In this document: positions 1 through 64,000 of the stretch, piece after piece
Layout: each line of letters opens with the position of its first letter
How positions within the stretch are numbered: the first letter of the stretch is position 1
Virus record (IMG/VR): IMGVR_UViG_3300015261_000001
Coordinates: 124,001-188,000 of that record
Reading direction: 5' to 3' (one strand)
Source of the DNA: a virus
Length of the DNA: 64,000 nucleotides
The notes under the pieces: generated by a model
Databases searched by the model: none
What the model was told of the DNA's origin: nothing
What the model saw: the letters and a program-made list of their open reading frames with translations, nothing else
Made by a program: the position numbers and the translations under genes

Positions 1-39
1 TTCGTCCATAACCAACAGGATCTGGCTACTGCGGCTTGA
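1..39 (+). CDS. C-terminal end of an upstream gene (partial)
   Basis: An open frame enters from the left edge and ends at a TGA at 37-39, giving a 12-residue tail (FVHNQQDLATAA). The stop overlaps the GAGG ribosome-binding site of the next gene, as expected for adjacent co-transcribed genes. If the next gene is the tail tube, this could be the end of the tail sheath gene, but that is inferred only from usual gene order. Confidence 0.45.
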   Translation, partial: FVHNQQDLATAA

Positions 40-49
40 GGACTGAAAG

Positions 50-952
50 ATGACAACGAACAACACGAACTACCCTCACCGTACGGCTACCACGTTGCTT
101 CCAGCAACTGATGCCTTCGTTGAGGCGCTGGACCTCCAGGAACGGCCGGTCATTAACGCCGAACAAGGTGGTCAGTACGGTTGGGCAGGTAACGTTTTCG
201 AATACCTGACCGCGCAGCCGCATGTAAGCCAGCTTGGCTGGTGCATCATGTTGTCCTCGCCAGCCGCGTTCTCGCGGTTGCCGGGGGGCACCCAACTGCA
301 CTCCCTGTGCAAATCCTGGTTCGAGAACCGTTCGCAGAGCTTCGAAGGTCTGCGTAACTCGATCGAATTCAGCTTCGGCACCATGGAGTGGACTGGTCAC
401 GTGCTGTCCATCCCGACTGGCGCGACTCGTTCGCAAGGTCAAGTCAGCCACACCGGCTACGATGTTGAAGGTGAAGTCTTCACCAAGATGTTCGACATCT
501 GGGGCCGCTGGCTCATCATGGACCCGGAACTGCTCAACGCCAAGATGGTTATCTTGGACGATCCAGGTCCGATGCTGCTGGACGACCAATCGGCCGCTTG
601 CATCTACTTCGAACCGACGCGCAACATGCGGGACGTTGCTCACGCCGCGATCGTCGTGGGGATCATGCCACGTACCAACGTGCCGATCGAGATCAAGCGT
701 AACAAGGCCGACGAAAACCAGATCCGTCAGATTCAGATGGAGTTCACTGGTCTCGTCGAGTTCGACACCCTGGCGGTCAAGCAGATTGCTCGCCAGATGT
801 TGAAGCTGCTGCCGCTGTACAACCCTGACGCAGTTTCTGCGCCTGCTGGCTTCCAGAAGCGTTCTGCTGCTGTGGCTGGCGCGAAGTCGGGTACCGTGGA
901 ACGCATGACCGCTCAAAAGGCGACCGTGACGAACGCGAACTACATGGGCTAA
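50..952 (+). CDS. Virion protein, tail-tube-like (putative)
   Basis: 300 residues, no signal peptide or membrane segment. A GAGG motif at 38-41 precedes the ATG. The sequence is rich in alternating beta-type segments, and its central part (around residues 150-240, MDPELLNAKMVILDDPGP and following) reads like the compact beta-barrel proteins of contractile tail tubes. The C-terminal 40 residues are a basic, Ala/Thr-rich tail. In phiKZ-type phages the tube gene (gp30) follows the sheath gene, and here a gene ends directly upstream. I did not recognise a decisive motif, so the tube call is inference; it could be another abundant virion protein. A strong terminator follows. Confidence 0.4.
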   Translation: MTTNNTNYPHRTATTLLPATDAFVEALDLQERPVINAEQGGQYGWAGNVFEYLTAQPHVSQLGWCIMLSSPAAFSRLPGGTQLHSLCKSWFENRSQSFEGLRNSIEFSFGTMEWTGHVLSIPTGATRSQGQVSHTGYDVEGEVFTKMFDIWGRWLIMDPELLNAKMVILDDPGPMLLDDQSAACIYFEPTRNMRDVAHAAIVVGIMPRTNVPIEIKRNKADENQIRQIQMEFTGLVEFDTLAVKQIARQMLKLLPLYNPDAVSAPAGFQKRSAAVAGAKSGTVERMTAQKATVTNANYMG

Positions 953-975
953 TCACCCAAAGCAAAAGTAAGCCA

Positions 976-1005
976 CCTACCCCACCCCTTACGGGGTGGG
1001 GTAGG
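976..1005. terminator. Bidirectional terminator between convergent genes
   Basis: A perfect 13-bp GC-rich stem (CCTACCCCACCCC paired with GGGGTGGGGTAGG) with loop TTAC lies between a plus-strand gene ending at 952 and a minus-strand gene ending at 1019. The position serves both strands. Confidence 0.85.
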
Positions 1006-1018
1006 GGTTTATGCCGGT

Positions 1019-1423
1019 TTACGGTAATTTACAGAGTTTGCCATCGACACAGGATAAAGCATCATTCCCGTGGATCATGACTTCCCGGTAAATCTCCAAG
1101 TCCTTGGAGTGGGGGGTCTTGCCTGAGTAAGGTGGGTCGTTGCGTAGCAAGAATGCATCCACCTCCTCATCGCTATACGCCATGGGGAATACAATCTCCC
1201 ATCCGTCGACATGACGGGCAAACCAAGGAACCACGCAACTTGGCCTGCGGACAATCCGTACCTTCCCTGCGTACATACCCAATGTAAAGCTAAAAACACG
1301 ACCCTCGGGGACCTTAGTCAACGAATAGGAAATGCCCTTAGCTTCCCAATGACGCCGTAGCAGCATCAGTACGATCAACACGTAAAGAACCCAGACAAGC
1401 AAATTGGCTGCGATATCTTTCAT
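1019..1423 (-). CDS. Small membrane-anchored protein, unknown function
   Basis: 134 residues. Residues about 7-23 (LLVWVLYVLIVLMLL) form one strong N-terminal membrane segment followed by an RRH basic stretch, so the remaining ~110 residues are probably cytoplasmic. AAAGGAGA stands 9 nt before the ATG. It lies 14 nt downstream of the 223-residue gene that begins at 2109. Family not recognised. Confidence 0.65.
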   Translation of the reverse strand: MKDIAANLLVWVLYVLIVLMLLRRHWEAKGISYSLTKVPEGRVFSFTLGMYAGKVRIVRRPSCVVPWFARHVDGWEIVFPMAYSDEEVDAFLLRNDPPYSGKTPHSKDLEIYREVMIHGNDALSCVDGKLCKLP

Positions 1424-1437
1424 GGTGATTGTCTCCT

Positions 1438-2109
1438 TTATGACGAATGACTTCCTAGCACTGATTTAATCTTCCGTTTAAAGAGAGAAATCTCAGAAGC
1501 GAAAACACCCTTGGCTGAATCCGAGATGGTCTCCCATAGATTACCAGTGGGTCCGTAGTAATCCATAAAGAGATTCTGGACTTCCTCCAAACTAGTACCC
1601 CGGTAATGACGCTCAAGAAACTCGTCATAGACTTTCTGGTAATTCTGATTAACCACATCAGTCAAGCGTTTGGTGTTGTGTACCACCAGTTGGAGGCGGG
1701 TGCGGAAAGAAGGACGCAAGCTTTGAGGATTCAGCGGTTTACACGACTGAGTAATAAAGCGTTGCTCTTCTTTACTGAACACCTGGTGTGCATGAAGCCT
1801 CAGGAACATCCATGCAACGCCCGGAGAGGCGTCGTAAGGATAAAGGCTGGTCAATGGATGGCCAGTCTCAAACAACGCTACAATCGCGTACACGAGGCTC
1901 TTGTCGTGCTCCGAGAATTGAGTTGCTTCATTGTTGATGAGCGCTTCGGCTACTTTCAGCGAGTCCCTCAAGTATTTGTGGTCATAGTCATCCTCATCGT
2001 TGCTCCTCATGTGTTGGATAACCACATTGATGAACCCTTCGCGGAAATACGGACTCAGGATTTCGTGGATCTCGCGGCACAGTGTCATATCCCTTAAAGT
2101 GTTTTCCAT
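1438..2109 (-). CDS. Hypothetical protein
   Basis: 223 residues from the ATG at 2109 (MENTLRDMTLCREIHE). An in-frame GTG at 2157 is less likely because it falls within a hairpin (2144-2161). The protein is largely helical, acidic and aromatic, with no membrane segment and no motif I recognise. It is preceded by the secreted protein gene and followed closely by the small membrane protein gene, so the three may be one transcription unit. Confidence 0.6.
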   Translation of the reverse strand: MENTLRDMTLCREIHEILSPYFREGFINVVIQHMRSNDEDDYDHKYLRDSLKVAEALINNEATQFSEHDKSLVYAIVALFETGHPLTSLYPYDASPGVAWMFLRLHAHQVFSKEEQRFITQSCKPLNPQSLRPSFRTRLQLVVHNTKRLTDVVNQNYQKVYDEFLERHYRGTSLEEVQNLFMDYYGPTGNLWETISDSAKGVFASEISLFKRKIKSVLGSHSS

Positions 2110-2143
2110 TGGCTTTGACCCAAAAAAATAATGGTAAGTGGTC

Positions 2144-2161
2144 GGGGGTGATAACACCCCC
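2144..2161 (-). terminator. Intergenic hairpin, probable weak terminator
   Basis: GGGGGTG-ATAA-CACCCCC forms a 7-bp stem just after the stop of the secreted protein gene. A T-run follows on the minus strand, about 25 nt further on, so termination may be partial. Confidence 0.45.
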
Positions 2162-2167
2162 TAACCA

Positions 2168-2602
2168 TCAGTCGACGATGGTGAAATTATCAAACAGTCC
2201 TTTCGCAGAGAAATCCACGTGGAACGATTTGGTTTCACAATCCCCATAAGCTGCCTGTTTACCATTTTGCATCTCTTGAACATACCCGTTGATCTCAGTC
2301 CCGCGTTCACGCGAACCCAGTACGTAATACGTCTCGGCCGTGTCAACATAGATCTCGGTAATGGCAGTATTCACGGCAGCGTGGATCTCAGAACTCGCTC
2401 CCATGTTGTTGCCGCTCTTGGTAACCACTAAAGGCTGTTTATTGGGTTCAGTTTTGGTCATGGTCCAAGTATCGGACTTAGCCTCTCTTTCGAGCTTCAC
2501 TTCCGTCCCGCTTTTCAGCGAACATTGAAAGATCAGATCGTCTGCCTGAGCTGGTACAGCAAACATCACCAGCAAAGGAAGTACAACCAACAACTTCTTC
2601 AT
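2168..2602 (-). CDS. Secreted/periplasmic protein of unknown function
   Basis: 144 residues with a clear Sec signal peptide (MKKLLVVLPLLVMFAVPAQA, likely cleaved after AQA at residue 20). The mature part is a small, mostly beta domain with cysteines near residues 27 and 128 that could form a disulfide. GGAGG sits 4 nt before the ATG. A promoter-like motif (2641-2650) lies about 40 bp upstream, suggesting expression of its own. Function unknown; an exported early phage protein may act on the envelope. Confidence 0.7.
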   Translation of the reverse strand: MKKLLVVLPLLVMFAVPAQADDLIFQCSLKSGTEVKLEREAKSDTWTMTKTEPNKQPLVVTKSGNNMGASSEIHAAVNTAITEIYVDTAETYYVLGSRERGTEINGYVQEMQNGKQAAYGDCETKSFHVDFSAKGLFDNFTIVD

Positions 2603-2640
2603 GCAACCTCCAAATGAGGATTAGAGTTCACTTGACTTCG

Positions 2641-2650
2641 TATATAGAAA
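2641..2650 (-). promoter_or_regulatory. Candidate early-type promoter (divergent copy)
   Basis: On the minus strand the sequence reads GAGGTTTCTATATACGAAG, a weaker version of the CCTATATTAC motif found at four other minus-strand gene starts. It lies about 40 bp upstream of the secreted protein gene. Confidence 0.35.
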
Positions 2651-2720
2651 CCTCGAAATCAAGCAGCCGCGGTATTGCCCCAGCCAAACAGTTTATTCAA
2701 CAGACCGTTCGACTGGGTTG

Positions 2721-2746
2721 TTACTTTGGGCTTTCAACTACCTCCT
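2721..2746 (-). promoter_or_regulatory. Putative -1 recoding signal (SD, spacer, slippery site, stop)
   Basis: Reading the minus strand: AGGAGG (2746-2741), spacer TAGTTGAAAG (2740-2731), heptamer CCCAAAG (2730-2724), TAA (2723-2721). This is the architecture known from E. coli dnaX, where AGGGAG lies 10 nt before A AAA AAG. No start codon at useful distance explains the AGGAGG. The extended frame continues to 2659. Confidence 0.65.
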
Positions 2747-3200
2747 GAACGCGAGGTTGGTTGGTTGGGTGCGAACGGCGATCCATCCGGCCGTACAGGT
2801 TCTGCAAAGAAACACCGATGTTTTGATCGATATCAAAGTCGGTGACTACCAAGCTGAACCGTGCGATCGAAAGGAAGCTGCCACCCAGCAAGAAGTCCAG
2901 AGCAGCGTTCGCGTTGTAAACCAGCGAGAACGATTGGGCTTTGCTGTTAGGAGCGTGACGTTCGTAAACCACCACGGTATCCAAACCAGTGCCGACCATG
3001 ATCAGTCGACGACCGCTTTCAGGATCACGCGATTTAACAACCTTACCAACAGCCAGTTTGTAATTTACAGCGCCATCGTAGTTGTCGCCATTGCCACCGC
3101 GCCAGTAGTCCTGGAAAGCCACGGACTCCTGGATACGGCCCAGAACGTTTTCAAAACGTTTAGCGAGTTCAAGACTTTCATCCAAAACTTTCAGGCTCAT
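2721..3200 (-). CDS. Unknown protein with probable programmed -1 frameshift extension
   Basis: 159 residues in the zero frame (AAGGAG 8 nt before the ATG), ending ...VVESPK. The last sense codons and stop are AGC CCA AAG TAA, containing the slippery heptamer C CCA AAG. A perfect AGGAGG lies exactly 10 nt upstream of it. A -1 shift reads past the stop for 21 more residues (VTTQSNGLLNKLFGWGNTAAA) to a TGA at 2659-2661, giving a 180-residue product. The domain is a mixed alpha/beta fold with no recognised motif. A strong early-type promoter (3245-3254) precedes it. An ordinary frameshift mutation or sequencing error that truncated a 180-residue protein is the alternative. Confidence 0.7.
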   Translation of the reverse strand: MSLKVLDESLELAKRFENVLGRIQESVAFQDYWRGGNGDNYDGAVNYKLAVGKVVKSRDPESGRRLIMVGTGLDTVVVYERHAPNSKAQSFSLVYNANAALDFLLGGSFLSIARFSLVVTDFDIDQNIGVSLQNLYGRMDRRSHPTNQPRVQEVVESPK

Positions 3201-3244
3201 GATGTATCTCCTTATAAAGAAATATTAGTAACTAATACACCATG

Positions 3245-3254
3245 GTAATATAGG
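3245..3254 (-). promoter_or_regulatory. Early-type promoter motif CCTATATTAC
   Basis: Minus strand: AGGCCTATATTACCATGG, 45 bp upstream of the gene starting at 3200. The leader contains a small ATTAG/CTAAT hairpin. It shares the decamer CCTATATTAC with the motifs at 32755 and 58219, and nine of its ten bases with that at 8627. The TATATTAC core matches my memory of the phiKZ early consensus. Confidence 0.6.
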
Positions 3255-3290
3255 CCTGAGACCTTCTAAAAGTTAAAATAAAAACAACTA

Positions 3291-3320
3291 CCCAGTACGC
3301 ACCTTACGGTGCGTACTGGG
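3291..3320 (-). terminator. Intrinsic terminator of the thymidylate kinase operon
   Basis: A perfect 13-bp stem (CCCAGTACGCACC / GGTGCGTACTGGG) with loop TTAC on the plus strand (GTAA on the transcribed minus strand), followed on the minus strand by a TAGTTGTTTTTATTTT tail. Confidence 0.9.
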
Positions 3321-3326
3321 CGTGTT

Positions 3327-4043
3327 TCATGGCTGGGTAACACTATGATCTTTGATGCCGTTGTTAACGACTCGACCCGGAACAATGTTGTTAAAAACGC
3401 TTTCCCCTTTGTGCAGTTTGGACAAACGCCGCAGTTGGGGAAGCATTCGAACAAATACTTCTTCTGGTGGTTGTGTGGCATCGATGACTTCATAACGATC
3501 TACGTCACTAGCCGCCAACTCCAGATATTTCTGACGCATCTTTTCTTGCATCTCAGCGCCGGCCCGATCGAATTGATCGTTATCCTTCTCCCAGCCCGAG
3601 ATACGAGTCATGGCAACTTCAGCAGGAGCATCCAGCAGGAAGGTCATGTGCGGGTAACGATCAATTACCAGTTCATGGAGGTCCACCAGCTTGTGCATCT
3701 CTACACCGTTATAAATGTTCTGGTATGTGAAGGTGGAATCACAGAAGCGGTCACACAGAACAATCTTGCCGGCATCCAAAGCAGGCTGGATAACCTTACT
3801 CATGTGGTCGGCACGCGCTGCGTTAAACAGCAAGGCTACCCCCATTGGGTCAAACGGACGATCGTCCATCGGGAACCCTTTACGCACCAGCTCACGCAAA
3901 TGCTCGGCGGCCGGAGTACCACCCGGTTCACGAGTCAGTACTACTTCAAAACCCTGACCGCGGAACAGGTCAGTCATCTTTTCCTTGACGGTGGACTTGC
4001 CTACACCACCGATACCTTCAATAACAATCAGTAAACCTTTCAT
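3327..4043 (-). CDS. tmk: Thymidylate (dTMP) kinase
   Basis: 238 residues. Phosphorylates dTMP to dTDP with ATP in the cytoplasm, supplying the dTTP pathway for phage DNA synthesis. The P-loop is GIGGVGKST (residues 10-18). The substrate-binding REPGGT follows near residue 38 and the DRF motif near residue 98 (LCDRFCDST). A LID-like segment around residues 145-165 contains DQFDRAGAEM. The extra ~25 C-terminal residues beyond the usual ~210 (VFNNIVPGRVVNNGI...) are unusual. It heads or joins a unit with the two small genes upstream and ends at a strong terminator. The start has only a weak CGGAAG upstream. Confidence 0.92.
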   Translation of the reverse strand: MKGLLIVIEGIGGVGKSTVKEKMTDLFRGQGFEVVLTREPGGTPAAEHLRELVRKGFPMDDRPFDPMGVALLFNAARADHMSKVIQPALDAGKIVLCDRFCDSTFTYQNIYNGVEMHKLVDLHELVIDRYPHMTFLLDAPAEVAMTRISGWEKDNDQFDRAGAEMQEKMRQKYLELAASDVDRYEVIDATQPPEEVFVRMLPQLRRLSKLHKGESVFNNIVPGRVVNNGIKDHSVTQP

Positions 4044-4064
4044 TAGTCGCAGACTTCCGTATGG

Positions 4065-4250
4065 TTAGTCGGGTTTGATGTCGAATTCGAAATGCCGAGG
4101 CTTTTCGTTTTGCTTCAAGATACCGGCTGAACCTTCGGGGCGATTGAAATCGTAAGGTCTGCGCTCCGGTGGAACATGGTCATAAATGCGTGTCCCCAGT
4201 TTTTCAAGTGTCTTTGGATCAATCTTCATTTCTTCTTGGGTGTTCTTCAT
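4065..4250 (-). CDS. Small hypothetical protein with hairpin-masked RBS
   Basis: 61 residues, charged, proline-containing (VPPERRPYDFNRPEG), no membrane segment, probably flexible. The ATG follows AGGATGGAGTC, and this ribosome-binding site forms the 3-prime arm of a perfect 10-bp hairpin (4252-4288). It lies between the 147-residue unknown gene and tmk on the same strand. Family not recognised. Confidence 0.6.
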   Translation of the reverse strand: MKNTQEEMKIDPKTLEKLGTRIYDHVPPERRPYDFNRPEGSAGILKQNEKPRHFEFDIKPD

Positions 4251-4251
4251 G

Positions 4252-4288
4252 ACTCCATCCTCAAGTTAGTTAAACCGTAGGATGGAGT
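4252..4288 (-). promoter_or_regulatory. SD-sequestering hairpin before the 61-residue gene
   Basis: ACTCCATCCT and AGGATGGAGT pair over 10 bp with a 17-nt loop. The 3-prime arm on the minus strand contains the whole ribosome-binding region and ends 1 nt before the ATG at 4250, so folding would block initiation. It could equally act as an attenuator; no T-run follows, which favours translational control. Confidence 0.55.
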
Positions 4289-4295
4289 AATGTTG

Positions 4296-4739
4296 TCAGG
4301 TCCGCGGTGCTAGCTTCATTCCGCGATTACCTTGTTTGTTCTTCTGAGCCTGAGCGACAGGTGTGGTGCTGTAAAGCTGCTCGTACGTCATACGAGTATC
4401 AGCACAACACGCTTGATCACGTTTAACCATGGCGGCATGAATAGTGCCGCGCATATCCGCAATGATCCGGTCTTCGGAAACATAATGGTCGCCAGCGCGA
4501 AAAGAATCTTTGAACGGATGAAGAATCAAGTAGGCGCCGTCGTTGGATAATTCCGCCACAGGTTGAGGTGAGTTCGAGAATAGGTAGAAACGAACCCGGT
4601 AAGGGGCTACGTCATACACTACTGTCGTTAATTCATTCACGCCAGTGGCGAACACGGTAGTGATCGGATAAGAGCGGATAACGTCCATCAGCTCTTTGTA
4701 AAGAGCTTCTAACTCTGGAGAACTGTTTTTCGTGCGCAT
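4296..4739 (-). CDS. Hypothetical protein
   Basis: 147 residues from the ATG at 4739, which has AAGGA 5 nt upstream; an in-frame TTG at 4757 is rejected. The start overlaps nothing, but lies 8 nt past the ligase stop at 4747, so the two genes are probably co-translated. It has a mixed alpha/beta core, two adjacent cysteines (QACCADTR, around residue 112) and a basic glutamine/asparagine-rich C-terminus. Not recognised. Confidence 0.6.
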   Translation of the reverse strand: MRTKNSSPELEALYKELMDVIRSYPITTVFATGVNELTTVVYDVAPYRVRFYLFSNSPQPVAELSNDGAYLILHPFKDSFRAGDHYVSEDRIIADMRGTIHAAMVKRDQACCADTRMTYEQLYSTTPVAQAQKNKQGNRGMKLAPRT

Positions 4740-4746
4740 GTTGTCC

Positions 4747-6084
4747 TTAACCTTCAATCAGTACATGAGGAATGAAACGCTCATTACGGACACCCAGCAC
4801 CGGCGAGTCAAACTCACGAATGCACAACGTGGACGCCGTGGCTTGTTTAATGGAGTTGTAATCAGTAGCTTGGTCAGGAACCATGAACATACCGATAATA
4901 AAGTTGTGACGACCCTCTACTTGATATGGAGGGGTGTAAGCCTGGTACACTTTGTCATCGTTGTAAGGACCATCAGTGCTGAACTGCACCGAGCCATCGG
5001 AGTTGTAGATATCCACGTTGGTGGACATACGACCGACCTTTGGTTTCGAAACGTACTGCTCGCCGCGGGCTTGGAAAATATCCGCACCATCAACATAGGT
5101 TTCGATGGTTGGCAGGTGACCGTACTTGTTAGCAAACACCGAGTCGGTCTGCATCAGGTTGGTAACATACGCCCAGATACCTTTGTTGGAAACAAACCAG
5201 CGCCACGCCGGTTCCAGCATGGTGGTGTAACCAGCCCAGTTCTGCCACTCTTTGTAAGCTTGCGGGAATGTGTCGACCATCTCTTCCCACGGCACCAGCG
5301 CAAAGATCACCGACAGATGATCATCGCCAACAACAAACGGGTTAGTCTTGTTGTTGAAGTCGTACTCGATGTCGTGAACATCGGCAAATAGACAGGTGTT
5401 ATGTTCACCCATGACCTGTGCGATGACTTCACAAGTAGCGGTGTCTTCGAAGCACTTGCTCTCGTGAATAACCGCCGCCGTCCCAGGAATCTCACCCATT
5501 TCTTCAAACAGTGCTTGCAGATTTGGGTAGAAGCTGTTCAGTTGCATTTCGTGTTCGCCGGTAATCGCTTTGCACACAGCGTTCTGCACAGCTACCGATT
5601 CAAACAGCATGGTCGGTGTGTCACCGTTGAATTCGTAAATACCGGTAACAGACTCAGTCACCGGATCGAAAGCGGCGTCAAAGCGGCCGTAGATCGCCTG
5701 ACGGGCACTTCCCATGTCACGGTAGGTGAACTTGGCGTAATCAATGAAGTATGGATGCTTACGCAGGAAATCACAACCCATGTAACGCATGATGGCGTCG
5801 TTGGACAGGTTGAACAGACGACCCACGGCTTCAACCAACATGGCGTAGGCTTCTTCGAAGACCGTTTCGATCTGCGCGCAGGAACTCAAATGCAGGTTGT
5901 ACACCGGCATGTTGGCGCTGTGTTCCAGAGGGAAAGCGAAGTATTCCTTCACGTCCTCAAAGAACTCGCCGTCGGCTTGCGATTCAGGCTTTGGCATCTC
6001 GCGGTAAAACGCTTGAGTCCAAGGCAGTTCCTCGATCATCAGTTTATTCAGATCGAAGTTGATGTTGTGGTAAGTGCAATGCAT
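4747..6084 (-). CDS. Glutathionylspermidine-synthase-like ATP-grasp ligase
   Basis: 445 residues, AAGGA 8 nt before the ATG. It resembles the synthetase domain of the Gsp synthase/YgiC/YjfC family: YGRFDAAFD at residues 132-140 and YEFNGDTPT at 150-158, matching the family pattern Y(N)ADTPT, followed by a conserved LEPAW...SNKG segment near residue 290 and a YVSKPKVGR strand near 345. The family joins an amine to a peptide carboxylate with ATP; E. coli Gsp synthase joins glutathione to spermidine. The N-terminal amidase domain of E. coli GspSA is absent. Its neighbour is a YgiB-like lipoprotein, reproducing the bacterial ygiB-ygiC pairing. The real substrate is unknown. Confidence 0.8.
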   Translation of the reverse strand: MHCTYHNINFDLNKLMIEELPWTQAFYREMPKPESQADGEFFEDVKEYFAFPLEHSANMPVYNLHLSSCAQIETVFEEAYAMLVEAVGRLFNLSNDAIMRYMGCDFLRKHPYFIDYAKFTYRDMGSARQAIYGRFDAAFDPVTESVTGIYEFNGDTPTMLFESVAVQNAVCKAITGEHEMQLNSFYPNLQALFEEMGEIPGTAAVIHESKCFEDTATCEVIAQVMGEHNTCLFADVHDIEYDFNNKTNPFVVGDDHLSVIFALVPWEEMVDTFPQAYKEWQNWAGYTTMLEPAWRWFVSNKGIWAYVTNLMQTDSVFANKYGHLPTIETYVDGADIFQARGEQYVSKPKVGRMSTNVDIYNSDGSVQFSTDGPYNDDKVYQAYTPPYQVEGRHNFIIGMFMVPDQATDYNSIKQATASTLCIREFDSPVLGVRNERFIPHVLIEG

Positions 6085-6117
6085 GGAAAATTTCCTTATA
6101 AATGAAAGGGTTACGTA

Positions 6118-6786
6118 TTAGCCGCCTGAACTGCTGCTACCGTGGGAAGACGCACGGGAACTGCTGGAGCTGGCCATGACTGCCTTTGCACGCGAGGCAG
6201 CGGCTGCCTGATAAGTAGCCGGTGCGCTAGTAGGGGAAGAGCGCCACTGAGAAACACGGCTGGTCATGTTGGAACGATAGTTCGGCGAGGAAGTCACGGC
6301 CGAACGGTTGTTGTTCATCAGCATGGAAGTGTACGCAGCGCTGCCAGTGTTGCGGCGTTTGCGGCGTTCTTCTTCGTCATACTGTTGGGTCATCAGTGGA
6401 CGGTTGTTCTGTTGGTATTGTTGGTAGCCGCCGTTGCCGTTCATCATCTTGGCCAGAGCATAGCCACCGAGCGCGGCGGCACCGACACCAGCAACCATCG
6501 GCCATACGGAATCGCTGTTCTGACCACTGGCTTCTTCACGAACGACGTGCATTTCTTTCTGACCGTTGGAGCCGACGGTGTAGTACACGTCTTTAACAGA
6601 TGGGTCTTTGCTTTGCAGTTCACGCAGCGCAGCTTGCTGATCTTTCTCGTCTTCCGCCAGTTGTTGCCGAGTAGCTTGACCAGCCTGTTCGTTGATATAC
6701 GCTTGTTCTTCTTCGTAGTCAGGCTGATCGTCACAGCCGGTCAAGAGAACCATAGCAGAAGCCAGAACTACCATACTCTTTTTCAT
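6118..6786 (-). CDS. YgiB/DUF1190-like lipoprotein
   Basis: 222 residues. Signal peptide with lipobox LLTGC at residues 15-19, followed by DD; Asp at position +2 is the E. coli signal for inner-membrane retention. Then comes a charged, glutamine-rich stretch (25-65), a short domain (65-90), a Gly/Ala-rich hydrophobic segment (about 92-113) and a long low-complexity tail rich in Asn, Gln, Ser and Ala, ending in a Ser/Gly run. This architecture and the Ser/Gly end resemble YgiB/YjfM proteins, and the ligase gene 33 bp downstream supports that. TAGGA precedes the start. Confidence 0.7.
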   Translation of the reverse strand: MKKSMVVLASAMVLLTGCDDQPDYEEEQAYINEQAGQATRQQLAEDEKDQQAALRELQSKDPSVKDVYYTVGSNGQKEMHVVREEASGQNSDSVWPMVAGVGAAALGGYALAKMMNGNGGYQQYQQNNRPLMTQQYDEEERRKRRNTGSAAYTSMLMNNNRSAVTSSPNYRSNMTSRVSQWRSSPTSAPATYQAAAASRAKAVMASSSSSRASSHGSSSSGG

Positions 6787-6835
6787 TTAGTCTCATTCCT
6801 AACGGTAGGGAAATATCAAGTTGCGCAATAAAGGC

Positions 6836-6853
6836 AGCGGGCCGAAACCCGCT
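6836..6853 (-). terminator. Hairpin terminator
   Basis: AGCGGG-CCGAAA-CCCGCT, a 6-bp stem followed on the minus strand by CTGCCTTTATTG, just past the stop of the gene ending at 6864. Confidence 0.6.
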
Positions 6854-6863
6854 ACCCAAGGAT

Positions 6864-7682
6864 TTACAGCCCTGCGACTGCTTTGATGGTGCCAACAACT
6901 TCAGCGATGTTCTGAATGATCATTGTCGACCATGGCTCGAAGAACGCGCCTTCAGAGATCGACTGAACGCCATTCACGTGATCCAGCAGCTGCACCGCGC
7001 TGGCCCAGCCGATTGCCGTGTTGTGTTCTTCCTTCATTTCGAACGTGGTGTCCGAATAAGGAATGTAGGAAGCGAAGATCGCGCCGAAGTGGATGTTGCC
7101 GACGAACTTCGGATCAGGCTTGCTGTCCATCACAAACCCGATCGGGTAAGCGTTGTCAGTAGCCACTTGCTCCAGCGCTTGGCGTACTTTGCCGTTGTGC
7201 TCGTCGCTGTAGGCTTGGGAGGTCAGTTCTACTTCTTCACCGAACTCACGGCCCAGATTGTGGTACAGGGTTTCGGTCAAGCAGATGATTTCCGTTTCCA
7301 GTGGATCACGGTCCTCATCAACAGTGAAATAGTTCTTCACGTCAAAGTTGGTTACGTGGCCGGCCGGAGCCAACGACAACTTCATGGTCAATTGGCCTTC
7401 GTTGTTCAGCTTGTTGCGCTGATAGACCAGGAACAGAACGGTGCCGTCGGGCGCAAACTTGTAGGGCAGGTTGTACGCGATCGCTTGGCGCAACAGGTTC
7501 AGCTTCTGGTTCAGAGAACGAACCGAACCCATCATACCGCCGTCCAGCTTCTTCAGGAAAGCCTTGGCGGTGCTAGGGTCCATGATAGTCGCTGCGTTGT
7601 CCTTGATGTGTTCAGCCATGTAACCGGCGTGCACGCCGTAAGTGAACTCAGCGTTTTCTTCGAACTTTTCTTGAATAGACAT
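6864..7682 (-). CDS. Hypothetical protein
   Basis: 272 residues from the ATG at 7682 (MSIQEKFEEN), which has AAGGA 6 nt upstream; a longer frame to 7751 overlaps the upstream gene and lacks an RBS. The fold looks mixed alpha/beta with a basic helix near residues 30-60 and acidic loops. It is the last gene before a terminator and lies next to the lipoprotein/ligase pair, but a separate terminator makes a shared function uncertain. Not recognised. Confidence 0.65.
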   Translation of the reverse strand: MSIQEKFEENAEFTYGVHAGYMAEHIKDNAATIMDPSTAKAFLKKLDGGMMGSVRSLNQKLNLLRQAIAYNLPYKFAPDGTVLFLVYQRNKLNNEGQLTMKLSLAPAGHVTNFDVKNYFTVDEDRDPLETEIICLTETLYHNLGREFGEEVELTSQAYSDEHNGKVRQALEQVATDNAYPIGFVMDSKPDPKFVGNIHFGAIFASYIPYSDTTFEMKEEHNTAIGWASAVQLLDHVNGVQSISEGAFFEPWSTMIIQNIAEVVGTIKAVAGL

Positions 7683-7692
7683 GAGTCGTCCT

Positions 7693-7992
7693 TTAGTGCT
7701 TGGTTTGAGTGGCGGTTGCCAAAGAGATGCGAGTTGCAATAGCATCGCCAATCAACAGCATGGCTTTCTCTGCATCCTTGCGACCGAAGATTTCAGGTTG
7801 TTTCAAACGCAGTTCAATACCGGTCTTGGTACGGACAACCGACGCCAATACAGAGTCCAGCTTGTCTTGCCGGGCAATGTTGAATTGACGGGACGAAATG
7901 CGCTTACCCACCTTCTTCGGGAAATAGACGAGAATGACCGGGGTATTCGGGTCAGACTGTAACGCCATTTCAATTTCAATGTTTTGGTCCAT
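7693..7992 (-). CDS. Small basic hypothetical protein
   Basis: 99 residues, net basic (KKVGKRISSRQFNIARQDK), with a predicted strand-helix pattern that could bind nucleic acid; this is inference. It ends 10 nt before the start of the 272-residue gene, consistent with an operon. The RBS is weak (TTAGGC). Confidence 0.55.
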   Translation of the reverse strand: MDQNIEIEMALQSDPNTPVILVYFPKKVGKRISSRQFNIARQDKLDSVLASVVRTKTGIELRLKQPEIFGRKDAEKAMLLIGDAIATRISLATATQTKH

Positions 7993-8026
7993 GAGTAGCC
8001 TAAGGCAAAAAAGAAAATGCGGAATA

Positions 8027-8060
8027 AAAGGACAGTCAGGTATTACCCCAACTGTCCTTT
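8027..8060 (-). terminator. Terminator after the 146-residue gene
   Basis: A 10-bp stem AAAGGACAGT/ACTGTCCTTT with a 14-nt loop lies directly downstream of the stop at 8081. The minus-strand arm ends in CCTTTTATT. Confidence 0.75.
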
Positions 8061-8080
8061 CTCATTTGACCGGGCTTGGA

Positions 8081-8521
8081 TTAACCGAAGAGCTTGGCCG
8101 CGAGTTCCTGGCTGGAAGTACGCTGAGTTTGCAGCCATTCGGCCGCTTCTGGCGAGTGAACGTAGTCGACGGCGGTGGTAGTTTGACCGTACAGGAATTC
8201 TTCGCCGACTTGTTGCTTGAGGTGGTGCTGGGTGTTGATGCTGAGGGACCCCAGGTTCAGGGTACCGTCGACGGTGGTGAGCTTGTTGTTTTCTTCGAAC
8301 TGCTGGCGAGCAACTTGCGCGTTGGCAACTTCGACTTGCGACGACAGGTTGTTGATGAAGTTGACGTGGGCGCCGAGGGAGTCAGGAGTGACGCCTTCCG
8401 GGTATTGCAGTTCGTCGGCATTGAACACGACGTGAGCGGTCGCCTTGTTGAATTCGGCACCCTTAACCAGGCTATCTACACCAGCTTGCATTTCTTCGCC
8501 GAAATCGTTATTTACAGACAT
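8081..8521 (-). CDS. Hypothetical protein, own early-type promoter
   Basis: 146 residues, acidic, Gln/Asn-rich and helical (heptad-like stretch NNLSSQVEVANAQVARQQF near residues 56-74). No membrane segment. It is a single-gene unit: an early-type promoter (8627-8636) and a structured leader (8551-8623) precede it and a terminator follows. That arrangement suggests strong early expression. Function unknown. Confidence 0.65.
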   Translation of the reverse strand: MSVNNDFGEEMQAGVDSLVKGAEFNKATAHVVFNADELQYPEGVTPDSLGAHVNFINNLSSQVEVANAQVARQQFEENNKLTTVDGTLNLGSLSINTQHHLKQQVGEEFLYGQTTTAVDYVHSPEAAEWLQTQRTSSQELAAKLFG

Positions 8522-8550
8522 GTTGACCTCTTCGTTCTAAAAAGTAATAA

Positions 8551-8623
8551 GGTGACCAGTTAATCAGGCAAGCAAGGCGAGTTTGTTACTCACCTCGTCA
8601 GGTTGTTCCTGATGTTGGTCACC
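8551..8623 (-). promoter_or_regulatory. Structured 5-prime leader RNA
   Basis: GGTGACCA (8551-8558) pairs with TGGTCACC (8616-8623), and inside it ATCAGG (8563-8568) pairs with CCTGAT (8608-8613). The structure begins a few bases after the promoter motif, so it would be the 5-prime end of the transcript, about 30 nt before the ATG. Confidence 0.5.
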
Positions 8624-8626
8624 CTA

Positions 8627-8636
8627 AGAATATAGG
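8627..8636 (-). promoter_or_regulatory. Early-type promoter motif CCTATATTCT
   Basis: Minus strand: TTTCAAACCTATATTCTTAGG. It shares the CCTATATT core and the upstream A/T-rich AAA with the motif at 58219. Confidence 0.55.
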
Positions 8637-8667
8637 TTTGAAATATTTTGGCTCAAACCCGTTGGTG

Positions 8668-9414
8668 TTACTGGAGTGCGCCGGCGTTGCGTTGAGCTTC
8701 GTACACGGCTTCAACTGCTTTGTAAGCCTCTTTGTACTCTGCATTGTGCTGGCAGGCGTAGCCGAAAGTCATTTCCAGCAGATCAACACCTTCGACCTCA
8801 GCATTCATGTAGGTTTCCGGCTCGCTGAAGTAGGCATCGCCTTGGCGCAACAGTTCGGTGTACAGCGCAGCATCGACGAGGTTGCGTTCAGTCAGCGCAG
8901 CGATGTACAGAACCAGATCACGGTAGACATAAGTCGGGTCATCGACCAACTCGTCTTCCGCGTGGGACAGGTAGGAAACCACGTGCTTGGCCATGTCGAA
9001 CGTGGTGGTAGCCAGAGCGGCGTCCAGCAACACGCTATCGATGCCAATGATGCGACCGGCCACTACACGGAACAGCTGTTCGTTGGTTTTGTAGGTGCCG
9101 ACGGCGATCCGCTCGATAATCGCTTTGGTCAAGGTGTTTTCAGCGGTCAGCGTGTGTTTGGTCCACGCGCTTGGCTGAGTACCCAGACTGTTCAGGTACA
9201 ACTTGACCAGTTTGTTGGTGTAGCTACGCACCGAGTCGGTCTTTTCGCCGCTGGTCAGCACGCCATCGATCAGGTGGTCGCCGGTGTTGGCGTTCTTGTA
9301 ACGCTCCCAGTCGACTGTCGAGAAGTCGTACAGCGCCTTGATGATCTTTAGGCCACCCAGTGCTTTGCGCAGCTCCATGACGTTGGTCATGTGATTCAAC
9401 TGTTGGTCTTGCAT
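8668..9414 (-). CDS. Hypothetical protein, possibly virion
   Basis: 248 residues, mainly helical, with a strong RBS (AAGGAGAG) before the ATG. No signal, membrane segment or known motif. It lies just downstream of the prohead protease gene but behind its terminator. A TTTTTTATG stretch about 60 bp upstream (9472-9480) could be a late-type TATG promoter. The late assignment is inference. Confidence 0.55.
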   Translation of the reverse strand: MQDQQLNHMTNVMELRKALGGLKIIKALYDFSTVDWERYKNANTGDHLIDGVLTSGEKTDSVRSYTNKLVKLYLNSLGTQPSAWTKHTLTAENTLTKAIIERIAVGTYKTNEQLFRVVAGRIIGIDSVLLDAALATTTFDMAKHVVSYLSHAEDELVDDPTYVYRDLVLYIAALTERNLVDAALYTELLRQGDAYFSEPETYMNAEVEGVDLLEMTFGYACQHNAEYKEAYKAVEAVYEAQRNAGALQ

Positions 9415-9500
9415 CTCTTGCTCTCCTTAGTAAAGCGATTTTCTTGCGTCAATACCAATAGCTCAGGCTGACATAAAAAAGTGTGGGGTAATACCCGAGC

Positions 9501-9516
9501 CTGGGGTTGCCCCCAG
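9501..9516 (-). terminator. Terminator of the virion RNAP/protease operon
   Basis: CTGGGG-TTGC-CCCCAG, a 6-bp GC stem 22 bp after the protease stop, closing the run of genes from 19730 down to 9538. An ACTTTTTTATG stretch follows further on the minus strand. Confidence 0.55.
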
Positions 9517-9537
9517 ACCCAGGTATATGATTACCAC

Positions 9538-10398
9538 TTAACGGAAGATGTCCAGCGAGTTGCTCGTAACCAATTGGATACGGGTTTCCTTGCGTGGAGC
9601 ATTCTTTTTCAGCTGGTCCAGCATGTGGCGGACACGGTCGAAAGACTCGGTGCCTTGGTAACGCTGCATCACTTCCGGCGCCTTCATCTTTTGATCACAC
9701 ACGAAGAAGAGTTCGTCCAGAGTGGTGTTGGTAACCGAAGACTCCAGATCCGACGGCACGTATGCCTCCAGAAGGCTCTCCAAGCCCGCAGACAGATGTT
9801 TGCAAGCGCGGTAGATACCTTGGTCGATAACGGCGTCGTACGTGCTCCAGTAATCCACCTCGCGGTTCTTGTCGCCGAGCTTTTGAGGCTTGGTAACGGT
9901 GCGGATGGAAAACGCGGTGTTGACGTCAGGGTTCGGGAGACTCATCTCCAAGAACTCTTTCTTCAGACCGAACGGAATCACTTCGATGTCGTTGTAGACC
10001 GGGCCAGTGTCACCGTGTTCCATGATCCAGTGAATCTTGCGAATGTGACCACAGACATTATCCATGTCGATGGTGCGCAGACGGTTGATCCACTCGAACA
10101 GATCAGTGATCATCTTCCGCACAACCTGACCGTTAACCAGCAGGTTGTAATGTTGAGGAGGATGACCCAGTTCACAGAAGACTTGACCCTCGTTTACACG
10201 GCGATCCAGGTCCGAGCCCTTACGCATACATTCACGCAGGTACTGGTTGATGCCGTAGGTCACGCCGTGGCGGTTGGGGATGTTGAAACCCCCAGCGTTG
10301 ATGCGGTAGTAACCCGAACCGTCAGCCATGGGTTTGAGGTTGCCCTTAACCTTGGCACCCCCGAGGAGCGTGTTTTCGAATGTGATGATGTCACTCAT
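9538..10398 (-). CDS. Prohead maturation protease (T4 gp21 / phiKZ gp175-like)
   Basis: 286 residues. Cleaves scaffold, capsid and inner-body proteins inside the maturing head. The N-terminal region has NRHG near residues 42-45, then a conserved ELGHP at 76-80 whose His79 fits the catalytic histidine of the herpes/T4-type serine protease fold, and AFSIR at 162-166 whose Ser164 fits the nucleophile. The family cuts after small-X-Glu type sites. The ATG overlaps the stop of the upstream gene by 4 nt (ATGA), and AGGGG precedes it. Placement three genes downstream of RNAP beta agrees with the remembered phiKZ gp175-gp178 order. Confidence 0.75.
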   Translation of the reverse strand: MSDIITFENTLLGGAKVKGNLKPMADGSGYYRINAGGFNIPNRHGVTYGINQYLRECMRKGSDLDRRVNEGQVFCELGHPPQHYNLLVNGQVVRKMITDLFEWINRLRTIDMDNVCGHIRKIHWIMEHGDTGPVYNDIEVIPFGLKKEFLEMSLPNPDVNTAFSIRTVTKPQKLGDKNREVDYWSTYDAVIDQGIYRACKHLSAGLESLLEAYVPSDLESSVTNTTLDELFFVCDQKMKAPEVMQRYQGTESFDRVRHMLDQLKKNAPRKETRIQLVTSNSLDIFR

Positions 10399-11120
10399 CG
10401 TGGAACCCCTTTGACGACTTGTTCCAGGTCAGTCACTTTTGTATCCGGGTTAATGATAGCGGCCACCGTGTTGTCTTGCAGGTAACCACCAGTGAGGAGA
10501 GAGAACGTCCCGTCGATCAACATCGATCCATTGTTCAACCCTACGATCACCGGAGGCCGACCTTCCAACATGGCTTTGCTGTTGCGATACGCGTTGTCCA
10601 GATTGTCAGGATCCCGCATCATTAAGGAAGCATAAATCCGCATGTGCTGAGGCGTGCTACCCATTTGACCGCCAGACTGCTGAGCAGCGTGGTCGTACAA
10701 CGATGTGAAATCCTTATCGGACATGAACCAAGGTAACTTGGCGTACAGGTCGAACTCCATGAAGTAAGAGTAGTTCTTGTTGGGGTCCTGAATGTAACGC
10801 AGGTTTTCAATGAGAGTATCACCCTCTTCAAATTCCATGATCACATACTGAACACCATTAATCGCTGCCTCACGAACACCCATAGGTGCCATGGTCACGT
10901 CCACCAGTGCCAACCAGGGGGAATAACACTCCCCCGGTATCACCAAACCAGCCACCAACGTGGTGGTCACCTTATCCCCGATGATCGCCATACCGTTTTC
11001 GGTAAAACGTTTCGGGATGTGGATTTCAATGAGACGATTGGCGGTAACCGAGTAGTCTTCATTGATGGTGTAGGCTTTGCGGATCTTCGCCCTGTCGCGC
11101 TTCAGACCACTGACATCCAT
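10395..11120 (-). CDS. Virion protein, probable phiKZ gp176-position homolog
   Basis: 241 residues, mixed alpha/beta, no membrane segment. It is translationally coupled to the protease (ATGA overlap) and begins 5 nt after the stop of the 520-residue gene, so it belongs to the RNAP-protease operon. By position it matches phiKZ gp176. No motif allows a functional call. RBS weak. Confidence 0.5.
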   Translation of the reverse strand: MDVSGLKRDRAKIRKAYTINEDYSVTANRLIEIHIPKRFTENGMAIIGDKVTTTLVAGLVIPGECYSPWLALVDVTMAPMGVREAAINGVQYVIMEFEEGDTLIENLRYIQDPNKNYSYFMEFDLYAKLPWFMSDKDFTSLYDHAAQQSGGQMGSTPQHMRIYASLMMRDPDNLDNAYRNSKAMLEGRPPVIVGLNNGSMLIDGTFSLLTGGYLQDNTVAAIINPDTKVTDLEQVVKGVPR

Positions 11121-11125
11121 ACCGC

Positions 11126-12688
11126 TTATGCCAGCATCTTGGAGGCGAGGAACTCGATCAGCGCGCCGTGCATGCGCTCACGCTTGCCGTGCAGGTTGTC
11201 TTCGACTTCCGCAGTGACGAAGGTCAGCTCCAGGATGTCGGCCGCCAGCTCGCAACCCAGGAGGCGCAGGAAGATCGGCACCAACTTGGTTTTCAGCACG
11301 GTGTCAACGCAGGTTTCACGGTACGGGTCAGGAGAACCGTCAGAGGTGATTGCCACTTCGTTGTCGAAGGTGCGCTTTTCGTTGGCGAACAGGTAGTAGA
11401 GCTTGTCGATGTCGCTGGTCAGAGCTTCACGGATTTGCGTCAGTACCGAAGTGTCGCTGTCGCCGCTGGTGCGCACCAGTGCTTCTTGAGCCGCCGGGTT
11501 CTCGTTGACGAACTTGGCAATCGCGCGCAGGGAGCTGCTAACGAAGTACTCGTAGGACTTGGCATCCAGCGAGTTGTGCAGCAGGCTGTGGTAGTTACCC
11601 AACACTTCCTGTACCTTCGCCTTGTTGCCCAGCAGTTCGACCAGACCCAGCGATTCGCCAGTAGCCAGACGGCTGTACAGCGCAGCCAGAATCACGTCAG
11701 CCAGAGCGACGCCGTTGGCTTCGGCTTCTTTCACACACTCGTTGGTGAAGTAAGCAGTCACGTCACCGGAAACCACCTTAACCACGACGCCCAGTTCTTC
11801 GTTGGGGGTGTAGTCAGACAGCGACGGGGTAACGTTATCAGCCACCACCAGTTTACGACCACGATACAGGTTCATGGTCGACTTGAGGGTGATCAGGTAA
11901 GCAGTCAGACCGTTCCACAGCAGTTCAACGAACTCGCGGTAATCTGCCAGGCTACCTTTCTCCAGCCACGGCACCGGCTGCTCGGAGCTGTACATCTTCG
12001 AGATAACGATGTACGACTTCAGCAGGTTGTCGATGTCGATCGACTTGATGCGAGTGAAGTTGTAGGCTTCGCCGCTGTGGAAGAACATGTTGCCCAATTC
12101 TTCCAGGTTGGTCAGGCCGTAGAAGGCGTATTCCAGGCTGCCTTCTTTGGAGTTGATGATCTGAAGGACTTCTGGATGGTTGGTAGCCAGATATTCCTTG
12201 ATCTCGTCGGAGTCAGCGTATTTGAACTCCAGACGCTTGATCACGTCCAAACCGATCGAGTCGAAACCCAACGCCTTGTTCTTCACTTCAGTCGGGAAAA
12301 TCGCCGAGTTGAAGAAAGGGTGATCGATGTTGGCAAAGCGAATGCGCAGTTCACCGCTCGACAAACGGCTCAGCTGGTTCGGGGTGTAGAGGATGCTGAC
12401 CGCGTCAGCAATGGCAGAGGCCAACGGCACGCCGTAGGTCTTGACCATCTCGAAACCACCACGGATGATTTCAGCCATCCGATCGGAACCTGCTTCCAGC
12501 ACCGCAGTGTGGGAAGTGACTTCGCTGGTGACTTCGACGATCTCAGCACGCCAGTTGTCGGAGTAGCCCAGAGCGCCGTAGCTTTCTTCGTTCAAACCCA
12601 TCAGCAGAGGGCTGGAAGGAACGACCGCGTCTTCCGCCATACCGATGGCAATGTTTTCGCCGAGTGCAATGCTTTCTTTACGGATCAT
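11126..12688 (-). CDS. Virion protein, probable phiKZ gp177-position homolog
   Basis: 520 residues, acidic and largely helical, no signal or membrane segments. The ATG overlaps the stop of a 56-residue gene (TAATG), and CAAGGAGGCTCAGTA gives a strong RBS. It contains no recognised enzyme motif. It lies between the endolysin and the protease in the virion RNAP operon, so a head or inner-body role is a reasonable inference. Confidence 0.55.
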   Translation of the reverse strand: MIRKESIALGENIAIGMAEDAVVPSSPLLMGLNEESYGALGYSDNWRAEIVEVTSEVTSHTAVLEAGSDRMAEIIRGGFEMVKTYGVPLASAIADAVSILYTPNQLSRLSSGELRIRFANIDHPFFNSAIFPTEVKNKALGFDSIGLDVIKRLEFKYADSDEIKEYLATNHPEVLQIINSKEGSLEYAFYGLTNLEELGNMFFHSGEAYNFTRIKSIDIDNLLKSYIVISKMYSSEQPVPWLEKGSLADYREFVELLWNGLTAYLITLKSTMNLYRGRKLVVADNVTPSLSDYTPNEELGVVVKVVSGDVTAYFTNECVKEAEANGVALADVILAALYSRLATGESLGLVELLGNKAKVQEVLGNYHSLLHNSLDAKSYEYFVSSSLRAIAKFVNENPAAQEALVRTSGDSDTSVLTQIREALTSDIDKLYYLFANEKRTFDNEVAITSDGSPDPYRETCVDTVLKTKLVPIFLRLLGCELAADILELTFVTAEVEDNLHGKRERMHGALIEFLASKMLA

Positions 12689-12858
12689 TACTGAGCCTCC
12701 TTGGTCACACGCTTGCTCAGCGCTTTACTGATCTTTTCGTCCTGAACGGCTGGGTCCAAGGGAGCGATGTATTCCAGACCGACCTTACGGATCGTCTGTT
12801 TGATGAATTCGGCAGCGTTTGCCAAAGCCACCACGTTGTTAACAAGATTCTTGCTCAC
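12688..12858 (-). CDS. 56-residue gene with GTG start
   Basis: Reading the minus strand from a GTG at 12858 (AAGGGG upstream) gives a 56-residue protein (MSKNLVNNVVALANAAEF..., ending ...VTKEAQ) whose TAA overlaps the next ATG (TAATG). It is basic and helical. The frame fills the only gap between the endolysin and the 520-residue gene, and its last codons carry the RBS of that gene, indicating translational coupling. Function unknown. Confidence 0.65.
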   Translation of the reverse strand: MSKNLVNNVVALANAAEFIKQTIRKVGLEYIAPLDPAVQDEKISKALSKRVTKEAQ

Positions 12859-12871
12859 AGTAATTTCCCCT

Positions 12872-13768
12872 TCAGGAACGCACTACACGGTTTGCCGTGT
12901 CCATGCCTTGGTAATAAACGTCGTAGACAGTAGTGCAGATTTCACCGATGGTGATGACACCGTCTTTGTTCTTGTCGAAGCCGTTGTTCTGGAGGAACGC
13001 TTTGGCTTCCATGCGATCGGTCGAGTCTTGGCGGAACAGCGTTTCATCCGCTTTACGACCGACAGCAGCAGGGTAGAAGATCGTCAAGTAGAAATCTTCC
13101 AACTGGGTGTAGCGCTTACCGCGCTTCTGCCACATGTCGAAATACTTGAAGACGTATTCCAGCTGCTCCAGCTGAGTCATGGCTTTCAGCTTGGCCAGGG
13201 TAGTCCCCAGATCCGCTGCCGCCATATCGCCGAACTGGATCAGGCCGAAGTAGTTCGACCCACCGTTGTTCTGCTTGGCAGGATCGAAAGTACGGCCCGA
13301 TTCAAATGCCATGCACCCCATCAGCCAGTTAGCAGCAGAGGAAGGCCAGCTGCGCTGAGTGCAACCCACCACAACCTTCTGAGCGAATTCAGCAGGCACC
13401 AGTTTGCTCCAGCACAGACCGAAGCTCGGAGTACGGTTCTTGGCAACGTAGATGCCGAAGGCGTTTTGCAAACCACCCATCGTGCCGTTACCCCAGACAC
13501 CGTCCACTTTAGCCGTGTACAAGCCGAGATTACCCATGACTTGTTGCAGAGCAGTGACCGCCGCTTTACCGTCATCACCACCTTTAGCAGGCAGTGCATT
13601 AACGTCTGGCAAAGGACGACCAATATGATCGGCGTACGAGCGTAATAAAGTGACAGCTGCGGAGGCCGTTCCCGACCCCCACGCGCCGTCAATCGTTCCG
13701 CCGTACAAGCCCAGTTCTTTCAGGAGCACTTGCATGTCCCGAAAGCCGTTCTTAGTACGGAAGTTCAT
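12872..13768 (-). CDS. Modular endolysin: two PG-binding repeats, lytic domain, EF-hand
   Basis: 298 residues. Two peptidoglycan-binding repeats with the pattern LG-Y-G-DG-WG-GT lie at about 8-45 and 69-108. The central domain (about 113-215) resembles a soluble lytic transglycosylase or muramidase: AFESG at 154-158 with Glu156 as probable acid catalyst, then FGLIQF at 174-179. A canonical EF-hand/dockerin-like loop follows, D265-K-N-K-D-G-V-I-T-I-G-E276, suggesting calcium binding. No signal peptide, so a holin or similar is needed for release. GAGGT precedes the ATG. It sits inside the RNAP operon, immediately after beta. Confidence 0.8.
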   Translation of the reverse strand: MNFRTKNGFRDMQVLLKELGLYGGTIDGAWGSGTASAAVTLLRSYADHIGRPLPDVNALPAKGGDDGKAAVTALQQVMGNLGLYTAKVDGVWGNGTMGGLQNAFGIYVAKNRTPSFGLCWSKLVPAEFAQKVVVGCTQRSWPSSAANWLMGCMAFESGRTFDPAKQNNGGSNYFGLIQFGDMAAADLGTTLAKLKAMTQLEQLEYVFKYFDMWQKRGKRYTQLEDFYLTIFYPAAVGRKADETLFRQDSTDRMEAKAFLQNNGFDKNKDGVITIGEICTTVYDVYYQGMDTANRVVRS

Positions 13769-13770
13769 GG

Positions 13771-16700
13771 TTACTTACCTCGGTAAATGGCGATAGCCTG
13801 TTGAGTGACCTGGTAGCCCAATTCGTTGGTCACCAGCTTGTTCCTGAAGCTGAGTACCATCCGGTTGAACATACCTTTAAAGGAAGCCTTGATATCGACC
13901 ACTTGCCCGTCCTTCGTTTTCAGTGGCTTGTCCATGATCCGACCCACGGTCGCTTTCATCTGGTTACCCAACACGTATTTGTCCGCGTTGGTGGAAGCAT
14001 CCAGAGATTCGATGTAGACCATCACGTAGGCTTTGCCTGGAGCAAGCACAGGACGGTTCACGTTAAAGGCGTTGCTGATAGCACCATTCTCCACTGGGGA
14101 ACCTTCAATGCCCGCAGCCCGCTTACGCTCCTTGTCTTTCTTGACAGTGAACGCCCGCAGGTTAGCCGACATCTTGTCCAGTGGGGAGTTGTAGATCACT
14201 TCGATGTGAACTATCTTCCCGTGGTGCTTAGCGCGAATTTGTTTGATGCCGAGTTTATTGACCTCTTCCTTAAACAAATTCGATTTGTCCTCTTCGCCCA
14301 GATGGGCGTCCTCGATATTGCATAAAATCGCATCTTGCTCGATGGAATCACCCACCTTCACCTTCATATCCAAGATCTGTTCCACCTCCATTGGGAACCC
14401 GTTGATCTTGATAAAAGGTGTCCGCGCTTCCATGGCCAACTCTTTCGAAATAGCGATGGAGTCTTCATACACGTCTTGGTCTTCCACCAAGGCAATCCGG
14501 CACATCTTGCCAGCCTTAATAGCCACCTGTCCTGGGCAGAACGGATCACGGGTAAACCAGTTGTCATCCCAACCCAGCACATCACCCTTGGCGAACTTAT
14601 CCCCTACCTTCAAATCCGTAGTCCGAGTATGACGATGGTATTCACCGCTCGCTTCCCCGATCTTCAGACCCAGCGGGTATTTATCCGTCGAGCCATCAGC
14701 GTAAGTAACCGTGAGGCAATCATCGACCAGCTCGGTGACCTTACCAGCGTCCTTGGCCACCTTGCTGTACAGCTCTGACGTGCGGTGAGCCACAATGTTC
14801 TCGTAGCCGGTCCGCAACGTGTTGATCTGGTAGTTCTGAGCACTGACTGCCTGACTTGCTTGAGTCGAGGTAAACGAAGCACGTTTCGGGTCATCGTGAG
14901 TCCCTCCGTACATCAGGTTCATGGTTACCGAACTATCACCAGTAGGCGTACGCTTCTTGTTCAGATCGATGTTGCCCCGGTAGTCAATGATCGCCGGGTC
15001 AGAACTCAGGTAGGTAACGAAACCTACTTTCGAACTGTCCTTGTTGGCCTCAGAGATAATACCTTTATAGCTATCGAGCTGCACCCGAGCGCGTTTAACC
15101 ATGGTGATCTCGCTACGACCGCCATCGCCACCGAAGGTGACTTCTTCCTGATCCTTGAGTTGGTGAATTGGGTTCACTTCCTCGACCAAGTTAACCGACG
15201 TGTCTTTACCGATGTTCAGGATGACGGCGTCAGGGTTGAAGTCCAGCTTGTGCTTACGGCCCTTACCTTTGTTCCGGTATTGGCGAATGGAGCGACACAG
15301 CTCGGTGTAGACGTGACCCGCAAAGCGCTCATAACCAACGATCCGCTGTTCCTCGATTTCCACCTCATGGCGAGCAAAGTCTGTTTCCAGTGCTTTGGCT
15401 GCATCAATCAACAGATAGTGGAAAGAGTTCGACAGACCCATCTTCTCCAAGTCTTCCTTGGTGATCGGATCAATAAACATGTCGAACAGGTTCTTCATTT
15501 CCTGGAACTGCGAAGGCCGTACCCGTGGATCACCCATCAACGCAGGCCAGATGTCCTGCTTGTTGAGATCGCGCATGGAGAAGTTGCCGATGTTGTTCAA
15601 CTTAGGCATGCCGCCGAAGATCAGCGTAGCCAGCTTTTCCCGACGGTTAAAGATCAGGTACTGGTCGTTGAACTGAATAGCGAATTCATCGCTACCCAAT
15701 TTAGGCTTAGTCCCAATCGGTACAGTCCGAGTCGTAGCCTTGGTCACCTTCAACAGCTTCTCGATACCGAAGTAGAAGCACAGCACCACACCCAGAGGGA
15801 ACTGGTAACCGCTGACGTTAATGACAGCATGCTCCAGTGGCGCTTTCTTCAGATCGATGCCCAGCAAACCTTCCAGCGTGCCGATGTCAGTTTCCCCTTG
15901 GTAGAGGTTACCGTAAGCATCGAGCAGCAGTGGCTGTTTATCCTTCACCCCGACCAGGAAACGATCTTTCTTGGTGTACTGCTTGAACTCTGGATGAGCC
16001 TTCAGCAATTCGGAGATCTGGAAATCCAGCTTGGTGTCGCCTACCTGAATAAACTTGTACTGCTTCGCCAGCAACGAGTACAAGCGAGGACTATCGAAAG
16101 CGCGCTCGTACGCACTACCTTTACTGAAGGTGTAACCCCGGGCCTTGGCTTGCAGACCGATCTGCTTCACCATGAACATACCCAAGTTGTCCACGACCTT
16201 CTTGCTGCGCTGTACCATCAGCTTACGATCATAGTAGCTAACCAAAGCGACCTTATCCGGGGCAATCTTGCGGAAAGGCTTTTCACGGCGCTGGTTCTGC
16301 ATGTGTTGCTTCACACCGTCAACCACAAAGGTGCCATCTTTCTGCACAGTGGGTAGACGAGGGTGAATGGTGGTCTGTTCGCCGTTAACGTCATGCACCT
16401 GCACGCTATAAACGTCATAGCTGCCTTCAACGCTGGTGTGGTTCTCCATCTTGAAGTCGTTCATGGCGAAGCCAGCGTTCTGCACACCGAGGAACATCTT
16501 GGCAATGTCCTTCTGGAGGAACTTCTGAGCGTACAACGTCTTCAACTCAGTAGCCCGGCTTTGCAGCATGCTTTCATCGAGCACGGTGATGAAGTTACCT
16601 TCGATCTTTTTCCCAAGGTCTTTCAACTCTTCAGGCTTGATCTGGATAAATTCTTCAAACGTTTGCCCGTTCGGCATTTCGATGTGCTGGTAGCGCATCG

Positions 16701-18108
16701 CTTTACGCATGTAGAACTCTTGTTCCGCGACGGTCAACACACCATTGCGAGCTTTCTCTTCCAGAGCCGCTTTTACACCCGACTCAGGGGTAGGGAATGC
16801 ATCCTTGTTGGTGTTGATTTCAGCCGTAACCTTTTCAACCTCCAACAAAGAGTCATCTACCGCAGAGTTCCATTCTTCAGTACTCTGATTATCGCCTCCC
16901 GCTGCCGGTCCTCCTTCGGTTTCAGGAAGTCGTCCGTCACTCGACGTACCGCTAGCGAACACATCAGCGACAGTACGAGGACCAGGATTAGCACTAGCGG
17001 GTGCATTCTTGCCAGTAGCCTTCCCTGCTTCTCCGTTACCGTCTTGGGATTCTTTTCTTTCTGCGCCTTCCTTTCCGCCAGCCACTTGGGCATTGGCATC
17101 CGTGCCCTGATCGTCGGTTTCCGATCCTTCAGGGGTTTCATTGATCCTTTCCTCTTTAACGATTTCCTTCTCAGGAACGAAATTCCGAGAAAGACCCATC
17201 AAGGCTAAGTAGAGGCGTTTAACAGCGTTCATCCGCGGCGTGGCTTTGACTGCGTTGAACTCATCGCGCGCCGTTCGGTGGTCTTTTGCTTCACGTGGAC
17301 CCGCCTCGTCCAACCAGCCCTTCAACAGACCCATGTTCAGCACCAGAGCCTTACTTTGGAAGGTAAAGATCAGGTGGGTGTGTTCGAGAGCTTTAGCGGA
17401 CAGCTGGTTCCACTGACTGTACTCGTACTGACCAGCCCAGAAGGCCAACATGTCGAGCAGCCAATAACTGCTTTCTGCTTTGGTGCTTTCCACGATCTGT
17501 GGGGACAGCACCGGCTTACCGTCTTTGAAGCTCATGATCCACTTGATGTAATCTTCAGCGAGATCAGTGAAGGCAGGCATGTTCAGCGGCAGTTCAATAC
17601 GCACGTATTGCTGCTTGATACCTTTCTCGGCTTCCATGTTGATGTTTTGCATCATCAACTTGTTAAGGTTCCAGTACTTCTCGTAACTCATGTAAATACT
17701 GGGACGATAAACCAACCGTTGTGGGATCAATCCGTAGTTACGAACGATCAGCACGTTTTCTTTGTTGTACACGGTGTTAATGTCACGGGTCCAGTTGTAC
17801 TGGTAGTGACCAGCCCGGTAGCCCTGAATCGCACGCTTCATATCGAAGGTGTCAACCCGGCCATGACCCATGTCGAACTGCGGCAGCTCCTGCACGAAGT
17901 CAATGTAGACCTCAGCGGGGAAGTTGCTAATAAAAGCTTCACTGTTGCTCGGACCGTAGTCGCCTTGGTTCTTCGGCATGAAGTGCAACAGGCTGGACTT
18001 CGGCAATACGACTTCACTCACCCCAAAGAAACGAGGATTCACCAAGTCTTGCTTTTTGCGCAATACCGTAGCGCGGAAAAACTCGTTATACGTGATAGGG
18101 TTGGCCAT
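13771..18108 (-). CDS. Virion RNA polymerase beta subunit (N-terminal and central part)
   Basis: 1445 residues; the phiKZ gp178-position gene. The C-terminal third carries beta signatures: ALVEDQDVYEDSIAIS (cellular form NYEDA), and DKYVLGNQMK at 1376-1385, matching the GDKMAGRHGNKG region that holds the catalytic-centre lysines, followed by FNRMV for the cellular PSRMN. It stops about 60 residues after GNQMK, so the last ~250 residues of a cellular beta are missing and are probably supplied in trans by 34559-35239. Residues about 318-420 are a charged, Gly/Ser/Glu-rich insertion that looks disordered. Packaged virion RNAP transcribes early genes after injection. AAGG precedes the ATG, 5 nt after the beta-prime stop. 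Confidence 0.88.
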   Translation of the reverse strand: MANPITYNEFFRATVLRKKQDLVNPRFFGVSEVVLPKSSLLHFMPKNQGDYGPSNSEAFISNFPAEVYIDFVQELPQFDMGHGRVDTFDMKRAIQGYRAGHYQYNWTRDINTVYNKENVLIVRNYGLIPQRLVYRPSIYMSYEKYWNLNKLMMQNINMEAEKGIKQQYVRIELPLNMPAFTDLAEDYIKWIMSFKDGKPVLSPQIVESTKAESSYWLLDMLAFWAGQYEYSQWNQLSAKALEHTHLIFTFQSKALVLNMGLLKGWLDEAGPREAKDHRTARDEFNAVKATPRMNAVKRLYLALMGLSRNFVPEKEIVKEERINETPEGSETDDQGTDANAQVAGGKEGAERKESQDGNGEAGKATGKNAPASANPGPRTVADVFASGTSSDGRLPETEGGPAAGGDNQSTEEWNSAVDDSLLEVEKVTAEINTNKDAFPTPESGVKAALEEKARNGVLTVAEQEFYMRKAMRYQHIEMPNGQTFEEFIQIKPEELKDLGKKIEGNFITVLDESMLQSRATELKTLYAQKFLQKDIAKMFLGVQNAGFAMNDFKMENHTSVEGSYDVYSVQVHDVNGEQTTIHPRLPTVQKDGTFVVDGVKQHMQNQRREKPFRKIAPDKVALVSYYDRKLMVQRSKKVVDNLGMFMVKQIGLQAKARGYTFSKGSAYERAFDSPRLYSLLAKQYKFIQVGDTKLDFQISELLKAHPEFKQYTKKDRFLVGVKDKQPLLLDAYGNLYQGETDIGTLEGLLGIDLKKAPLEHAVINVSGYQFPLGVVLCFYFGIEKLLKVTKATTRTVPIGTKPKLGSDEFAIQFNDQYLIFNRREKLATLIFGGMPKLNNIGNFSMRDLNKQDIWPALMGDPRVRPSQFQEMKNLFDMFIDPITKEDLEKMGLSNSFHYLLIDAAKALETDFARHEVEIEEQRIVGYERFAGHVYTELCRSIRQYRNKGKGRKHKLDFNPDAVILNIGKDTSVNLVEEVNPIHQLKDQEEVTFGGDGGRSEITMVKRARVQLDSYKGIISEANKDSSKVGFVTYLSSDPAIIDYRGNIDLNKKRTPTGDSSVTMNLMYGGTHDDPKRASFTSTQASQAVSAQNYQINTLRTGYENIVAHRTSELYSKVAKDAGKVTELVDDCLTVTYADGSTDKYPLGLKIGEASGEYHRHTRTTDLKVGDKFAKGDVLGWDDNWFTRDPFCPGQVAIKAGKMCRIALVEDQDVYEDSIAISKELAMEARTPFIKINGFPMEVEQILDMKVKVGDSIEQDAILCNIEDAHLGEEDKSNLFKEEVNKLGIKQIRAKHHGKIVHIEVIYNSPLDKMSANLRAFTVKKDKERKRAAGIEGSPVENGAISNAFNVNRPVLAPGKAYVMVYIESLDASTNADKYVLGNQMKATVGRIMDKPLKTKDGQVVDIKASFKGMFNRMVLSFRNKLVTNELGYQVTQQAIAIYRGK

Positions 18109-18113
18109 AAACC

Positions 18114-19730
18114 TTATTCCTCTAACCCACTTGTCGCCGACTTGAACATAAACAAGATGGGTTCGTTAATCGGGTCGTACAGAAAACGTCCTGTACCGCT
18201 GATGTAGTATTCACGCTTACCAAAGAGGTCGTGAACCTGTTCCTTGCTGTCTTCAGCGCAGACACTGTTGCTGTTGAGCTGGTCACCGTCGTGGTCAGAG
18301 TCCAAACCGGCTTCCCGGGAAGGGTCTACCGACATGGCGTCAAAGTAGTCAGGATTCTCTTCACGTGCAGGGTAACGATTACACACTTCCATTTCCGTCC
18401 AACCCATTGGGCTGCGGATAGTGCGTTTGGTAGCACCGGAAGTGGTGAGCAGGTTAACCTTGGCAGGGAAGATCGAACCGATACCAATGATCGGGTAACG
18501 TGTCTGCTGAGTCATCTGTTTAGCGATGGCGTCGTGACAAGACAGGTAGAACAGTTCCATGTACGTCATAGGACGGACATTCTTACGGCTCTTGTCTTCC
18601 GGCAGGTCGTTGATGTCATGCAGTACGCACACATCTTTACCGTCATCGTAGACCAGCGCCAGCCAGTGCCAATCGACCACAATCTCCTTGTTACGGAGCG
18701 AGGTGTCAGCGAAGCCGTTAAACAGCTTATTAAGGCCGGTGTAGGTGGTCCACTTTTCCACCGTAGAGGCAGCCACCTCGACGTACTCGTATTCCATGGT
18801 CTTGGTATTGACCAGTTTGGCTTGAGTCGAACCCTGAGTGAAGATGTTCATCAAATACTTGTTGATCATCGCGTGTACACAAACGTACTGGAAGTTCAAC
18901 AGGCACTGATAAAGTCCCATGTCTACAGAGTTAGGGTCAACACCGTTATCGTCGCGTAGCGTGGCTCTGGAGACCTTACGGGCGGTAATAACGTTACGTG
19001 TACCTGATGCAACGCCCCGAGTGGACATACGCTTCTGGATAATACCGCCTTTACCTTCCTGCAAACCGAACAGAAACTGGTCGATCTCGTTAAAGGCGTT
19101 CTGGATACCCCAACGCACGGTATCGTACAGAGGGTTCTCAGCATCATCCTTGGTTCCTAGCACGACCCGAGTACGGAAGATCAGGTTGCGGTACAGGTCG
19201 GTAATTTCCGGTTCTGTAGGCGCGCCGTTGTCCTGAAACTGGATATCCCGGAGACCCGCAGGAATAACCAGTACTTTATCGGTCAGGGCAATACCACGGT
19301 TTTCATCCACCAGGGTAACGCGCTGCTTCCGCTTATACGAATCAGTGCTGGAGAAGGCGATCTTTTTAAACATCCGGGTGAAAAAACTAAAGCCTGTTTC
19401 ACCCTCCAGGATGTTCGATTTTATGAAATCCTTCGTCTCCTCCTCCCAAACCCCGTATTCCGCCCCGCGCAGAATTCCCTGGTAGAGAGACTTGATCTGA
19501 ATGAGGGCTTTGAGGTAAGTGGGGTTGAAGATCGGCAGCTTCACATCGATGTAAGCTTCGGTATCATCCCGCTCTTTGCTTCCCAACTTACCGAATATTT
19601 CGAGAGAATACAGTCCGTCGTCGTTGAGGTTTTGAGTCATCCCCTCAAAGGCGTCAGTCGAGGTCACTGGTTTGAAGACTCCCGGAACTATTGTCCGGGG
19701 GTCTAATAGAGCTAAGTTGGTAGGCTTCAT
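18114..19730 (-). CDS. Virion RNA polymerase beta-prime subunit, N-terminal part
   Basis: 538 residues; the phiKZ gp180-position gene. It carries the active-site magnesium motif DSDHDGDQ at 477-484 (Asp479, Asp481, Asp483; cellular form NADFDGDQ). Upstream, around residue 235, KRMSTRGVASGTRNVI matches the cellular KRVDFSGRSVI segment. The zinc-binding N-terminal segment of bacterial beta-prime is not evident. The protein ends about 54 residues after the catalytic motif, so the bridge helix, trigger loop and jaw must be encoded elsewhere, outside this window. It forms an operon with beta and is divergent from the tail lysin gene with only 29 bp between starts. Confidence 0.88.
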   Translation of the reverse strand: MKPTNLALLDPRTIVPGVFKPVTSTDAFEGMTQNLNDDGLYSLEIFGKLGSKERDDTEAYIDVKLPIFNPTYLKALIQIKSLYQGILRGAEYGVWEEETKDFIKSNILEGETGFSFFTRMFKKIAFSSTDSYKRKQRVTLVDENRGIALTDKVLVIPAGLRDIQFQDNGAPTEPEITDLYRNLIFRTRVVLGTKDDAENPLYDTVRWGIQNAFNEIDQFLFGLQEGKGGIIQKRMSTRGVASGTRNVITARKVSRATLRDDNGVDPNSVDMGLYQCLLNFQYVCVHAMINKYLMNIFTQGSTQAKLVNTKTMEYEYVEVAASTVEKWTTYTGLNKLFNGFADTSLRNKEIVVDWHWLALVYDDGKDVCVLHDINDLPEDKSRKNVRPMTYMELFYLSCHDAIAKQMTQQTRYPIIGIGSIFPAKVNLLTTSGATKRTIRSPMGWTEMEVCNRYPAREENPDYFDAMSVDPSREAGLDSDHDGDQLNSNSVCAEDSKEQVHDLFGKREYYISGTGRFLYDPINEPILFMFKSATSGLEE

Positions 19731-19759
19731 GAAAGTGACCTATTTAAAGGAGTTAGTAG

Positions 19760-22700
19760 ATGGCTAGCAGTTATGATGACGATTACGATTGGGGGGACGA
19801 TCCCTTTGCCGGTGACATTGATTTTGATACCGATTTCGACAAGGCCAACAAACATGGCTTCTTGCGTTCTGTTGCAACCGGTTTCTTATCTGGCGTAGTT
19901 GAAAAGACCGTCGGCGACACCGATGCTCGTATCGACACCATGAAGATGGTTCTTCCTCGTACGTGGACCAGTGCGTTTAGCACCATAAGCGACATCAATC
20001 GTCGCCGTCGCGCCCTCGTCGATGAAATGAAAGGCGAAACCTTTGGCGTAATGGAAGACCTGCAATACCTCGCTAAGCGCGCGGCTGATAAGGTCAACAA
20101 AATCGCTCCTAATAAGATCGCCGACCAACTGACCCGCTTCAGTGAGAACGATTTTAGCAGCTGGGAAAAGGCTGACAGTGGTAGCGGTGAACAACCACTG
20201 CGTGTCGAAGGTGTTGAAGAGAGCGAAGTTAACGATCTCCTGAACAGCGAGCAAGTTAACAACATCCAACAACGTGAAACTGCGATCGAAGTGGGTCAAT
20301 CCATTACGACCATGATCACGGAAGTGGGTGGTCGCACCATCGGTGGCTTGAATACCCTCAACATGGGGATCAACCGTTCCAACATGTTGCTGGAAAACAT
20401 CGTTGAGTATCAGCGCAAGGTACAGCTGCGTAACGACTCGATGAAACTGAACTTGATGGCTCGCCAGTTCTTGGTGAGTTCGCGTTACTACAAGTTCCAA
20501 GAAGCGGCTCAGCATCGTGTTATTAAAGAGCTGCGTTCGATCGCTACCAGTTCGGCGAAGTCGGACTACGAAAAGACTACCCACAGTCAGGCTATTCGCA
20601 AGACAATGCGGGAGTCGGTGTTCAATACCGTTAAAACGTCTTTTGGTGGGGTTGCTGACTATATCAAGGAACGTGTAGGTAAGGATGCCCGTACCAGCAC
20701 CATCGGTGATATCGGTGAGGCGGCTAGCGGTCTGCGCATGGCGCTGGAAATGACCGAAGGGATGGACCTCAATCTGGGGACTATTCTCGGTAACGCCGCA
20801 GCGGGCATGTTTGTCAACAACTTACCGCGCATGGTCAAGTCGACTAAAGGCCGTCAATACGTCGATAAGTTCAAGAAGCAATTTCCTGATCTGTCGAAGT
20901 GGGCTGAAGAAGCTTACAAACGTATCGAAGACTTGGGTAACGTCGCGTCGTATGGTTTGGGTAACGCCGAAGGTATGGTTAACACCCTCGCTGAGTTCTA
21001 TCAGGGTGGTTTCCACTATGATGAAGACCAGACCTACGAGGAATACGTCGATTCCCTGCCAGCCGGCCAGAAGGCTGTTCCTAAGGTACACTGGGCGTTG
21101 GCTAAAGCAGGTCGTTCGGGCGTCAACAAGCTGAACGAATCGGTTATGAATGACATGTATCATTCGACCGGCACCAGTTACAACCTGCAACGTCGCACTT
21201 TGAAGGATGGCTGGGAGCAAACGCATTGGAGCAAACGTTCTGATCGCACGCTCAACGAAATCCTTCCTGAGTGGTTGAGTCAGATTCACCTGTCGCTGGA
21301 AAAGCTGCGTACCGGTGACGACACCATGAAGGCGCAGTCGTACGACTACGTCCGTGGTGAGTTGGTAGGTCATCAGCAGAAGGTTGCCGATACCTTTAAT
21401 CGGGTGTTTGACCGCCAGCAGTTCCGTAGTCAGGCCGATGCTTCGATGCGTGTGGCTAATTCGTTGGATGATGCTCAAGAGCTGTCCGATGAAGCCAAGA
21501 AAGTCTTGGCGATGCAGTTGGCTAAACATGCTGACAAGAAGAAGGGTTTCAGTCCTTACCTGTACATGAACTTGGAGACCAAAGGTGTAGAGCCTCGAAT
21601 CGCCCAAGAGATCAAAGCTTTGATGCAGCGCAAGTTTGGCATCACTGACGAGATCCACAACGAGTTCAAGGAAGGCGACGATTTCCAACGTAACCTGAAG
21701 ATGATCTACCTCCCTACTGAAGAAGGTCGGGAACGTGCGGCTAAAGTGTTGGGGGATGCAACTAACCTCGGTAACTTCGCGCCAGACATCTCGGAGAACT
21801 TGGACGTCCTGCGTTCCAATGGTTACTACAAGCAGTTGTTGGAGGCTGGGGTAATCACTCGGGTGAATGGTCAGGATCAGGTGAACGTTGACCTGATGTG
21901 GAAGACCCTGCAAGACTTCATCGATGACCCTGAGCGTAAGACCGTTAAGGGTGCTCCGCAAGATGAACCTTTCCGCCGTAGCCGTCCGTTTGGTGGACCT
22001 CGTGGTGATCGTCCTAAAGACGAACAGAACCCGAACCCTCCAGCACCTTACCTACCGGCACCTATTCCACCTGCTCCGCCTCAGGCTGATCCTAAGCCTA
22101 CAGGTCCAGCGCCGTGGTCGGGTCCTTCTGCCGATGCGCCTCTGTCGGTTAAGGGTGAGTACAAAGACGTCATGGAAAGCAGCGGTAAAACGCTGGTGGA
22201 GATTCGGGATGCGATTAACGGTATCGGTGAACGCCTGCGCAAAATGCCGCTCGGTGGTGGCAGTGGCTTAGACCTCACCCCACTGGTCGATAAACTGTCT
22301 GAGCAGAACGACAAGGCTAACACCTACATGGAGCAGATGCTTGCTCTGGCCACTACCCGTAACGACACGCTGACCAAGCTGTTGGAACGTACCCCTATCG
22401 AGGAGAAGTTAAGCCCTCGTGAAGAAGCGGAAATCAAGAGTCAGAAAGCGGGTCTTCTGGACAAGCTGAAGAACACCTCGTTCCGTGACTTCTTTAATAG
22501 TGGTGTGAATAAACTGCTCGATCATGAACCACTGATTCTTGGTGGTCTGTTGGGCGGTATCGCGGGTATGGCGGTGTACAACCCGAAAGCGGCTGCTCTA
22601 GTAGCCGGTGGCTTCGCGGTAGCCTCGGTGTACGGCAAGGTGCGCTCTATGGCCTTCGCTCGTCACGCTAAAGACACCATGGACCTTTATGAGGAAGGTG

Positions 22701-25700
22701 CGGATGTTCCGATCCTCGAAGTGTTCAAACTGCGTCGTGGTGATTACTACGACATGCTCTCCAACCGCGTCATTGACAGTTGGGAAGGCATCACCGGTTC
22801 AGTGAAGGACCTCAGTAACGGTGCAGTGATCGGTGCTAAGCGTCTGTCCGGTAAACTCTTCACAGAAGACAACAAGGAAGTCTTCCTCAAAGGGCTGGAC
22901 AAGATCCGTGAGTGGGCAGTCAAAGCCTTCAAGTGGTTCGATCCGTTCGGTCGTTTGAAAGGCATGACCGACAAAGTCACCAAGCGTTTCTACCAGATGG
23001 ATGTTTACGTCGAGGGTGAAGAAGAGCCTGCGCTGTTCGGCAAGAACTTCAAAGACGGTCACTACTTCGTTAAAGATGAAACCGGGCGCTTGGTGCAAAT
23101 CAACGGCTGGAATGAAATCACGGGGGCGGTGTACGACAAGGATGGCAACACACTGATCTCTGAAGAAGATTACGATCGTGGCCTGAAGACATCCATGGGT
23201 GCTTCCATTAACAAAACTCAAAAGACTTTGGGGACGGTTAAGAAGTGGGGTGTCGATCTGTTTGGTATGTTGAAAGACAAAGCAGCTCCTCATGCCAAAG
23301 GTGCTCTTGATAAAACGAAGAAACACTTTAAGGCGGATTACACCCCTATCGTGTCTTCGATCGATCGCATCTACCACCTGCTGTTGAAGCACTGGGGGTA
23401 TGAGGAAGAAGAGAAGCCTGTGCCGTTTGCTTCACCTGAGTCGGACGTTGCTAAGCCCGACCCAAACAAACCCACAGAGGCTGCTGTTCTCTCTGAGGAG
23501 GATAAGAAGAAGGAAGAGGAGGCGTTGATTGAACGTCGTCGTCTGGCCAAACTTCGTCGTAACACAAAAGGAACTCCGCAAGACTTGGTGGACAAAGCCG
23601 ATCCGCCTAAGGATACTCCTTTTACTCCTCCTGCAAATGAATCGATACACGTATCCCCGTCTGGCTCCCCCGAAAACACTGGGGAAAACGCTAGTGGGGT
23701 GAAAAGTCCGACTAAACCATCGGATTATTCCAAACACGGTATCGAGGGCTTCGCTAAGCGTTATCCTCACATGAGTAAAATCTTTGGTTCTCAGACTGGG
23801 AAGATGGATGCCCAGCAAGAACGTGAGGAAGAAGAGAAGAAGAATACCCCACACACCAAAGCTGATGCTGGTGATGAAACTCGTGCTAACTCTGTAGCTG
23901 ATCGGGCTAATCAGAAGCAGAAGAAGAAAGACGGGTTGGTTCAAGATGCGATTATTAACATCGCTGAGAACTTTGGCTTTGGGCAGAAGAACAATGATGA
24001 ACTGGCTAAGAAGAAGTCGGTTGGTTTGTTCGGTTTGTTAGGTGGGATGTTTAGTGGTATTGCTTCGGGTATTGCTACTTTAACTTCTTTCTTTACCAGC
24101 AAGATCTTGTGGAAAGGTTTGGGCACCCTGTTTAAGTTTAGCACCATGGGCTTGAAAGTATTGCCGGCCATTGGTACTGGTATTGCTGCATTGGTTACGG
24201 GTATTACTACTCTGATCAAAACTGGTAGCTTGGGCAGTGCAGGTGCTGATGCTTTGGATGCCATGAGAGGTCGTCGTGGTCCGGGTAGCCGTCGTAATGG
24301 TCGTCGTGACCGTCCTACACCTGGTCGTCGCTTTGGTGGCGGTATGGGTAAGTTGGGTGCGGGTATGGCTATTACCGCTGGTGCTGGTTACCTGATGGAC
24401 AATGGGGTGATCGACGAAGACAGTGGTATGGGTCAAGCGTTGGAGGTGGCGGGTACTGCTGCGAGCGTCTACGGCGCTGGTCAGATGGCTGTAGGTGCGG
24501 CAGGTGCCTTGGGTGTGGATATCGGTGTAGGTACTCTTGCAGCGGGCGCTGGGACGGTTGCAGCGGGTGTTGCGGGTACAGCGATGTTCGGTGGTCTGGT
24601 TAACATGGGGATTGCAGCGGCTCCTTTGCTGATGAACCCTTATGTGTTGGCTGCTTTGGCTGTTGGTGCTGCGGGTTACGGGATCTATCGGTTCATTAAC
24701 CGGGGCGGTGGTAAGCAGATCGAGATACGGATGACGCAGTACGGTCTTTCGGATCCTGAGGGTGATCTGGCTACTAAGATCCGTCAAGCGGAAGACATGC
24801 TGAAGGATCACGTGGTGATCGGCAACGGTCGTGCTTCCTTGTCGAAGAAGGCTCCGATTGAACAGGTAGTACGACTGTTCATGACTGACCCGACAAGCAA
24901 GAAGGAACTGGGTGATGTCTTTACTTGGTTCAACGGTCGCTTTAAGCCGGTCTACATGACTTACATGGCGTGTTTGGATGTGGTGAAGATTAAGTCGTTG
25001 AAGGAGTACGACGAATCCAAGTCACAAGACGTCTACAAGGTCGCTAGCCAAGCGCACACCGGTATCAGTGGGATCATGCCACTGCCTTACGACATCGTTG
25101 CTAACATCGATCGTGAGAACCCGCTGCTGAATGCGAAGAAGACGATCATTCGGGTGAACAACCTGCTTGATGAGTTGAAGAAGTACGTAGACCGCCAGTC
25201 TGATTCATCTGAGCTTTCGCCTGCTGATGTCACTACAGGTCAGAGTAAAGAAGGGCTGGAAAAGGAACGGATGAACCTGGAAGCCAAGTTGGCTAACCCC
25301 AACACGGAATGGACCCGGGACAACACCAAATGGAATGCCATGGATCGTCTTAAAGACGTCAATGGTGAAATCGCTAAGCTGAACTCGATCTACAAGTCGG
25401 GGGAAATGGTTACGCAGATCTACATCAGTGATCTGTTGCCAGATGGCAAACCGATGGACATGCTGACTGCTATTCGGGTCGCTGCCTATGGTAACGATGA
25501 AAACATTCCGTGGCGTGTGGAGGCAGTGCTGAAGTTGGAGCGGCATTGCGAGACTCTGTTCAAAGTCACCGGGGATAAGGCAGTTTTCACTGGTGAAGTA
25601 GGTGACTTGTTCAACCGCTTCAAAGAAGCCTTCCGTGTTGACGAGAAGTATGCGGACGATTGGTGCATCTGGTTCCGTGATCGGTTCTTGCCGGTTCTGA

Positions 25701-28108
25701 CGAACTACATGGTGTTGATGCAGAAGTACCGTCGTGGGCGTCCTGGCTTGGAATGGCAAACGCTGTCGGTAACTGCGCGCTACGAGATTGCTAAGGCGTT
25801 GATCGAGACTCAGGTCAAGATCGGTGTACTGGAAGTTTCGGTATGGCGTGTGACCAGTTCTCCTTTCGGCACTGGTTGGTCGACGCGTAAGTCTGACAAA
25901 GTCGACAAGATGTTGAACATATTGGCTGAGGCTTCTACCACAGCGAAGTTGAAAGACCCTGAGTTGGAAGCAGGCAAGACCAACAGCCAATCTTGGGCTA
26001 AAGCTATCAGTCCTCACAAGACAGGTGGCGAGTACACCGACAAGTATGCCAATACCCAAACGGCGGATCAATACAAGTCGCGGCGAGACACATTGGTAGG
26101 TGGCCAGTTCGGCACCAGCGGTGGTGGTACAGGTAATAGCTTTGGTCCGAACGGCGCCATGATGACGCCTGAGAACAAATACGGCTATCAACCGATTACG
26201 GGTGATTCGGATACCAGTCATTTGGATATGTCTGGTGTCTCGGCGAATGAAGGGACTGACAGTGGTGTTGCTGTTCCGAAGAAGTTAGCGGAGCAGTTGA
26301 TCATCCGTGAGATGTTGAAGCAGGGCTTTACTGATCCACGAGCAATCGCGGAGATGTTGGCACTGACCAACTACGAATCGGGTGGTTACAAGAAGACCAC
26401 TGAGAACATGAAGTACACCAGTCCTGAAAACTTGATGAAGACTTTCAGGGAAGTACGAAGTCTGGATCAAGCCCGTCAGTTGATCTCTCAGGGTGAGGTA
26501 GCAATCGCTAACACCGTTTACGGTGGTGGTAAAGGCGCGTCGCTGGGCAACACTCAACCTGGTGATGGTTACAAGTATCGTGGACGTGGGATGGTGCAAC
26601 TGACCGGTCGTGCGAACTACCGGAAGATTGGTGCAGAGTTGGGCATCGATCTGGAAGGCAATCCTCAGTTGGCCAGTACAGATCCGAACGTGATGGCTGC
26701 CATTGCGGTTAACTTCTTCAAGAACTCTAAGCTGTTGCAGAGTATCTCGACGACAGGTGACTTTGGTACTGCGGCTACAGGTCTGAACGGCGGCAACGCT
26801 CTGCCAGGCATGAGTCAGCGTTACAGCATGTACCTTGACTACCTGAAACAACTGCAAGGTGGTGAACTCAAAGCGGATGACTCGGCGATCACCGGTGATG
26901 TGGGTGCTCAAACGGGAAGTTCGTTGTATCGGAATACCCCAGGTTCCGCACCGGCTCCAAGTGGTGGGGGTTCTTCGACAGGCGGTGGGGGCGGCAGTGC
27001 TCCAATGATTGGTGGTGGTAACACTCCTTCGTTGGCTCCTCCTGCTGTAGGTGGTGGTCAGTACACGACACCACAGTCGATGGGTAGTGGCGGTGGTTAC
27101 GACGGCGGTGCAGACGCTGGCGGTGGTTTGGTTAACTCCAACTCCGCAAACGGGTCTGGTCTGAGGCTGAAAAGCTCTGAGACAATTGCCGGTGGTAGCC
27201 ATCACCCTGGTCTGGAAGCTTTGTGCAACATTATCCAGTCCCGAATCCCTGGGTTTAAACAGTTTACTGCTTTGAACGACGCATACCACGTGAAGAAAGG
27301 TTCCAAAGGCGGTCACCCGAAAGGATTGGCAGCTGACTTCACCTTGACTACGGGTATTGATGGCAGTGATCAGGCCGCTGGCATGGTTACGCAGATCTTA
27401 CGTCAGGCCGGGCTAGCCCCGAGCGAGTTCATCGTACTCAACGAGTACAAGCGGAAAACTGCGTTGGGCACAGGCGGTCACGTTCACGCAGGCTTTAAGA
27501 CTCCCGCGGCAGCCCAGAAGTTCTTGGATGCTTCCGGTGGTACTCAGCCTAACGGACAAGACACAACAGGTGCTGGTGGTGGTCCAGTTGCTCCAGTAGA
27601 AGCTTCGGCTGACGGTGGTGCAGCAGCGGAGCCACAAGGCATTCAACAGCCGGCCGGTGAGGCAGCGCAAGTTCCACTGCAACCTGTGTTGCGTCGCCCT
27701 CCACCCAACATGACCAACCCTGCTTACCAAGCTGTTCCATCTAACCCGGATGACGACAAGGGTGGACCAGATGAAGAAGAGGAAGGGTTCCCACAAGTCT
27801 CGCAAGAGCCTAAGGTTCAACGCCAACAGACGCAGTTGCCTCTGCCTGCTAACGGCCCAAGCTCTGGACCTCAACCGTTGCCGGAAGGCTACGAGAAGAA
27901 CAAAGAGCGGTATGCCGGGAATAACCCTATGGAGTCGTTGTCTGACATCCTTAGCGGCTTTAAGGATGAAGTGGCGAACGTCAGCAAAGCCGACGAAGAT
28001 CACTCCGGGTTGTTGGCGGGGATGAACAAACGTCTGGACAAGCTGATTGAGCTTCAGACTAAAGCGGTAGAAGGCAGCGCTAAAGATGGTGCTGTGCGCA
28101 TGAACTAA
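19760..28108 (+). CDS. Giant virion-associated lysin with GH19 and M15 domains
   Basis: 2782 residues; positional counterpart of phiKZ gp181, a structural cell-wall hydrolase. AAAGGAG lies 7 nt before the ATG. The N-terminal ~900 residues are mostly helical. Proline-rich linkers occur near 755-790 and 2650-2720. Hydrophobic Gly/Ala-rich segments lie near 925-965, 1410-1480 and 1535-1655, as in tape-measure or membrane-inserting proteins. A GH19 chitinase/lysozyme-like domain spans about 2172-2370, with NYESGG (Glu2206 probable catalyst). A Gly/Ser linker leads to an M15-type peptidase at about 2470-2590 with GHPKGLAAD and GGHVHAGF metal-ligand motifs. It would open a path through peptidoglycan at infection. 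Confidence 0.85.
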   Translation: MASSYDDDYDWGDDPFAGDIDFDTDFDKANKHGFLRSVATGFLSGVVEKTVGDTDARIDTMKMVLPRTWTSAFSTISDINRRRRALVDEMKGETFGVMEDLQYLAKRAADKVNKIAPNKIADQLTRFSENDFSSWEKADSGSGEQPLRVEGVEESEVNDLLNSEQVNNIQQRETAIEVGQSITTMITEVGGRTIGGLNTLNMGINRSNMLLENIVEYQRKVQLRNDSMKLNLMARQFLVSSRYYKFQEAAQHRVIKELRSIATSSAKSDYEKTTHSQAIRKTMRESVFNTVKTSFGGVADYIKERVGKDARTSTIGDIGEAASGLRMALEMTEGMDLNLGTILGNAAAGMFVNNLPRMVKSTKGRQYVDKFKKQFPDLSKWAEEAYKRIEDLGNVASYGLGNAEGMVNTLAEFYQGGFHYDEDQTYEEYVDSLPAGQKAVPKVHWALAKAGRSGVNKLNESVMNDMYHSTGTSYNLQRRTLKDGWEQTHWSKRSDRTLNEILPEWLSQIHLSLEKLRTGDDTMKAQSYDYVRGELVGHQQKVADTFNRVFDRQQFRSQADASMRVANSLDDAQELSDEAKKVLAMQLAKHADKKKGFSPYLYMNLETKGVEPRIAQEIKALMQRKFGITDEIHNEFKEGDDFQRNLKMIYLPTEEGRERAAKVLGDATNLGNFAPDISENLDVLRSNGYYKQLLEAGVITRVNGQDQVNVDLMWKTLQDFIDDPERKTVKGAPQDEPFRRSRPFGGPRGDRPKDEQNPNPPAPYLPAPIPPAPPQADPKPTGPAPWSGPSADAPLSVKGEYKDVMESSGKTLVEIRDAINGIGERLRKMPLGGGSGLDLTPLVDKLSEQNDKANTYMEQMLALATTRNDTLTKLLERTPIEEKLSPREEAEIKSQKAGLLDKLKNTSFRDFFNSGVNKLLDHEPLILGGLLGGIAGMAVYNPKAAALVAGGFAVASVYGKVRSMAFARHAKDTMDLYEEGADVPILEVFKLRRGDYYDMLSNRVIDSWEGITGSVKDLSNGAVIGAKRLSGKLFTEDNKEVFLKGLDKIREWAVKAFKWFDPFGRLKGMTDKVTKRFYQMDVYVEGEEEPALFGKNFKDGHYFVKDETGRLVQINGWNEITGAVYDKDGNTLISEEDYDRGLKTSMGASINKTQKTLGTVKKWGVDLFGMLKDKAAPHAKGALDKTKKHFKADYTPIVSSIDRIYHLLLKHWGYEEEEKPVPFASPESDVAKPDPNKPTEAAVLSEEDKKKEEEALIERRRLAKLRRNTKGTPQDLVDKADPPKDTPFTPPANESIHVSPSGSPENTGENASGVKSPTKPSDYSKHGIEGFAKRYPHMSKIFGSQTGKMDAQQEREEEEKKNTPHTKADAGDETRANSVADRANQKQKKKDGLVQDAIINIAENFGFGQKNNDELAKKKSVGLFGLLGGMFSGIASGIATLTSFFTSKILWKGLGTLFKFSTMGLKVLPAIGTGIAALVTGITTLIKTGSLGSAGADALDAMRGRRGPGSRRNGRRDRPTPGRRFGGGMGKLGAGMAITAGAGYLMDNGVIDEDSGMGQALEVAGTAASVYGAGQMAVGAAGALGVDIGVGTLAAGAGTVAAGVAGTAMFGGLVNMGIAAAPLLMNPYVLAALAVGAAGYGIYRFINRGGGKQIEIRMTQYGLSDPEGDLATKIRQAEDMLKDHVVIGNGRASLSKKAPIEQVVRLFMTDPTSKKELGDVFTWFNGRFKPVYMTYMACLDVVKIKSLKEYDESKSQDVYKVASQAHTGISGIMPLPYDIVANIDRENPLLNAKKTIIRVNNLLDELKKYVDRQSDSSELSPADVTTGQSKEGLEKERMNLEAKLANPNTEWTRDNTKWNAMDRLKDVNGEIAKLNSIYKSGEMVTQIYISDLLPDGKPMDMLTAIRVAAYGNDENIPWRVEAVLKLERHCETLFKVTGDKAVFTGEVGDLFNRFKEAFRVDEKYADDWCIWFRDRFLPVLTNYMVLMQKYRRGRPGLEWQTLSVTARYEIAKALIETQVKIGVLEVSVWRVTSSPFGTGWSTRKSDKVDKMLNILAEASTTAKLKDPELEAGKTNSQSWAKAISPHKTGGEYTDKYANTQTADQYKSRRDTLVGGQFGTSGGGTGNSFGPNGAMMTPENKYGYQPITGDSDTSHLDMSGVSANEGTDSGVAVPKKLAEQLIIREMLKQGFTDPRAIAEMLALTNYESGGYKKTTENMKYTSPENLMKTFREVRSLDQARQLISQGEVAIANTVYGGGKGASLGNTQPGDGYKYRGRGMVQLTGRANYRKIGAELGIDLEGNPQLASTDPNVMAAIAVNFFKNSKLLQSISTTGDFGTAATGLNGGNALPGMSQRYSMYLDYLKQLQGGELKADDSAITGDVGAQTGSSLYRNTPGSAPAPSGGGSSTGGGGGSAPMIGGGNTPSLAPPAVGGGQYTTPQSMGSGGGYDGGADAGGGLVNSNSANGSGLRLKSSETIAGGSHHPGLEALCNIIQSRIPGFKQFTALNDAYHVKKGSKGGHPKGLAADFTLTTGIDGSDQAAGMVTQILRQAGLAPSEFIVLNEYKRKTALGTGGHVHAGFKTPAAAQKFLDASGGTQPNGQDTTGAGGGPVAPVEASADGGAAAEPQGIQQPAGEAAQVPLQPVLRRPPPNMTNPAYQAVPSNPDDDKGGPDEEEEGFPQVSQEPKVQRQQTQLPLPANGPSSGPQPLPEGYEKNKERYAGNNPMESLSDILSGFKDEVANVSKADEDHSGLLAGMNKRLDKLIELQTKAVEGSAKDGAVRMN

Positions 28109-28116
28109 ACTTGGTG

Positions 28117-28140
28117 GGGGAGTACTCCGGTGCTCCCCTT
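28117..28140 (+). terminator. Hairpin after the giant lysin gene
   Basis: GGGGAG and CTCCCC pair across a ~10-nt loop, followed by TTTCCTTTT, between the lysin stop and the next plus-strand gene. Read-through is possible because the next gene has the same orientation. Confidence 0.6.
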
Positions 28141-28166
28141 TCCTTTTAACCATAGAGACTTTAAAC

Positions 28167-30353
28167 ATGGCTCAGGTTACTACACGAGATCGGGACATCA
28201 TCACGAAGTCGTTCCGTATGCTGACCCGCGGTATTGCCCCGAGCGAAGCATTAGACATTCTTGATTGGGACAAATACTTCAACGTCTTCAGCAGTGCAAC
28301 AGGTGACAACCGTTATCTGAACCCAATCGCTCAATGGAGTCCTGCCACTGACCCGCGTTACGGTCGGTTGATGCAGACGCCTGAAGGTGGGTTTGGTTCG
28401 CTGTACAAAGAGATGTACGATGACAACGCAACCCTGCTGACCCTCACCCCTGGTGTGGCGCAGTTCTCAGGCTTGCTGAGTTTCATCACGAACATGTTCT
28501 CGCCAACCGCCGCGATCATTGCGAACAAGGGTCGGGCACCCGGTCTGGCGTTCTACATGGGTCAGGCTATGGGGTCGATTGCGTTCTGGCCAATGCAGCT
28601 TATCAGCATGGGTACACAGTTCCTGCAATTCCTCATGGACTCTCCCCGTCACAACTTCTACACCGTTAAACCAGCGATGGGTGCTTTCACCATGGCGGCT
28701 ACCGGTGTGCTCAACGACCTGATGGTGAAGCTGGGTTACATCGACCCACTGCTGCCTAAACGGGCTCAAGAGCAAAGCGACCCGCTGTACGGTTTGAAGC
28801 CAGACTACGACAACAGCAAGGCGGTCTCTGAACTGAGTCAGCTGATGCCCGACGTAGTAAACGCCGACGGCACCATCGATCTAATGCGTTTGGTCATGAA
28901 AGGTACGCGTAAGCACCGTGTCATGGTCAAGCGTTTGGCAGAGATGGACAACGATACAAACTTGGCAACGGTTGAGGACAAACTCTCCCGGGCTAAGCAG
29001 ATCATTCAAGAAGTCACATTCGACCAGAGTGTTACCGCTGGTAATCCTTCTCAAGATTTTGTTGAAAAGGAAATGGGTACTGTTGGTAAGTACCGGGGTG
29101 ATGGCGAAGCGATGTACATTGAACAGGACAGTGCGTACCTGAGTCAGTCAGCGTACGAGAACATTAACAACGCAGATCAAGGGTTAGGTGGTTTAGGTGG
29201 CAGTACAGGTGGTGGAAGTACGGGCGGCGGCAACACAGCCGGTGGAATGCAAGATATGGGAACGGCTGGCACTTATGGTACTGGGACTCCTCCTATAAAC
29301 CCTAACGAGCGAGCAGGGCGTCCGGGTATGGCAACACCGGATGGTTCCAACAACCCCAACGTGAATGGTGGTAGCCAGATCTACTACGAAGACAACCCGA
29401 ACAACCGTACTTGGGCTGGCGACGTATTCGACTTGGTGAACACTGCTGTGCACGGCGGTATGGACGCGATTACTTTCCGCGTGGAAGGTGGTAGTGGTTC
29501 AGTACGTGACAGTTTCTCTAACGGTCACACTCAGTCCCCTATGGCCGAGAAGTTCAACTCGGTGGTTCGCTCAGCGAACGACTTCCGCTTTGACGTAGCG
29601 GCGGGTAACATCGGTAACGCTTTGATCGACGGTATTGTGAACACCATCAAAGAAGGTGCGATCGGTGCGTTGTCGGGTTCGGTGATTGGCAACATCCCGC
29701 TGGCGTTGGCGAACAACTCCTATGTGAAGATTCCTGATCACTGGAGTGAGTCGAGCAGTAACCTGCATAAAGAAAGCTACACCTTCCACTTCCGTTGCAA
29801 CTACGCTCACCCGTATGAGCAGGTTGTTAAGTTGTGGGTGCCATTCTCGTTGTTGCTGACGATGGTGGCTGGCTTTACTGCGGGTGGTTCGACTTACACC
29901 TCGCCTTTCTACATGAAAGCGTTCAGTAAGTCGCGTACTGTGATCCGTACCGGACTGTGTACTCAGATGGACTTCGAGTTCGGTTCGGGTAACGCGGGTT
30001 GGACTAAAGATCGTAAGCCATTGAACTTGACAGTGAACGCAACTTTCACTGACTTGGAACCTCTGGTAACGGTACCAATCGATCGTTCGATCAGTGTGTT
30101 GGACTTGACCAACCCGAATGCTCTGCTGCAACGGATCTTGTCGGATGATACGGCGTTCACCAACTACCTGACTCGTTTGGCGGGTGTGGATTACTTGGAT
30201 ACCGTGTTGAAGTACTCCCGACTGAACCGTCAGTTGACTCAAACCTTGTTGGGGATTAAGCAGAGCTATCGTGCAGATAACTTTGCTTCCAAGATCAGTG
30301 ACTCCATCGTGGGCGACTTGTCGCGGATCTTCATCAAGCCGATGGCACGTTAA
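28167..30353 (+). CDS. Virion structural protein
   Basis: 728 residues. The N-terminal ~310 residues include hydrophobic, Met- and Phe-rich helices (about 95-165). A flexible Gly/Ser/Thr-rich linker runs from about 340 to 420. The C-terminal half (about 430-728) is a beta-rich domain with FHFRCNYAHPYEQVVKLWVP and a hydrophobic stretch near 560. It directly follows the lysin gene and ends before a bidirectional terminator, so a tail or baseplate role is likely by context. RBS is weak. No catalytic motif seen. Confidence 0.6.
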   Translation: MAQVTTRDRDIITKSFRMLTRGIAPSEALDILDWDKYFNVFSSATGDNRYLNPIAQWSPATDPRYGRLMQTPEGGFGSLYKEMYDDNATLLTLTPGVAQFSGLLSFITNMFSPTAAIIANKGRAPGLAFYMGQAMGSIAFWPMQLISMGTQFLQFLMDSPRHNFYTVKPAMGAFTMAATGVLNDLMVKLGYIDPLLPKRAQEQSDPLYGLKPDYDNSKAVSELSQLMPDVVNADGTIDLMRLVMKGTRKHRVMVKRLAEMDNDTNLATVEDKLSRAKQIIQEVTFDQSVTAGNPSQDFVEKEMGTVGKYRGDGEAMYIEQDSAYLSQSAYENINNADQGLGGLGGSTGGGSTGGGNTAGGMQDMGTAGTYGTGTPPINPNERAGRPGMATPDGSNNPNVNGGSQIYYEDNPNNRTWAGDVFDLVNTAVHGGMDAITFRVEGGSGSVRDSFSNGHTQSPMAEKFNSVVRSANDFRFDVAAGNIGNALIDGIVNTIKEGAIGALSGSVIGNIPLALANNSYVKIPDHWSESSSNLHKESYTFHFRCNYAHPYEQVVKLWVPFSLLLTMVAGFTAGGSTYTSPFYMKAFSKSRTVIRTGLCTQMDFEFGSGNAGWTKDRKPLNLTVNATFTDLEPLVTVPIDRSISVLDLTNPNALLQRILSDDTAFTNYLTRLAGVDYLDTVLKYSRLNRQLTQTLLGIKQSYRADNFASKISDSIVGDLSRIFIKPMAR

Positions 30354-30372
30354 GGCAAAAAAAAACCCTATA

Positions 30373-30402
30373 CCTACCTTCCCGGTCACCCGGGAAGGTA
30401 GG
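30373..30402. terminator. Bidirectional terminator
   Basis: A 13-bp stem CCTACCTTCCCGG/CCGGGAAGGTAGG with loop TCAC lies between convergent genes. On the minus strand it is followed by GTATAGGGTTTTTTTTTGCC. Confidence 0.9.
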
Positions 30403-30409
30403 GAAGGAC

Positions 30410-31507
30410 TTATAAGAGGTTGATGGGTGCATCGGGGAAAGAACCGCTGAGTGCAGCCAACGCACTGCCTTCGCTAAACATACCGCGTGTACACAGCAGA
30501 GGAATCAACTCTTCAACCGGACTGAGTAGAGTAACCATGTCAGGACTGATACGAGAAGTAATCCCCAGATTATAAGCCCGCCCAAATTCCGTTTCACGAT
30601 AGTACCAGTTAGGTCCAATAACAACGTTGAGGAGGTTCAACAGTTTGGTACGCAGTACCGGGTAGTCTTCCGGGTAAGCGTCATCAGCAAAGGTGAACTT
30701 GGAAAACAAGGTAGCCACAAAAGTAGGGTACTTGTTCAACAAAGCGTTACGACCCTGCACATCGAGCATAGCCACAACAGCATCTACGCTTTCGATGTCA
30801 CCGTTGGTGATCATGTGTTGCATGGCTTGAATGAACGCATCCTGACGCAAGCCGACGTAAGGGTAATTGTCCCACAACGATTTGTAGGCGTCCTTCATAC
30901 CAAACAGCGCGGTGTTGTACAAGATCGAGTTGTACATTGACGACTTAACCGAAACATCGACAAAGTCGTCGAGACCAGTTAACTTCACCAACCCATCGAG
31001 TACGGCGTTACCCATGTTGCCACGCCAGTTACCGTTAACGCTAAACGTTTTACCGTTGGTCTGAATCAACTGCCCCACGTTTAAACCAGTGAGGCGCTTG
31101 AACTCGTTGGTAGCCATGTTAGCGATTTGCTGCATGGCGCCAGTTTGACCATACACCGGATAGCCGAGGTTGCCACCGACCGCGCTGATGATGTCGTCAG
31201 TGTCGAACTTGACACCGTCGGGACCGACCTTAATAGCCTTGGTCAGGTCTACCGTGTTGAGCAGACCACCAGAGAGTGCGCCAACAATACCGTCCAGCTG
31301 CTCAACGATGCTAGAACGATAGTTGGTAATACGACCCTTAACACTGGTGTCGTTTTGGTTAGTGAGCGCAATACCTTCTTGTAGGCGATTAGTGGTAACG
31401 TCGATTGGCGTAAGGACGTTCCCCTTGACATCCTGCATCGAGGTATTGGTACTTTTCTTAAACGATTGCAACCCCTTGTCGAGGTCAAATCCATCGAGAA
31501 GTCCCAT
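30410..31507 (-). CDS. Hypothetical virion protein
   Basis: 365 residues from the ATG at 31507 (MGLLDGFDLDKG), with TGGAG upstream; the longer frame to 31579 runs through a terminator hairpin and is rejected. Mostly helical, Asn- and Leu-rich, no signal peptide. Located between structural genes, it may be a tail component, but no family was recognised. Confidence 0.6.
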   Translation of the reverse strand: MGLLDGFDLDKGLQSFKKSTNTSMQDVKGNVLTPIDVTTNRLQEGIALTNQNDTSVKGRITNYRSSIVEQLDGIVGALSGGLLNTVDLTKAIKVGPDGVKFDTDDIISAVGGNLGYPVYGQTGAMQQIANMATNEFKRLTGLNVGQLIQTNGKTFSVNGNWRGNMGNAVLDGLVKLTGLDDFVDVSVKSSMYNSILYNTALFGMKDAYKSLWDNYPYVGLRQDAFIQAMQHMITNGDIESVDAVVAMLDVQGRNALLNKYPTFVATLFSKFTFADDAYPEDYPVLRTKLLNLLNVVIGPNWYYRETEFGRAYNLGITSRISPDMVTLLSPVEELIPLLCTRGMFSEGSALAALSGSFPDAPINLL

Positions 31508-31543
31508 GAATGTAAAACTCCAGAAAAAAAAATAGGTGACCAA

Positions 31544-31569
31544 GAGTAGGTGGGCATGCCCACCTACTC
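31544..31569 (-). terminator. Perfect palindromic terminator
   Basis: GAGTAGGTGGGCA and TGCCCACCTACTC form a 26-nt perfect palindrome directly after the stop at 31576. The minus strand continues TTGGTCACCTATTTTTTTTTC. Confidence 0.8.
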
Positions 31570-31575
31570 CTGCAA

Positions 31576-32130
31576 TCATTCTTTCGACGGGGCTTCATCT
31601 ACGATCAGTGGTTTCTTCAAGCGGGAGCTGCCTACTACCCGAATGTTTTCACTGACCTCAAATACTTCCCCGTTTTCGTCAACCACTTCAATAGTGATTT
31701 TGCAAGACTGCATCCGTATAATTGACAAGCCTTCCAGAAGTTTGTTGAAAGTCAACGTGTGCTTTTGGAAGTAAGTATCTTTAATGTTGCCTTGTCGAGT
31801 TACCCGTTCAATCTTGGCACGCTGTGGATCCTCTGTCGTGACCACGTAATCCAGATAGTCCCTTAAGTAAGCTGCCCATTTACGAGGGTTCATACCTAAT
31901 TTGTTCAGTATCCCACGGAATAAACGCGCGGGTGCATCGTGTAACTGATTATCTGGAACGTATTTGTGCGAAATGCCGTCCATACGCGCGGCACGTAGTT
32001 TGCGTTCTCCTGCTTGATTAGATGTTTGAGCGGCCGGTGGTTCTTCTGCGACGGTCTTGTGAGGAACTTTCTTGTCAGACCATCGTGACATCCTGCCCGC
32101 TACCGGAGTGAGTTGTCTTCCTTTTTCCAT
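31576..32130 (-). CDS. Hypothetical basic protein
   Basis: 184 residues. The first ~60 are strongly basic and low in hydrophobics (GRQLTPVAGRMSRWSDKKV), then comes a more structured domain with a beta-rich end. GGAGG lies 5 nt before the ATG, which directly follows the stop of the 198-residue gene. A nucleic-acid contact through the basic N-terminus is possible but inferred. Confidence 0.6.
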   Translation of the reverse strand: MEKGRQLTPVAGRMSRWSDKKVPHKTVAEEPPAAQTSNQAGERKLRAARMDGISHKYVPDNQLHDAPARLFRGILNKLGMNPRKWAAYLRDYLDYVVTTEDPQRAKIERVTRQGNIKDTYFQKHTLTFNKLLEGLSIIRMQSCKITIEVVDENGEVFEVSENIRVVGSSRLKKPLIVDEAPSKE

Positions 32131-32727
32131 CTACCCTCCCGTACGCTGTGTCAACACTACTATCAAAGATTGAATAAGATCCAAGATAAGTAGCCGGAAC
32201 CACTTACTACCAATAAAGGTTTCAGTGACTTCGTTACATTCAATTTCCTTCTGAGTAAACGGAATACCGTCCTCATCAGGTCCCCGAGGCACTTTACTGC
32301 AATACACATGAAGCAACCAGGTCATACCGCTAACGAATCCGTTGTACGAGAACTCGTTACTGAACCAATCCAGAAACTCGTCGCGTCGACCTGCCCCAAC
32401 CGACTTGAAGAATTCTTCGTGACTGACGTACACACCGTTAGTGAGTTTGTCTAACAGCTTGTGAGCGTCTCCAGAGGTCTTTGTGTGAGCAATCATGACG
32501 TAGTTATGAAAGTTACTCACATCGATGTCTAAAGGGGCTTTCAGGGCCTTTAAACAATCGTATAGATCATGTAGCTGGGTAGAGAACCGAACCGATGCAC
32601 TGGAGAACCGCGCTTCGATTGTTTCCAATCGGGTCAACAGCGATTTATCCAGTCTGGATTGAAAGTGATCCCCCACTACCGGCCAGCCACTCATTACTTT
32701 CAACATGCCGTGCTGCGTTAGTTTCAT
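32131..32727 (-). CDS. Hypothetical protein behind an early-type promoter
   Basis: 198 residues from the second of two close ATGs (32727), which sits 8 nt from AGGAG; the first ATG at 32733 is too near the RBS. Helical with several Cys residues and a hydrophobic C-terminus (LLILDLIQSLIVVL) that could be a membrane-associated helix. The promoter at 32755 drives this gene and the following 184-residue gene. Confidence 0.6.
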   Translation of the reverse strand: MKLTQHGMLKVMSGWPVVGDHFQSRLDKSLLTRLETIEARFSSASVRFSTQLHDLYDCLKALKAPLDIDVSNFHNYVMIAHTKTSGDAHKLLDKLTNGVYVSHEEFFKSVGAGRRDEFLDWFSNEFSYNGFVSGMTWLLHVYCSKVPRGPDEDGIPFTQKEIECNEVTETFIGSKWFRLLILDLIQSLIVVLTQRTGG

Positions 32728-32754
32728 AAGCATCGCTCCTAATATTCTGTATTA

Positions 32755-32764
32755 GTAATATAGG
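32755..32764 (-). promoter_or_regulatory. Early-type promoter motif CCTATATTAC
   Basis: Minus strand: TTTTAGACCTATATTACTAATACAG, about 28 bp upstream of the ATG at 32727. The leader can form CTAATA/TATTAG. The motif lies only 12 bp from the start of the divergent plus-strand gene at 32776. Confidence 0.6.
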
Positions 32765-32775
32765 TCTAAAATACC

Positions 32776-33288
32776 ATGGACAACCAAGAGAAACCCAAGA
32801 AAGAATACAAAAAGGCCGAACCACTTGATATGGATAAAATGCAGAAGGTGCTTGAAGAGCTTCGCATTGCAATGGTCGGTACTGAAGAAGACGTGGATCA
32901 GGAAGCTCTGGTCAAGATGATCCAGAAGAACCGCGCCTTCCTGCTCGAGTACGCCATGGCGGCCTACCTGGACAACCCTCGGAACGGTGAACTGTTGGGC
33001 AGTGTGACCTCGATCATCGCTGCTCTGGAAAAGTGCGTTCGTGAAGATCGTAAAGAACGCATGAAGAAGAAGGACCAGGAAAACAACGCCATCGGCTTCA
33101 ACCAGATGATGGAAGCGCTGCAAAACATCTCCAACGGTGGTGTGCGCATGCCGGTGTTCGACTTCAAAGACTTCATCCTCGATCCGAACAAACCCATCAT
33201 GGAAACTGACGCTACGATGGACCCGATCAATGATGATGAGTTGGTCATGGGAAATGCGCTGGTCGATATAGATGGTCAAGCGGTATAA
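32776..33288 (+). CDS. Small acidic protein, possibly terminase small subunit-like
   Basis: 170 residues, no good RBS before the ATG at 32776. Residues about 62-100 (YLDNPRNGELLGSVTSI followed by a charged coiled helix, REDRKERMKKKDQE) resemble the central helical hairpin of T4 gp16-type small terminases (pattern N/S-PR then a helix). The C-terminal 50 residues are acidic. No large terminase is present in the window to support this. It could instead be an unrelated helical adaptor. Terminated by the hairpin at 33307. Confidence 0.45.
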   Translation: MDNQEKPKKEYKKAEPLDMDKMQKVLEELRIAMVGTEEDVDQEALVKMIQKNRAFLLEYAMAAYLDNPRNGELLGSVTSIIAALEKCVREDRKERMKKKDQENNAIGFNQMMEALQNISNGGVRMPVFDFKDFILDPNKPIMETDATMDPINDDELVMGNALVDIDGQAV

Positions 33289-33306
33289 GAAAAAATGAAC
33301 ATACTA

Positions 33307-33338
33307 CTAACTGTGCAGGGTCGCCCCTGCACAGTTAG
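33307..33338. terminator. Bidirectional terminator
   Basis: A 14-bp stem CTAACTGTGCAGGG/CCCTGCACAGTTAG with a 4-nt loop between convergent genes. Confidence 0.85.
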
Positions 33339-33345
33339 GTATGGG

Positions 33346-34119
33346 TTATTCATAGTCGTAGAACGACCGGTCAATCGGCACAACCTTGAAAACCGCCGCA
33401 ACGCCCAAGGAACAGGCAAAGATACGATCGCCAATGGAACCTTCGAATGCTTCGTTTTCCTGTACCAACAGATCTGGCACAATAAACGTAGTACCCGGAA
33501 TAGGTGGGCTGCCGATGCTGTCCATCAGAGGTTTGTATTCCTCGTTGAGCAGCAGGTCGTACTTAAACACGTAGTCGAACTGCTTGTAGTAGTTAACCGT
33601 AGCAGAACGCGTGTCAGCAGAGATCACCTTGACATCCACTCGACCGCCGAAGCGAGTCTTGCAGTGAGCCACCAGACTTTCGCTCAACGCATCGTCGAAC
33701 TCGTACGGGAACACGTTGATCGTCAACACCACACCCTTAATCGAGATCGGTGCTTCCGTCAACTGCTCCTGATCCACCACCACCTTCAAGAACTTGTTCA
33801 TGAAGTTAGTCGGGTAGTAACCGAACGCCCAGTCCTTGATCGAACGCTGTTTCACCAAGGCTTTCAGCTTTGCTTTGTCGAACTGAATGAATGGATACTC
33901 GAAAGTGTCCATCCGGCGTTGTTGATAGTTCCGAGCAACGTACAGATCCCACAGCTTGTCGCCTTCCAGTCGTCGGCGCTCATTGAACTCAGCCACTTCA
34001 TCTTCGGTGGCGTTGTCTTTGAGACCGGTCATGCCAGCAGTGATGAACTTCTGGATGAGAGCACGGCGGTAATCGAACAAACTGTCAACGTCAGCATACG
34101 CTTCAATCGTCTTGTTCAT
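33346..34119 (-). CDS. Hypothetical virion-type protein
   Basis: 257 residues with a very strong RBS (AAGGAGGT) and an ATGA overlap with the 146-residue gene upstream. A charged helical N-terminus is followed by a beta-rich C-terminal half with Tyr/Phe clusters. No motif recognised. It is the last gene of the minus-strand run from the recombinase. Confidence 0.55.
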   Translation of the reverse strand: MNKTIEAYADVDSLFDYRRALIQKFITAGMTGLKDNATEDEVAEFNERRRLEGDKLWDLYVARNYQQRRMDTFEYPFIQFDKAKLKALVKQRSIKDWAFGYYPTNFMNKFLKVVVDQEQLTEAPISIKGVVLTINVFPYEFDDALSESLVAHCKTRFGGRVDVKVISADTRSATVNYYKQFDYVFKYDLLLNEEYKPLMDSIGSPPIPGTTFIVPDLLVQENEAFEGSIGDRIFACSLGVAAVFKVVPIDRSFYDYE

Positions 34120-34556
34120 TGATTACCTCCTTGACCGGCTTGTGGATCAGGCGGCAGTTCAGCGGTAGCCATCGGGAAGTCATCCAGATAGATACGGAAG
34201 GCCAGAGCAATCAAGAAACTGTAACGCTCGAAGTCTTTCGGATCCTGGATGTCCAACGCTTCACCACCTTCAGTCGTACCCACCACTTCTTTAAACATGC
34301 TGGCCAACTGTTTGATAGCGCCTTGTTCTTCGCCCAGAGCAGTGATCACACGCATTTGCACGTTCAACCACATGTCGTAGGTGTCAGACTTCTGTGCCAC
34401 ACTGTTAATGAAAGCAGTGTACGCTTCGTCGAAACGAATCAACGGGCGTTGCAGCAGACTTCTGAAGTTGTAGAGGATGCCGGGCCGGGCGGTATCTTTA
34501 ACCAGCTCGGCATAAACCTCTTTGATCACGATGCTTAAATGATAAAGCTTATCCAT
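34116..34556 (-). CDS. Hypothetical protein
   Basis: 146 residues from the ATG at 34556 (MDKLYHLSIVIKE), with AAGG 7 nt upstream; an in-frame TTG at 34562 is rejected. Helical, with a Pro/Gly/Gln-rich C-terminal tail (ELPPDPQAGQGGNQ). Neighbouring genes abut on both sides, indicating coordinated translation. Confidence 0.55.
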   Translation of the reverse strand: MDKLYHLSIVIKEVYAELVKDTARPGILYNFRSLLQRPLIRFDEAYTAFINSVAQKSDTYDMWLNVQMRVITALGEEQGAIKQLASMFKEVVGTTEGGEALDIQDPKDFERYSFLIALAFRIYLDDFPMATAELPPDPQAGQGGNQ

Positions 34557-34558
34557 GG

Positions 34559-35239
34559 TCAATCCTTCCGGTGGATGTTGGTGTCGATGTGGCGTCCCCG
34601 GAATAGACGGTGAACGGTATTGAGCACCTTAGTGCCTGAGCCTTTGCGCAGGCTACCGTTGGTGGTCGTACTCCCGACGGTAACCAAATCGTTCTTGTAC
34701 GCTTTGAGGGCGTCCTGGTCACCACCTTTAACGTTGTACAGCTCGTTGGCCATGGTGTGCAGCCCGAGGTTACGCAGTACCGTAATTTCCGGTGAACTGA
34801 TACCTGTACTTCGACTGTCACCCATCACCTGACCAGTCAGATCGTCGATCTGGTAGTCGTTCTTGGAAGCGCTGAACTTCTTCGCCCACATTTGGCGTTG
34901 CTTACGTGCTTCAGCGCGACCGACAATACCTTTGTTCGGGTTGAGAGACTTGATCCCGGTATCTTCATCGAAGACCACCAGTTGTTGCATGATCTCTACA
35001 CCGTACTCTTTACACAGCTTGAGCAAGTTGTCGTAGTCAAGCTTTTCTTTGGGGTCATAGTTACTCGCCCAAATTGCCAGCGCGTTCCCCTGTGCTAGCC
35101 ATTCAACCCACCCGTCCATTTGTTTATCGGACATGGTGGCGAAGATGCGTTCGTAAATGACCTTGTTACCGCCACCTCGGGTAACTTTAGCCATGAAGGT
35201 CAAGATGAAGTCTTCAAAACCCTTCCGATTGGTAGCCAT
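34559..35239 (-). CDS. Probable RNA polymerase beta C-terminal fragment (split subunit)
   Basis: 226 residues. By eye, residues about 78-190 follow the order of the beta C-terminus: EYGVEIMQQLVVFDEDTG (cellular LYDGRTG), KGIVGRAEARKQRQMWAKK (VGYMYMLKLNHLVDDK), then residues 150-186 SPEITVLRNLGL..., ANELYNVKGGD and AYKNDLV, matching cellular FGEMEVWALEAYG, LQEMLTVKSDD and MYKNIV. This is the part missing from the large beta gene at 13771-18108. phiKZ also splits beta between two genes. Similarity is distant, so the call needs a profile or structure check. AAGGA precedes the ATG, which overlaps the previous stop. Confidence 0.55.
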   Translation of the reverse strand: MATNRKGFEDFILTFMAKVTRGGGNKVIYERIFATMSDKQMDGWVEWLAQGNALAIWASNYDPKEKLDYDNLLKLCKEYGVEIMQQLVVFDEDTGIKSLNPNKGIVGRAEARKQRQMWAKKFSASKNDYQIDDLTGQVMGDSRSTGISSPEITVLRNLGLHTMANELYNVKGGDQDALKAYKNDLVTVGSTTTNGSLRKGSGTKVLNTVHRLFRGRHIDTNIHRKD

Positions 35240-35616
35240 TACGACTTCCTTGGATATCTGTAATGAGTGAACGTCTTGTTACCCGAAGTCACCACTTCCC
35301 TGGCGGACTCAATGTAAGGGTCTTTCTCGACGGTACTGATCGCCATCAACTCGTCAAAGAACATCGACGCGTTTTCCAGCGTTTGACTGAACAAAGTTTT
35401 GTTACGATCGTTGACTTCGATGATCGGGATGCTGTTGTCAATGTTGGCAATCCCGTACTTACCACTGACTGTATGAATCACAGCCGTGCCGTTGTGCAGT
35501 TCCGCTACCCGAACTTTCAGTGTTTCAACATAAGTGTGCGGGTCTTTGCACAGATTGATAAAGTTACTGTCAGCTACCACAAGGATGGTCGTGGAAGGTA
35601 CTTCAATTGGGTCCAT
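35239..35616 (-). CDS. Hypothetical protein
   Basis: 125 residues, mixed alpha/beta with an N-terminal hydrophobic strand (TTILVVADSNFINLC). Its TAA overlaps the ATG of the beta C-terminal candidate by 1 nt. It lies between that gene and the recombinase, so it may be translated with them. Not recognised. Confidence 0.55.
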   Translation of the reverse strand: MDPIEVPSTTILVVADSNFINLCKDPHTYVETLKVRVAELHNGTAVIHTVSGKYGIANIDNSIPIIEVNDRNKTLFSQTLENASMFFDELMAISTVEKDPYIESAREVVTSGNKTFTHYRYPRKS

Positions 35617-35644
35617 GGGGTGGCATTCCTTTTAATTATGGATA

Positions 35645-35679
35645 AGTAGGGGAGACAAGCCTCAGGAGTCTCCCCTACT
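35645..35679 (-). terminator. Terminator after the recombinase gene
   Basis: A 12-bp stem AGTAGGGGAGAC/GTCTCCCCTACT with an 11-nt loop follows the recombinase stop at 35683; minus strand continues TTATCCATAATTAAAAGG. Confidence 0.75.
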
Positions 35680-35682
35680 TAC

Positions 35683-37173
35683 TTAGGCGGCTTTCTTAAC
35701 GGCAGGCTTGACCGAGTTGGTAAACGGTCCTGGCTCACGGCCGATCCAGTAAGGCTCGCGCTCACCGATAGCGATACGAATCAATTCGTGGGTCGTAACG
35801 GTGTGTTTCTTGATGTCCGGGTTCGTGAACCAGTAGTCCACAGTGTTCTCCAGGATATCGTTCCAGTCCAAGCCGCGGGCGACGATCTTCTCGTACAATT
35901 CCTGCGGTGTAATCCGGTACTTCTTCTCCAGGTTCAAATGGAAGGTCTGCTGGAACCACATGTGGTAAAGAATGGTGTAAGCCCGCTCCATTTTGCGGTC
36001 TTCAACAATCTTGTTCCAGATAGTAGTACGACCCGCATTACCTTCTGGATACAGGATGCACCAGTGGTTACGATCAGAACCGTCCATGCCGAAGTACTTG
36101 TTAGTCTTCAGCGTGTGATACATGGTCAGTCCTTCCTGAATCCCCAGAGACTGACTGCCGATGAAGAAGGCGTTAATACCCGACATACCAGCCTTGTTAC
36201 GATACGGCTGATTGGTGTAGTACATCAAGTCAGGGATTTCTTTGGCGTCGGTAGAAATCTCGACGTCTTTACCAAACGGGTTTGGATACATCCATTCCTG
36301 TCCCTGCTTCATCTGACTGCCTTTGATGATCTCGTGACCAATCTGAGGCAGGCGCATCATCGACTTCGGCCCTTTCAACTTCTTGCCGGGACGAATGTAG
36401 ACGGATTCCTTTTCTTCTGGACGACCGGTCAGGTTGATCTTGTCAACCATCTGAGCAGTCCACATTTGGTACACACCGGACGTGCCACCCAGAACATCCG
36501 CATCTTCGTACACGATGCGACGCAGGTTACCGATGGCCAAGTCGCGCGTCTTCTTCGCACCACCTTCGTCGACCTCGCCTTCCTGGAAGTGTTCGGAAAC
36601 CTTCTGGAAGTGCATTTCAGAGATGGAGTCAACCACGGTGAAGATCGGAGTAATGATCTTCATTGGTTCGCCGTCGTTGCCCAAGTACGGGGTGGTGGTG
36701 TAAATGTCTTTCTTGTTCTTGATCTCTTCCTTGATCCAGCCAGCGATCGACTTGAACTTGTCGTGAACGAACGTACCGTCGCACGGGTTCTTGATGTCGT
36801 TGCGGGAGAAGTAGAAGAAACGCTTGTTGAGGATCTTCTCGCGGAAGTAGCCAGGGATACCGATCTCACGGTCAACTGCTTCTTCCAGACGGTCAACGTC
36901 GAAGGTGCCTTCAATGTCGAAGAAGAACACGACACTACCGTCGTAACGCACCAGTACCCGCACCATGGCCAATACTGTGAAACCGGTTTTCTGTGTGTTG
37001 TTACCACCTGCTACAGCGTTGTTACGGCACAGCCCACCGTTGTTGTAGCTGACCCCCATAGGTCCAATGGTGTTGTTGCAGTTCAGCATATCGAACACTG
37101 GTGAAAAGTTCAGTGTTGGAATCAAGGTATCCGAGGATTCTAAACCTTCTACAAAGCTAAAGGGCGTTGACAT
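35683..37173 (-). CDS. RecA/UvsX-family recombinase
   Basis: 496 residues. The ATPase core shows a P-loop-like AGGNNTQKTG (55-64), then VVFFFDIEGTFD (81-92, cf. RecA FIDAEHALD) and Walker B IFTVVDSISEM (177-187, cf. RecA VIVVDSVAAL). Residues around 210-245 fit a DNA-binding loop. The usual GKT is replaced by QKT, as some phage UvsX proteins also deviate. It promotes strand exchange in recombination-dependent replication and repair. phiKZ has a comparable gene (gp152). TAGGA lies 11 nt before the ATG. Confidence 0.75.
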   Translation of the reverse strand: MSTPFSFVEGLESSDTLIPTLNFSPVFDMLNCNNTIGPMGVSYNNGGLCRNNAVAGGNNTQKTGFTVLAMVRVLVRYDGSVVFFFDIEGTFDVDRLEEAVDREIGIPGYFREKILNKRFFYFSRNDIKNPCDGTFVHDKFKSIAGWIKEEIKNKKDIYTTTPYLGNDGEPMKIITPIFTVVDSISEMHFQKVSEHFQEGEVDEGGAKKTRDLAIGNLRRIVYEDADVLGGTSGVYQMWTAQMVDKINLTGRPEEKESVYIRPGKKLKGPKSMMRLPQIGHEIIKGSQMKQGQEWMYPNPFGKDVEISTDAKEIPDLMYYTNQPYRNKAGMSGINAFFIGSQSLGIQEGLTMYHTLKTNKYFGMDGSDRNHWCILYPEGNAGRTTIWNKIVEDRKMERAYTILYHMWFQQTFHLNLEKKYRITPQELYEKIVARGLDWNDILENTVDYWFTNPDIKKHTVTTHELIRIAIGEREPYWIGREPGPFTNSVKPAVKKAA

Positions 37174-37282
37174 ACTCTATTCAATCCTAATGATATTTTA
37201 TGAACTTTAACCAAGGGCGTACCGCCCATTCCGAATGGGCAAACTCAGCCCCGCCTTAACTATACATATGCCGAGGTCAGTG
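37174..37282. promoter_or_regulatory. Divergent intergenic region with hairpin and TATACATATG
   Basis: 109 bp between the recombinase and the plus-strand gene. It holds a 7-bp hairpin GCCCATT-CCG-AATGGGC (37224-37240) and TTAACTATACATATG (37256-37270), which could be a late-type TATG promoter for the plus-strand gene. Assignment is by resemblance only. Confidence 0.35.
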
Positions 37283-38146
37283 ATGGAAAATTCCGATCAA
37301 AACTCGTTTGAAGCTGTTTACAAAGAAGCAGCTGAAGAACTTGAGGCAATGGGTTTCATTGCCGCCGTAAAGAGCCCTGACCGTTTGTCGGTAACAGGTG
37401 TCGAAGAACTGAGCATGAGCGAGAGCTTCAGCCAATTCTTCAAAGAGTTCTCGATCTCGATCGACCGTAAGTTTGCATCGTTCTCGCGATCGGTACATCA
37501 GGTTGACAGTGATGCCTTGCGCCGCGCCGTCAAGAACCGCAACATCGTTTACCTCAAGAACACCGGCATCGATATCGCTGTGCCAGCCAACTATTCGCCC
37601 GGCATCGCCAATATGATGATGCACGTCAAAGGGGTGACCGAAGGTGTGTTCCTGATCAGCTGCCTGAAAACGGAAGCAGTAAGGCTATACGATTGGCTTA
37701 AGCAGATTGTGAAGAAGGGTCGCCCTGACACTCAATTCCGCTGGTCGGTGTCCAACTTCGATGTCGCTGTGGATCGTGGTGCTGACTTCATCCGCGGCCT
37801 GCCGGACGAGAACCGTCGTCATAAAGCCCCTCTGGGTCAAGTCTACGTCAACTTCGAAGAAATGTTCGATGTGATGGACTGCTTCAACTCCGTCGCCAAG
37901 CAGTTGGGCGCACGCGATGCCGAGATCGCAGCCAAAGAGTTGCAGAACACTTACGAGATGGGTCAGCTGCTGATCGAAAAGATCAAGAGCAACGAACTCA
38001 CTTTCGACAAGGCAACCGTGCTGGATATCGAAGTGACCATCAACAACTTCGTCAACCTGGTCAACCTGTGTGGCGCAATGATGACTCTGTTGAACGAGTT
38101 GAGCGCTGTGCTGCGTGAACAGATCAACACCGTCACCAAGCTGTAA
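37283..38146 (+). CDS. Hypothetical protein
   Basis: 287 residues from the ATG at 37283, with GAGG 7 nt upstream; the frame extends to an ATG at 37235 but that lies in the promoter hairpin region. Helical at both ends with a basic centre. Charged motifs RGADFIRGLPDENRRHK sit near residue 170. It is a single-gene unit closed by a terminator, lying between recombinase and RNase H-fold genes. Function unknown; virion association is possible. Confidence 0.6.
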   Translation: MENSDQNSFEAVYKEAAEELEAMGFIAAVKSPDRLSVTGVEELSMSESFSQFFKEFSISIDRKFASFSRSVHQVDSDALRRAVKNRNIVYLKNTGIDIAVPANYSPGIANMMMHVKGVTEGVFLISCLKTEAVRLYDWLKQIVKKGRPDTQFRWSVSNFDVAVDRGADFIRGLPDENRRHKAPLGQVYVNFEEMFDVMDCFNSVAKQLGARDAEIAAKELQNTYEMGQLLIEKIKSNELTFDKATVLDIEVTINNFVNLVNLCGAMMTLLNELSAVLREQINTVTKL

Positions 38147-38160
38147 AGCAAAAAGAAAGC

Positions 38161-38197
38161 TACCCCTACCCAGCCTGTAGAGGGCTGGGTAGGGGTA
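38161..38197. terminator. Bidirectional terminator
   Basis: A 15-bp stem TACCCCTACCCAGCC/GGCTGGGTAGGGGTA with a 7-nt loop between convergent genes. The minus strand continues GCTTTCTTTTTGC. Confidence 0.9.
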
Positions 38198-38206
38198 TAA
38201 CCGCAT

Positions 38207-39736
38207 TCACTCTGGAGTACGACCCAATTCACTCAACGTCAACACCCGCAGATTAGCAACAGCCGAGGTATGAACGTAAATGTAGTCGTCCGTCTCTACC
38301 AACGTGGAATACCGCACACCCAACTGATTACGTGTGTCTGTTACACACCACACACGCACCTTTGGATCTTCCACAGTGTTAAAGGAGTTACGACTAGGCA
38401 AGTCAAAGCCCACCGACAACTTGATTGGAACCGGCTTCTTCGAGTTCGGGTGATGAATCTTGACGGTGAAGGTCTCCTTCAACTGAGTGAACTCAGGATT
38501 GAGCTTGAGCTTCTCCACGCCCTTACCGTTTACTTCCTTCACGTAGATCAGGTCAGTGATATCGTAGAAGGTTGAGTAGCCGTGAACGTTTTCCTCGTTG
38601 CGATTCATGAACGCTTCAAGGATTACATCCATCCCCATCAAGTGGTCACGGATTCGATACGACATCATCACCGGGTTAATCAATTCGATCAACACAGTCT
38701 TGCTGTCTTTCTTATCCGGGTTAGAGTTCTTCCGTGTGAACGGAGACACCAACTTGGTCTTGCCATCGGGTACCGCCGGAACTTGATTGATCAACCGAGC
38801 AACATCTTTAGTCACGATGTTGTTTAGGTCACCTGCTGACAGATAACCATCCGGGTTGTCGATCTTTGTCCGAGTAAACTCGAACAGCTTGTCCAACAGC
38901 TCCAGTGGTTGCTTGGTGAATAACTTGGAGTAGGTGACGTCAGGAGTCAACTTACCGTAGTAAGACTTGTCCGGCTCCACTTTCCCGAAGTTATACACCC
39001 GATAACCATGATGAAGCTGGTAGAACAGTTCCGGGTTGTTGGTCTCGTAATACCAACGCGTGGCTTCTACCAATTTGTTGAACTGAATCTCTGGGTTCTC
39101 GTACTCCTTGCGAGGCACGCGACTCAGGTTCTGTTCTTTGGTAAAGCTCCACTGTGTAATCACTTCCGCCAGATCGAGCTGCTTGCTTGCCTGCCGGTTA
39201 CCCAGCCCACCTTCCGCAGAACCAGCCAAGTCGAAAATTACTCGACGTTTGGTTTCCTGCATCCAGGTCAACCGGGTGAGAATGTCTTCCAACAAAATAC
39301 GTTCTACTGGGTTCAGTAACTGACCGCCCAGCTTTACTTCTTCTGCCTTCTTAACAACGTCCAGCTTCAGCTTCGCCAACTGCTCGAGTTCTTTGTGCGG
39401 CGTAATCACACACAAGTTCTTCATGCACGGGTCAATCGAAAATACATCGAGGATTTCCAGATACCCGGCCAACAGCGCCTCGTTCTTGGAATCCTTGTTA
39501 GCGATGGTGAGGGAAACAATATCCTTCACCGTCACTACGGTGTTAGCTTTTTGTACGTTCCCGGCAAAATAACCGGACGAAGTCGGAACGTCCTTGACGA
39601 GTTTCTTCTTGCCTTCTTCGTTGATGTCGTAGGTGTAACCATGCCCACCGAGGAAATGGGGGTGATGCTTAACATGGTGTGACATACCGGCCATCAGATA
39701 AACCACCAAGTTTATCGTAGGAATTATTTCTTCCAT
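38207..39736 (-). CDS. RNase H-fold protein with degenerate active site
   Basis: 509 residues. The first ~125 residues follow the RNase H topology: strand INLVVYLMAG (8-17), strand GGHGYTYDI (30-38), helix NEALLAGYLEIL (85-96), strand NLCVITPHKELEQL (107-120). In active RNase HI the corresponding signatures carry Asp in strand 1, Glu in the helix and Asp in strand 4 (TDS). Here Glu86 is kept but the two Asp positions read Met/Ala and Pro. The remaining ~385 residues are unrecognised. phiKZ gp155 is annotated as RNase H-like, from memory. Possibly a non-catalytic or altered nuclease. RBS weak. Confidence 0.55.
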   Translation of the reverse strand: MEEIIPTINLVVYLMAGMSHHVKHHPHFLGGHGYTYDINEEGKKKLVKDVPTSSGYFAGNVQKANTVVTVKDIVSLTIANKDSKNEALLAGYLEILDVFSIDPCMKNLCVITPHKELEQLAKLKLDVVKKAEEVKLGGQLLNPVERILLEDILTRLTWMQETKRRVIFDLAGSAEGGLGNRQASKQLDLAEVITQWSFTKEQNLSRVPRKEYENPEIQFNKLVEATRWYYETNNPELFYQLHHGYRVYNFGKVEPDKSYYGKLTPDVTYSKLFTKQPLELLDKLFEFTRTKIDNPDGYLSAGDLNNIVTKDVARLINQVPAVPDGKTKLVSPFTRKNSNPDKKDSKTVLIELINPVMMSYRIRDHLMGMDVILEAFMNRNEENVHGYSTFYDITDLIYVKEVNGKGVEKLKLNPEFTQLKETFTVKIHHPNSKKPVPIKLSVGFDLPSRNSFNTVEDPKVRVWCVTDTRNQLGVRYSTLVETDDYIYVHTSAVANLRVLTLSELGRTPE

Positions 39737-39754
39737 TGGTAGTGAACTCTTTGA

Positions 39755-39784
39755 GGTGGGTGCATTCAGTAGAATACACCACCT
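39755..39784 (-). terminator. Imperfect hairpin terminator
   Basis: AGGTGGGTGCATTC and GAATACACCACCT pair with one or two bulges, between the stop at 39799 and the start at 39736. Confidence 0.55.
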
Positions 39785-39798
39785 GGTACATTAAAAAA

Positions 39799-40248
39799 TT
39801 AAGGCTTTTTGCACATGAGCAGCAGAACTTTATTGTTCTCCTTAAGAATCGCGTTTTCTTCCAGTACGTTGACCAGATGACGCTTTAAAAACGAGTTCTC
39901 ACCTGAAAGTGCAGTGGTCCTTTCTACCAACCAGATGTTCTGTTCTTTGATCATGTTCATTTGCACACTTAACGCATCGTTGATGCGAATGAAGCCACCA
40001 ATCGGGCCTCCCCCTCCTCCATCGAACAGCAAGTTGATCTTCGACAACCCCACATTAGCATCCGTTAATTCCATACGGAGGTTAAGGTTGGTAGTGGTCA
40101 GTGAAAAAATAATGAATAGCAGTACAGAAATCATTAAGACCGCCGCTTTAAGGGCTTTGGTCAATTGGTCCTCTACCGACTCTCCCTTGAAGAATCTAAG
40201 CACGAATTCTATGAATCTATCTGCCATCTCCTTTGCAATAGCGAGCAT
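39799..40248 (-). CDS. Membrane protein with coiled-coil tail
   Basis: 149 residues. One membrane helix at about 33-53 (AAVLMISVLLFIIFSLTT) after a positively charged, amphipathic N-terminus. A Gly run (GGGGGPIGG, about 76-84) leads to a coiled coil (about 90-140). AAGGAT precedes the ATG. The layout could suit a spanin- or envelope-type protein, but no lysis gene is adjacent, so function is open. Divergent from the next plus-strand gene with a 33-bp gap. Confidence 0.65.
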   Translation of the reverse strand: MLAIAKEMADRFIEFVLRFFKGESVEDQLTKALKAAVLMISVLLFIIFSLTTTNLNLRMELTDANVGLSKINLLFDGGGGGPIGGFIRINDALSVQMNMIKEQNIWLVERTTALSGENSFLKRHLVNVLEENAILKENNKVLLLMCKKP

Positions 40249-40281
40249 AGGTGTTATCCTTACTTCAACGGTGAGCTAATC

Positions 40282-41628
40282 ATGAGTACGTCTTATCTTT
40301 CTTTTGCGAGTCTCTCGAAGTTACACGACAACAGTCTTCAAGTAACTTCCCCGATTGGCGAACTGTCCAACAAAGCTTCCAGTTACGCCAAAGACCCGGG
40401 TAAGTTCTCGCTTGCAGTGAATGTACCCAGCGCCACTGAACTTGTCAACTTCTTGAGCATGCAAGACACTCAAGAGATTGTAATGCCGCAGAACTTGGCG
40501 GAAGTTCAAATCAACATCTCGAACTGGTTGTACGACCAAGCGCTACAAGACAAGATCACTGACAGCCGCACCACGTGTTTGGCTCTGCTCGTTGCGACCT
40601 TTACCAACAACATCATTATCGATGGTGTTGGCGAGATGGTGACGAACAATGCCATTTGGCTCCCCAGCTTCGTGAAAGGCCGGCACATTGTTGGTGCCGA
40701 AGAGCACGAGTTCTATCTGTGGATGGCGGATGCCTATTTCCTCATCCAGTACCCCTATGTTAAGTTTACAGTGATTCATCCGTTGCCTCTCGGCAATGAC
40801 TTTGACTCACTGATGAATATGAACTACCAGCAGATCGCTGAACGCTTCCTCCTGGAAACTCCAGCAGTGGTTGCGCAACGTGAGCGCGTGGCTACCAACA
40901 ACTTTGCATGGCCTGGCACCGAGCGGAATATTTACGAGTTCCAGATCTTGGATCTGATCAACACTGGTAAATTCAACGTCGGTTCGTGGGTGGTCTGGTC
41001 GTGGGGTAACGGCGCTGACGCCGAAGATCAACTCTTCGATCAAATGCAACAGGAAATTCTGGATAATTCCCAGTACGGTCGCGACAAGTGGGAAGAGAAA
41101 ATCCCGGACCTGTTCAACCCGCTGGAGTTCTACGTGATCCCTCGTTTCGACAAACTGGGTATCATTAACCGCACCAATGGCGCGAGCACTTACTCCCCGA
41201 TTGTCGATCAAGAAACAGTCATGGACATCGCTGATGTTTACCTGGCACCCTCCATGCCAGCTGATCATCTCATAAAATCTTCCCAGACCGTCACGTTCCT
41301 TTATAAGTCGCTGCAAGCTCTGTTTGTATCGAAAGTAAACAACCGTGAAGGTATGAAGAAGGTTTCGGCAATTGTTCCTGATTACCAGTTGATTTCTTCG
41401 CTGGATCCTGACTTCGGCGACATGAGCGGACCGACCATGGAGTTCGTTCGTCAAATGGAGAACTTGTTCGCTGCGGCGGAAACTGTTACTCCGTTCTCGC
41501 TGCTGCCGATGGGTATCAGTCGCATTACCCGTTTGGGTAAAGTCTGTGTGGCCAAACGCATCGGTAAAGTGAAGTACGTTGTCTTCACTCGCTGGCAAAT
41601 GGTGCAAGACGGCTTGGTTGAGGAATAA
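40282..41628 (+). CDS. Hypothetical virion-type protein
   Basis: 448 residues from the ATG at 40282 (MSTSYLSFASLSK); the frame is open further upstream to 40165 but that part overlaps the divergent membrane protein gene and is unlikely to be translated. Trp/Tyr/Phe-rich mixed fold, with a hydrophobic stretch SWVVWSWGNG. Followed 3 nt later by the next gene with a GAGGA RBS in its last codons. Probably a tail or baseplate component by context. Confidence 0.55.
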   Translation: MSTSYLSFASLSKLHDNSLQVTSPIGELSNKASSYAKDPGKFSLAVNVPSATELVNFLSMQDTQEIVMPQNLAEVQINISNWLYDQALQDKITDSRTTCLALLVATFTNNIIIDGVGEMVTNNAIWLPSFVKGRHIVGAEEHEFYLWMADAYFLIQYPYVKFTVIHPLPLGNDFDSLMNMNYQQIAERFLLETPAVVAQRERVATNNFAWPGTERNIYEFQILDLINTGKFNVGSWVVWSWGNGADAEDQLFDQMQQEILDNSQYGRDKWEEKIPDLFNPLEFYVIPRFDKLGIINRTNGASTYSPIVDQETVMDIADVYLAPSMPADHLIKSSQTVTFLYKSLQALFVSKVNNREGMKKVSAIVPDYQLISSLDPDFGDMSGPTMEFVRQMENLFAAAETVTPFSLLPMGISRITRLGKVCVAKRIGKVKYVVFTRWQMVQDGLVEE

Positions 41629-41631
41629 TTC

Positions 41632-42288
41632 ATGACCATCAACAACATCATCCCGGGATTGAAGGCCGCTGGTAAGTTCGAAGCCAACGCGCCTTTCGAT
41701 CGGGTGGTAAACCCTGAAACCTTTTACTCAGTAGAAGCTCAGCGCACCATCCCTGAGATGCAGGGTCTGAACATCAACATCTTTGCTCGGGTGTTTGCGC
41801 CAGTTGGTATTCTGGAAGCTGACTATCCAGCGATGTTGGCGACTGCGGTAAGTGCCGGTGCGGTGGTTATCAGCCTGATCCCTCGGATTGGTGCTCCGGT
41901 GTATGTACTCAGTACGCACCTGAAGACTTTCCCGTTGGTAGATGGTTGGTCATATGAGCGGATGTGCTTAGTAGTAGACGTGGGTGCATTGGCCCCGGAT
42001 ATGAAAGAGTCGTTGGCTCAAGCTGGGGAACACTTCCAGCAATACGTGCTGGCGCACTACGGGATTGATGCCAAAGTACAGCTCGGTACGATCCCGGTGA
42101 TTGGTTACGTGTCGCAGTTTGAACACGAGACCATGGAAACCGTGCGGAAGAACCGTATTACCGACAACACCAATGATGTGGCAACCATTCGCAATCTGGA
42201 AGCTCAGATCGTGACCAAGGATGCGTACATCAAAGATCTGGAAGCAAGACTGCTGGCATTGACTCCGCCACCTACCCCGGATCCGTAA
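41632..42288 (+). CDS. Hypothetical protein with C-terminal coiled coil
   Basis: 218 residues. Contains a hydrophobic central stretch (AMLATAVSAGAVVISLIP, about 66-83) and a C-terminal coiled coil (about 180-208, RNLEAQIVTKDAYIKDLEAR) ending in a Pro-rich tail. Coupled to the 448-residue gene and closed by a bidirectional terminator. Not recognised. Confidence 0.6.
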   Translation: MTINNIIPGLKAAGKFEANAPFDRVVNPETFYSVEAQRTIPEMQGLNINIFARVFAPVGILEADYPAMLATAVSAGAVVISLIPRIGAPVYVLSTHLKTFPLVDGWSYERMCLVVDVGALAPDMKESLAQAGEHFQQYVLAHYGIDAKVQLGTIPVIGYVSQFEHETMETVRKNRITDNTNDVATIRNLEAQIVTKDAYIKDLEARLLALTPPPTPDP

Positions 42289-42306
42289 ACGCGTAATAAT
42301 CCCTTG

Positions 42307-42336
42307 CTCCAGGAGAGCCACACGGCTCTCCTGGAG
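42307..42336. terminator. Bidirectional terminator
   Basis: A perfect 13-bp stem CTCCAGGAGAGCC/GGCTCTCCTGGAG with loop ACAC between convergent genes. Confidence 0.85.
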
Positions 42337-42352
42337 TATCGGGGTCGGTTTG

Positions 42353-43531
42353 TTACGCCATGCGAATCGAACCAACGGCGTGACCATCGCTTTCATCGGC
42401 TTTAACCAGCCAGTGATAAGGTTTGACCACTTCGTTGTGTTGCAGGTCCATCAGGTAGCCCATCAGGTAGTTGGTGAAGCTTTCGGTGTAGCCTTCGAGG
42501 ATGATCTCCTGGAAGTTCACTTCAGGCAATTCACACTTGAAAGGCTCGCTGCCGTCTTCTGGATATTCCCACACGATCCAGCTGTTGACATCCAGACCGA
42601 TGTTCTTGGTCTTGGAGTTCAAACGAGCAGCGTACAGGGTGTCTAGGACTTCGTTAGCGACGCGTTCCAGCTCAGGCTTACCGTGTAGACCATCAAACGG
42701 ATACAAGCACTTGGTGAAGTGCGTAGCGGCGAACAGAAGGGTACGTGCCTCGATGTTGAACAGCTTGGTAGCAGCTTCACCGAATTTGCCCAGAGTCCGG
42801 TGTTTGACAATGTCCTTGTTGATCACACGCTCCAGAATTTTAAGGCGGTTCAGAACAGACTTCGACAGAACATCCGTTTCCAAGATGTCAGGAGTCATGT
42901 CTGGATTCGTCCCCAGAGTGAAACCTTCTTTAGGCAGCTTTGGGAACACCTTGTCAAAACGCAAGGAGAAGGTCAGTTTATCTTCCCCGACGATGTTGAA
43001 GGTCATGTACAGGTCATGATCCCGGCAGGTAGCTGCTCGCACAAAGCGATCTGCCTTACGGGTAATCTCGGCCAAGTTCTTTTCCATCTTCTTCCGAAGA
43101 GCCTCGATCAGACCGGTAACGTTGCGGTACTCTTCTTGAGTCACCTCGTCGAATTCACCCACGACGTCCAACCCCATGGTCAGCCACGCGGTAGGCATCT
43201 CGTAACGAGGACGGAAAATATCCCGGAGAATGTCTTCAGGAACCTGGTGCTTGTTCAGGAACACGTCGCCCAAAAGGCGCTTGGTCCAGAAGTTGTTCAG
43301 CAGGTAAGTGTAAGTCACATCACCCTTATCGTAACGCACCCAAGCTTCTTCGGACTTATTGCCCCACCTGTAGAAAACAAAGATGTTGATGTGGTCAGGC
43401 AGAATTGGTTGCAACCCGTCAGAAGCTAACGATGGGTCGAGTGAAACACCTTTGATATCTTGAGGCCACAGGTGGCTGTACAGCAACGTCAGGTTGTGGT
43501 GAGCTGCGGTGCCTTTTTCAATTTGTTGCAT
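42353..43531 (-). CDS. Hypothetical protein
   Basis: 392 residues, AAGGGA 8 nt before the ATG. Charged, mixed alpha/beta, no membrane segment, no recognised motif. A single-gene unit that starts 29 bp from the divergent helicase gene, so its promoter must overlap the helicase start. A partner role with the helicase is possible but unsupported. Confidence 0.6.
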   Translation of the reverse strand: MQQIEKGTAAHHNLTLLYSHLWPQDIKGVSLDPSLASDGLQPILPDHINIFVFYRWGNKSEEAWVRYDKGDVTYTYLLNNFWTKRLLGDVFLNKHQVPEDILRDIFRPRYEMPTAWLTMGLDVVGEFDEVTQEEYRNVTGLIEALRKKMEKNLAEITRKADRFVRAATCRDHDLYMTFNIVGEDKLTFSLRFDKVFPKLPKEGFTLGTNPDMTPDILETDVLSKSVLNRLKILERVINKDIVKHRTLGKFGEAATKLFNIEARTLLFAATHFTKCLYPFDGLHGKPELERVANEVLDTLYAARLNSKTKNIGLDVNSWIVWEYPEDGSEPFKCELPEVNFQEIILEGYTESFTNYLMGYLMDLQHNEVVKPYHWLVKADESDGHAVGSIRMA

Positions 43532-43560
43532 CGGTAATTTCCCTTATTAAGGATGGAACT

Positions 43561-46413
43561 ATGTTCGGTTTGTTTTCGGTTCAAGCCAAGCCTACTGGAG
43601 ACTATGTGCACATCACAGGAGTTTCCTATTACGATCTTGCAAAGGACATTGAAAAGTTTTACAGCAGTACGTTGGTTACCAAGCACCAGATCAAGCGCGA
43701 ATCATGGGACACCATCAAAGTCCACAACTTCTTTCTGGTAGAATTGCACAACATACTGGGAGAGCTGCTTAAGATACGGAACCTGCGTAGTCGGCGCCGC
43801 GCTCTGAGTGAACTGAAACAAGTCCTGGAAACAGACACTTGGATCAAAGACACGATTAACCCCAGCGGCACTCCGTTCAACATGAAACGTTTGGCACGGT
43901 TTGAAACTAAGCCGTTCCCTAAGCAACAAGAATTCTTAGAGCAGTATCCGGTGATTACCCACAGTTACCATTTACGAGGTCTGTTACTGGACTCCGTACC
44001 GGGCAGCGGTAAAGCCATGCCGCTCAGCACTAAGGTCAAAGTACCCAACGGGTGGAAACAATTACGCGACCTTAAGATGCACGACCCAGTCATAACCCCT
44101 GATGGGAAGGTGGCTAAAGTCGTTGGTATTCACCCCCAAGGAAAGACCGAAGTTTACCGCTTCTTCTTTGAAGATGGGCGTTACGCAGATTCTCACCCGG
44201 AACATCTCTGGGCAGTCGATGAAGTCAGTATCGTCGACGATCAAGAAATGGCCAGCGTTGGTAATGTCACTACCACCAAGGACATTATCCAGCACTTCGG
44301 TGAATTCGAATACCGTATTCCTCTGGTAGAGAAAGTCGGGGGATTCAATTACAGTGAAACGGGCACGCCTCGCCACATGGCGACTCATTTACTGGAATCT
44401 GGTATAGCGATAGATGACACAGTATTAGAACTTCCGTACTCCGAGCGCTTTGCGATTATCCGGGCTATGGTGGAGTTCTCTGCGTTGCACATCGGCGACC
44501 ATCATCTGTCCCTGATGCATGAGAACAAACAAGGTTGCGACAACTTCCGCCAGCTCATGTGGTCTCTGGGCGGTATTGCTCACGAACCGCTTAACGTCGG
44601 TGGCCTGTATAAGGTGATCTGTAAGCACCGGGACGTGGACCGTTTAATCGAAGACCTCGTGGGTAAGACTCCTGAAGTCAAGAAGATGTTCAATACCAAG
44701 CAGTACAAGGACCTTAAACTGCGCATTACCGGGTATGAGCATCGGGAAGCTGAGGAAACCCTGTGTATCTCGATTGACAGTGCAGACAAACTGTACATTG
44801 TTGATAACTACGTGGTCACTCACAACACCTTTACTTCGATTGCTTGGTCGGCGCTGGTTAACGACGCACCTACGGTGATCCTGTGTCCTCTGAACATCGT
44901 GGATGAAGTGTGGGTCAACCAACTGAACCACCACCACAAAGAAGCCCCGTTCATCTGGACCAGTAAATCGAATATCCCGTTACGTGAAGGGTTCGATTTC
45001 TACGTCGTGCATTACGACTACATGACCTCGGGTAACGCAGCCTACCTCCAAAAGTTCCTCGCAGACCTGCAAAAGAAACATAAGGGTGGCGTAAAGCTGA
45101 TTATTGACGAATGTCACAACTTCAACGACCCTAAAGCCGCGAGAACCAAACGACTCATCGAGTGGGCAGACCAGAAACTGTTCGGGCATTACCTGCCGGT
45201 GTCTGGAACCGCGTTAAAAGCCCTAGGGAGCGAGATCTACCCCGTACTGTGCCTCTTGGACCTGTTCTTCGACAGCAAGGCCAGAGAGTTCTTTATGGCG
45301 TCGTATGGACGCAACCGTCCTGCCCTGAACGAACTCCTTGCCCACCGTATCGGCAGGACCAAGTTTACCATCCCTGAATTAACCGGTATGGGTAATCCAC
45401 CCCCTATTGAGTTGGTCAGGGTGAAAATCCCTAACTCTGACAAATACACCCTCGACGTTATCCGCTTAGAGATGCAGACTTACATTACCGACCGTGTGAA
45501 GTTCTATGAATTTCATATGCCGAAGATGTTGGAGTTCTATAACGACTGTTTACTGTCGTATGAATATTCCATTGGTAAGAACCTGCAAGCTCAAGAAGAC
45601 TTCGTTAAGTATAAGCAGATCGTCCACCGTTTCCGTACCCAGGGTTATAACAGCTTTACTGACGTACAAGACGGGATGTTCTGTAAACGGGTAGAGGAAG
45701 AGATTGAAAAGGGTCTACGGGGTCCAGAGCTAAAGGAATTCCGCAATATCAAGTCTGCTGTGAAGTACCTTGGTTTGAAACTGCGTGGAGAGGCACTGGG
45801 TAACGTCCTAGGTCGTGCTCGTATCAATGCGATTAAAGACACCATTGCCTATGCTGATATTCCGGGAATGATCGATGATGCGGAGAAGAAGACCATTATC
45901 TTCACTTCGTATGTTGATGCTTTGAAACTCTGTGAAGAATACCTCACCAAAGAAGGCTACCCCGTGGTAACCGTCTACGGGGAGAACAGTAAGGATCGGG
46001 ATGACGCGATTAAGCGTTTAGCTAACGACCCTCGGGTTAAAGCAGGGATTGCCGTCTTTGATTCGCTTAAGGAAGGCTACCCACTCCTGATGTGTAATTT
46101 GACCATCCTCCTGAACAGCCCTTTCCGCGACTATGAGTTGAAACAAGTCATTGCACGTACGTGGCGTACTGGGCAAGATGCCGAGTGCTTCTACAAGCTG
46201 CTGGATTTGGACACCGGGGATAAGCTCAATATCACCACCCGGAGTATCAACATCATGGAGTGGTCTCGTGAGCAAGTTGATGCTTTACTGTCACGGGAAA
46301 GTGGTCACGCTCTACTGGGGAATATCTCGGGGCAAGAAATGTTCGATATGAGCATGGAAGCCTTTACCCTCCCTGTCCGTATTAACCAAAACGCAATGTC
46401 CCTCTTTCGATAA
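43561..46413 (+). CDS. SF2 (SNF2-like) helicase interrupted by an intein
   Basis: 950 residues encoded, 679 after removal of a 271-residue intein (152-422). Helicase motifs: Walker A PGSGK (147-151) continued after the intein by TFTS; Walker B DECH in LIIDECHNF; motif III PVSGTAL; motif V/VI region LLNSPFRDYELKQVIARTWRTGQ, similar to the SNF2 form R-x-HRIGQ. The protein would be an ATP-dependent DNA translocase or helicase in replication, repair or recombination, and splicing is required to rebuild its ATP site. AAGGA precedes the ATG. The inner-body-like gene follows 11 bp later. Confidence 0.85.
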   Translation: MFGLFSVQAKPTGDYVHITGVSYYDLAKDIEKFYSSTLVTKHQIKRESWDTIKVHNFFLVELHNILGELLKIRNLRSRRRALSELKQVLETDTWIKDTINPSGTPFNMKRLARFETKPFPKQQEFLEQYPVITHSYHLRGLLLDSVPGSGKAMPLSTKVKVPNGWKQLRDLKMHDPVITPDGKVAKVVGIHPQGKTEVYRFFFEDGRYADSHPEHLWAVDEVSIVDDQEMASVGNVTTTKDIIQHFGEFEYRIPLVEKVGGFNYSETGTPRHMATHLLESGIAIDDTVLELPYSERFAIIRAMVEFSALHIGDHHLSLMHENKQGCDNFRQLMWSLGGIAHEPLNVGGLYKVICKHRDVDRLIEDLVGKTPEVKKMFNTKQYKDLKLRITGYEHREAEETLCISIDSADKLYIVDNYVVTHNTFTSIAWSALVNDAPTVILCPLNIVDEVWVNQLNHHHKEAPFIWTSKSNIPLREGFDFYVVHYDYMTSGNAAYLQKFLADLQKKHKGGVKLIIDECHNFNDPKAARTKRLIEWADQKLFGHYLPVSGTALKALGSEIYPVLCLLDLFFDSKAREFFMASYGRNRPALNELLAHRIGRTKFTIPELTGMGNPPPIELVRVKIPNSDKYTLDVIRLEMQTYITDRVKFYEFHMPKMLEFYNDCLLSYEYSIGKNLQAQEDFVKYKQIVHRFRTQGYNSFTDVQDGMFCKRVEEEIEKGLRGPELKEFRNIKSAVKYLGLKLRGEALGNVLGRARINAIKDTIAYADIPGMIDDAEKKTIIFTSYVDALKLCEEYLTKEGYPVVTVYGENSKDRDDAIKRLANDPRVKAGIAVFDSLKEGYPLLMCNLTILLNSPFRDYELKQVIARTWRTGQDAECFYKLLDLDTGDKLNITTRSINIMEWSREQVDALLSRESGHALLGNISGQEMFDMSMEAFTLPVRINQNAMSLFR
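44014..44826 (+). mobile_element. Class 3 intein (Ala1, WCT triplet) in the helicase P-loop
   Basis: 271 residues. It begins at Ala152 (AMPLSTKVKVPNGW, typical intein block A apart from Ala at position 1) and ends VVTHN at 418-422, followed by Thr as the +1 residue. The class 3 marks are present: His215-Leu-Trp217 in block B, Cys402 in block F (LCISIDSADKLYIVDN), and Thr420 before His421-Asn422. Class 3 inteins lack an N-terminal nucleophile and use the block F Cys. The middle (about 285-370) looks like a worn LAGLIDADG endonuclease without its acidic catalytic motif, so homing is probably lost. Confidence 0.85.
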
Positions 46414-46424
46414 GGAACCTAAGC

Positions 46425-47453
46425 ATGTCCGAACAACAAGATCAGCAAGACTTTCTCGATTCCGATGAAACCTACGAGTCCCTCCCGGAACCTGAACACG
46501 TTGAAATCATCATGAACGGGATGCTCGATTCCCTTGCGGGTAATGAAGGCTTGCCTCTAACCGATGCACAGATCTACCTCCAAGGTGCTCTGAATGCCTC
46601 CGGCGTGGTCTCCATGCGGGTATCCGGTACTGAGGGCTTCTTCTCGTCGATCGGTGCGGGTATCAAAGCGGCGTGGGACTACATCGTCAAGATGTTCAAG
46701 TCCATTTACAACGCAGTCTTCAAGAAGGACGTTAAAGACAAGGGTGAAAAGGTTGCAACGTCCATCAAGGAAGCTGAAGAAGCGATCAAGGCGGTAGAAA
46801 GCCCTAAAGTAACTCCCGCTAACGTGGAAGCTGTCCTGAAGAAGGTGGAAACCAAGGTCGAGCATTTCCCACCGAGCCCTCAAAAGACTAAACTGCTGGA
46901 ACACGTGGCGGCGGCTAAAGAAGCCCCAGAAGCGCAGAAGGTTAAATCGGTACTGGACATGCTGCCAGAAGTGTTCGACACCGCCCTGCTGGACGTCAAG
47001 CATCTGGAGAGCCACGCTAAAGCTCTTAAAGGTGCAGCTGGTCGTTTGCAAGAACGTAAAGAAGCCTACGACAAAGAAAACGACCAAATGGGGTACGACA
47101 TTCAGACTTACCTCAATGGGTTGATCGGACTGCCTGAACCTCACTCGGTCACTAACTTGGCTAAAGCTAAGGAATTCCTGCATAAAGCCAGTCGCTGTAA
47201 AGAAGCCATGGGCAACAGCTGGATGTCTTTGTGGGATACCGAGCAAAGAACCAAGAAACTGATCGATGACATGGGCGGTAAAATCAATGCCTATGCTGAA
47301 GGTCCTAAAGACAAAGAACTCAAGGAAGAGATCGAAAAGCTTAAAGCGTACCTGCAAGGGGTAACTGAAGTCAACAAGATTACTGACACGGTTACTTTGG
47401 CACTGATGGGTATGTGTGACGTGATCAAGAAAGCTTGTGTGACGGTGATTTAA
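46425..47453 (+). CDS. Inner-body-like internal head protein (putative)
   Basis: 342 residues, Lys/Glu/Ala-rich and helical. The acidic first ~70 residues look like a propeptide. VSGTE (66-70) is followed by GFFSSIGAGIKAAWDYIVKM, a pattern I associate with phiKZ inner-body proteins cleaved after small-X-Glu by the head protease. The protease is encoded in this window (9538-10398). AAGGAACC precedes the ATG. Coiled-coil stretches occur near 190-220 and 300-320. The call is by resemblance; it might be another internal protein. Confidence 0.5.
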   Translation: MSEQQDQQDFLDSDETYESLPEPEHVEIIMNGMLDSLAGNEGLPLTDAQIYLQGALNASGVVSMRVSGTEGFFSSIGAGIKAAWDYIVKMFKSIYNAVFKKDVKDKGEKVATSIKEAEEAIKAVESPKVTPANVEAVLKKVETKVEHFPPSPQKTKLLEHVAAAKEAPEAQKVKSVLDMLPEVFDTALLDVKHLESHAKALKGAAGRLQERKEAYDKENDQMGYDIQTYLNGLIGLPEPHSVTNLAKAKEFLHKASRCKEAMGNSWMSLWDTEQRTKKLIDDMGGKINAYAEGPKDKELKEEIEKLKAYLQGVTEVNKITDTVTLALMGMCDVIKKACVTVI

Positions 47454-47472
47454 AGCAAAAACGAAATAGACT

Positions 47473-47505
47473 ACCCTACCTAGCCTGTTAAGGGCTAGGT
47501 AGGGT
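47473..47505. terminator. Bidirectional terminator
   Basis: A 13-bp stem ACCCTACCTAGCC/GGCTAGGTAGGGT with a 7-nt loop. The minus strand continues AGTCTATTTCGTTTTTGC. Confidence 0.85.
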
Positions 47506-47515
47506 TATGTCCGCT

Positions 47516-47884
47516 TTATGCCGGTACTGGTGTACCGTTCAGAACATCTTCAGGGATGTTGTATTCCTTGATCAGGTAATCCAAGGCAAGCTGCAAACTG
47601 GTAAAGGTGTGCATTGCCCCGATATTGTCCCCCAGATGGAGTGCCCAGTGAGGGTGTTCCACGGTCTTTTGTTCGATAATCACCATACCCAATTGGAAAC
47701 CGGTGTTATTGACCTTGTAACCACTGCGGATAGTGACCGGGATTTCTTGAGTGCTCAGGAAAGCCAGAATCTTCTCTACCTGAGGACGCAGGGCTTCACC
47801 CTCTGCTGCCAACTTGGCGTTTACCGCAGCAATGTCAGCCTCGACATTAGAAGGTTTGATTTGACGTTGTTTATTTGGCTTCAT
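47516..47884 (-). CDS. Hypothetical protein
   Basis: 122 residues with a basic N-terminal tail (MKPNKQRQIKPS) and a compact alpha/beta remainder. GAGGATAAGCA precedes the ATG, 3 nt after the upstream stop. It is the distal gene of the small-gene run that extends back to 49411. Not recognised. Confidence 0.55.
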   Translation of the reverse strand: MKPNKQRQIKPSNVEADIAAVNAKLAAEGEALRPQVEKILAFLSTQEIPVTIRSGYKVNNTGFQLGMVIIEQKTVEHPHWALHLGDNIGAMHTFTSLQLALDYLIKEYNIPEDVLNGTPVPA

Positions 47885-47887
47885 TGC

Positions 47888-48487
47888 TTATCCTCTCTCG
47901 CCCTTTACACCGGTAGGTTCAATAGGGTCAATCCCCAAACGCTCTAGGTGACTGTTAATGTTACCACAGGTCACCAAATAAGAGACGTTACTGAACCCAA
48001 AGACCAACCCCACCAAACTGGTCACTTCACCCAGCCCTTCATGAGAGGCCGCCCAATACTGTCTATCATCACAGCAGACAGTGACTTCTTCATGACGTTT
48101 CATTCCGCTAGGGGTGTAAATGACTCCTTTCTCCTCAATGTTGCTAGAGGAGTTCAACGTCAGGAGGTCTTCCCAACTACCGAATACAATCACCCCATTG
48201 ATACTGGTCACCATAGGGATAGTTTTCAACTCGTTACTGACCCAGTCTAACAACTCCTGTAGATCAGCACACCCGGCATGTTCCCTGCCAAAGGATTCAC
48301 TGTCTACCGTCCAATTGGATTTAGCCAATACAGGAATGGTCTTACCCAGATACTCCATATCCTGCATATGGTGAGTGCCACGGATCTCAAATGTGATACC
48401 GACCGTGGCGGCTTGTTTCTTAAGGTTGTCAATACGGGGTTGATGATACTCCCATTGACCACTCAGTACGCTGTAAGGGCAACTCAT
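47888..48487 (-). CDS. Hypothetical protein
   Basis: 199 residues, mixed alpha/beta with six or seven cysteines spread through it and a hydrophobic stretch near 160-175 (SLVGLVFGFSNVSYLV). Start overlaps the upstream stop (ATGA). Not recognised. Confidence 0.55.
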   Translation of the reverse strand: MSCPYSVLSGQWEYHQPRIDNLKKQAATVGITFEIRGTHHMQDMEYLGKTIPVLAKSNWTVDSESFGREHAGCADLQELLDWVSNELKTIPMVTSINGVIVFGSWEDLLTLNSSSNIEEKGVIYTPSGMKRHEEVTVCCDDRQYWAASHEGLGEVTSLVGLVFGFSNVSYLVTCGNINSHLERLGIDPIEPTGVKGERG

Positions 48488-48873
48488 GGAATCACATCCC
48501 AGGCAATGTTGGTATTACCCCGACCAATACCTTGATTAGGGTCTTCTTTGACCTTCTCTACGAACGAGTCGCACAGTTCACGAGCCAACTGAGGATCCAG
48601 AGGGCGTACATGAGCACCGGGGGCTAACTCAGTCCATACGCCCTCAACGATAGCCTTGATGTTCTCAGCGATCCCCATGTGCACCTCAGCCAACATCAAT
48701 GCCTCATCCAGACTGCGAGCCATGACTTGAGGAATAGGGTCCAATCCTTGATGACCCGGGTCGAAGTACACACAGAACATGCCATACGTGTCGTTAATCG
48801 ACAGTTGCATATTCACCTTGACTTCAGCAGCCTTCACTTGGAGGGCTTTAAAGCGTTCTTCAAGAGTTGACAT
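48484..48873 (-). CDS. Hypothetical protein
   Basis: 129 residues, acidic, helical N-terminus (EERFKALQVKAAEVKVNM), otherwise alpha/beta. Overlaps both neighbours by a few bases, so translation is coupled. Not recognised. Confidence 0.55.
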   Translation of the reverse strand: MSTLEERFKALQVKAAEVKVNMQLSINDTYGMFCVYFDPGHQGLDPIPQVMARSLDEALMLAEVHMGIAENIKAIVEGVWTELAPGAHVRPLDPQLARELCDSFVEKVKEDPNQGIGRGNTNIAWDVIP

Positions 48874-49411
48874 TTAAGCCACCCCGTGTAAAGAGTCGTT
48901 TAATCAACAACCACAACTTACGTGGTTTACTGGTGCGGACAAAGGGAGTGCCTTTACCGGTCATTTGGAGAGCCCCTCGTCCGTGGTATTTGAATGGGTC
49001 AATTTCTACAGGTTGTGCGATCGGGTAGTTATCCTCAACCAGGAAACCCCCTGCAAACACCTTCTTCGGTTCCGCGTGATGCGGGTGACCGGTATAAGCC
49101 TTGGCATCATAACCACGCCGAGACAGTTGTTTACCCAGTTCATCGAATTGATGACTGTTAACAGCGTAGACGGTCAAATAGCAACCGGCTAATGGAATAC
49201 GGAGTTGCAACCAGTTAAAGAACGACGCTGGTTGTTTGCAGTTACCCAGTTTAATCCCCAACAGCAATAACACCTCACGATGAGCGAGACATGGGATACC
49301 GTTTACATAGCCAACCATCAGCTTACCGTAATTGGTCACCAGTCCCAGGTGAGGATCACGAACAATAAGGTCTTTAATCTTGTGTTTACGATTTGGCATT
49401 ACTTTGCTCAT
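48860..49411 (-). CDS. Hypothetical basic protein
   Basis: 183 residues from the ATG at 49411 (MSKVMPNRKHKIKD). A longer frame begins at 49477 and would add a hydrophobic N-terminus, but its ATG lies inside the hairpin at 49469-49485 and is rejected. No clear RBS; a TTGTTATAGTG stretch about 25 bp upstream could be a promoter. Very basic throughout and at the C-terminus (RTSKPRKLWLLIKRLF). Function unknown. Confidence 0.5.
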   Translation of the reverse strand: MSKVMPNRKHKIKDLIVRDPHLGLVTNYGKLMVGYVNGIPCLAHREVLLLLGIKLGNCKQPASFFNWLQLRIPLAGCYLTVYAVNSHQFDELGKQLSRRGYDAKAYTGHPHHAEPKKVFAGGFLVEDNYPIAQPVEIDPFKYHGRGALQMTGKGTPFVRTSKPRKLWLLIKRLFTRGGLNVNS

Positions 49412-49468
49412 TATGTTGGTTAACACTATAACAATGGAACACAGGCAAAAATAAAGAGTAAATACCCA

Positions 49469-49485
49469 CCTCCCCATAAGGGAGG
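49469..49485 (-). terminator. Terminator hairpin
   Basis: CCTCCC and GGGAGG pair around a 5-nt loop just after the stop at 49503; minus strand continues TGGGTATTTACTCTTTATTTTTG. Confidence 0.65.
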
Positions 49486-49502
49486 CAGGTAGTCGTAATC
49501 GG

Positions 49503-50498
49503 TTATTTCAGGAGATCTCGTTGCGCCATAGACCAGTAACGGACACCACGTCCCTTGGTGGGGTCTACCGTGGCCAGAATAGCGTCCAGTTTATCGAGGT
49601 TAGCCAGTGCGGTCTTCTTAGCCCCTCGGCTAATATTGCCCTGTATCTGAACAATCAACTTATTCACCACCTCTTGCAGTTCTTCAGGGACGTCAGTAAT
49701 CAGCACCCGCTCGTGACTGTCCAGAGCAAAGGTTTCCCCTACCCGCCAATAAGTGTCAGTATCGAGGTTAATAGCATCGAGTTCGATAGCGTCCCCGTGA
49801 TAGACGTCCAACTCAAACAAGACGATCTGTCCTTGACCTTCTTGCTGTTGTTCGTACGGCATGGTGATATCAGTTTGACAGTAGACCCCGGCTTTTGCAT
49901 AGAGACCGGTATCCTGACTGTAGGAACCGTCCATATTGATCGCTGTAGCCCAGGATTTAGCGTCTGCCTGATTCCAGTTAAAGGCGGCGATGAAAGTACC
50001 CTTATCAAAACCAAACAAAAGGTCGAAGATTTGCCCGCGTTTAACCCCTCTTACCAACACGTATTCAGTTTCCTTAGCCAAGAAGGTTTTGGCCACTTGT
50101 ACGTTCAAGTAAAACGAGTCATCTACCTTGTCGTAATACCACTGACCCTTTGCCAGAGGACGGGTGGAACTACCGTGCCACTGAATACTGATGGCTTTAC
50201 CCGCAGGACCGAGGTCCATAATGGCTTGACGTACCGCAATGGCGTTGAATCCGTGCTGATCAATCTTGATGGCGGTCTTACGCCCTGTAACGGGGTCAAA
50301 TTCCCGCAATTCAGAACGCCCGTATTTAGTGTTCTGGGTGGGTTGCAAATCTTCGCCCTTAGTAGGGCTGGTAGCGATGATCCGATCTTTCTTACTGGTG
50401 TCCCAGAACGCATTATTGAGTGTAGGTAGATCCGTTACCGATGTGGTGACGTTAGTAGGGTCGGTATGGTTGAAGCAATTGATCTTGGCGAAAGGCAT
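49503..50498 (-). CDS. Hypothetical protein
   Basis: 331 residues, beta-rich with many Asp/Thr/Tyr residues and no membrane segment. A single-gene unit flanked by hairpins on both sides. It lies in the minus-strand accessory cluster but is larger than its neighbours. No recognised motif; an enzymatic fold with the central FGFDKGTFIAAFNWNQAD segment cannot be excluded. Confidence 0.6.
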   Translation of the reverse strand: MPFAKINCFNHTDPTNVTTSVTDLPTLNNAFWDTSKKDRIIATSPTKGEDLQPTQNTKYGRSELREFDPVTGRKTAIKIDQHGFNAIAVRQAIMDLGPAGKAISIQWHGSSTRPLAKGQWYYDKVDDSFYLNVQVAKTFLAKETEYVLVRGVKRGQIFDLLFGFDKGTFIAAFNWNQADAKSWATAINMDGSYSQDTGLYAKAGVYCQTDITMPYEQQQEGQGQIVLFELDVYHGDAIELDAINLDTDTYWRVGETFALDSHERVLITDVPEELQEVVNKLIVQIQGNISRGAKKTALANLDKLDAILATVDPTKGRGVRYWSMAQRDLLK

Positions 50499-50574
50499 AA
50501 CGCGTAATCCTCTAAAATAAACCTCCCTTCATAGGGCGGGCATAGGATCTGATGCAAAAAATAAAGGAGTACCA

Positions 50575-50597
50575 CCTACCCCCTTACGGAGGTAGGC
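50575..50597 (-). terminator. Terminator hairpin
   Basis: CCTACCCCC and GGAGGTAGG pair with one C-A mismatch around loop TTAC; minus strand continues GGTACTCCTTTATTTTTTG. Ends the small-gene run from 58191. Confidence 0.65.
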
Positions 50598-50612
50598 AGC
50601 ATTCACAAGGTG

Positions 50613-50909
50613 TTATTTACGGTTGTTACGGTAGTGACGAATGAAGTTCAGCAGATCACCGTATACCCGTCTGCTGATAGAACGCAACTTCAGTTCTTCC
50701 AGCCTAACTTCTAGGTCCACTAACTGCGCCTGGCGGATCTTCAACGCCTCAGCGTACCACTCAGCCCGTTGGGTTAACTGGATCTGCAAGGCCGATTGGA
50801 ACTCCTTGGCGTTTTCAGCTTCGGTCACCATCCACGTATGCGCCTGAGTGAGGACTTTGATGGTCTCTTTCTGGGCATCGATTTTGGCTTGTAGCCAAGA
50901 ACGGTACAT
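50613..50909 (-). CDS. Small coiled-coil protein
   Basis: 98 residues from the ATG at 50909, whose T and G are shared with the TGA of the preceding gene (TGATG). Almost entirely heptad-like helix (QAKIDAQKETIKVL, QAQLVDLEVRLEELKL) with a basic C-terminus. Probably oligomeric. Function unknown. Confidence 0.55.
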   Translation of the reverse strand: MYRSWLQAKIDAQKETIKVLTQAHTWMVTEAENAKEFQSALQIQLTQRAEWYAEALKIRQAQLVDLEVRLEELKLRSISRRVYGDLLNFIRHYRNNRK

Positions 50910-51097
50910 CACAGGTGCATCTCCGCTTCCATGGACTCGATCATGCCTTCGAACGTTTCACTCGGTTCGGAGACATCCACGTCATCAATTGCACCATGCC
51001 AATAGCCGTCGACAAAGAAGAACTCCAAGCAGACGTGGTCATCGGTGCACGCTTGTTGAATAGCCAGTACGCGGTCCTGTATCGATTTATCACTCAT
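50909..51097 (-). CDS. Small acidic protein
   Basis: 62 residues, very acidic (DDVDVSEPSETFEG), overlaps both neighbours by 1-4 nt. Aromatic core FFFVDGYWHG. An acidic small protein in an early cluster could be a host-protein inhibitor or DNA mimic, which is inference only. Confidence 0.55.
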   Translation of the reverse strand: MSDKSIQDRVLAIQQACTDDHVCLEFFFVDGYWHGAIDDVDVSEPSETFEGMIESMEAEMHL

Positions 51098-51609
51098 TCC
51101 TTACCCTCATCCCACCAACCGTTAACCAGCAGTACTCGCTTGATCTTCAGTTGGCTAGCCAGTTGTTTATCGTGAACCGCTACCAAGTCCTCACGGAACG
51201 GGATAGCGTCATTAATCTCTTTCTTCAACACACTCAGCAGGTAGCCCTGACGGCGATACTCGTCCATCAAGGTTACCCGTGTACGCAATAACAAGGTTTC
51301 AGGTAAGCTGGTAGGAAGGGCGGTTAACAAATCACCGCTCTCTACCGCCTTTAGTAAAGCAGGGCGAAAGTTGCGGTCAGCATATTCCACCAATGCCTTA
51401 TCCAGCCGATCAATAACCCGTTGATACCGACCCCGGGCGTATTCACCAGCAGGTGCAGGGGAACTGTAATTCAAGTCCCCCAGTGCATCCTGATAACGGT
51501 GCAGCTCGGAGGAGTAAAACGCATACTCCTCCTGAGTGCCGATAAACAACTCATCTGAGTCTTCTTGTTTCTTCTTGCGGAACTCAGCGATACTGGTTAC
51601 TGTGCCCAT
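51094..51609 (-). CDS. Hypothetical protein
   Basis: 171 residues from the ATG at 51609 with GAGGAAGG 7 nt upstream. Helical, highly charged, N-terminal basic patch EFRKKKQE. Its start overlaps the upstream stop by 13 nt. Not recognised. Confidence 0.55.
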   Translation of the reverse strand: MGTVTSIAEFRKKKQEDSDELFIGTQEEYAFYSSELHRYQDALGDLNYSSPAPAGEYARGRYQRVIDRLDKALVEYADRNFRPALLKAVESGDLLTALPTSLPETLLLRTRVTLMDEYRRQGYLLSVLKKEINDAIPFREDLVAVHDKQLASQLKIKRVLLVNGWWDEGKE

Positions 51610-51884
51610 GGCGTTACCTTCCTCGATAAGCAATTAGGGTGACGCTCGTAAAAGGAGGCTAATTCCTTATCAGCCTGTTCTGCCAGTTGTTTGCCTTCGC
51701 TATGCAGGTGGTCAGCGATCTGAGGATCACGGTTCTGCATGGACAAAGCCAAGATACTACCGGCTTGATCGAACTTGTGTTCAATCGCCTTCAACTCACG
51801 TGCACGGTTCAATACAGCCTGTACATTTGGAACTTCCATTTCAACTTCTCCTTGATTAACACGCAGTAAAAACTGGGAACTCAT
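51597..51884 (-). CDS. Small helical protein
   Basis: 95 residues, AAAGGT 7 nt before the ATG. Predominantly helical with EGKQLAEQADKELASFYERH near the C-terminus. Overlaps the next gene by 13 nt. Not recognised. Confidence 0.5.
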   Translation of the reverse strand: MSSQFLLRVNQGEVEMEVPNVQAVLNRARELKAIEHKFDQAGSILALSMQNRDPQIADHLHSEGKQLAEQADKELASFYERHPNCLSRKVTPWAQ

Positions 51885-51909
51885 AAAACGTACCTTTGGT
51901 GAGACTTAA

Positions 51910-52299
51910 TTACTCACAACAAGCGCGGAACACTTTCTCCCACTCTTCTTCAGTGCCCTTATAACCGTTGTTGACAGCCACCTCGTAAGGGAACTCTCGC
52001 TGCGGTTGAGGAACTCCGTCGTAGTGGTACTCAAAGAAGTAATCCGGGAGACTACCGTCAGGCAGGATATGCACTTCGGTGGTCCCCAGATAACCGATCA
52101 GACCCAATGCGCAGGTATCAGGATCAGTCTTCTTTTTCTTCTTCGGATAGAGCACCACCCCCGGCTCCAGCGTGAACTGCTTGTGGAACTCGCGGTCTTG
52201 CTGGATACGGGTATTCAAAGACTTCGTACCCCGCATCACGGTGGCTTTCAAATGCAACGCCAGACGCAGGGTTCGGCTATTTGCTTTAACGAGCGGCAT
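51910..52299 (-). CDS. Hypothetical protein
   Basis: 129 residues with a strong AGGAGGAAAG RBS. Basic first half including KKKKK near residue 57, then a Tyr/Pro-rich middle and an acidic C-terminal helix with vicinal cysteines (RACCE). Overlaps the preceding gene by 14 nt. Not recognised. Confidence 0.55.
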   Translation of the reverse strand: MPLVKANSRTLRLALHLKATVMRGTKSLNTRIQQDREFHKQFTLEPGVVLYPKKKKKTDPDTCALGLIGYLGTTEVHILPDGSLPDYFFEYHYDGVPQPQREFPYEVAVNNGYKGTEEEWEKVFRACCE

Positions 52300-52684
52300 A
52301 GCTTTCCTCCTGAATCAACCGATCCACTTCCGCCCAGCCTTCTTCAGGCATTCCAGAGATGGTGTAGGCTTTGTGCAGACGCGACATCAACTGCAACACG
52401 TCCTTACGTTCGAATACCGCAAACAACTGGTGGTACGACTCGTCCCGTTCTTCGCAGTCCAGATCCAGGTTAAACGACTGACCGTCTTCCATGCGTTTGA
52501 TCAGAGTCAGGTTGCTATCCTCACCTTTGACCCCTTCCACTTCCAACAGAGGCTGGTAGTAGTAGCTCTGATTACCGCCGTTCTCACCCTTGATAGCAAG
52601 AGGATCGAAGTCAGTCGGGTAGAACTTGGCAAACACTGTACCCGCTGGCAGGTACAGGAACTCTTTCAGATTAACAATCCTCAT
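52286..52684 (-). CDS. Hypothetical protein
   Basis: 132 residues, mixed fold. The opening LKEFLYLPAGTVFAKFYP looks like a small beta-domain, followed by an acidic helical part. AGGGG upstream. Part of the overlapping small-gene run. Confidence 0.5.
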   Translation of the reverse strand: MRIVNLKEFLYLPAGTVFAKFYPTDFDPLAIKGENGGNQSYYYQPLLEVEGVKGEDSNLTLIKRMEDGQSFNLDLDCEERDESYHQLFAVFERKDVLQLMSRLHKAYTISGMPEEGWAEVDRLIQEESYAAR

Positions 52685-52689
52685 CCTAC

Positions 52690-53028
52690 TTATCCCCTTA
52701 TTGGAATGATTTCGGCTGATTCAGGAGTAATCAGTTTCCACTCCCCCTCTACCATCAGTTCGATGGTCCAGCCTGTCTCTTTACTGGCATGGTCCCGTGC
52801 AGTCGCTAACCAGCTCTCAGCCATCAGGCGGAGGTTCTTGCGGGTCATCTCCTGCACCATGGCAACATCGCAGACAACGGTATCGCAGTTCTTGAACAGA
52901 CGGTTACTCATGTCCAAGCACGTGGCAATACGTTCCTTACGACTCTGGCCATGACGCAACCAATGCTCCAGCGCCTCAGGGGACTCAAACTCCTTCCCCC
53001 ACACATCTTTACGAATCACTGTCCCCAT
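52690..53028 (-). CDS. Hypothetical protein
   Basis: 112 residues, helical and basic in the middle, with DVWGKEFESPEALEHWLRHG near the N-terminus. Start overlaps the end of the upstream paralog gene by 20 nt, with no good RBS, so expression probably depends on coupling. Confidence 0.5.
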   Translation of the reverse strand: MGTVIRKDVWGKEFESPEALEHWLRHGQSRKERIATCLDMSNRLFKNCDTVVCDVAMVQEMTRKNLRLMAESWLATARDHASKETGWTIELMVEGEWKLITPESAEIIPIRG

Positions 53029-53524
53029 TACGTTCTTTCGCCTCTTTTAACTGTTGACGGAGAGAATCAGGCGTCTTATGACCCCAGCTATCCAACACGA
53101 TAGGATTCTCAGGATTGTCTTTCAAATGAGTCCAGTACAACCGAGCACTCATGGCGCTAAAGAAGAACCGAGTCAAACGACGATCGGTGCCGTACTTGAA
53201 CACCACGTAGTAATGATCCACCGTACCGATAGGTTCATCGATCTGATAGAACAGGTAACCCGCTTCGCTAGCAATCGGACGCATACCCTCCCGACGCTTA
53301 TTGAAGTACGGCAAGAGCACTTCATCCCACCAACGACCCCGAGTCTTAATCGTGTTGCGCAGGTCGTCGGTAAACAACCGATGGAAAGGACGGATCATCC
53401 CTTCGATGCAAGGACCCAACTGATACTCGTGCAAGGTCTCCTGCATCTTCTCTTCGGTAGTGGGCAAGAAGTTACTCACCCGTACCGCCAGCAACTTACT
53501 TAAACGCTTATGTTGCTTTGCCAT
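53009..53524 (-). CDS. Tandem paralog family member A
   Basis: 171 residues. Opens MAKQHKRLSKLL, almost the same as member B (MPKQHKRLVRLL). It shares with B the RGRWW segment and with all members the C-terminal signature aromatic-VVF, ~8 residues, TRFFF, ~5, AR-Y--HL, ~12, WG-K-DSL. Basic and aromatic. Function unknown. RBS AGGATGGAAG; overlaps member B by 17 nt. Confidence 0.65.
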   Translation of the reverse strand: MAKQHKRLSKLLAVRVSNFLPTTEEKMQETLHEYQLGPCIEGMIRPFHRLFTDDLRNTIKTRGRWWDEVLLPYFNKRREGMRPIASEAGYLFYQIDEPIGTVDHYYVVFKYGTDRRLTRFFFSAMSARLYWTHLKDNPENPIVLDSWGHKTPDSLRQQLKEAKERNGDSDS

Positions 53525-54053
53525 AAATCTTCCATCCTAAGAATTTGTAAATATCGAGGGTCGAACGGAACCCATACTCAGCCGTCCCCGGTACGCCCTT
53601 ACGTTCATGTAACCACGTCAGGTGTTCGAAGTAACGGTAAGCATGATCCTTCTGAATGAAGAAGAAGGTTTTGCTCTTGTTGAATCCTGTTTCAAAGACA
53701 ACAAAGAACCCACCTACTCGGTTGAGTTTCACCACAGGTGCCACACACATCGTGCCGGGGTGTAAAACTTCCGCTGGATACAACCGACTGTCCACCGGTT
53801 CCATGGGTTGATGTTTATCAAACCAAGGGATATCCACATACTCCCACCAGCGCCCACGACGTTCCATGGAGACGCGTACCTGAGTACGAATGGCTAAGTC
53901 AGCCACCCAGTCACCGAAGTCTTCACTGATAGCATTTTTCTTAAACGCTACCAGCGCTGCTTCAATCTCTTCTACGCTTTTGTAATCCCCGCAATGAACA
54001 TCACCATGTGCCCAGTACAGAAGTCTGACTAAGCGCTTGTGTTGTTTAGGCAT
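53508..54053 (-). CDS. Tandem paralog family member B
   Basis: 181 residues from the ATG at 54053, AAGGA 8 nt upstream; a longer frame to 54083 is less likely. Signature: GGFFVVFETG, KTFFFIQKDHAYRYFEHL, then YGFRSTLDIYKFL. Shares MxKQHKRL and RGRWWE with member A. Overlaps member C by 8 nt. Function unknown. Confidence 0.65.
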   Translation of the reverse strand: MPKQHKRLVRLLYWAHGDVHCGDYKSVEEIEAALVAFKKNAISEDFGDWVADLAIRTQVRVSMERRGRWWEYVDIPWFDKHQPMEPVDSRLYPAEVLHPGTMCVAPVVKLNRVGGFFVVFETGFNKSKTFFFIQKDHAYRYFEHLTWLHERKGVPGTAEYGFRSTLDIYKFLGWKIYGKAT

Positions 54054-54537
54054 CACGTTTGTCCTTAGGCTGATCGTAAACAATCCCAGCGTGAGTCACA
54101 CGACCGCCCTCAGCGTGGACCTTGTCGTAGAACGCTTGCGACATGGGTGGCATCTCATCCTCGATGGTGTCAGGAACCGAAGCCATAACGATTTCTTTCA
54201 GGTCATTCTTTTTCATGCTGTTACCCTCACCGGTTAATACGTAGTTAAGTTCTTCCAACGATTTACTTCCCCACACATCAGGGTTAGCAGGCGCTGGGGT
54301 TTCACCAATCAAGTACAGGTAATAACTCTTCGCCCCACTGTTCGTGATAAAGAAGCGAGTCTTCTCTTCATCGTCTCCCTCTTGGAAAACTACGAAGTAA
54401 CGGGGGTGGTTACCCACCTTTCCTCGGATACTGGCAAACACAATCCTGTGCTCGTCTACAAGGTTCACAGGAACTGTTGCAGCGAGCATGACAGTCATCA
54501 GTTGGTTCTTGTTGAAGCGTGGCGCTACCGCGTCCAT
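54046..54537 (-). CDS. Tandem paralog family member C
   Basis: 163 residues, TAGGAG 6 nt before the ATG. Signature in the first half: RYFVVFQEGDDEEKTRFFIT, NSGAKSYYLYL, PDVWGSKSLEEL. It has an extra ~60-residue C-terminal part (MKKNDLKEIVMASVPDTI...) that resembles the N-terminus of member E (MTPEQLKELVLAAPVL), as if two units were partly fused. Function unknown. Confidence 0.65.
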   Translation of the reverse strand: MDAVAPRFNKNQLMTVMLAATVPVNLVDEHRIVFASIRGKVGNHPRYFVVFQEGDDEEKTRFFITNSGAKSYYLYLIGETPAPANPDVWGSKSLEELNYVLTGEGNSMKKNDLKEIVMASVPDTIEDEMPPMSQAFYDKVHAEGGRVTHAGIVYDQPKDKRDA

Positions 54538-54589
54538 AGGGACTCCTAGCCTAGGTTAAAATAAAAGCGCATACACGCACCCCCGTCCA

Positions 54590-54622
54590 GACCCCCTGAT
54601 TTCATTGGGTTTCGTAGGGGTA
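54590..54622 (-). terminator. Possible terminator in the AT-rich gap
   Basis: ACCCCCT and AGGGGT can pair around a ~20-nt loop in the gap after the stop at 54655. The 117-bp gap 54538-54654 otherwise holds nothing recognisable. Weak. Confidence 0.3.
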
Positions 54623-54654
54623 CCCTATTTTTTCGCACTAAAAACAAAGCAAAT

Positions 54655-54867
54655 CTAATTCTTCTTCATATCCACTAGAAAACGAAGTCTTTCAAACAAC
54701 TTTGGCATATCACTTCCATACACCAGATAATCTTTTCCCTGCATTGAACAGATACAATTACGCCCAATAATTGCCTCCTTACTCAATGCTTCTAACAGAT
54801 CAATTAGACCCGGTAGAGTAATGTTGTTAATCAATTCTTCTATTTCTTTTTGTTCTCTGTCTCCCAT
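54655..54867 (-). CDS. Small AT-rich hypothetical protein
   Basis: 70 residues from the ATG at 54867 (MGDREQKEIEEL), GGAG 11 nt upstream; an in-frame ATG at 54885 overlaps the upstream stop by 10 nt and is the alternative. Acidic N-terminal helix and basic C-terminus. Codon use is strikingly A/T-rich compared with flanking genes, suggesting recent acquisition. Not recognised. Confidence 0.55.
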   Translation of the reverse strand: MGDREQKEIEELINNITLPGLIDLLEALSKEAIIGRNCICSMQGKDYLVYGSDMPKLFERLRFLVDMKKN

Positions 54868-54875
54868 GATGCTTA

Positions 54876-55205
54876 TTACTCCCATAGTTGTTTAGTTGAT
54901 TGTTTAAGTTCATCTAAAGTTTGATAACCGTAGTTGTAGGGTTCTGGTTGGTTACCCGGTGTAAGCTGTCTTAAGTACTGAATGTATCCATCTGCTGTAT
55001 GTCTATCTACAAAGAACCTAAGCGTATTACTAGGTTCGTCTTGATGATAAGCGGCATACACCATATGGTCTGCACAACCTTCTGGGTTAACCATCCCTAG
55101 AAGAATACGTTGCTGACATTTACTCCTATTGAGTGAACACTTCCACCCATAAGGAGAATACTTGTTTAAGAGTATTATCTTGTTAAGATCAAAATTAATT
55201 GTCAT
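54876..55205 (-). CDS. Tandem paralog family member D
   Basis: 109 residues, GAGGA before the ATG. Carries the family signature TLRFFVDRHTADGYIQYL and NYGYQTLDELKQ. The N-terminal half differs and contains four cysteines (WKCSLNRSKC, EGCADHM). AT-rich codon use like the neighbouring 70-residue gene. Function unknown. Confidence 0.6.
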   Translation of the reverse strand: MTINFDLNKIILLNKYSPYGWKCSLNRSKCQQRILLGMVNPEGCADHMVYAAYHQDEPSNTLRFFVDRHTADGYIQYLRQLTPGNQPEPYNYGYQTLDELKQSTKQLWE

Positions 55206-55229
55206 AGCGGGTATTCCTCTAGGGGTTAG

Positions 55230-55559
55230 TTAGAGCGCGTGTTTGTTGCGGAAGACTAGGATCTCTTCGAGGTTACTCCACCCCCACTCATTTAGATTAG
55301 TAGGGGCGTCGCCTGCTCTGAAGTTACGCAGGTAGTTAATGTAACTACGAGCGCCTGTGTTAGTGGTGAACAGTCTAGCGGTAGCTTCGTAGTTATCGCG
55401 TACGTAGACAGCGAAGACTTTAGAGCAGGGGGTATTGCCTGGTTGCAGTTGAGCGTACGTGATCTCTTGTATCGGTTGGGTGACATCACTCACGATAGAG
55501 TACACGTTACCGAGTACGGGAGCTGCGAGTACGAGTTCCTTAAGTTGCTCTGGGGTCAT
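55230..55559 (-). CDS. Tandem paralog family member E
   Basis: 109 residues from the ATG at 55559, 6 nt from AAAGGA; the ATG at 55565 is too close to the RBS. Signature: KVFAVYVRDN, ATARLFTTNTGARSYINYL, NEWGWSNLEEI. Its N-terminus resembles the extra C-terminal part of member C. Overlaps nothing but starts inside the end of the next upstream gene region (RBS in its last codons). Confidence 0.6.
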   Translation of the reverse strand: MTPEQLKELVLAAPVLGNVYSIVSDVTQPIQEITYAQLQPGNTPCSKVFAVYVRDNYEATARLFTTNTGARSYINYLRNFRAGDAPTNLNEWGWSNLEEILVFRNKHAL

Positions 55560-55561
55560 GA

Positions 55562-55864
55562 TCATTCCTTTAGGCGGAGGGTGTAGTTACCGTCAGTATC
55601 TTTAACGATTACCACGCCATGTTCTTTAGCGATCTTGTCTGCATCTTCCCTGTGCTTCATGGAGTTGATGACAGATTGTTCTCTGAGTCTAACTGTGCCG
55701 AGGTGGTGAACCTCTCGCATGGCTTGCTCAGACTTAAAGAGGAGTTCTTGTATCTGGATAACAGCTTCGTAAGGGATCCTAGGACCGCCTTTGCTGGTAC
55801 GCCGCTCGCGACGTTCAGACATCTTGCGATCTCTCCAGCCTTGCATCTGTACGACTTCGCCCAC
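55562..55864 (-). CDS. Hypothetical basic protein, GTG start
   Basis: 100 residues from a GTG at 55864, 6 nt after TTAAGGAG. N-terminal region is very basic (WRDRKMSERRERRTSKGG) and likely disordered or nucleic-acid binding; the rest is helical ending in a beta-hairpin (VVIVKDTDGNYTLRLKE). Its AAGGA-containing end is the RBS of member E. Confidence 0.6.
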   Translation of the reverse strand: MGEVVQMQGWRDRKMSERRERRTSKGGPRIPYEAVIQIQELLFKSEQAMREVHHLGTVRLREQSVINSMKHREDADKIAKEHGVVIVKDTDGNYTLRLKE

Positions 55865-55879
55865 GGCTTACTCCTTAAG

Positions 55880-55903
55880 GAGCTGCCCGGTTAAGAGCAG
55901 CTC
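55880..55903 (-). terminator. Intergenic hairpin
   Basis: GAGCTGC/GCAGCTC, a perfect 7-bp stem with a 10-nt loop between the 352-residue gene and the GTG gene. No T-run follows, so attenuation or processing is as likely as termination. Confidence 0.4.
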
Positions 55904-55911
55904 GCGTAGGT

Positions 55912-56970
55912 TTACTCTGGTTGGTTAGGTTCGTCAGGCTTATCGAAGTCCTTGAGGCTTTCTACGGCTTCTTCGGCTTGACGGACGTGACGAGGTTTGA
56001 AGCCCGTGGTGTTAACGGCGTTCTCTGCTTGAGCACGGAGTTGGTCAGGTGTTAACTTATCCAGACCATCAGCCTCTGCATAAGCAAGGACTGTTTGTTC
56101 CACCGGCAGAGGCAGGTTCAGTGGTGGTACTTCCCCGGTAGGGTTTTCACGCATGAAGTAAGCCAGCTGAGCTTTACGGTGAGCGTACTCACCTTGGAAC
56201 GGACTGTCTAACACAGGGTCAGTCTTGTCCAAACCCTTCAGATCACCCGGTGTCAGATAGCTAAGGCCCGACGCTTTGATCAGCATACTTTCAACGTTGG
56301 CTTCACTGACAACACTGGGGGTATCGAGGTCACGGTACAAACGGGCACGGCTCAGGTTACTCCCCATGCCCGGACGACCAAAGCGACCACCACCGAGTAC
56401 AACGATATCATTCAGCGAACCGTCAGGGTTACGAGGTGCATCAGGATCAATGCTTACCTCTACACCCGGCTCACCCCTTGACCGTTTCCAATTTTCCATC
56501 TCTTCTACAGTCAGACGCTTCATTGCAGGGTTTGGTATCTCCCCATCAAGTTCAACGCCTGTCTTGCCAGCACCAACCTTCAGCCGACCGACGAACTGTT
56601 GGTTCTGCGGCTCATCAGCCGCGTTGTCAGCCTTGGCTTGGATCAGTGTGGTCATGTGGTCGCCAATGCTCACACGAGCTTCACCAGGCTTACGCAGTGG
56701 GTAAACACCGCCCAGCGCATGAAACGTGATGAACGCAGCCTCAGCGTCTGCGCCGTGCATCATTTCAACTACTTGCGGATACTTCTTGATGAAGTGACGA
56801 TTTTGGTAGCAGAAGTCCAACGTGTTAGCAATTTCTGCCAGCTTACTCACGTCACCTTGCATGTTGCGCCAGCACTCCACGAAACCTTCTACCGCTTCAT
56901 CGGTATGCTTGTGACCTTTGAAGTGGAATTGGTTGAGGAGTTTGGCAATACGGAGATGTTTCTTACGCAT
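55912..56970 (-). CDS. Hypothetical protein with family-like N-terminus
   Basis: 352 residues. Opens MRKKHLRIAKLLNQF, echoing the MxKQHKRLxxLL start of paralogs A and B. The first ~110 residues are helical; the middle (about 120-230) is Gly/Pro/Arg-rich and likely extended; the C-terminal part is helical with an acidic tail ending DKPDEPNQPE. No enzyme motif seen. Largest protein of the 50.6-58.2 kb unit. Confidence 0.6.
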   Translation of the reverse strand: MRKKHLRIAKLLNQFHFKGHKHTDEAVEGFVECWRNMQGDVSKLAEIANTLDFCYQNRHFIKKYPQVVEMMHGADAEAAFITFHALGGVYPLRKPGEARVSIGDHMTTLIQAKADNAADEPQNQQFVGRLKVGAGKTGVELDGEIPNPAMKRLTVEEMENWKRSRGEPGVEVSIDPDAPRNPDGSLNDIVVLGGGRFGRPGMGSNLSRARLYRDLDTPSVVSEANVESMLIKASGLSYLTPGDLKGLDKTDPVLDSPFQGEYAHRKAQLAYFMRENPTGEVPPLNLPLPVEQTVLAYAEADGLDKLTPDQLRAQAENAVNTTGFKPRHVRQAEEAVESLKDFDKPDEPNQPE

Positions 56971-56982
56971 GACGAGTACCTT

Positions 56983-57300
56983 TTAAACTTGAATGAGAAT
57001 GCTGGAGAGATAAACGTCGTCGATAAAAGCAACTACCAAGCGCTGACTCTGCTTCAACTCTTGGTAGGCTTTCAGGACGTCCGAAGGATTAACCACAAAC
57101 AAATGAGCAGTGTCATCTGCACAGGGTACTTCCAAACAGAAGCCACGCACAAATTCATCTACTGGTTCATCTTTGAGGATGCACTCAGTACCGAATTTGT
57201 ACTCAACCATCCATTCACGGCCGATCAGCTTAATACCGCTGTCAAGCGTGAATACGACGCTATCGTTGTCATCACTGGGGGTTGGGAAGGGAGTACTCAT
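56983..57300 (-). CDS. Hypothetical protein
   Basis: 105 residues, strong AGGAGG RBS, ATGA overlap with the upstream gene. Acidic, beta-rich N-terminal half and a helical C-terminal half with AHLFVVNPSDVLKAYQELKQ, faintly like the paralog signature. Not recognised. Confidence 0.55.
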   Translation of the reverse strand: MSTPFPTPSDDNDSVVFTLDSGIKLIGREWMVEYKFGTECILKDEPVDEFVRGFCLEVPCADDTAHLFVVNPSDVLKAYQELKQSQRLVVAFIDDVYLSSILIQV

Positions 57301-57953
57301 ATCAGCCTCCTAGCGCCAACCCAGACGCTCTTGTACAGAGGATTAGGCTCACGCAGTGTCTTAACCACCTGAAACATGTCTTTCTCATCAAAGAGGAAGA
57401 TAAATGTCTCTACTGCGATGAAGATGTCGCCATCCGGTGCAGGTGCGAACACCGGCGTTCCATGATGATCCACCCACTTCATTTTGATATCAGGGCAGAA
57501 GCACAACGCGTACTCTTTCGAGAACGTAGCGATCTCCTGCTTGATCTGATAATCCCATCCCAAGGACAAAGCGTACAGCTCGTCCATCAGACACGTTATT
57601 CCCCCCACAGTAATCAATACCAAATTACCGTAGTTCTGCTCAATACCGCTGCGATCCTTCTGCACCACTCGGCGCGCCAGATCAGCAGCAGTAGGTTTGT
57701 ACCAATCGATCGGCTCGTCGACCGGCAGGTCTGGAACCAACTGGAGACTACGCAATTGCTCCAGACCTTCACCGATCATACCGCTTTGGTCACCGTGCAT
57801 CGAAACATGATGCTCAGTTTCCGTGATAACCTTCCGAAGACTTTCAGTCATATCGAAAGGCTTTTGGTTCAACGCTTTGGCTGCGGAAGGATTCTCCATA
57901 GCCGCATCGTAAAGACCCCCTAGTCCTTCGATCCCCTCGTTCTTATCAACCAT
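57297..57953 (-). CDS. Hypothetical protein
   Basis: 218 residues, AAGGGG upstream, overlaps the preceding stop by 8 nt. Acidic N-terminal half and a more hydrophobic C-terminal half with IFIAVETFIFLFDEKDMF followed by SVWVGARRLI. Loosely similar in layout to the paralog family, too weak to assign. Confidence 0.55.
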   Translation of the reverse strand: MVDKNEGIEGLGGLYDAAMENPSAAKALNQKPFDMTESLRKVITETEHHVSMHGDQSGMIGEGLEQLRSLQLVPDLPVDEPIDWYKPTAADLARRVVQKDRSGIEQNYGNLVLITVGGITCLMDELYALSLGWDYQIKQEIATFSKEYALCFCPDIKMKWVDHHGTPVFAPAPDGDIFIAVETFIFLFDEKDMFQVVKTLREPNPLYKSVWVGARRLI

Positions 57954-58191
57954 GTCTTACCACCCCTTGTTTGTTTTCGTTGGGTTCATATTGCAGTTTG
58001 TCGAGACGAGCTTGCATTAGTGCCGCTTTGTTACGAGTTTCCCGGCTCTTATCCCTCAGATAGCGACGCTCCCGAGTGCAAGTAGAAGCGCCCGCCATAC
58101 GGGAGAGCTTAGCTGCTTCTCGGGTAAGAGACGTGATCCGGGAACTCAACATCTTGACGAGTTCTTCTACCTTAGTCATCTGATTCACCAT
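57946..58191 (-). CDS. Small basic coiled-coil protein, first gene of the cluster
   Basis: 81 residues, strongly basic (RERRYLRDKSRETRNK) and helical throughout. It is the first gene behind the early-type promoter at 58219, with a leader of only about 25-30 nt and no clear RBS, so it may be read from a nearly leaderless transcript. A second in-frame ATG lies at 58179. DNA or RNA binding is plausible from charge only. Confidence 0.55.
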   Translation of the reverse strand: MVNQMTKVEELVKMLSSRITSLTREAAKLSRMAGASTCTRERRYLRDKSRETRNKAALMQARLDKLQYEPNENKQGVVRHG

Positions 58192-58218
58192 TACAGAAAG
58201 TGATTGTTATTCAGATTA

Positions 58219-58228
58219 GTAATATAGG
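58219..58228 (-). promoter_or_regulatory. Early-type promoter motif CCTATATTAC heading a 7.6-kb cluster
   Basis: Minus strand: TTTGAAACCTATATTACTAATCTG, 28 bp upstream of the ATG at 58191. Same decamer as at 3245 and 32755. The rest of the 170-bp intergenic stretch (58192-58361) is A/T-rich and contains TTTTATGG near 58312, a possible late-type start for the plus-strand fibre genes; no other feature is visible there. Confidence 0.6.
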
Positions 58229-58361
58229 TTTCAAATACACTCCAAGTTAATGCAAAATCATACAAGCAGGGTCAAAAGGATAGAAAGCTTAGTTCTATTT
58301 TATTTGGCAATTTTATGGTCTCTGACCCCTCCACTCCTTTAGCAGCGCGGATAACCTAACC

Positions 58362-58943
58362 ATGGCCTTTCCAAATGATCAATTGTTCTTGGATCGGTTC
58401 ATCGCTTTCAACAAAAGGCGGTACGTCGATGAACCAGCATTCGTAAGTAAACTCAACTCCCTCACGCTCGACACTATCCAGTTTTCCAACTTCCGCAAGG
58501 TAGAGATCGAACCTGGGGTTGTGGCTCACCTCGTCGACGTTGACTCGGCCGGCATCCTCACAGGGGATGGGCAGCAGTACCTCCCTGCGGACTATGTCAA
58601 GAACGGTCCAGCAGAACTGGAAGAACCTGATCCCGTTGCCATGGATGCGCTTGAACGTAAAGGGGTACAGGGGATCTTCTTCCTCGGTGTAAGTCCTGAG
58701 GACACCGTGGGTGCGGTGCTTGTCTACAACGGCAAGAAAACACCAGAGAACATCAAAGCCATTGTCATGGAGAAGTGCTACTTCGAACTGACGGACGCGG
58801 ACATTACCATCGATGAGGACCTGACACTGGTCACCATTGACTCGCGCACTATTGGCGGTGTCCTTCAAGTAGTCGAAGGTCTCTACGACGACATCCCTCG
58901 TTATAACGGACAGTTCCGTTACGACGGCACCATTAGTTACTAA
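58362..58943 (+). CDS. Tail/fibre-associated structural protein (putative)
   Basis: 193 residues, beta-rich and acidic, no signal peptide, weak RBS (GCGGATAA). It is the first gene of the plus-strand fibre block and lies 17 bp before the large fibre gene. The spread of short strands and absence of enzyme motifs suit a baseplate or fibre connector. Not recognised. Confidence 0.5.
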   Translation: MAFPNDQLFLDRFIAFNKRRYVDEPAFVSKLNSLTLDTIQFSNFRKVEIEPGVVAHLVDVDSAGILTGDGQQYLPADYVKNGPAELEEPDPVAMDALERKGVQGIFFLGVSPEDTVGAVLVYNGKKTPENIKAIVMEKCYFELTDADITIDEDLTLVTIDSRTIGGVLQVVEGLYDDIPRYNGQFRYDGTISY

Positions 58944-58960
58944 GCCAGAGGAATTTGTAT

Positions 58961-61900
58961 ATGGCTCTCGATGACGATAGCGTAACACCCGGCGAGTTGC
59001 CGGCGATTGTAGAAGAAGCCGTATGGGAAGAACACCTTCCCGCGGTCGTCACTGGCGTTAAAGTCCGTGGCGGCGATGACGGCAAAGGTGCTGCTAACTT
59101 CCAGGCTCGAGTGTTGGACGCTCGTACCCGTTACCTGAAGGAAGCATTCCAGGCACTGGTGGTTGGTGGTCTGAACGTAATCGGTACGCTTAACAGCCAA
59201 GCCGAGTTGGACGCCATCCCAACCGAAGACCTGAACAAAGGTGATGCGTACTTTGTTGAAGGCTCTTTGTGTGTCTGGAACCTGACTGAATGGGTGAACT
59301 CTGGTTCCCTGCTCGGTCCACGCGGCATCACCCTGCTCGGCACTTGGCCTGACAACCAAGCACTGCCGGACCACACTCTGAACGAGGTAGGTGACGCCTA
59401 CATCTGGAAGAATGACATCTGGCTGCTCATTCCTCAGCCTGATGGCTGGGTGACGATTGGTTTGAAGGGTGATGCCGGTAAAGATGCTTACCAGATTGCT
59501 GTCGATGCTGGCTTCCAAGGTACTCGTCCGCAATGGCTCGCTAGCTTGGTAGGCAAAAGCACCTACCAAATCTGGTTGGACCAAGGCAACGAAGGTACCG
59601 AAGCCGACTTCCTGCTCAGCCTGAAAGGCGCTGCTGGTAGTGTTGGTTCGGTAAAGGTTCTCGGCACACTGAACAGTCAAGCTGAACTCGACGCTATCCC
59701 TACCGAGGGTCTGGCGGAAGGTACTGCTTACTTCGTCACGGGTTCCCTGCGCGTATGGAACGGTGTTGACTGGTCTGACTCCGGTTCTCTGTTGGGTGAC
59801 CGCGGTGTGACATTGCTGGGCACCTGGCCTGATGCGCAAGCACTGCCACCAGTCAATGCTGTTTCTGTTGGTGACGCTTACATCTGGAAAAACGACCTGT
59901 GGTTGTTGGTGCCAGGTGGCGACGGTAGCGACCCTGAGGCAGATCCTGTCTGGAGTTCTATCGGTCTGGAAGGTCCTGAAGGTAAGTCGGCGTATCAGGT
60001 ATGGCTGGATAACGGTCACGTTGGTACTCAGCCCCAGTTCCTGCAAAGCCTGGTCGGTAAGTCTTCTTACCAAACCTGGTTGGATCAGGGTAACACCGGT
60101 AATGAACAAGCGTTCCTCGATACGCTGAAGTCGACTACCAAAGGCGATCCAGGTCCTGAAGGTCCTGCTCGTTCTCCTTTCGAGGTGAAGGGTGCCAAGG
60201 CTGATGAGTCGCTGCTGCCTACTCCGGGTACTGCAACTGAAGCCTGGTACGTTGGTAGCCACCTGTACGTGTGGGTAACCGACCAAGCCCAATACGTGGA
60301 CCTCGGTTCGGTTGGTGGTCTGTCGGCCTACGACCTCGCAGTAGAAGACGGCTTCGGCGGTACGCTGCAACAGTGGCTTGTTTCGTTGAAGTCGACTGTG
60401 CCAGGTCCTGAGGGTCCGAAAGGTCAGAACTTGACCGTTAAAGGCACCGTGGCCAACGCTCCTCAACTGGGCAATATCCAAAACCCAGAAGAGCAAGATG
60501 GTTACGTTACTGCTGACGACGGCCACCTGCACATCCTTACCGAAGGCATTTGGGTGGATGTGGGTCCATTCCGTGGTCAGTCGACTTACCAGCTCTGGCT
60601 GGATAACGGCCACAGTGGTTCCGAGAACGAGTTCCTGGCTTCGCTGAAAGGGACTAACGGTACTAACGGCACCAACATCGTCATCAAGGGTTCGGTCTCC
60701 ACCTATGGATCCCTGCCGGCTTCTCCTGAAGAACAGGACGTCTACGCCGTTCGTGACACCAACACTCTGTACGCGCGCATCAATGCTGCCTGGGTAAACC
60801 TCGGTCAATTCCGTGGTGAAGACGGTAACGATGGTGCTCCGGGTGCCAACGGTTCTTCGATCACAATCATCAAGATCCTGACTGCCGAAGATGCTGATGT
60901 TCCCAACCCGGTAACCAACGGCGGTAAAGCCTACGTTGACCTGGACAAGCATCTCCAGATCTCTCTGGGTGGCGTGTGGGTCGATTGCGGTCCGGTTGGT
61001 GCTCCTGGTGAGCGCGGTATCCAAGGTATCGGTCTGAAGCTGCGTGGTACCGTTCCAGGTCCTACGTATCTGCCTCTCCCGGCAAATTCTGAAGAAGGCG
61101 ACGGTTGGTTCACTTCCAACGACAAGATGCTGTATGTCTTGACCGACGGCGAGTGGGATGGTCCGTACGACATCACCGGTCTTCCTGGTCCTCAGGGTAA
61201 CGATGGCGAGAAGGGTGAAGCCGGTACCTCGATCAACATCTTGGGCGCATACCCTACGCTGGCCGCGCTGGAAACCGCTGTTCCTACCGGTTCGCTGGGT
61301 GACGGCTATCTGGTTGGTGACAACCTGGCCATCTGGACTACCGCTAACGGCGGTGAGTGGATCGACATCGGTCTGGTTCGTGGCCCTCAGGGTATCCAGG
61401 GTGTTCCTGGTCCTATCGGCATCGGCAAGAAAGGTGACAAGGGTGAGAAAGGTTCGTCCTGGATCACTCTGCCTGCTGGTGTTGATGCCCCAAGCGCAGG
61501 TTTCACCGGTAACATTGGTGACTGGGCCGTATCCGACAGCTTCAAGGTTTACTACAAGTCGGCTTTGTCGGGCTGGGTATATTGGGGTCAACTGGTTGCG
61601 GGTGATGTTAACTCGCCACAGCTGTCCGCTGGTAAAGTGGTCCGTCTCGGTAACGAGTGGGTAATGCTGCCTGTTGACGAAGCTCCTGCCATGATTGCTG
61701 GCAAGCTGTATGTCCGTCAGTTGATCGAAGGTAGCGAAACCAACGAAGGTGAGTGGGTAGAACTGGAGTTCCCTCCTCAGTTCGACGAACCACCGGCTGA
61801 CAGCCAGCCGTACATGCGTGTGCGTCTCAACGGTCAGGAGGTCGGTTCCTGGGGTGCTTACAACGCTCCTACGATCGGTAGCTTGGGTGGTGTTCCACTG

Positions 61901-62761
61901 ACAGCTCTGGGTGTTACGGTAGCGACGCTTGTCAACGGTACTGTTCCAGCGGGTCAACTGCCGAGCTATGTCGATGATGTGTTGGAGTTCGCTAACCAAG
62001 CGGCCTTCCCTGCTACTGGTGAAACCGGGAAGATCTACATCTCCTTGGCCACCAACGCCCAGTTCCGCTGGACAGGTAGTGTGTACATCGGCCTGGTAGC
62101 TTCTCCGGGAACTACTGACGCTGTGCCAGAGGGTGCAACTAACCTCTACTACACGCCGGCGCGAGTGCGGTCTACTCCGTTGGCAGGTGTCAGCTTCGGT
62201 ACTGGTGGGGTTATCACAGCAGCCGACACGGTACTTACCGCGTTCGGTAAACTTCAGGCGCAGATCACTGCATTCGTACCTGGTTTCGCTGACGTTCCGA
62301 CGGATACCAACCTGTATCTGCGTAAGGGTGACAAGACGTGGGTGGTTTACACTGCACCTACTCCTGGTATCTCTGGCCCGGCTGGCGGTGCGGACAACAA
62401 GACGTACGTCTACAAAAACAACGCGTGGATCGAGTTCAACCGTTATGACTTGCCTATCAAGTCTATTTCGGCGACGGCCACCATCGATGCTTCTGTGGAT
62501 CAGTTCGTCCTCATCAACAACACCGGCGCTACTGCCAAAACCATTACCCTGAGCGATGGTCCGAAAGCTCCTGCCCGTGCAATGATCGTCGTAGTGAAGA
62601 TCAATGGCGCGGCGGGTGTTATCACGTTCGCTCCTACCGGTGCTACGGTGCTCGTGTGGGGCGGCGGTTCGCCACCTTCTCTGACGGGTAGCCGGACACA
62701 GATCACCTTCACCTGGGATGGTGTTGAGTGGACTGGCGCACCTGGTGCTGTGGTTCCTTAA
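58961..62761 (+). CDS. Tail fibre with collagen-like and duplicated modules
   Basis: 1266 residues from the ATG at 58961 (GAGG 10 nt upstream). An N-terminal anchor (~1-60) leads to two copies of an ~85-residue module starting GTLNSQAELDAIPTE (about 70 and 232), interleaved with repeats of the form YQ-WLD-G--GT--FL-SL. Gly-X-Y stretches occur repeatedly (GDPGPEGP, GLPGPQGNDGEKGE, GPQGIQGVPGPIG), giving trimeric collagen-like shafts. The C-terminal ~100 residues (from about ATIDASVDQFVLINN) resemble a common fibre tip domain. It probably binds the host surface. Confidence 0.88.
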   Translation: MALDDDSVTPGELPAIVEEAVWEEHLPAVVTGVKVRGGDDGKGAANFQARVLDARTRYLKEAFQALVVGGLNVIGTLNSQAELDAIPTEDLNKGDAYFVEGSLCVWNLTEWVNSGSLLGPRGITLLGTWPDNQALPDHTLNEVGDAYIWKNDIWLLIPQPDGWVTIGLKGDAGKDAYQIAVDAGFQGTRPQWLASLVGKSTYQIWLDQGNEGTEADFLLSLKGAAGSVGSVKVLGTLNSQAELDAIPTEGLAEGTAYFVTGSLRVWNGVDWSDSGSLLGDRGVTLLGTWPDAQALPPVNAVSVGDAYIWKNDLWLLVPGGDGSDPEADPVWSSIGLEGPEGKSAYQVWLDNGHVGTQPQFLQSLVGKSSYQTWLDQGNTGNEQAFLDTLKSTTKGDPGPEGPARSPFEVKGAKADESLLPTPGTATEAWYVGSHLYVWVTDQAQYVDLGSVGGLSAYDLAVEDGFGGTLQQWLVSLKSTVPGPEGPKGQNLTVKGTVANAPQLGNIQNPEEQDGYVTADDGHLHILTEGIWVDVGPFRGQSTYQLWLDNGHSGSENEFLASLKGTNGTNGTNIVIKGSVSTYGSLPASPEEQDVYAVRDTNTLYARINAAWVNLGQFRGEDGNDGAPGANGSSITIIKILTAEDADVPNPVTNGGKAYVDLDKHLQISLGGVWVDCGPVGAPGERGIQGIGLKLRGTVPGPTYLPLPANSEEGDGWFTSNDKMLYVLTDGEWDGPYDITGLPGPQGNDGEKGEAGTSINILGAYPTLAALETAVPTGSLGDGYLVGDNLAIWTTANGGEWIDIGLVRGPQGIQGVPGPIGIGKKGDKGEKGSSWITLPAGVDAPSAGFTGNIGDWAVSDSFKVYYKSALSGWVYWGQLVAGDVNSPQLSAGKVVRLGNEWVMLPVDEAPAMIAGKLYVRQLIEGSETNEGEWVELEFPPQFDEPPADSQPYMRVRLNGQEVGSWGAYNAPTIGSLGGVPLTALGVTVATLVNGTVPAGQLPSYVDDVLEFANQAAFPATGETGKIYISLATNAQFRWTGSVYIGLVASPGTTDAVPEGATNLYYTPARVRSTPLAGVSFGTGGVITAADTVLTAFGKLQAQITAFVPGFADVPTDTNLYLRKGDKTWVVYTAPTPGISGPAGGADNKTYVYKNNAWIEFNRYDLPIKSISATATIDASVDQFVLINNTGATAKTITLSDGPKAPARAMIVVVKINGAAGVITFAPTGATVLVWGGGSPPSLTGSRTQITFTWDGVEWTGAPGAVVP

Positions 62762-62772
62762 CCGTTGAACAC

Positions 62773-62798
62773 AGGGACCTCCTCTCGGGGAGGTTCCT
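62773..62798 (+). terminator. Terminator after the tail fibre
   Basis: AGGGACCTCC and GGAGGTTCCT form a 10-bp stem with one G-T pair, followed by AGTGTTTACATTCTTTT. Confidence 0.75.
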
Positions 62799-62829
62799 AG
62801 TGTTTACATTCTTTTAAAGGATCAAACAA

Positions 62830-64000
62830 ATGATCGAAGCCTTGCTTGGATTAGGAGTTAAACAAGGAGCCGCTGACAATTCTGACATACCTTTTCCAAC
62901 CGGTACGCCATTTAAAGGAATAACAAAGTCAGCGGACTTCATTTATGGAGATGGGCTAGCGGCACTCGTTGGTTTGTCGTCTGGCGCTCCTATGAACGTC
63001 GATGGCGGATGGCTTCATTTCATTGAAGATAGTGGGCTTGAGGTCTACATTGCCAAGAAACCTATTCGCTATGGCGCTACTCGTGAACAAATCATGGACG
63101 CCACGAATAATGGCGCTAAAGAAATTACAGTTCGTGGTGAAGTTTATATCTGCCGGCTTTTGACTGGCGCGATTTCTTCTGCGGCTGCCTCTACACCGGC
63201 TAACGCCGGCGGTGAGTGGAACCGTTACATGTACAACGTGTACGACAACACAGATCGAGGGGGTATTCCATCAGCCTTGATCTGGGGTAATTATACCCGA
63301 ACCATGTTGGGTCTTGGTGCTCCTGGCGGTACGGATCTGAGTGATGGTGTATTTACTATTTGTGCTGAACAATTAAGCAACGGTTTTTGTCTGCGGGGTA
63401 ACGACTGGCAGAATTCCAGTGGCAACCACCCAATCATGGGTATCTGGAACATGCCGGCAAACAACCCGCAAACGTATTACGGTTGGAGACCGATACTGAT
63501 CAAGAAATCTTCGATCCCTCCTACTCCGTTTAAAGGTGAAGTGGCGGGTGCTGACCTCATCACAGCCAATGACTTGGCGACAGCTCTGGGTATTACGGGC
63601 ACAGTGCCTCCAGATGCAAACCCAAACTGGCTGAAGTTTGTGGATAATGGTAAGACCCTGTACATCGCCAAGAAGCCGATGCGTACGGCAGTGTTGTGGG
63701 AAACACTTAATGCCGCAGGCGCTGTTAAAGGTAGCAAAATTATCACCATTGGTGGTAATCGTTACTCGGTTCGCTTGATGACAGGTGGCAATGGAGCAGA
63801 CCCAACCACCACTGGCGGTGGTGAGTACGATGCTTATTTCTCGCGTGTAACAGTTAACTATCCAGGCACTTCATCTGACCGTTGGGCTAACTACACTAAC
63901 GCGGATGTATACTGGTCAGGGAGTACAGGAAACGGGGAACTCACTCTTTGTCAAGAAATGTACTCCGGTAGTAATCCATTAACTCGGGGTTACCCTGGGT
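62830..64000 (+). CDS. Tail fibre/spike protein with internal duplication (partial)
   Basis: An open frame from the ATG at 62830 (AAAGGATC 8 nt upstream) runs to the window edge, 390 residues without a stop. Two repeat units about 207 residues apart begin TPFKG (near 62905 and 63523). Each continues with a W--F-D/E-G---YIAKKP-R motif and ends with a Y--RL-TG segment. Gly/Asn/Thr-rich, beta-type sequence without signal peptide fits a fibre or adhesin. Codon use is slightly more A/T-rich at the start than in the preceding fibre gene. Confidence 0.7.
   Translation, partial: MIEALLGLGVKQGAADNSDIPFPTGTPFKGITKSADFIYGDGLAALVGLSSGAPMNVDGGWLHFIEDSGLEVYIAKKPIRYGATREQIMDATNNGAKEITVRGEVYICRLLTGAISSAAASTPANAGGEWNRYMYNVYDNTDRGGIPSALIWGNYTRTMLGLGAPGGTDLSDGVFTICAEQLSNGFCLRGNDWQNSSGNHPIMGIWNMPANNPQTYYGWRPILIKKSSIPPTPFKGEVAGADLITANDLATALGITGTVPPDANPNWLKFVDNGKTLYIAKKPMRTAVLWETLNAAGAVKGSKIITIGGNRYSVRLMTGGNGADPTTTGGGEYDAYFSRVTVNYPGTSSDRWANYTNADVYWSGSTGNGELTLCQEMYSGSNPLTRGYPG

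Follow-up and report, generated by a model that had tools for sequence, protein, structure and literature searches.

The gene, its reading frames and the slippery site

The window analysed here is a stretch of 64,000 nt (positions 124,001-188,000 of IMGVR_UViG_3300015261_000001; all coordinates below are window positions) and belongs to a 238-kb virus record of a jumbo phage related to Pseudomonas phage EL. Its minus strand carries an ORF of 159 aa (2721-3200, TAA stop included), preceded by an AAGGAG ribosome-binding site (3208-3213, minus strand), for which homologues with 48-62% identity were found. The nearest cultivated relatives of this gene are gp1 of phage EL and its kin (ca. 50% identity), one record of which is filed under Chimalliviridae, genus Elvirus. 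In the window as in the EL kin, a thymidylate kinase gene lies upstream and a gene for a small secreted-type protein lies downstream.

The ORF ends with GAA AGC CCA AAG TAA, in which the slippery heptamer C_CCA_AAG (2724-2730, minus strand) is directly followed by the 0-frame stop (2721-2723, minus strand) and occurs in the phase, agC CCA AAG, that suits tandem -1 slippage. From there, the -1 frame is open for 21 codons up to a stop at 2659 (extension and stop, 2659-2724, minus strand); it reads VTTQSNGLLNKLFGWGNTAAA and brings the total to 180 aa. An internal SD-like AGGAGG (2741-2746, minus strand) is located 10 nt (2740-2731) before the heptamer, with a predicted anti-SD duplex of -12.4 kcal/mol that ranks in about the top 1% of the background. 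All these elements had been brought together, in a sequence-only reading of the window, as a dnaX-like -1 frameshift cassette that would yield forms of 159 and 180 residues, and each of them is present at the position given there. The same reading held that the AGGAGG has no start codon to serve, which is true in practice since the nearest candidate, a TTG 3 nt after it, is too close.

A count over 60.7 kb of the window, in 64 ORFs that do not overlap, gave 25 in-phase heptamers of the X_XXY_YYZ type (Y = A/T). Two of these are C_CCA_AAG, and only the site at 2724-2730 has a stop immediately after it. This site is also followed by the strongest structure found downstream of in-phase heptamers (-22.5 kcal/mol), the others among those listed having values of -13.0 kcal/mol or weaker. 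On the plus strand, an in-phase GGGAAAT was noted at 33249, where a 170-aa ORF has 10 codons left to run and the -1 frame has 27 codons; its structure is weak (-6.1 kcal/mol) and its occurrence is probably due to chance.

A hairpin downstream of the heptamer

RNA folding predicts a 39-nt hairpin (2679-2717, minus strand) that starts 6 nt after the heptamer and is composed of 14 continuous pairs plus 3, with arms CCCAGUCGAACGGU...ACUGUUUGGCUGGG. This element was absent from the sequence-only reading and, added to the AGGAGG and the heptamer, it completes the order known from dnaX, namely SD-like element, heptamer and hairpin. Its start within 4-10 nt after the motif, its GC-first stem and its stability of at least 7.6 kcal/mol agree with the placement and strength rules described for downstream frameshift hairpins (PMC4066793). 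The predicted stability surpasses that of all but one of 200 dinucleotide shuffles (z -3.8). A search of Rfam for a frameshift RNA family returned only an unrelated match at chance level.

Relatives of the gene

Homologues of the window protein in IMG/VR were found in L003/L004 (62% identity in the alignment), L005 (61%) and L007 (48%), L003 and L004 being two assemblies of one virus kind that differ at 10 positions in 6.5 kb. Two diverged homologues, L038 and L039, were reached via the RNA polymerase gene of virus records. Scans of IMG/VR with other peptide patterns and with a DNA pattern of the cassette detected no further cassette-bearing lineage, and no relatives were found among the genome contigs searched. 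The layout with a stop directly after the heptamer is represented by only three independent lineages (window, L003/L004 and L005), two of which are close to each other (79% identity).

Several features of these genomes were recorded in passing. The thymidylate kinase gene of the window is followed by a near-perfect inverted repeat (3291-3320), and L003 and L005 have strong hairpins in a comparable position. In the L003/L004 virus, a diverged, paralogue-like ORF is located just upstream of the frameshift gene (L040, 1501-1734, record G002). In phage vB_PQ1, whose 184-kb record is called complete (PQ516283.1; L024/L025), the EL gp1 orthologue is unannotated and split over both record ends.

Conservation of the signal

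Across the window, L003/L004, L005 and the EL group, the heptamer does not vary (7/7), and this within a stretch that is otherwise poorly conserved. In L003/L004 and L005, which have ca. 60% protein identity to the window, the same in-phase heptamer is immediately followed by a 0-frame TGA, a hairpin and a homologous -1 tail (VNAQVEGFFNRFLSWAS in L003/L004 and VKPQETSLLDKLFAWGR in L005, as compared to VTTQSNGLLNKLFGWGNTAAA in the window). The three tails share the pattern xxQ...LL.KLF.WG, and shuffling gave p values of 0.0002 for window-L005, 0.0002 for window-EL and 0.0012 for window-L003; the L003 tail aligns weakly with those of L005 (p 0.034) and EL (p 0.13). Of the codon positions of the -1 frame, the second shows the least change in each of the three lineage pairs.

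The distance between heptamer and hairpin is 6 nt in the window and in EL and 5 nt in L003/L004 and L005, and in all four lineages the site falls within the best 0.6% of all 46-nt segments of the 64 kb. Double changes that keep the pairing affect 4 of the 14 consensus pairs of the alignment; pairing energies range from -17.0 to -22.4 kcal/mol when both arms come from one virus and from -5.2 to -19.5 kcal/mol when arms are mixed, own arms being better than nearly all mixed ones. When the tail was resampled with synonymous codons, structures as stable as the natural one were obtained in 137 (window), 50 (L003), 13 (L005) and 123 (EL) of 3000 draws, results that are modest singly and consistent together across the four lineages. 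Part of this effect is background, as ordinary gene pieces of the window already average z -0.47.

The alignment of relatives that the sequence-only reading had called for therefore shows the heptamer, the hairpin and both frames to be kept in L003/L004 and L005, the exception being the SD-like element: its anti-SD energy is strong in the window only, being moderate in L003 (-6.6 kcal/mol) and weak in L005 (-4.3 kcal/mol) and EL (-8.0 kcal/mol). We take the AGGAGG to be a local, lineage-specific booster and the hairpin to be the conserved stimulator.

Homologues L038, L039 and DT01 have no tail, which indicates that the wider family can do without it. In L007 (2447-2510), the heptamer is lost (G_GCA_AAG), an in-phase A_AAG tetramer is followed 4 nt later by a weaker, bulged hairpin, and after a -1 shift translation would continue only as far as AYGSTER; this site may represent either a weak remnant or an independent case.

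The frame arrangement in phage EL

In phage EL, gp1 (YP_418034.1) has 173 aa and its tail, GIPPSKVLSGFFGWGESA, is read in the 0 frame. The same in-phase heptamer is present and a hairpin occurs 6 nt later, with a spacer that is one base longer in the alignment. It is this additional base that brings the tail into the 0 frame, and a -1 shift would here produce the short form, ending GNTPV. A relative with a continuous frame through this point had been named beforehand as an observation that would speak against frameshifting and EL literally is such a relative; since heptamer and hairpin remain while the frame roles are reversed, it does not refute the proposed signal. A reversal of frame roles by a single-nucleotide change has been described for bacterial dnaX (PMC5009743), and the window and EL may by analogy be regarded as two states of a dnaX-like reversed pair in a phage gene, with shifting presumed in both. 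EL, too, would shift under this reading. The protein tree has too little resolution to tell which frame arrangement is ancestral.

Within the EL-like phages, HHBS8_1 (L011, 1956-2025) has one G fewer than the others in the G-run of the 3' arm, a change that alters the last residues to GWGSLLNI instead of GWGESA.

Alternative explanations

Because the tail is part of one uninterrupted frame in EL, the loss of a single base in the lineage ancestral to the window, L003 and L005 would give the present layout, and the -1 tail could then be an untranslated relic of a frameshift mutation, or the product of a sequencing error. This is very unlikely. Sequencing error, which the sequence-only reading had itself raised, is for practical purposes excluded by the agreement of four separate assemblies. 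As to decay, protein identity has dropped to 60% with the heptamer, the immediate stop and the hairpin still in place, homologous residues are retained in the -1 tails, and the two arms of the hairpin have changed together. Base error and decay are both contradicted by the two other divergent lineages, in which the heptamer, the stop right after it and a homologous tail in the -1 frame are kept.

Slightly less probable still is that the hairpin has a role in RNA processing, stability or termination and that the heptamer before it is coincidental. Hairpins are common near phage gene ends, and the upstream thymidylate kinase gene does end in a strong terminator-like hairpin (3291-3320). The hairpin discussed here, in contrast, is not followed by a U-run, sits inside the tail coding sequence and is held at 5-6 nt from an invariant heptamer in four lineages, whereas in L038, which lacks a heptamer, no hairpin occurs until further downstream, where a T-run comes after it. 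Finally, transcriptional slippage, stop readthrough and internal initiation can each give extended products in bacteria, but hardly any weight is left to them as routes to the -1 tail since the only runs, CCC and AAA, are too short for polymerase slippage, readthrough would remain in the 0 frame and stop after seven more codons, and the TTG 3 nt after the AGGAGG is out of phase with both the 0 and the -1 frame.

Proposed mechanism

Overall, the gene very probably carries a genuine signal for programmed -1 frameshifting, by which this EL-like jumbo phage would produce isoforms of 159 and 180 residues from a putative early-type gene. The claim of a dnaX-like -1 cassette is in this respect strengthened by the heptamer, stop and -1 tail conserved in two lineages, and by the hairpin. 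Ribosomes would decode ...AGC CCA AAG and, with tRNA-Pro and tRNA-Lys on CCA AAG, meet the hairpin 6 nt ahead, which would strain the mRNA; in the window phage, pairing of the AGGAGG with 16S rRNA behind would add to the strain. A fraction of the ribosomes would then slip back by one base and pair with CCC AAA instead. Those that do not shift would stop at the TAA and release the 159-aa form, while those that do would add 21 residues ending in the conserved LLxKLFxWG-type motif and release the 180-aa form. In EL the same signal would trim the tail off, with both isoforms kept and the frame roles swapped: shifting would lead to the long form in the window and its kin and to the short form in EL.

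Of 64 heptamers tested in E. coli, C_CCA_AAG was the most efficient, reaching 54% with the IS3 pseudoknot (PMC4066793). Judging from these data, the efficiency of the shift in the window gene is likely to be high, in the range of tens of percent.

The protein and its expression class

Pfam, PHROGs, sequence searches of the PDB, and AlphaFold combined with Foldseek provided no usable family for the protein, its best viral-fold matches being unnamed proteins. The label "repressor" that is found on some EL-like records received no support in these searches. The tail carries a conserved hydrophobic-aromatic motif, and in an AlphaFold model of the full EL protein the tail residues (141-173) have low confidence. 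A tail of this kind might act as a docking or membrane-binding peptide on part of the protein pool, which is the weakest step of our interpretation.

A promoter-like TATATTAC box (3245-3252, minus strand) precedes the start codon by 45 nt, and the sequence around it, GGCCTATATTACCATGGTG, has a similar counterpart at the corresponding position in L003, L005 and EL. TATATTAC is listed as the phiKZ predicted promoter, EL being given a different consensus (PMC7058600). The description of the gene as early-type, which the sequence-only reading had put forward, is thus plausible; the box suggests it, as a match to the phiKZ consensus from which that of EL differs.

Comparison with known frameshift systems

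The window cassette shares with that of E. coli-type dnaX an SD-like element, a heptamer ending in AAG, a hairpin and isoforms that differ by their C-terminal part. It differs in its heptamer (C_CCA_AAG vs A_AAA_AAG in dnaX), in the size of the extension (ca. 20 residues vs a third of the dnaX protein) and in that the SD-like element is not conserved among relatives. With dnaX as found in some other bacteria, where the frame roles are reversed, it has in common the swap of frame roles by a one-base change and the short-form stop directly after the site (PMC5009743). The gene itself was considered as a candidate dnaX clamp-loader AAA+ subunit and rejected, as sequence searches of Pfam, PHROGs and the PDB gave no match and the PDB fold search no confident one.

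The -1 signals of the IS3/IS911 type (PMC4066793) have a heptamer of the same class and hairpin rules with which the window hairpin complies, but the window gene encodes no transposase, nor is there a second large ORF to which a shift would fuse it. Like the lambda G/GT tail-assembly chaperone gene, it is a phage gene in which a -1 shift near the 3' end would give a C-terminally extended form; unlike lambda G/GT, it is putatively early-type and located beside a thymidylate kinase gene rather than a tape measure gene, with a short tail motif in place of a T domain. No PHROG or Pfam family match was found for a lambda-type tail-assembly chaperone, and this candidate was also discarded. EL gp1 and its EL-like orthologues share the locus, the neighbours, the heptamer and the hairpin, with the difference that the EL tail is in the 0 frame and that the -1 frame ends after GNTPV.

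The best known -1 frameshifts of phages affect tail-assembly and other structural genes, whereas the case described here would concern an early-type gene in nucleus-forming phages of the EL group. Literature searches of open text, which were not exhaustive, found no report of frameshifting in jumbo phages. The type of mechanism is already known, and the most interesting feature is the swap of frames between related phages. We lean, with some reserve, towards the view that EL-like nucleus-forming phages set the ratio of two early-protein isoforms via a high-efficiency -1 shift, and that both isoforms stayed under selection while the frame encoding the long form was swapped through a one-base indel in the spacer. 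The swap would then constitute a natural experiment on whether both isoforms, or their ratio, matter to selection, and it predicts that the cultivated phage EL makes a short product that has so far been left unannotated.

Follow-up and report, generated by a model that had tools for sequence, protein, structure and literature searches.

The window analysed here is a stretch of 64,000 nucleotides (positions 124,001 to 188,000) of the IMG/VR virus record IMGVR_UViG_3300015261_000001, itself 238,193 bases long; a megablast search with 24 kb of the window against phage records returned no near phage record. On the forward strand, positions 43561-46413 encode a protein of 950 amino acids without internal stop. 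This protein is a Snf2-type SF2 helicase: residues 4-935 match the DNA helicase family phrog_62 (E = 1.5e-110), the domain PF00271 (Helicase_C) is detected in the complete ORF (E = 1.2e-8) and in its C-terminal part alone (E = 3.3e-9), and ORF166 of Pseudomonas phage EL is 65% identical to it over the full length. By these domain and family matches, it belongs with the Snf2-type SF2 helicases of the phiKZ/EL group of jumbo phages.

The helicase is split by an insert located exactly between the lysine and the threonine of its Walker A motif. The N-extein (43561-44013), recognized from the phrog_62 match and the homolog alignment, ends with LLLDSVPGSGK, whose last residue is the Walker A Lys151. 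The insert (codons 152-422, 44014-44826, first letters AMPLSTKVKVPNGWK, last letters LYIVDNYVVTHN) then adds 271 residues, or 28% of the ORF. The C-extein (44827-46413) opens on the Walker A threonine, Thr423 (Thr+1, 44827-44829), and carries the DECH Walker B motif as well as the Helicase_C domain. The first-pass annotation had described a class 3 (WCT) intein whose excision would rebuild GSGK/TFTS. Indeed, computed removal of residues 152-422 yields an exact K/T junction, LLLDSVPGSGK/TFTSIAWS, and a product of 679 amino acids, and the residues that had been singled out (Ala152, Trp217, Cys402, Thr420, His421, Asn422 and Thr423) are all found at the positions named.

Comparison with homologous helicases indicates that this position is not fortuitous, as 10 further aligned homologs display an insert of 227-358 amino acids at exactly the same K/T bond. 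Before removal of duplicates, same-site carriers amounted to 29 sequences including the window, plus the contig L048; they comprise phages EL, PDCC-1, 2 TSL-2019, phiKT1019, FishSpeaker and CF8, together with approximately 20 contigs. This sampling relies on deposited phages and IMG/VR contigs, in which close copies are not independent. Uninterrupted helicases aligning on both sides of the site, with GSGKT or a similar motif, were retrieved from RisingSun (52% identical to the window helicase), OBP, pTD1, Aphrodite1 and many IMG/VR contigs. The comparison with intein-free homologs that had been proposed as a check thus came out in favour of an intein, since the P-loop is intact in these proteins and the segment is missing altogether. 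One such pair is formed by L048 and L050, whose exteins are 95% identical: the former carries an intein after GGGK, where the latter reads GGGKT. When the intein protein alone was used as query in a protein-only scan of viral contigs, no match was obtained; scans with the whole ORF and with the alignment did return intein-bearing homologs.

The residues of the insert are those described for class 3 inteins (PMC5222942; PMC5050341; PMC7664689). Position 1 is occupied by an alanine rather than by the cysteine, serine or threonine that would serve as nucleophile in a class 1 intein, and alanine is found there in 24 of the 25 aligned same-site inteins (glutamate in the remaining one). The latter, from contig L055, retains all other class 3 residues. 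Block B (DGRYADSHPEHLWA, 44173-44214) includes His64 (B:10, 44203-44205) and the signature Trp66 (B:12, 44209-44211), and blocks F and G (44755-44826) include Cys251 (F:4, 44764-44766), Thr269 (G:5, 44818-44820) and the terminal His270-Asn271. These six residues, among which Trp66, Cys251 and Thr269 form the class 3 triplet, are invariant in 25/25 inteins; the +1 residue is a threonine in 24 of them and a serine in one. The structure of the Mch DnaB1 intein shows a Cys-His-Thr working triad, with the tryptophan two residues past the histidine (PMC7664689), a spacing identical to that of His64 and Trp66 here. The B:7 position, where a histidine stands in for the canonical threonine, is variable in the relatives too.

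Among solved structures, a phmmer search with the insert retrieved class 3 DnaB inteins, with E = 2.7e-4 for 6bs8 of M. smegmatis, as well as the gp41-1 intein (E = 1.3e-6). The intein profile search that had been suggested as a check gave no hit: the Pfam profile Intein_splicing (PF14890) matches nothing anywhere in the genome, the intein lying below the detection limit of this profile, and in standard annotation it would go unnoticed. The AlphaFold model of the intein alone (pLDDT 90, pTM 0.88) adopts a HINT fold, as judged on a prediction and not on a solved structure. It superimposes on 6bs8 over 123 residues (Z = 19.1, 1.6 Å) and on the intein-endonuclease PI-SceI over 263 residues, in full-length comparison (Z = 20.6), which shows that the predicted structure has an endonuclease-like part in addition to the HINT part. 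The full-length precursor is modelled poorly around the junctions (pLDDT under 50 for residues 149-156 and 409-420), and geometry derived from it was set aside on that account.

The endonuclease-like part corresponds to a single LAGLIDADG half-domain (44368-44682), delimited from the predicted model and the alignment. The first LAGLIDADG repeat is missing from this intein and from all EL-like inteins. In the second, whose motif helix lies at 44437-44478, the catalytic aspartate is replaced by Ser156 (44479-44481); this aspartate is kept in 8/8 homing endonuclease (HEN)-positive inteins and in 0/14 EL-like ones, 11 of which have a serine. No Pfam LAGLIDADG domain is detected in the window intein; PF14528 matches the two HEN-positive inteins tried against it (E = 2.7e-9). 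As the first repeat is absent and the aspartate of the second is lost, the nuclease is almost certainly dead, judging by its residues, and the earlier remark that the endonuclease part looked worn was well founded. The rest of the half-domain is still predicted to fold as helix-strand-strand-helix-strand-strand. In five close pairs of relatives, its dN/dS is 0.02-0.11 (upper confidence bounds of at most about 0.20), near the values obtained for the exteins (0.03-0.10); exact figures are rough, since dS approaches or exceeds 1 for the majority of pairs. The relic is under purifying selection, and is neither simply decaying nor drifting freely. It is also the part that changes fastest: within the EL-like group, mean identity falls from 67% in the exteins and 63% in the splicing parts to 43% in the relic.

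The distribution of intein forms across the helicases reveals two different patterns:

— In the EL-like group, the HEN-dead form is present in 14/14 helicases, which compose one supported clade of the helicase tree. Identities of inteins and exteins are correlated (Mantel r = 0.93, p = 1e-4), the intein is more diverged than the extein in 90 of 91 pairs, and groups of the intein tree match those of the extein tree, several inner branches being weak. The presence of this form in every EL-like helicase and its agreement with the helicase phylogeny point to a fixed, vertically inherited element; on this comparative sequence evidence, the window intein no longer homes and is passed on with its gene.

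— HEN-positive inteins (FishSpeaker L020, CF8 L025, L039, L040, L042, L043, L048 and L055) are 342-358 amino acids long and combine the same class 3 signature with two LAGLIDADG motifs (GVLLGDGSLSG and QGLLDTDGTSG in FishSpeaker). Their carriers are sporadic and scattered among intein-free helicases, and in 19 of the 21 pairs formed by seven of these inteins, similarity is higher for the intein than for the extein, as expected of mobile inteins. The helicase tree scored L048 as intein-free from its GGGK P-loop; it is one more sporadic carrier, and the EL-like clade is unaffected.

A mixed Vibrio group further harbours shorter HEN-dead inteins of 227-228 amino acids. The branch that bears on a single HEN loss shared by these and the EL-like inteins has a support of 80/57. 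The description of the window element as a fixed mini-intein holds for its fixation, but a bare mini-intein it is not, as one constrained half-domain is kept.

Such constraint on a dead nuclease raises the question of a domesticated intein acting as a regulatory switch, with splicing conditional on redox state, timing or location and the half-endonuclease fold assisting, for example by binding DNA or setting the splicing rate. We regard this as possible but unlikely. The intein is kept by every sampled member of the EL-like clade, and the relic is conserved at the protein level although nuclease residues are lost in 14/14 inteins of that clade; moreover, H2O2 inhibits M. smegmatis DnaBi1, itself of class 3 and lodged in a P-loop, by acting on the block F cysteine (PMC6195587), and by analogy conditional splicing is conceivable here. 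However, the constraint may merely reflect the need to fold without obstructing splicing, no part of the intein evolves faster than the relic, and the second cysteine that a disulfide would require is not conserved. A Cys158 (window numbering) located beside the dead LAGLIDADG helix in 10 of 14 EL-like inteins could be a partner for the catalytic cysteine; the window has a leucine at this position, and a redox-switch cysteine pair was set aside for it. Slightly less probable is a co-option of the half-endonuclease for setting when or where a helicase that is injected or imported into the nucleus is spliced, which, if true, would confine ATPase activity to the appropriate stage of infection. 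In group 1 jumbo phages, this type of Swi2/Snf2 helicase has been linked to the phage RNA polymerases, perhaps as an analogue of RapA (PMC7824862). As the OBP copy is annotated as virion-associated and phiKZ virions package a predicted helicase (PMC13282480), splicing would need to occur before the helicase is packaged or acts.

It is very improbable that the insert stays in the protein for good, as an intein that has died or as an ordinary subdomain of the helicase. The miss by the standard Pfam intein profile speaks for this reading, but the catalytic residues do not vary even though the relic does, homologs with an intact site have no such segment at all, and the insert parts the Walker A lysine from its threonine in a protein whose exteins are strongly constrained. 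Likewise very improbable is a class 2 intein, in which the +1 residue would attack directly and Cys251 would be unused: in sequence terms, either class could have Ala1 with a nucleophile at +1, but the full Trp-Cys-Thr triplet is invariant across the aligned inteins, the solved structures nearest in sequence are those of the gp41-1 intein and of class 3 DnaB inteins, and class 2 inteins had been known from KlbA only (PMC3196547).

Taken together, homolog comparison and predicted fold bear out the class 3 assignment of the first-pass annotation, and the insert is very probably a class 3 intein that interrupts the Walker A motif of the Snf2-type helicase encoded by an EL-like jumbo phage. As read from its residues, splicing would proceed as follows. 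The precursor would fold with the HINT domain between Lys151 and Thr423 and be unable to bind Mg-ATP productively, since the Mg-binding threonine lies 271 residues from the lysine and no working Walker A exists. Cys251, within a Cys-His64-Thr269 triad against which Trp66 would pack, would attack the Lys151-Ala152 bond; the acyl group would then move to Thr+1, and cyclization of Asn271 would release the 679-residue helicase with an intact GSGKT loop. With its homing endonuclease reduced to a single LAGLIDADG half-domain devoid of catalysis, the intein would persist because a deletion in the P-loop has to be exact to the codon if the helicase is to work, and possibly also because the remnant contributes to folding or splicing. 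The earlier proposal that the intein gates helicase ATPase activity follows from this anatomy in no more than a weak sense: as for any P-loop intein, a precursor that has not spliced should be inactive. ATPase regulation proper is hypothetical.

The nearest known system is ORF166 of phage EL (AJ697969), which shares with the window the gene, the K/T site, the class 3 residues and the HEN-dead half-domain. Its intein, of 262 amino acids, is 47-48% identical to that of the window and its extein 72% identical, the differences consisting only of sequence divergence and small indels. ORF166 is annotated just as a helicase in AJ697969 and as ‘DarB-like antirestriction’ in NC_007623, and the annotations seen for these helicases miss the insert. 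In NC_007623 and other RefSeq phages, several intein-bearing helicases and terminases have been given this ‘DarB-like antirestriction’ name, possibly through the intein they share. No mention of the EL helicase intein was found in the open-access literature searched. The Mycobacterium DnaB-1 inteins (Msm DnaBi1 and Mch DnaB1; 6bs8 and 6rix) likewise combine a WCT mechanism and a helicase P-loop with the lack of an active HEN (PMC6195587, PMC7664689). They differ by their replicative DnaB host, a serine at +1, a HEN reduced to an unresolved linker where the window retains a half-domain, and a redox cysteine pair that is not conserved in the window intein. According to Brace et al. 2010, cited in PMC5222942 and PMC3196547, the class 3 intein of Deinococcus radiodurans Snf2 splices; it resembles ours by its class and Snf2-family host protein, and differs by residing in a bacterium instead of a phage.

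Inteins of class 3 type are thus already known, and the window provides a further instance. Its interest lies in the constrained dead half-endonuclease and in the natural series formed at one site of one phage helicase family, in which empty, mobile HEN-positive, fixed HEN-dead and shortened states coexist. This series offers a good test of why inteins outlast the loss of homing and of whether P-loop inteins turn into regulators.

A second class 3-type intein is present in the same genome, outside the window (G000:C1:114964-115908, equivalent to L029:2465-3409, reverse strand). It spans 315 amino acids of the terminase large subunit, again between the P-loop lysine and threonine (PRQQGK/T), with Leu1, EHLW, CTCIEV and THN/T, and was retrieved from 12/12 EL-like genomes searched as well as from RisingSun and FishSpeaker. 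Its LAGLIDADG motifs look degraded or altered. Two P-loop inteins with altered LAGLIDADG motifs in one phage agree with the preference for ATPase P-loops already described for class 3 inteins of phages (PMC5050341). In phage EL, a HEN-positive class 3-type intein with intact LLGDGC and LLDTDGT motifs was observed at L087:24-2819 (about 45.0-47.8 kb), in a host protein that resembles a beta-prime subunit of RNA polymerase, along with an intein-like stretch near 48.3-49.1 kb; no match to either was seen in the phage of the window. Finally, the window holds long open frames overlapping on both strands, at 58955-62761 (forward) and 58940-61999 (reverse), the former matching tail fibre families (phrog_3904, E = 4.6e-173).
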